Source: Nitrospirota bacterium
GTDB lineage: Bacteria; Nitrospirota; Nitrospiria; Nitrospirales; UBA8639
Length of the DNA: 12,322 bases
Assembly (NCBI GenBank): GCA_029881175.1
Contig: JAOUNC010000032.1
Location: 1 to 12,322, forward strand
Reading direction: 5' to 3'
A model generated the notes under the pieces. The model searched no databases. It had not been told where the DNA came from and worked only from the letters and a program-made list of their open reading frames with translations. Of this stretch, positions 1 to 12,322 are shown piece by piece (the first letter of the stretch is position 1; every line of letters starts with the position of its first letter). The translations under genes were made by a program, and so were the position numbers.

Positions 1-2
1 GA

Positions 3-829
3 CCCATCACTAAAACAGTGACCGATGCGGCTATTATGTTGAATGCGATTGTTGGCCATGATCCCTTGGATTCGACTTCAACGAATCGGGATGTGCCTGA
101 TTTCACAAAATCCACGAAAAAGAAAGATATTAAAAAGCTGATTGTGGGTGTGCCGCGTGAATATTTTGCTGAAGGGCTTGACCCTGAAGTGGAGGAAAAA
201 ATTCAAGACGCAATCCAGGTATTAGAAGGCATTGGCGGAAAGATCCAGGAAGTGACCTTGCCCTCTACGGAACGTGCGATTGCCACCTATTATCTCATTG
301 CCACGGCCGAAGCCAGTTCGAACTTAGCGCGGTATGATGGGGTCAAGTTCGGGTTCCGGGCTAAAGAATCCAAAGAGCTGGCAGAGATGTATCACCGCAC
401 CAGGTCGCAAGGTTTTGCCCGGAAGTCAAACGTCGCATCATGTTGGGGACCTATGCCCTCAGCGCCGGGTATTATGAAGCTTTTTACGGAAAAGCCCAAA
501 TGGTCCGCACGATGATTCAGCGGGATTTTGATGCCGTTTTTCAAGATGTGGACCTATTAGTCAGCCCCGTCATGCCGACTCCTGCGTTTCAACTTGGTGA
601 GCGGTTGGAAGATCCCCTGCAAATGTATTTGTCAGATATTTACACGATTCCCGCGAGTTTGGCGGGGTTACCAGCCATTTCTTTTCCCTGTGGGTTGAGT
701 TCAAAAGGCTTGCCAATCGGCTTACAATTGATGGGGCGACCATTCGAAGAAACGACAGTGCTTCGGGCAGCCTATGCCTACGAGCAAGCCACGGACTGGC
801 GACGTAAACGACCGGTGATTCGGTCTTGA
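3..829 (+). CDS. gatA: Glutamyl-tRNA(Gln)/aspartyl-tRNA(Asn) amidotransferase subunit A, 3' part, frameshifted
   Basis: GatA is the amidase subunit of the GatCAB complex. It releases ammonia from glutamine, which is used to convert Glu-tRNA(Gln) or Asp-tRNA(Asn) to the amidated form. The reading frame is already open at the window edge, so the 5' part with the Ser-cisSer-Lys catalytic triad is not visible. Visible family blocks are [40 protein letters not shown], then in another frame [27 protein letters not shown], and [17 protein letters not shown] through [15 protein letters not shown]. The frame changes at about 416-420: one G appears lost from the run after TTTT (411-422), where GGC CCG GAA GTC AAA would restore the family's [14 protein letters not shown]. 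Without that base, translation ends at 515. The rest of the gene is clean and gatB is intact 0.8 kb downstream, so a sequencing or assembly error is as likely as a real mutation. Confidence 0.9.
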
Positions 830-843
830 AAGGATAACGAGGT

Positions 844-1260
844 ATGGTGGATTTAGCCGTGATGATCATTGCTGTGGCTGTGGTCGTATTAGTAGGCTAT
901 ATGGTTCCGACGATCCTGCAAGTCAAGCGAACGGTTGGGCAATCGGAACGACTGCTTATTCGGTTGAACCATGAACTGCCAGGGTTGTTAAAGGAAGTAA
1001 AGGGCACCAATGACAATATTCGGGCGTTAACGGATGAACTCCGTGGGGGAGTTGATCGGGCGACCATATTTTTGAATGCGGTGGGCGAGGTGGGACATAC
1101 GGTGCATCAAGTCCATCAAGCGGTGCGTGGGAAAGGGGGGACAGTCATGATTGGCTTGACCAGCCTCCTTGCAGGTATTAAGGCTGCCACCTCAACGGTG
1201 AAGCATCGAGTTCATAAAGAATCAAAAGAAAAACAAGGAGGATCTGACTATGGCGAATAA
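844..1260 (+). CDS. DUF948 (YtxG-like) membrane-anchored protein
   Basis: This 138-residue protein has one hydrophobic segment at about residues 4-25, followed by a hydrophilic, probably helical region with regularly spaced Leu/Val (ERLLIRLNHELPGLLKEVK, then NIRALTDELRGGVDRAT). The C-terminus is Lys-rich. This is the layout of DUF948 proteins such as B. subtilis YtxG: a single N-terminal anchor with a cytoplasmic coiled-coil tail. Molecular function is unknown. The ATG is preceded by AAAGGA at about 830-835. The gene starts 14 bases after gatA and its last 11 bases overlap the following YtxH-like gene, so the two are probably translationally coupled. The neighbouring YtxH gene supports the family call, because ytxG and ytxH are adjacent in Bacillus. 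Confidence 0.75.
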   Translation: MVDLAVMIIAVAVVVLVGYMVPTILQVKRTVGQSERLLIRLNHELPGLLKEVKGTNDNIRALTDELRGGVDRATIFLNAVGEVGHTVHQVHQAVRGKGGTVMIGLTSLLAGIKAATSTVKHRVHKESKEKQGGSDYGE

Positions 1261-1561
1261 TTCAGGGGCTTCGGCGGGTTCAGTCGCATTAGCATTTTTA
1301 AGCGGAGCGTTGTTGGGAGCCGTGACTGCGGTGATGTTGGCACCTCAACCTGGTCGAGAATCGCGGGAACGTGTCACCGGCTATGCTCGGCGGACGGGTG
1401 AAGATTTGCTGGATTTGAAAGACCGCGCCACGGATACGGTCGAAGAAGTCGTGGGTCGTGGTCGAGAATTAGTGGATGAAATCTCTTGTGCTGTGCGAGA
1501 AGCCTTGGACGCTGGACGAGATGCCATGCGTCGAGAGCGAGAGATGAATTCACTCGACTAG
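1250..1561 (+). CDS. YtxH-domain protein
   Basis: This 103-residue protein has a Gly/Ala-rich hydrophobic segment at residues 11-31 (GSVALAFLSGALLGAVTAVM), immediately followed by APQPGRESRERV. That pattern, a transmembrane helix ending in a short APxxGxxxR turn, is the YtxH signature. The remaining 65 residues are charged and helical, with repeated Asp/Glu/Arg heptad-like spacing. YtxH proteins are small membrane or envelope proteins, linked to general stress in Bacillus; their mechanism is unknown. A strong Shine-Dalgarno AAGGAGG lies at 1235-1241, 8 bases before the ATG and inside the end of the upstream DUF948 gene. This fixes the start and indicates coupled translation. The gene sits between gatA and gatB. 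Confidence 0.8.
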   Translation: MANNSGASAGSVALAFLSGALLGAVTAVMLAPQPGRESRERVTGYARRTGEDLLDLKDRATDTVEEVVGRGRELVDEISCAVREALDAGRDAMRREREMNSLD

Positions 1562-1603
1562 TGGTGTTGACTCGTTGAACGAAGAGGAACGGTTTACGAC
1601 TCT

Positions 1604-3034
1604 ATGGCCTATGAACCCGTTATTGGAGTTGAAGTGCATGCCCAACTCCGCACTCAAACCAAGCTCTTTTGTGGATGTGCGACTTCCTTTGGCCTTCCTC
1701 CCAATACGCAAGTCTGCCCGGTGTGTTTAGGGTTGCCAGGAAGTTTGCCTGTTTTGAATCAACGAGCGGTTGAAATGGCCGTTCGCACAGGCTTAGCGCT
1801 CAATTGTGATATGACGCTGTCTAGTCAATTTGCTCGAAAAAACTATTTTTATCCGGATCTGCCCAAAGGCTATCAAATCTCCCAGTATGATTTGCCCATT
1901 TGTGGTCCGGGGTGGTTAGAGATTTCAGTGAACGGGAAGACGAAACGTGTTCGTATTATGCGAGCGCATTTGGAGGAAGATGCTGGAAAAAATGTTCATG
2001 ATGAAGGGGCCGATGGCAGTCATGTGGATTTGAATCGGGCTGGAACCCCCTTGTTGGAGATTGTCACAGAACCCGACCTGTTTTCTTCAGAGGAAGTTGA
2101 TGCCTATCTCAAAACGTTACGGGATCTCTTGGTCTATTTAGATGTCTGCGACGGAAATATGGAGCAGGGCAGTTTTCGGTGTGAGCCGAATGTTTCCATT
2201 CGGCCTCAAGGGCAAACCAAGTTGGGAACAAAAGTGGAATTGAAAAATATCAATTCATTTCGATATGCCAAAGATGCATTAGACTATGAGGTTAGTCGTC
2301 AAGCAGAGGTGCTGAGTGACGGCGGAGTGGTTCAACAGGAGACGCGGCTGTGGGATGTCCATAAAGGCCAGACGGCTGTGATGCGCAGCAAAGAGGGCGC
2401 CCACGATTATCGCTACTTCCCTGATCCGGATCTCTTGCCGGTCATCATTGATCCTGCGTGGATGGAAGAACTCCGTGGCACGATTCCTGAGTTGCCTGCC
2501 GCACGGGTTCAGCGATTTATGCAGGCCTATCAATTAACGGAATATGATGCGACTATTTTGACGGACTCTAAGGGATTGGCCGATTACTTTGAGTCGTGTG
2601 TGAAAGCGTTTCCTCACCCTAAAACGGTCAGTAATTGGGTGACGGGAGAGCTTCTTCGTGAACTCAATCTATCTGGTACAGAACCGGAATCCTCTCCTGT
2701 GTGCCCTGAACGATTAAGCGAATTATTACAACTCGTTGATTCGGGAACGGTGAGCTTAAAAGCGGCACGGGAGTTATTCCCAGAGCTCTATACAACAGGA
2801 AAGGCGCCGGCACAATTAGTCGAAGAGAAAGGCTTGCTCCAAGTATCTGACGAAGGGGCGTTGACCGTCCTGATTGGGGAGGTGCTGGCTCAATACCCGG
2901 CCCAAGTGGAACAATTTCGCGGAGGCAAGGAGGCGGTGTTAGGCTTTTTGGTGGGGCAAGTGATGAAGGCTTCAAAAGGAACCGCCAATCCCGGCAAAGT
3001 GAATGAGTTATTGAAACGTTCACTTTCATCTTGA
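1604..3034 (+). CDS. gatB: Aspartyl/glutamyl-tRNA(Asn/Gln) amidotransferase subunit B
   Basis: GatB binds the misacylated tRNA, activates its side-chain carboxylate with ATP, and receives ammonia from GatA through a tunnel. The protein is full length at 476 residues. The N-terminal block [18 protein letters not shown] carries C23 and C25, and CPVCLGLPG carries C38 and C41; these four cysteines form the zinc site. Further conserved blocks are [70 protein letters not shown] and the [12 protein letters not shown] signature. The C-terminal 140 residues form the helical YqeY-like tail domain that contacts tRNA, ending [17 protein letters not shown] purine-rich RBS (AGAGGAA, about 1583-1589) lies rather far, 14 bases, from the ATG. 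No alternative start is better. gatC is not in the window. Confidence 0.97.
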
Positions 3035-3039
3035 TCTAA

Positions 3040-4392
<1,353 letters not shown>

Positions 4393-4395
4393 CCG

Positions 4396-4749
4396 GTGCG
4401 GCCCAATAATAAAAAACATGTCTCACAAGGATTTTGGGGGGATCTCTTTGATCGCCTTCCATTTGTCGCGGTCTTTTTAATCATGAGTGTGTTGACTGGG
4501 ATGATGTTTTTTAATGCTGATGGCTTGCCACTCTATTTTCAGGTGCGAGAGAACCGGCAACAGTTGGTCCAACAGATTCAGCAATTGGAATACATCAATG
4601 CCTCCATGCAAGAGGATATTATCCGTATTCAACGCGATCCTCAGCGTTTAGAAGAATTAGCCCGCAATCGATTAGGCATGGTCCGTCCTGGCGAAAAGGT
4701 ATTTCAGTTTGTGGAGCCGGCTCCTTCCTCCGTGACGGCTAGGCGCTAA
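4396..4749 (+). CDS. FtsB/DivIC-family septum formation initiator
   Basis: FtsB/DivIC proteins are bitopic inner-membrane proteins that form the FtsQBL (DivIB-DivIC-FtsL) complex, which activates septal peptidoglycan synthesis. This 117-residue protein has a short basic N-terminus, one transmembrane helix at about residues 22-39 and a coiled coil at about 47-80 (VRENRQQLVQQIQQLEYIN). The family hallmark ARNRLGMVRPGEKVFQF follows at 89-105. The start is GTG at 4396, only 3 bases after the eno stop, with no recognisable Shine-Dalgarno. The next in-frame Met lies inside the transmembrane segment, so GTG with translational coupling to eno is the best choice. It could be called ftsB or divIC; sequence alone does not settle that. 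Confidence 0.87.
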   Translation: MRPNNKKHVSQGFWGDLFDRLPFVAVFLIMSVLTGMMFFNADGLPLYFQVRENRQQLVQQIQQLEYINASMQEDIIRIQRDPQRLEELARNRLGMVRPGEKVFQFVEPAPSSVTARR

Positions 4750-4798
4750 GCACCACATCTTGCCGTCCCTCTTCTTTTATACACCGTGCGTTTCTTGT

Positions 4799-4818
4799 AG
4801 GATGATGATTATCGTCCT
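4799..4818 (+). other. Hairpin in the ftsB-era gap
   Basis: Positions 4799-4806 and 4811-4818 form an 8-bp stem in RNA (AGGAUGAU with AUCGUCCU, one U-G wobble) around a 4-base loop, 18 bases before the era start codon. No U-tract follows, so it does not look like an intrinsic terminator. It may be a processing or translation-control structure, or chance. Confidence 0.3.
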
Positions 4819-4836
4819 CCCATAGGCTTCCCAACT

Positions 4837-5733
4837 ATGAAATCTGGTCAACTCGCCATCCTTGGTCGTCCGAATGTGGGCAAGTCCACCTTGCTCAATG
4901 CCTTGGTGCGTGAAAAAATTGCGATTGTTTCTGATAAACCCCAGACGACCAGAATGCCGATTTTGGGTGTGGGTCATTATCCTGAAGGACAACTGGTGCT
5001 GGTGGACACGCCAGGTCTCCATACGCCACATCATCGACTCAACGCACAAATGGTACAAGCTGCGTTAGGAACCTTGATGGATTCTGATGTGGTCTATGTC
5101 CTCCTGGATAGTCAGGTGCCTCCGGGACCGGGGGATCAATTTGTGATTGATCAGGTGACGCAGGCGAATAAAGATCGACCCTTTCGAGCGGTTTTTTTGT
5201 TATTGACCAAATCGGATGTGGTGGCCAAGTCCCGCTTGCTCCCACTAATTGAGCAATGCCGAGCGCGATACCCATGGACGGAAATTGTCCCCATTTCCGC
5301 AAAAACCGGGCTGAATGTGCCTCGACTGGTTGAGTTGACGTTTGCCTGTTTGGAAGATGCTTCAACCTTACAGTATGAGGAAGATTTTTTAACTTCTCAA
5401 TCGATGCGGCAAATGGCAGGGGAGATTATCCGTGAGAAGGTCTTGTCCTCGACGCGTGCGGAATTGCCGTATGCTGTAGGAGTCTTCATTGAGGAGTTTC
5501 AAGAAACCAAAAAACTGACCACTATTCACGCCGTGATTTTGGTCGATAAGGCCAGTCAAAAGGGGATTGTGATTGGTAAGGGTGGACTGCGACTCAAGGA
5601 TGTTGGGCAGCAGGCTCGAGAAGACATGGAACGACTCTTTGGCATGAAAATTTTCCTCAAAATGTGGGTCAAGGTTCAAGAAGGATGGCGGGATGACCCC
5701 AGAATCCTCACGGACTTAGGGTATGGTCTATAA
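4837..5733 (+). CDS. era: GTPase Era
   Basis: Era is an essential GTPase that binds the 3' end of 16S rRNA and helps mature the 30S subunit. The 298-residue protein has the TrmE-Era GTPase domain at residues 1-170 and a C-terminal KH RNA-binding domain at about 205-290. Visible motifs are G1 GRPNVGKST (10-18), the switch I segment KPQTTR (34-39), G3 DTPG (57-60), G4 as TKSD (124-127) and G5 ISAKTG (153-158). The KH loop is VIGKGG (245-250), followed by KDVGQQAREDMERLFG. The G4 motif is unusual because the first residue is Thr instead of Asn. The ATG at 4837 has only a weak AGG upstream. era and recO are adjacent, as in many bacteria. Confidence 0.96.
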   Translation: MKSGQLAILGRPNVGKSTLLNALVREKIAIVSDKPQTTRMPILGVGHYPEGQLVLVDTPGLHTPHHRLNAQMVQAALGTLMDSDVVYVLLDSQVPPGPGDQFVIDQVTQANKDRPFRAVFLLLTKSDVVAKSRLLPLIEQCRARYPWTEIVPISAKTGLNVPRLVELTFACLEDASTLQYEEDFLTSQSMRQMAGEIIREKVLSSTRAELPYAVGVFIEEFQETKKLTTIHAVILVDKASQKGIVIGKGGLRLKDVGQQAREDMERLFGMKIFLKMWVKVQEGWRDDPRILTDLGYGL

Positions 5734-5781
5734 AGCTATGCGATCTCAGGATGATTCTGGTCATCTTATGAGAGCGTTACG

Positions 5782-6531
5782 ATGCCGTTAGTACGAACCC
5801 GAGGCATCATTATTCGAAGCCAGCGATGGGGTGATGCGGATCGAATTGTCACCGTCTATTCCCCCAATCTTGGGAAAATTCGAGGTGTGGCGCGTGGCGC
5901 CCGCCGCATGAAGACTCGATTCGGTGGGGTGCTTGAACCATTTGGCCTCGTCGAGTTGACCCTCTTTCAAAAAACACCAGAAGCCTTAGGGCAGATCAGC
6001 CAGATTGATCTGGTTGCGAGCTTTTCAGCCATTCGTGAAAATTTAACCGTCATGACTGCGGCTGCCAGGATGGTACGAATGGTCGAGGCGATCACCGTGG
6101 ATCGTGACCCAAATTATGAAATGTTTGTGGCCCTGGTTCATGGGCTGGAATCGTTGTCTCCGGAGACAGACGTAGCGCTCACGACGCTGTTGTTTCAAAT
6201 TCACATACTTGGGCATACGGGGTTTCGTCCGCAACTGGATTCATGTACAGAATGTGGGCAGTCAGCGCGGCAACGCACGTTGCAGTGGTTTTCACCGAGG
6301 CTCGGAGGGATGGTGTGTGAGGAATGCGGCCAGCGAGGCGTAGGGCGCATGCTGGCGTTATCCAGGGGGAGCGTGGCCTTTATTGAGCAAGCGCGACGCC
6401 TATCACTACCACAGCTCACTCGCTTAAAGGCCATGGGGGCTGTCCGGCTTGAGGTTGAATCAGCCATGGACGCCTATTTTTATGCGGTCGTCGGAAAATC
6501 ACTCCCAACCTTTGAACAATGGGTTTCCTAG
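5782..6531 (+). CDS. recO: DNA repair protein RecO
   Basis: RecO works with RecR, often as RecFOR, to displace SSB, load RecA onto single-stranded gaps and anneal complementary strands. The 249-residue length is normal. The N-terminal OB-fold (about residues 1-80) shows TRGIIIRSQRWGDADRIVT and the RecO-typical IRGVARGARRMKTRFGGVLEPF, rich in DNA-binding basic residues. The helical C-terminal part has a zinc site: C155 and C158 (CTEC) with C179 and C182 (CEEC), flanking a block ending FSPRLGGMVC. The ATG at 5782 lies 48 bases after era; another ATG at 5768 is out of frame. The order era-recO is common, and the spacing fits one transcript. Confidence 0.95.
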   Translation: MPLVRTRGIIIRSQRWGDADRIVTVYSPNLGKIRGVARGARRMKTRFGGVLEPFGLVELTLFQKTPEALGQISQIDLVASFSAIRENLTVMTAAARMVRMVEAITVDRDPNYEMFVALVHGLESLSPETDVALTTLLFQIHILGHTGFRPQLDSCTECGQSARQRTLQWFSPRLGGMVCEECGQRGVGRMLALSRGSVAFIEQARRLSLPQLTRLKAMGAVRLEVESAMDAYFYAVVGKSLPTFEQWVS

Positions 6532-6558
6532 GGTGAGATCGAAGAAGGATAACTGGTG

Positions 6559-6906
6559 ATGACTGAATCGTTACTGCAGCCTACGGACATGGAATGGCTC
6601 GACAAGGGAGTCTTGAGTATCACATGGAGTGATAATCATAAAGGCGTCTATCCCGTGCGGTATCTGCGCCAACATTGTCCTTGTGCTGGTTGTGTTGATG
6701 AATGGACGGGAGAATTGCGCCTGAAGCCAGATTCGGTCCCGCTCCTCATCTTGTTAGAAGATATTGAGCCCGTCGGTCGTTATGCGTTTCGCATCAAATG
6801 GAGTGACGGGCATGACACCGGAATCTACTCCTACACCGCCCTTCGTCGCATGTGCCAATGCGATATCTGCGTGCCTAACAAACCCAAAAAGAAACAGCTG
6901 CTATAA
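6559..6906 (+). CDS. DUF971 / gamma-butyrobetaine hydroxylase-like N-terminal domain protein
   Basis: This is a small stand-alone protein of 115 residues from the ATG, or 116 from the adjacent GTG at 6556. Two tandem beta modules are visible, each with a W-S-D turn (TWSDNHKGVYPVRYLR and KWSDGHDTGIYSYTALR), the fold of the zinc-binding N-terminal domain of gamma-butyrobetaine hydroxylase. Likely zinc ligands are the three cysteines of HCPCAGCVDEWTG (about residues 40-50) and the His of SDGHDTG. A second cysteine cluster, CQCDIC, follows near residue 99. Bacterial DUF971 proteins have been linked to Fe-S cluster handling, but no function can be assigned here. The purine-rich AGAAGG at 6543-6548 serves either start, and ATG is preferred. 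The gene follows recO by 27 bases and closes the plus-strand block. Confidence 0.8.
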   Translation: MTESLLQPTDMEWLDKGVLSITWSDNHKGVYPVRYLRQHCPCAGCVDEWTGELRLKPDSVPLLILLEDIEPVGRYAFRIKWSDGHDTGIYSYTALRRMCQCDICVPNKPKKKQLL

Positions 6907-6991
6907 TTCCTCTCGATTTTTTTCTTCCAGTCAGTTCCCAAGCCCTGAGCTTCAGTAAGGCAATGGAATTTGCGAATTCTTACTATGGCTG

Positions 6992-7013
6992 AAGGCCAAG
7001 AACCTTATTTTTT
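6992..7013 (+). terminator. Weak candidate terminator after the DUF971 gene
   Basis: AAGG at 6992-6995 can pair with CCTT at 7003-7006, directly followed by A and six T (7008-7013). Upstream, CTTCAGTAAG (6950-6959) can pair with CTTAC (6979-6983) and TGAAG (6990-6994) in a longer, bulged structure. The T-tract fits an intrinsic terminator for the plus-strand operon, but the short stem makes it weak. Confidence 0.3.
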
Positions 7014-7052
7014 GTTGAGAAGATGAAAGAAGAGTTCAGGCGATGGTATTAA

Positions 7053-7580
7053 TTAGCGGACGAGCGCGTCATTGGAAGAGAGAGAGACCGGGCGAGTCGT
7101 GGAGAATTGTTGAATGGCTTGGGTGGCTTTGGAGACATAAAAGGCATATTGGGGTTCTGGGTAATTTTCTACGATGGTCTGGAATGTGCGAAGGGCGGTA
7201 TGAAAATCAGCTGCTTGATTCGCGACTTCTCCAATCCGAATGGAGCAGGCAGCTGCCATGGCCCGAGGATCAACCGCCAGTCGTGAATTCCTGGTGCTGG
7301 AGAGGTTCTTGAGGAAGGTTGGAACCGGGATGGGTGAATCATTCAGTGATATGGGTGTCGGCGCAGAATGTAACACCTCAAGGTGTAATTGCATGTCTTC
7401 TGTGTCTGACCCTGCCACGCATTCGTTGTAGGTATCCCAAAGGTTGATGAATGCGTGATTCTCAAGGGCCAATTCTCCAGGGTTTGTAGCCTGGAAGCTT
7501 TGACATCCCACCATGATGAGGCTGAGAGCCAACAAGCTAAGGAGAGTCATACCTTTTTTTATGATTGGGGGATGGGGCAT
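7053..7580 (-). CDS. Predicted small lipoprotein of unknown function
   Basis: I do not recognise this 175-residue protein. It has a basic n-region (PPIIKKG), a hydrophobic core (about residues 12-24) and a lipobox-like MVGC with the modifiable Cys at residue 26. This predicts a lipoprotein processed by signal peptidase II. The mature part has a likely disordered Ser/Pro-rich stretch at about residues 75-95. An Ala-rich helical C-terminal half follows (AAACSIRIGEVANQAADF, then HTALRTFQTIVENYPEP), resembling a single tetratricopeptide-like helical pair. Two starts are possible: Met1 with no clear RBS, or Met11 preceded by AAAAAAGG very close to the codon. Met11 would give a shorter n-region. 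The gene is convergent with the DUF971 gene and has its own candidate promoter, so it is probably a separate transcript. Confidence 0.7.
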   Translation of the reverse strand: MPHPPIIKKGMTLLSLLALSLIMVGCQSFQATNPGELALENHAFINLWDTYNECVAGSDTEDMQLHLEVLHSAPTPISLNDSPIPVPTFLKNLSSTRNSRLAVDPRAMAAACSIRIGEVANQAADFHTALRTFQTIVENYPEPQYAFYVSKATQAIQQFSTTRPVSLSSNDALVR

Positions 7581-7809
7581 GGTTTTACACGATTCTGTTT
7601 TTATCTAATTTAAGAAGATATAGCAAATACCATACTCAACGTGAATTGTTACAAATCGATAAGAATTAGGCGGGTTTTTATTCAATGCCATCGCAAAAAC
7701 CTGTCTTTGAAGTCTGTTCTATGCCACACAGTGTGTGACTTATGTATCATTAGTAAGCAATAAATACTAGGTAGAAAGCTAATGAAATTTGCAGTGGGGG
7801 CTTTAAAAT
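7581..7809. other. Intergenic region upstream of the lipoprotein gene
   Basis: This 229-base AT-rich stretch lies between the N-half helicase gene and the lipoprotein gene, both on the minus strand. It carries a candidate minus-strand promoter (7617-7645). It also has an inverted repeat GGTTTTT/AAAAACC (7673-7679 and 7695-7701) and a 13-base palindrome CACACAGTGTGTG (7725-7737). No convincing terminator for the helicase operon and no further gene are visible. Confidence 0.5.
7617..7645 (-). promoter_or_regulatory. Candidate extended -10 promoter for the lipoprotein gene
   Basis: On the minus strand TTCACG (7645-7640) is followed after 17 bases by TATATC (7622-7617). A TGC lies directly before the -10 hexamer, giving an extended -10 element. 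Each hexamer matches the sigma-70 consensus at 4 of 6 positions. Transcription would start near 7610, about 30 bases before the first start codon. Prediction by eye only. Confidence 0.35.
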
Positions 7810-8865
7810 CTAACGAAAAGGTTTAACTTCATATTCATTGAATAAACGCTTGGTTTCTGGATGAAAGCGATACCCTTTTTTTTGTTGAATGTCGCGGGCT
7901 TCGAAGAGGGGCACGAGTTGGCCTGTTGGGTGAAGATAGAGTCCACGCAGCGGAACTGATCGTTTCGTGTGGCGGATAAGCCGGCATGGTGTTTCGCGAA
8001 TGGAGGTGAGCCATTCGGCAAGCTCTTGAGGGTTTCCGATAGAGGCGGAGAGGAGGAGAAGGCGGGTTTGAGAGGGACAGAGAATGAGCGTTTCCTCCCA
8101 GACGACGCCACGTTCAGGATCGGCCAAATATTGCGATTCATCAAGAATCACTAAGCCTAGGGTATGAAGCCGAAGGTCGATTTCTCCACTGGCGGCATCA
8201 TAGAGCACGTTTCGCAAAATTTCTGTGGTCATAATTAAAAGTGGCGCGTGGATGTTGTCCCGGCGATCTCCTGTGAGAATCCCTACCAGGTCCGGTCCAA
8301 AGCGATGTGAAAATTCCATGTATTTCGTGTTGGAAAGGGCTTTGAGCGGTGACGTATAAATAACTGTTTGATTGGCAGCCATGGCTTGCTTGATGGCTTC
8401 GATGGCGACGAAGGTTTTGCCGCTTCCTGTTGGGACACTGACAATGACGTCTGCATGGGCAAGGGCCTCTACGGCTTCCCGTTGCCATTCATCGGGCACG
8501 AAGGGCATGGGGCTTGGTACGCCGATCCCCTCCAGAAGTTCCGGGAGTTGAATCGGGGGAGAAGAAGGGCCTTGGGTGTGGTGTGATGTTCGAGCAGTCG
8601 GTTTGCTGTAAAAAGGAGACGGTGATTCACCGGGTGAAGGAGGTGGTGGGGTGGGTGAATTGACCACTGATTCCCTTGTGGGAAGAGAGAGATTGGCTAG
8701 GCTGGTCGCCAAGGCCATTTTATGTTCTTGAGGGAGACCCAGCATACATTCAATCAGGCGGCGTTTTCCCAGTCGGAAATGGCGAGAGATCCTGCCCTTG
8801 GCTAATTGATGCAGATATTTTATGGGCAGCCGTTGGAGTTCGCGATTGAGATCGTCGTCGTTCAT
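7810..8865 (-). CDS. Split Ski2-like DEAD/DEAH helicase, N-terminal half (RecA1 domain)
   Basis: This 351-residue protein carries only the first RecA-like domain of a superfamily 2 helicase. Residues 1-45 are basic and helical (LQRLPIKYLHQLAKG, then GKRRLIECML), reminiscent of SAP or Rho-N nucleic-acid binding motifs. A Pro/Ser-rich linker follows at about 70-105. The helicase domain shows a Q-motif-like PDEWQREAVEAL (124-135), Walker A VPTGSGKT (144-151, K150), motif Ia TSPLKALSNTKY, motif Ib LTGD, motif II DESQ (242-245, where relatives have DExH) and motif III SAS (273-275). DPERGVVWEE after motif II is typical of Ski2/Mtr4/HelY relatives. The protein ends at residue 351, in the linker where RecA2 would begin. 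An AAAGGA Shine-Dalgarno 5 bases before the ATG shows independent translation. The missing half is the gene upstream in the same operon. Confidence 0.9.
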   Translation of the reverse strand: MNDDDLNRELQRLPIKYLHQLAKGRISRHFRLGKRRLIECMLGLPQEHKMALATSLANLSLPTRESVVNSPTPPPPSPGESPSPFYSKPTARTSHHTQGPSSPPIQLPELLEGIGVPSPMPFVPDEWQREAVEALAHADVIVSVPTGSGKTFVAIEAIKQAMAANQTVIYTSPLKALSNTKYMEFSHRFGPDLVGILTGDRRDNIHAPLLIMTTEILRNVLYDAASGEIDLRLHTLGLVILDESQYLADPERGVVWEETLILCPSQTRLLLLSASIGNPQELAEWLTSIRETPCRLIRHTKRSVPLRGLYLHPTGQLVPLFEARDIQQKKGYRFHPETKRLFNEYEVKPFR

Positions 8866-8870
8866 GGGTG

Positions 8871-8876
8871 TCCTTT
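8871..8876 (-). promoter_or_regulatory. Shine-Dalgarno of the N-half helicase gene
   Basis: AAAGGA on the minus strand lies 5 bases before the ATG at 8865, inside the 23-base gap after the stop of the C-half gene. It shows that the N-half is a separately initiated protein, not the tail of a read-through product. Confidence 0.7.
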
Positions 8877-8888
8877 TTTACAGAAGGG

Positions 8889-10748
8889 CTAGGGTAGCTC
8901 AGCCAAGACTTCCCGCCGCATGTTGCCCATCGCCAGGTGTGCCGTATCGGCTAAGCCTGGATGTGTGCCTTTGAGCGTATGGATTTGGGACAGAAATTCT
9001 AAGGTTCTCGCCAGCAATCGGTAGACGTCCCCTTCGGCCATTGAGGTTGATCGCACCAATGAGGCCCAATTGAGTTGTGGTTGGCCAATCCATTGTTCGG
9101 CTAAGGCCGCCACGTCCGAACGTAATAACGGAGGAGGTTCATAGGCTCTGAGTGAGTCCGCCACTTGGCGAACTTTTCCGAGCATGGAACTCAAACCAGA
9201 GGTGAGTCGCATATAGGAGCTTGGCCGATCGTCGTCATGGGCAATGCTGGCCATGACGCCGGCTAACATTTCAGGGGCAATGCCGGAAAAGGCGTCCATG
9301 CGAATGAGTTCAGTGATGAGCAGGGAATGATTGATGCGAATCATTCGTGCCCATTCCCCATCGGCGGTTAATTGAAAGCCGGCAGTGATATAGCCAAATT
9401 TATGTAAGACATCGGCCTTTTGTTGAAACCGATGCCAGAGACCATCGCGTAAGGCCTGAATCGTTTTCGTGACTTGCTGTTCTTTGAGTCGAAGTCGTGA
9501 GGCAAGAGAAAAATCTTTTTTGCAGGCGGTGTATGACGGACAAGACGGGCAAGAAAATTCCTCTGTTAAGACCTCGGATAACAGGGGATCGTCTGCCTCT
9601 GGGCTGGCTTCAAAAATAGGCACGGTGGGTGGATGCGCCGGTAATTGAGCCAGTGCCTGCTTGAACTGATGGAGGGTGGATGGCAGACACCAGGGCACCG
9701 TCCGTGTCGGGTGAAAGTCATAGACGTGATCATACACGTGCACGACCCGTTGAGCTTGGCATTCGCCAACGGTCCCTTTGCCATGGAGCACGGACAACAT
9801 CGGTGTGCCGGTTCCACGGCTTCGATACTGGCGAAGGATAATCGCGGGGCCTTTGGCCAACCCAATCAGCCGTCCTGGCGTCAGAAACGGCAAGCAGGCC
9901 GTGAGATAGGGGGAATCATTCGTGACGATTGGCCGACGGTGGGCTTTACGGCGGCGAGCCAGATCAAACACTTTCCATTGGGCCACCCAATCCGCGCATT
10001 CCCTCGGACCGTAGGGTTGTAATTGCTCGTGCAGGTCATCTAGGCGTTCTTGATGAACCGTGACGCGTTGATTGAGCTGAAACTGTGCAAAGCTTTTCGC
10101 AAGCAGCCCTTCTATTTGATCAACAGAATGGGCCCTCAGCAAGTTCAACACCATGGGATAGGAGATGACAAATTGGCTATCAATCGATTCTGGTTGGCCG
10201 GTGAGCCCTTTACCTAAAATATCCAGGTCGATGAACGGCGAAGGGGTGACGACCACAAAACCTACAAAGTCTTTCCCTCGACGGCCTCCGCGTCCGGCTA
10301 ATTGCTGAATTTCACTCACGGTCAAGTCGCAAAAATCCTGTGATTTGCGAACACTGGATTGGCTAATCACGACGGTGCGTGCTGGGAAATCAACACCAGC
10401 CGCGAGTGTGGTGGTGGCAAATACCGCATCCAACAGGCCCTGGCGCATGAGTTCTTCAATGGCCATTTTCCAGGAAGGCAGATGGCCGGCATGATGGGCA
10501 GCGACGCCATAGTCTTGGACGACAGGAATCAGGGGATGATTGGCAATGCTAGGAAAATCCTTGGCGAATTGGTCAAGAAACGTACGAATGGCTTCAGAAT
10601 GGGAGGCCGAGACACTGGCGGAGGTATTGATAAAGGCGTCGATCGCTTCGTCGCATCCGCGACGGGAAGTTAAAAACACAATGGCGGGGGTTAAATGATG
10701 TCGGCGAAGAATGTCGACGAGATCAATCGGATGAATTGCAGGTGGCAT
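8889..10748 (-). CDS. Split Ski2-like DEAD/DEAH helicase, C-terminal half (RecA2 plus DSHCT region)
   Basis: This 619-residue protein begins at the second RecA domain of a Ski2/Mtr4/HelY-type helicase and has no Walker A or DExx motif. Motif IV lies at 22-35 (AIVFLTSRRGCDEA), then GVAAHHAG (81-88), motif V TTTLAAGVDFPAR (112-124) and motif VI QLAGRGGRRG (149-158), which supplies the arginine finger. The middle holds the winged-helix and ratchet-like helical region. C400, C403 and C409 (CPSCPSYTAC) form a possible metal site in the position of a related Cys/His block in HelY-like proteins. The C-terminal part (about 455-610), with LLITELIRMDAFSGIAPE, resembles DSHCT. The ATG at 10748 has no clear RBS. 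The upstream frame stays open for 13 codons but has no start codon. It is first in the operon, so the two halves are in reversed order. Confidence 0.9.
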   Translation of the reverse strand: MPPAIHPIDLVDILRRHHLTPAIVFLTSRRGCDEAIDAFINTSASVSASHSEAIRTFLDQFAKDFPSIANHPLIPVVQDYGVAAHHAGHLPSWKMAIEELMRQGLLDAVFATTTLAAGVDFPARTVVISQSSVRKSQDFCDLTVSEIQQLAGRGGRRGKDFVGFVVVTPSPFIDLDILGKGLTGQPESIDSQFVISYPMVLNLLRAHSVDQIEGLLAKSFAQFQLNQRVTVHQERLDDLHEQLQPYGPRECADWVAQWKVFDLARRRKAHRRPIVTNDSPYLTACLPFLTPGRLIGLAKGPAIILRQYRSRGTGTPMLSVLHGKGTVGECQAQRVVHVYDHVYDFHPTRTVPWCLPSTLHQFKQALAQLPAHPPTVPIFEASPEADDPLLSEVLTEEFSCPSCPSYTACKKDFSLASRLRLKEQQVTKTIQALRDGLWHRFQQKADVLHKFGYITAGFQLTADGEWARMIRINHSLLITELIRMDAFSGIAPEMLAGVMASIAHDDDRPSSYMRLTSGLSSMLGKVRQVADSLRAYEPPPLLRSDVAALAEQWIGQPQLNWASLVRSTSMAEGDVYRLLARTLEFLSQIHTLKGTHPGLADTAHLAMGNMRREVLAELP

Positions 10749-10758
10749 AGAAGCTTCG

Positions 10759-10767
10759 ATTGTATCA
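10759..10767 (-). promoter_or_regulatory. Candidate extended -10 promoter for the split helicase operon
   Basis: The minus strand reads TGATACAAT, an extended -10 (TGn plus TACAAT, 5 of 6 matches to TATAAT). It ends 10 bases before the ATG at 10748. No good -35 is present. Transcription would start about 4 bases before the ATG, giving a nearly leaderless mRNA, which fits the absence of a Shine-Dalgarno. Confidence 0.3.
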
Positions 10768-10801
10768 GGAGTGGAAAGAGAAAAACACTAAGAATGCCTA
10801 T

Positions 10802-10927
10802 GTGAGCGAAACAACACAAAACGATGAGGAGGAAGTTAATGGGATTTTGAAGCCCGATTGCACGTGGCTCGCAGCGAAAACGCATTCATTGGAAAAACCA
10901 TTAAGCTTCGACCCAGCGGGCCGATAA
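10802..10927 (+). CDS. Possible small protein, 41 codons
   Basis: An open frame from GTG at 10802 to TAA at 10925-10927 would encode a 41-residue hydrophilic peptide beginning SETTQNDEEEVNGILKPD and ending LEKPLSFDPAGR. It stops 13 bases before the STAS gene, so it could be a short leader gene. The RBS is weak, and the frame stays open upstream to a TTG at 10760. I do not recognise it, and it may be chance. Confidence 0.2.
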   Translation: MSETTQNDEEEVNGILKPDCTWLAAKTHSLEKPLSFDPAGR

Positions 10928-10940
10928 GGTTCATAAGATT

Positions 10941-11273
10941 ATGGCAATTGATGTAATTGTACGAGGAAGTCAGGGAGCCACTGTGGTGGATTTCCATGGC
11001 CGGCTTGATATGCATTCCCGGTGGCATGTGAAAGCAATTATCAATCAATGCTGCCAGACAGAATTCGAACATCTCATTTTAAATCTCAAAGGGCTAACCT
11101 ATGTCGATAGTGCCGGATTGGGATTTTTAGTCATCTGCTCGCGACAATTTAAAGACCTGCAACGGCGGATTACCTGGATCGAACCACAAGGCTTTGTCGG
11201 CGACCTGGTCAAAAATTTACAACTTCATGACCTCATTGCCATTTGTCCCACCGAACAAGATGCCTTATCCTGA
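10941..11273 (+). CDS. STAS-domain protein (anti-sigma factor antagonist type)
   Basis: This 110-residue protein consists of a single STAS domain, the fold of SpoIIAA/RsbV-type anti-anti-sigma factors. The N-terminal strands (DVIVRGSQGATVVDFHGRLD) lead to the hallmark helix start YVDSAGLGFL. S57 is the serine that partner-switching kinases phosphorylate in this family. When unphosphorylated, such proteins bind an anti-sigma factor kinase and release the sigma factor. No kinase, phosphatase, sigma factor or transporter lies beside it here, so the partner is unknown; role in partner switching is inferred from the domain alone. AAGG at 10926-10929 lies 11 bases before the ATG. The gene is divergent from the helicase pair and convergent with the ClC gene. 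Confidence 0.88.
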   Translation: MAIDVIVRGSQGATVVDFHGRLDMHSRWHVKAIINQCCQTEFEHLILNLKGLTYVDSAGLGFLVICSRQFKDLQRRITWIEPQGFVGDLVKNLQLHDLIAICPTEQDALS

Positions 11274-11391
11274 GCTGCCTGTACCCTCAAGAGGAATCTT
11301 CGTGGGTGATTTCTAGGATTTTGTTGGTTAGTCCGGCGTTACTTGACCTCCAATCCAGAGGCTTCAGACTCGTAACGATTCTAACTCCTTC
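11274..11391. other. Convergent gap between the STAS and ClC genes
   Basis: In this 118-base gap I see only a short inverted repeat, CCTC-n7-GAGG (about 11347-11361), with no T-tract on either strand. No intrinsic terminator or gene can be supported. Confidence 0.4.
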
Positions 11392-12322
11392 TTACTTTCC
11401 CCCATCCTGGTCGGTTGTCTTTTTCGTTGCTTCAACAGTCTCTTGTTGCCATTCTCCAACTTCTTGATTGATGGGAGCCTGTAAGGCGGGGGCTTTTGTG
11501 TATTGCAGAAGTTGTGTGGGGATGGCACTCCGATGGCCAGAAATCAAGAAGGCGATGGTGCAATTCAATAGAAGGTAGGGTCCGCTTGCGATCCCAAAAA
11601 ATTCCAAGCCCAACAGGACGGCGGTGATGGGGGTATTGATGGCCCCGGCCAAGAGGCCTGTGAGGCCTAAGGCTGCAAACAGGCTGGGATCTTGTCCGAG
11701 GACCCAGCCGAGGGCTGACCCACTGGTGGCTCCAACAAAACAGATGGGTAAGACAATGCCTCCGCTCCCACCCATCTTCAGCGTCAAGGTGGTGGTCAGT
11801 ATTTTCCCAAGAATCAAAGCCCAAATAATCGTGCCTCCTTCTAGGGCTCGTTGAATCGTTTCTTTTCCTAAGCCCAGCACGTCTGGTGAAACAAGCCAGC
11901 CAATCCCCAGGAGCAGGCAGCCACCAATGGCCCCTTGAAGGGGAGGCGAAGCCGGCAAGTGGTACATGAGGCGCTTCCCGCCGTTGAGGCATTCCACAAA
12001 GACCATTGAGCTGAGACCAAAGATCACTCCACCTACTAATGTGTACATCAATAGTTTGGCATCGAAATTGGGAAAAGACGAGGCGACAAAATGCATGTCA
12101 GGCATTCCGAGAAATGAAGCCGTCAGATACCCCACCAGGGCCGCGACCACGGATGGGAAGAGAGCTTGATAGGCTAAGGATCCAACAAAGAGCGCTTCAA
12201 TGCCAAACAAGGCACCAGCCAAGGGAGCGCCAAAGACTGACGCAAAGCCTGCGCTTAAGCCGCAAATGACCAACGTCTTCCGATCATACAATTCACATTT
12301 CAAGATATCTGCGACAAAAGAA
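11392..12322 (-). CDS. ClC-family chloride channel/transporter, partial (N-terminus off window)
   Basis: ClC proteins are homodimeric membrane proteins that move chloride, either as channels or as Cl-/H+ antiporters. About 309 residues are visible and the frame is open through the window edge, so the internal TTG at 12303 is not the real start. The visible part is hydrophobic with many helices. It shows the family block CGLSAGFASVFGAPLAGALFGIEAL (usually with FNAPLAG), then LKMGGSGGIVLPICFVGATSG (usually GGxFAPxLxxG) and AGAINTPITAVLLGLEFFG. The GSGIP and GREGP motifs, with the gating glutamate, lie outside the window. No cytoplasmic CBS pair follows; the protein ends in a short charged tail. 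A ClC-type anion transporter is clear. Channel versus antiporter and ion preference cannot be decided. Confidence 0.88.
   Translation of the reverse strand, partial: SFVADILKCELYDRKTLVICGLSAGFASVFGAPLAGALFGIEALFVGSLAYQALFPSVVAALVGYLTASFLGMPDMHFVASSFPNFDAKLLMYTLVGGVIFGLSSMVFVECLNGGKRLMYHLPASPPLQGAIGGCLLLGIGWLVSPDVLGLGKETIQRALEGGTIIWALILGKILTTTLTLKMGGSGGIVLPICFVGATSGSALGWVLGQDPSLFAALGLTGLLAGAINTPITAVLLGLEFFGIASGPYLLLNCTIAFLISGHRSAIPTQLLQYTKAPALQAPINQEVGEWQQETVEATKKTTDQDGGK

Follow-up and report, generated by a model that had tools for sequence, protein, structure and literature searches.

Two Genes in Nitrospirales Encode the Parts of One Ski2/Mtr4-like Helicase in Reversed Order

In SF2 enzymes ATP is bound by the RecA1 domain and its hydrolysis is completed by motifs V and VI of RecA2, and the two domains are normally tethered in one chain. 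A locus from a Nitrospirota bacterium raises the question of whether such a motor can be divided between two proteins whose genes stand in the opposite order to the domains. We analyzed the stretch of 12,322 nucleotides that contains it (the window), for which a first-pass annotation had described two complete minus-strand open reading frames (ORFs), 23 nt apart and 970 residues in total, as a permuted Ski2-like helicase.

Two genes carry the parts of one Ski2/Mtr4-like helicase

The coordinates, order, spacing and lengths of the two ORFs are as described. The first to be transcribed (8889-10748, minus strand, 619 aa; hereafter the C-half) carries RecA2 with motifs IV, V and VI, a winged helix/ratchet, an arch with a beta-barrel and a CxxCx5C cluster, and the DSHCT domain. 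A spacer of 23 nt (8866-8888, minus strand) separates its TAG stop (8889-8891) from the ATG (ending at 8865) of the second ORF (7810-8865, minus strand, 351 aa; the N-half), so that the lengths sum as 619 + 351 = 970 aa. The N-half begins with an extension of ~95 aa (8581-8865, minus strand), predicted to form helices followed by a low-complexity stretch; RecA1 follows, with Q-motif, Walker A, motif II (DESQ) and motif III, and the protein ends in the interdomain linker. The extension is found in N-halves of families f1 to f3 and is absent from two f4 N-halves read to their ends; a Pfam search of it at E up to 5 gave no credible match, the one sub-threshold match being Lambda_CIII (E 0.098). 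A scan for promoters and terminators found no signals above chance level. The window's genome, a 509-contig metagenome-assembled genome (MAG) that is 82% complete, holds one copy of each half, and its sole further N-half match is remote (29 bits).

Pfam assigns Helicase_C (E 6.7e-06) and DSHCT (E 4.1e-22; PF08148, 79.2 bits against a cut-off of 22.7) to the C-half and DEAD (E 9.3e-22) to the N-half. The motifs read in the C-half are PAIVFLTSR, FATTTLAAGVDFPA and QLAGRGGRR, and those in the N-half are FVPDEWQ (Q-motif-like), SVPTGSGKT, DESQ and LLLSAS. Motifs IV to VI and DSHCT thus lie in the first-transcribed gene, and the Q-motif, Walker A and motifs II and III in the second, as had been claimed. 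By both sequence and fold, the closest solved structures are Mtr4/DOB1 and Ski2. A model of the C-half (pLDDT 86.6, pTM 0.69) aligned with Mtr4 from ~359 to its end at 1070 and with yeast Ski2 540-1284, and the N-half portion of a model of the read-through chain aligned with human SKI2 308-529 (2.2 Å over 216 residues); one Mtr4/Ski2-like enzyme is thus shared out between the two products, with the division at the RecA1-RecA2 linker. The read-through model itself is weak (AlphaFold, pTM 0.50, pLDDT 72.9, 57 alignment rows) and says nothing on the interface; larger alignments prepared for it (A2 and A3) had misaligned N-halves.

Several full Mtr4 chains aligned with the C-half model over ~590 residues at an rmsd of 8-16 Å, and so not as one rigid body; with 6c90, which we take to be a structure without the arch, 411 residues aligned at 2.7 Å. 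The arch insertion, predicted as strands at residues 293-342 of the C-half between long helices, is a feature that separates these proteins from Hel308. Hel308 identity was rejected: the NCBIfam Hel308 scores are 60.2 and 52.7 bits against a cut-off of 1200, and Mtr4/Ski2 ranked above Hel308 by sequence and fold. The pair has in common with the eukaryotic exosome helicases Mtr4/DOB1 and Ski2 the RecA1, RecA2, winged helix, arch-like insertion and DSHCT, but these are single chains. Measured against the hallmarks of a Ski2/Mtr4-like helicase, RecA1 (Walker A, motifs II and III) is supplied by the N-half and RecA2 (motifs IV, V and VI) by the C-half; the departures are a motif II of DE[S/A]Q instead of DExH, and two ORFs instead of a single polypeptide. 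Together, these results confirm that one Ski2/Mtr4-like helicase is encoded in reversed gene order, its RecA2-arch-DSHCT part by the first ORF and its RecA1 part by the second.

Undivided relatives were sought at whole-enzyme length with N-half residues 95-351 as the query, and the best 120 of 7281 were taken. These are ~600-970 aa long, most have DEAD and DSHCT, and those with names are mostly from Desulfobacterota/Deltaproteobacteria and Acidobacteria. For four query pairs, the first BLAST segments of the ten best-matching relatives show 45-55% identity with the N-halves and 29-46% identity with the C-halves. Such bacterial Ski2-like/HelY-type helicases share the domains and the linker site of the split pair, but are one polypeptide in which the N-part precedes the C-part (119 of 119 compared; the one left out is shorter than 640 aa). 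From the R.VPL pattern to motif IV, the N-half tail and C-half head together span 74-84 aa in 54 pairs, against a median of 67 aa (31-100) in the undivided proteins, of which 107 of 119 contain a match to the pattern. With the Mtr4/Ski2 alignments dividing at the same place, the cut is seamless and lies in the RecA1-RecA2 linker, where the first-pass annotation had put the break. The C-half starts with MPPxIHP or MAPxIHP in 114 of the 120 database C-halves listed, and because MPP already stands at this position in 14 of 119 undivided proteins, the start codon gained by the C-half may derive from a methionine once internal to the chain.

The catalytic motifs are kept on both sides of the cut. 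Walker A and motif III are present in all 61 distinct N-halves, and motif V and motif VI (QxxGRxGRR) in all 62 distinct C-halves. Motif II reads DE[S/A]Q in 61/61 N-halves versus DEAH or DEVH in 99 of the 120 undivided relatives (the other 21 were unmatched by the pattern), and ATPase behavior could therefore differ.

Gene order across Nitrospirales

We pooled 59 close relatives with 295 genomes of the phylum, two overlapping sets, and examined 132 genomes of the order. At least one half was found in 127 of these (the window's own included) and both halves in 122 of the 127. By match ends, 113/127 genomes have the C-half immediately upstream and on the same strand, no more than 300 nt from the N-half; in none of 117 same-contig pairs does the N-half come first, and 16 genomes listed as one contig have the adjacent C-then-N pair. 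On the same contig, match ends are farther apart in four genomes (G281, 409 nt; G227, 7.2 kb; G041, 13.6 kb; G232, 25 kb), of which G281 has ORFs that are really 49 nt apart. The listed pieces are on different contigs in five: G017, where the first 112 N-half residues follow directly downstream on the C-half contig, which then ends; G298, where both pieces are at contig ends; and the f4 genomes G038, G044 and G047. One half alone was found in five (G034, G046, G193, G272 and G254), at contig ends in all except G193. In G193 (99% complete, 30 contigs) the C-half lies deep within a 320-kb contig, and searching with a closer query still gave no N-half. Neither half was found in 5 of the 132, namely G002, G004, G014 and G054 (66-84% complete) and G150 (99% complete).

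No undivided copy was found in the genomes of the order that were searched, and within the phylum sample of 295 strong C-half matches are confined to the order. The DSHCT family occurs in 95 of the 295, 94 of them in the order (the window's own among them) and the other being G225, of the same class but outside the order; its 746-aa undivided frame, at 32% identity and on a very long branch, is therefore taken as a different subfamily. The 120 C-half database matches listed are all half-length (519-624 aa), and organisms named among them include Candidatus Nitrospira neomarina, Ca. Nitronereus thalassa, Ca. Nitrospira salsa and Ca. Nitrospira bockiana; it is from these names that the order is called Nitrospirales here. 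A fused C-N protein appears neither among these 120 nor among the 119 undivided proteins checked. On these matches, the arrangement is not a circular permutation in the strict sense: the order is reversed at the gene level only.

Both halves are under strong purifying selection. Where pairs could be computed, dN/dS ranges from 0.033 to 0.066 (C-half) and from 0.052 to 0.148 (N-half). The closest pairs gave 0.056 (C) and 0.122 (N) at dS 0.16-0.18, 0.034 and 0.064 at dS 0.28-0.31, and 0.033 and 0.057 at dS 0.53-0.74, more distant pairs being near saturation and two comparisons yielding no value. Values of 0.03-0.15 rule out a pseudogene. A frameshift or a split by a stop codon is likewise rejected, as the order is reversed and the arrangement recurs. 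That the window comes from a 509-contig MAG is what an assembly error or decaying pseudogene has in its favor; given the same order in 16 single-contig genomes and in 113 of 127 overall, together with the selection on both halves, misassembly is rejected and we give this explanation practically no weight. The annotation had called the arrangement a true order change and had proposed looking for conservation of the order and for an undivided homologue alongside; the C-first order across the genomes examined, with no same-contig pair reversed, the failure to find an undivided copy in the genomes of the order that were searched, and the N-C order of the undivided relatives compared uphold it.

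The spacer measures 22-23 nt in most same-genus loci, and four f2 loci that were read have a 4-nt overlap. Such short distances, and two loci (L021 and L063) in which both halves share a frame with a single stop between them, would suit read-through or frameshifting that joins the ORFs into a permuted C-N protein. However, among the linked loci read the gaps run from -4 to 195 nt, the relative frame of the halves is 0, 1 or 2 depending on the locus, and the C-half stop codon is kept. Family f4, in which the halves are unlinked, leaves no room for such a product, and we regard translational joining as very improbable.

In f4, both halves are kept though unlinked. The C-half of G038 is flanked by a response-regulator gene and a thioredoxin-domain-like gene, and its N-half lies beside a mannose-1-phosphate guanylyltransferase-like gene (names from ORF reading); G041 has the same thioredoxin-like neighbor at the C-half and the same guanylyltransferase-like neighbor at the N-half, 13.6 kb apart on one contig with a chimeric end. 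In G044 and G047 the halves are on different contigs, with the G044 C-half and the G047 N-half near contig ends. Adjacency is therefore dispensable and a fusion product impossible in f4, and the distance between the halves in f4 and in two other genomes argues for action in trans. In the few neighborhoods compared, no neighbor common across families points to a pathway.

Descent and origin of the divided genes

We built an N-part tree (16 split rows, 55 of 59 retained undivided rows and G225), a C-part tree, and a joined N+C tree (16 split and 26 other rows). The split rows fall on one side of one branch in each (SH-aLRT 90 in the N tree and 100 in the C tree; bootstrap/SH-aLRT 100/100 in the joined tree), and the same family groups appear in all three, with the joins between families only partly settled. 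The sister group of the split clade is unsure because the program warned of long branches meeting in the C-part and joined trees. An enolase tree gives the same family groups as the helicase halves; CarB was discarded as a species marker, as the f4 CarB looks foreign (~42% to the rest, 69% to one G045 copy). Since the split sequences make up a single clade for either half, with matching family groups, there was probably one old fission, before the last common ancestor of Nitrospirales, followed by vertical descent.

The ancestral Ski2/Mtr4-like (HelY-type) gene would have been cut at the RecA1-RecA2 linker, with the 3' half coming to lie upstream of the 5' half. Tandem duplication and reciprocal truncation, with loss of the outer parts, may have produced this. 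In the present layout the native stop of the C-half is followed across the spacer by the native start of the N-half, the cut is seamless and the parts do not overlap. A search next to the halves for remains of the lost pieces found none: of 1375 matches listed (E up to 0.1, in 131 sequences with matches), 8 lie outside the halves, five being remote N-half matches in separately fetched loci and three the DSHCT part of L096; the input also held alignment rows treated as DNA. The origin proposed by the annotation is thus a candidate that fits the layout, though no relic was found. Its suggestion of an intermediate in circular permutation holds to the extent that the layout resembles a stage of the duplication route, but no fused C-N protein is among the matches listed.

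Alternatively, a simple fission could have been followed by dispersal, as in f4, and by re-association in reversed order. In helicase and enolase trees alike the unlinked f4 is among the deepest lines of the order, and G227 and G232 also have separated halves. This route nevertheless requires that the halves later came together by chance and on one strand. The trees do not place f4 as basal, and separation within f4 at a later time is equally easy; we consider the route plausible but on balance doubtful. Separation in f4 as the ancestral state was set aside, the deepest fork having no firm placement in either tree.

A candidate two-subunit motor and its relation to known split helicases

What the two proteins do can be approached through what each lacks. 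Each chain lacks one half of the ATP site, but conservation covers both halves, which points to a heterodimer with the site between subunits; the conserved motifs on both chains and the unlinked halves of f4 further support action in trans. Our best reading, which we consider likely, is that fission and reordering of one helicase gene gave a heterodimeric motor with a shared ATP site. A RecA1 subunit with Walker A and motif II would join a RecA2-arch-DSHCT subunit with motifs IV-VI and the RNA path, and ATPase activity would arise only on assembly. By homology, the heterodimer may be an ATP-driven 3'-to-5' translocase or unwindase of RNA, possibly RNP, with RNA threaded through a ring closed by the DSHCT/ratchet domains.

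The halves might instead have separate jobs and form no joint motor, the C-half as an RNA-binding scaffold and the N-half as an ATP-binding switch or the partner of another protein. The separated genes of f4, G227 and G232, the lone C-half of G193 and the N-half's own extension in f1-f3 would agree with this. Against it, motifs V and VI are conserved in the C-half as much as Walker A in the N-half, both halves occur in 122/127 genomes, and of the five genomes with one half, four have it at a contig end; we judge it improbable. We therefore keep to the heterodimeric motor, while recording observations that run counter to it: G193 with its C-half only, the DE[S/A]Q motif II, the few neighborhoods compared, which offer no pathway-indicating neighbor common to the families, and the five genomes with neither half. 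More tentatively, we suggest that throughout the order the enzyme is an obligate two-subunit SF2 motor: its ATP site would exist only where the two separately made proteins meet, and their assembly, beyond RNA or ATP binding alone, would switch it on or off. A clade-specific DExQ motif II and, for three of the families, an extra helical module at the N-terminus of the RecA1 subunit would go with it.

Split SF2 helicases are already known. In Nanoarchaeota, a large helicase-related protein (NEQ 003-409; Nst 172-239) and reverse gyrase are likewise cut into two genes within a lineage, but these belong to other families, in reduced archaeal symbionts, with gene numbers far apart, according to the portion of PMC3655853 drawn on here, which does not say where the cut falls relative to the RecA domains. 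For the YprA-like DrmA/DrmB of DISARM, the part of PMC12458937 consulted reports a helicase module moved to an adjacent gene and complex formation; the separate part there is an OB-CON-DUF1998 module, and that portion describes no inter-RecA cut, as opposed to the linker cut here. According to PMC3320104, which sets out permutation-by-duplication and fission-fusion models, the subunits of transhydrogenases are split in some species, while another species has them permuted in one chain; these are membrane enzymes with a fused permuted form, of which none was seen for the Nitrospirales pair among the matches listed. Among the top-ranked entries of a search of open-licence PMC literature we found no report of a two-gene Ski2-like helicase, in agreement with the earlier statement that no described one with two subunits in C-N order was known.

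The C-N layout looks like a stage of permutation by duplication preserved at the depth of an order. For annotation, those of the 120 half-length C-halves listed that bear a name go under hypothetical protein, helicase-related protein, superfamily II RNA helicase or HelY, although each makes up just one half of an enzyme. Naturally separate RecA1 and RecA2 subunits, stable across an order that includes Nitrospira, offer a direct test of the tether's role and a way to ask whether assembly can control motor activity. The arrangement is old and widely kept among nitrite-oxidizing bacteria and their relatives, in which the two proteins presumably meet to make one ATP site.

A frame break, a chimeric contig end and unusual identities

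At the start of the window, the plus-strand gatA gene (3-829) has a reading frame that is interrupted near 410-440: in the window sequence, the 5′ portion is open in one frame until 515 and the 3′ portion lies in a different frame from 440. Faulty sequencing of the MAG may account for this break, or it may be a genuine mutation. At the end of another contig (L089:16668-17066), the N-half is present on both strands, folded back upon itself; this is an assembly chimera. Because carB from f4, the family group whose halves are unlinked, shares ~42% identity with carB of the other families versus 69% with one copy from genome G045 (loci L131-L134), sequence comparison suggests gene transfer or contamination.

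Separated halves and an undivided helicase

The C-half and N-half lie 25 kb apart in G232, and a search of G193, which carries a C-half (L110), found no N-half. Sugar-nucleotide epimerase-like genes directly follow the C-half in both genomes (L112/L113 and L110, respectively). G225, from a different family of the same class, encodes an undivided, 746-aa DSHCT helicase with DECH as motif II (L096), which is only remote kin.

Additional regions of the two proteins

The N-half begins with an extension of predicted helices (residues 1-95; window 8581-8865) with the pattern LxxLPxxxLxxLARGR...RLGKxxLI, present in f1-f3 and absent from the f4 N-halves read. A Pfam search of this extension returned no credible match; by eye only, it resembles small nucleic-acid-binding helical modules. 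The arch region of the C-half contains a CxxCx5C cluster (residues 400-409; window 9522-9551) that is conserved in all 62 of 62 distinct C-halves and is likewise displayed in the consensus with undivided relatives. This cluster may coordinate zinc or another metal.
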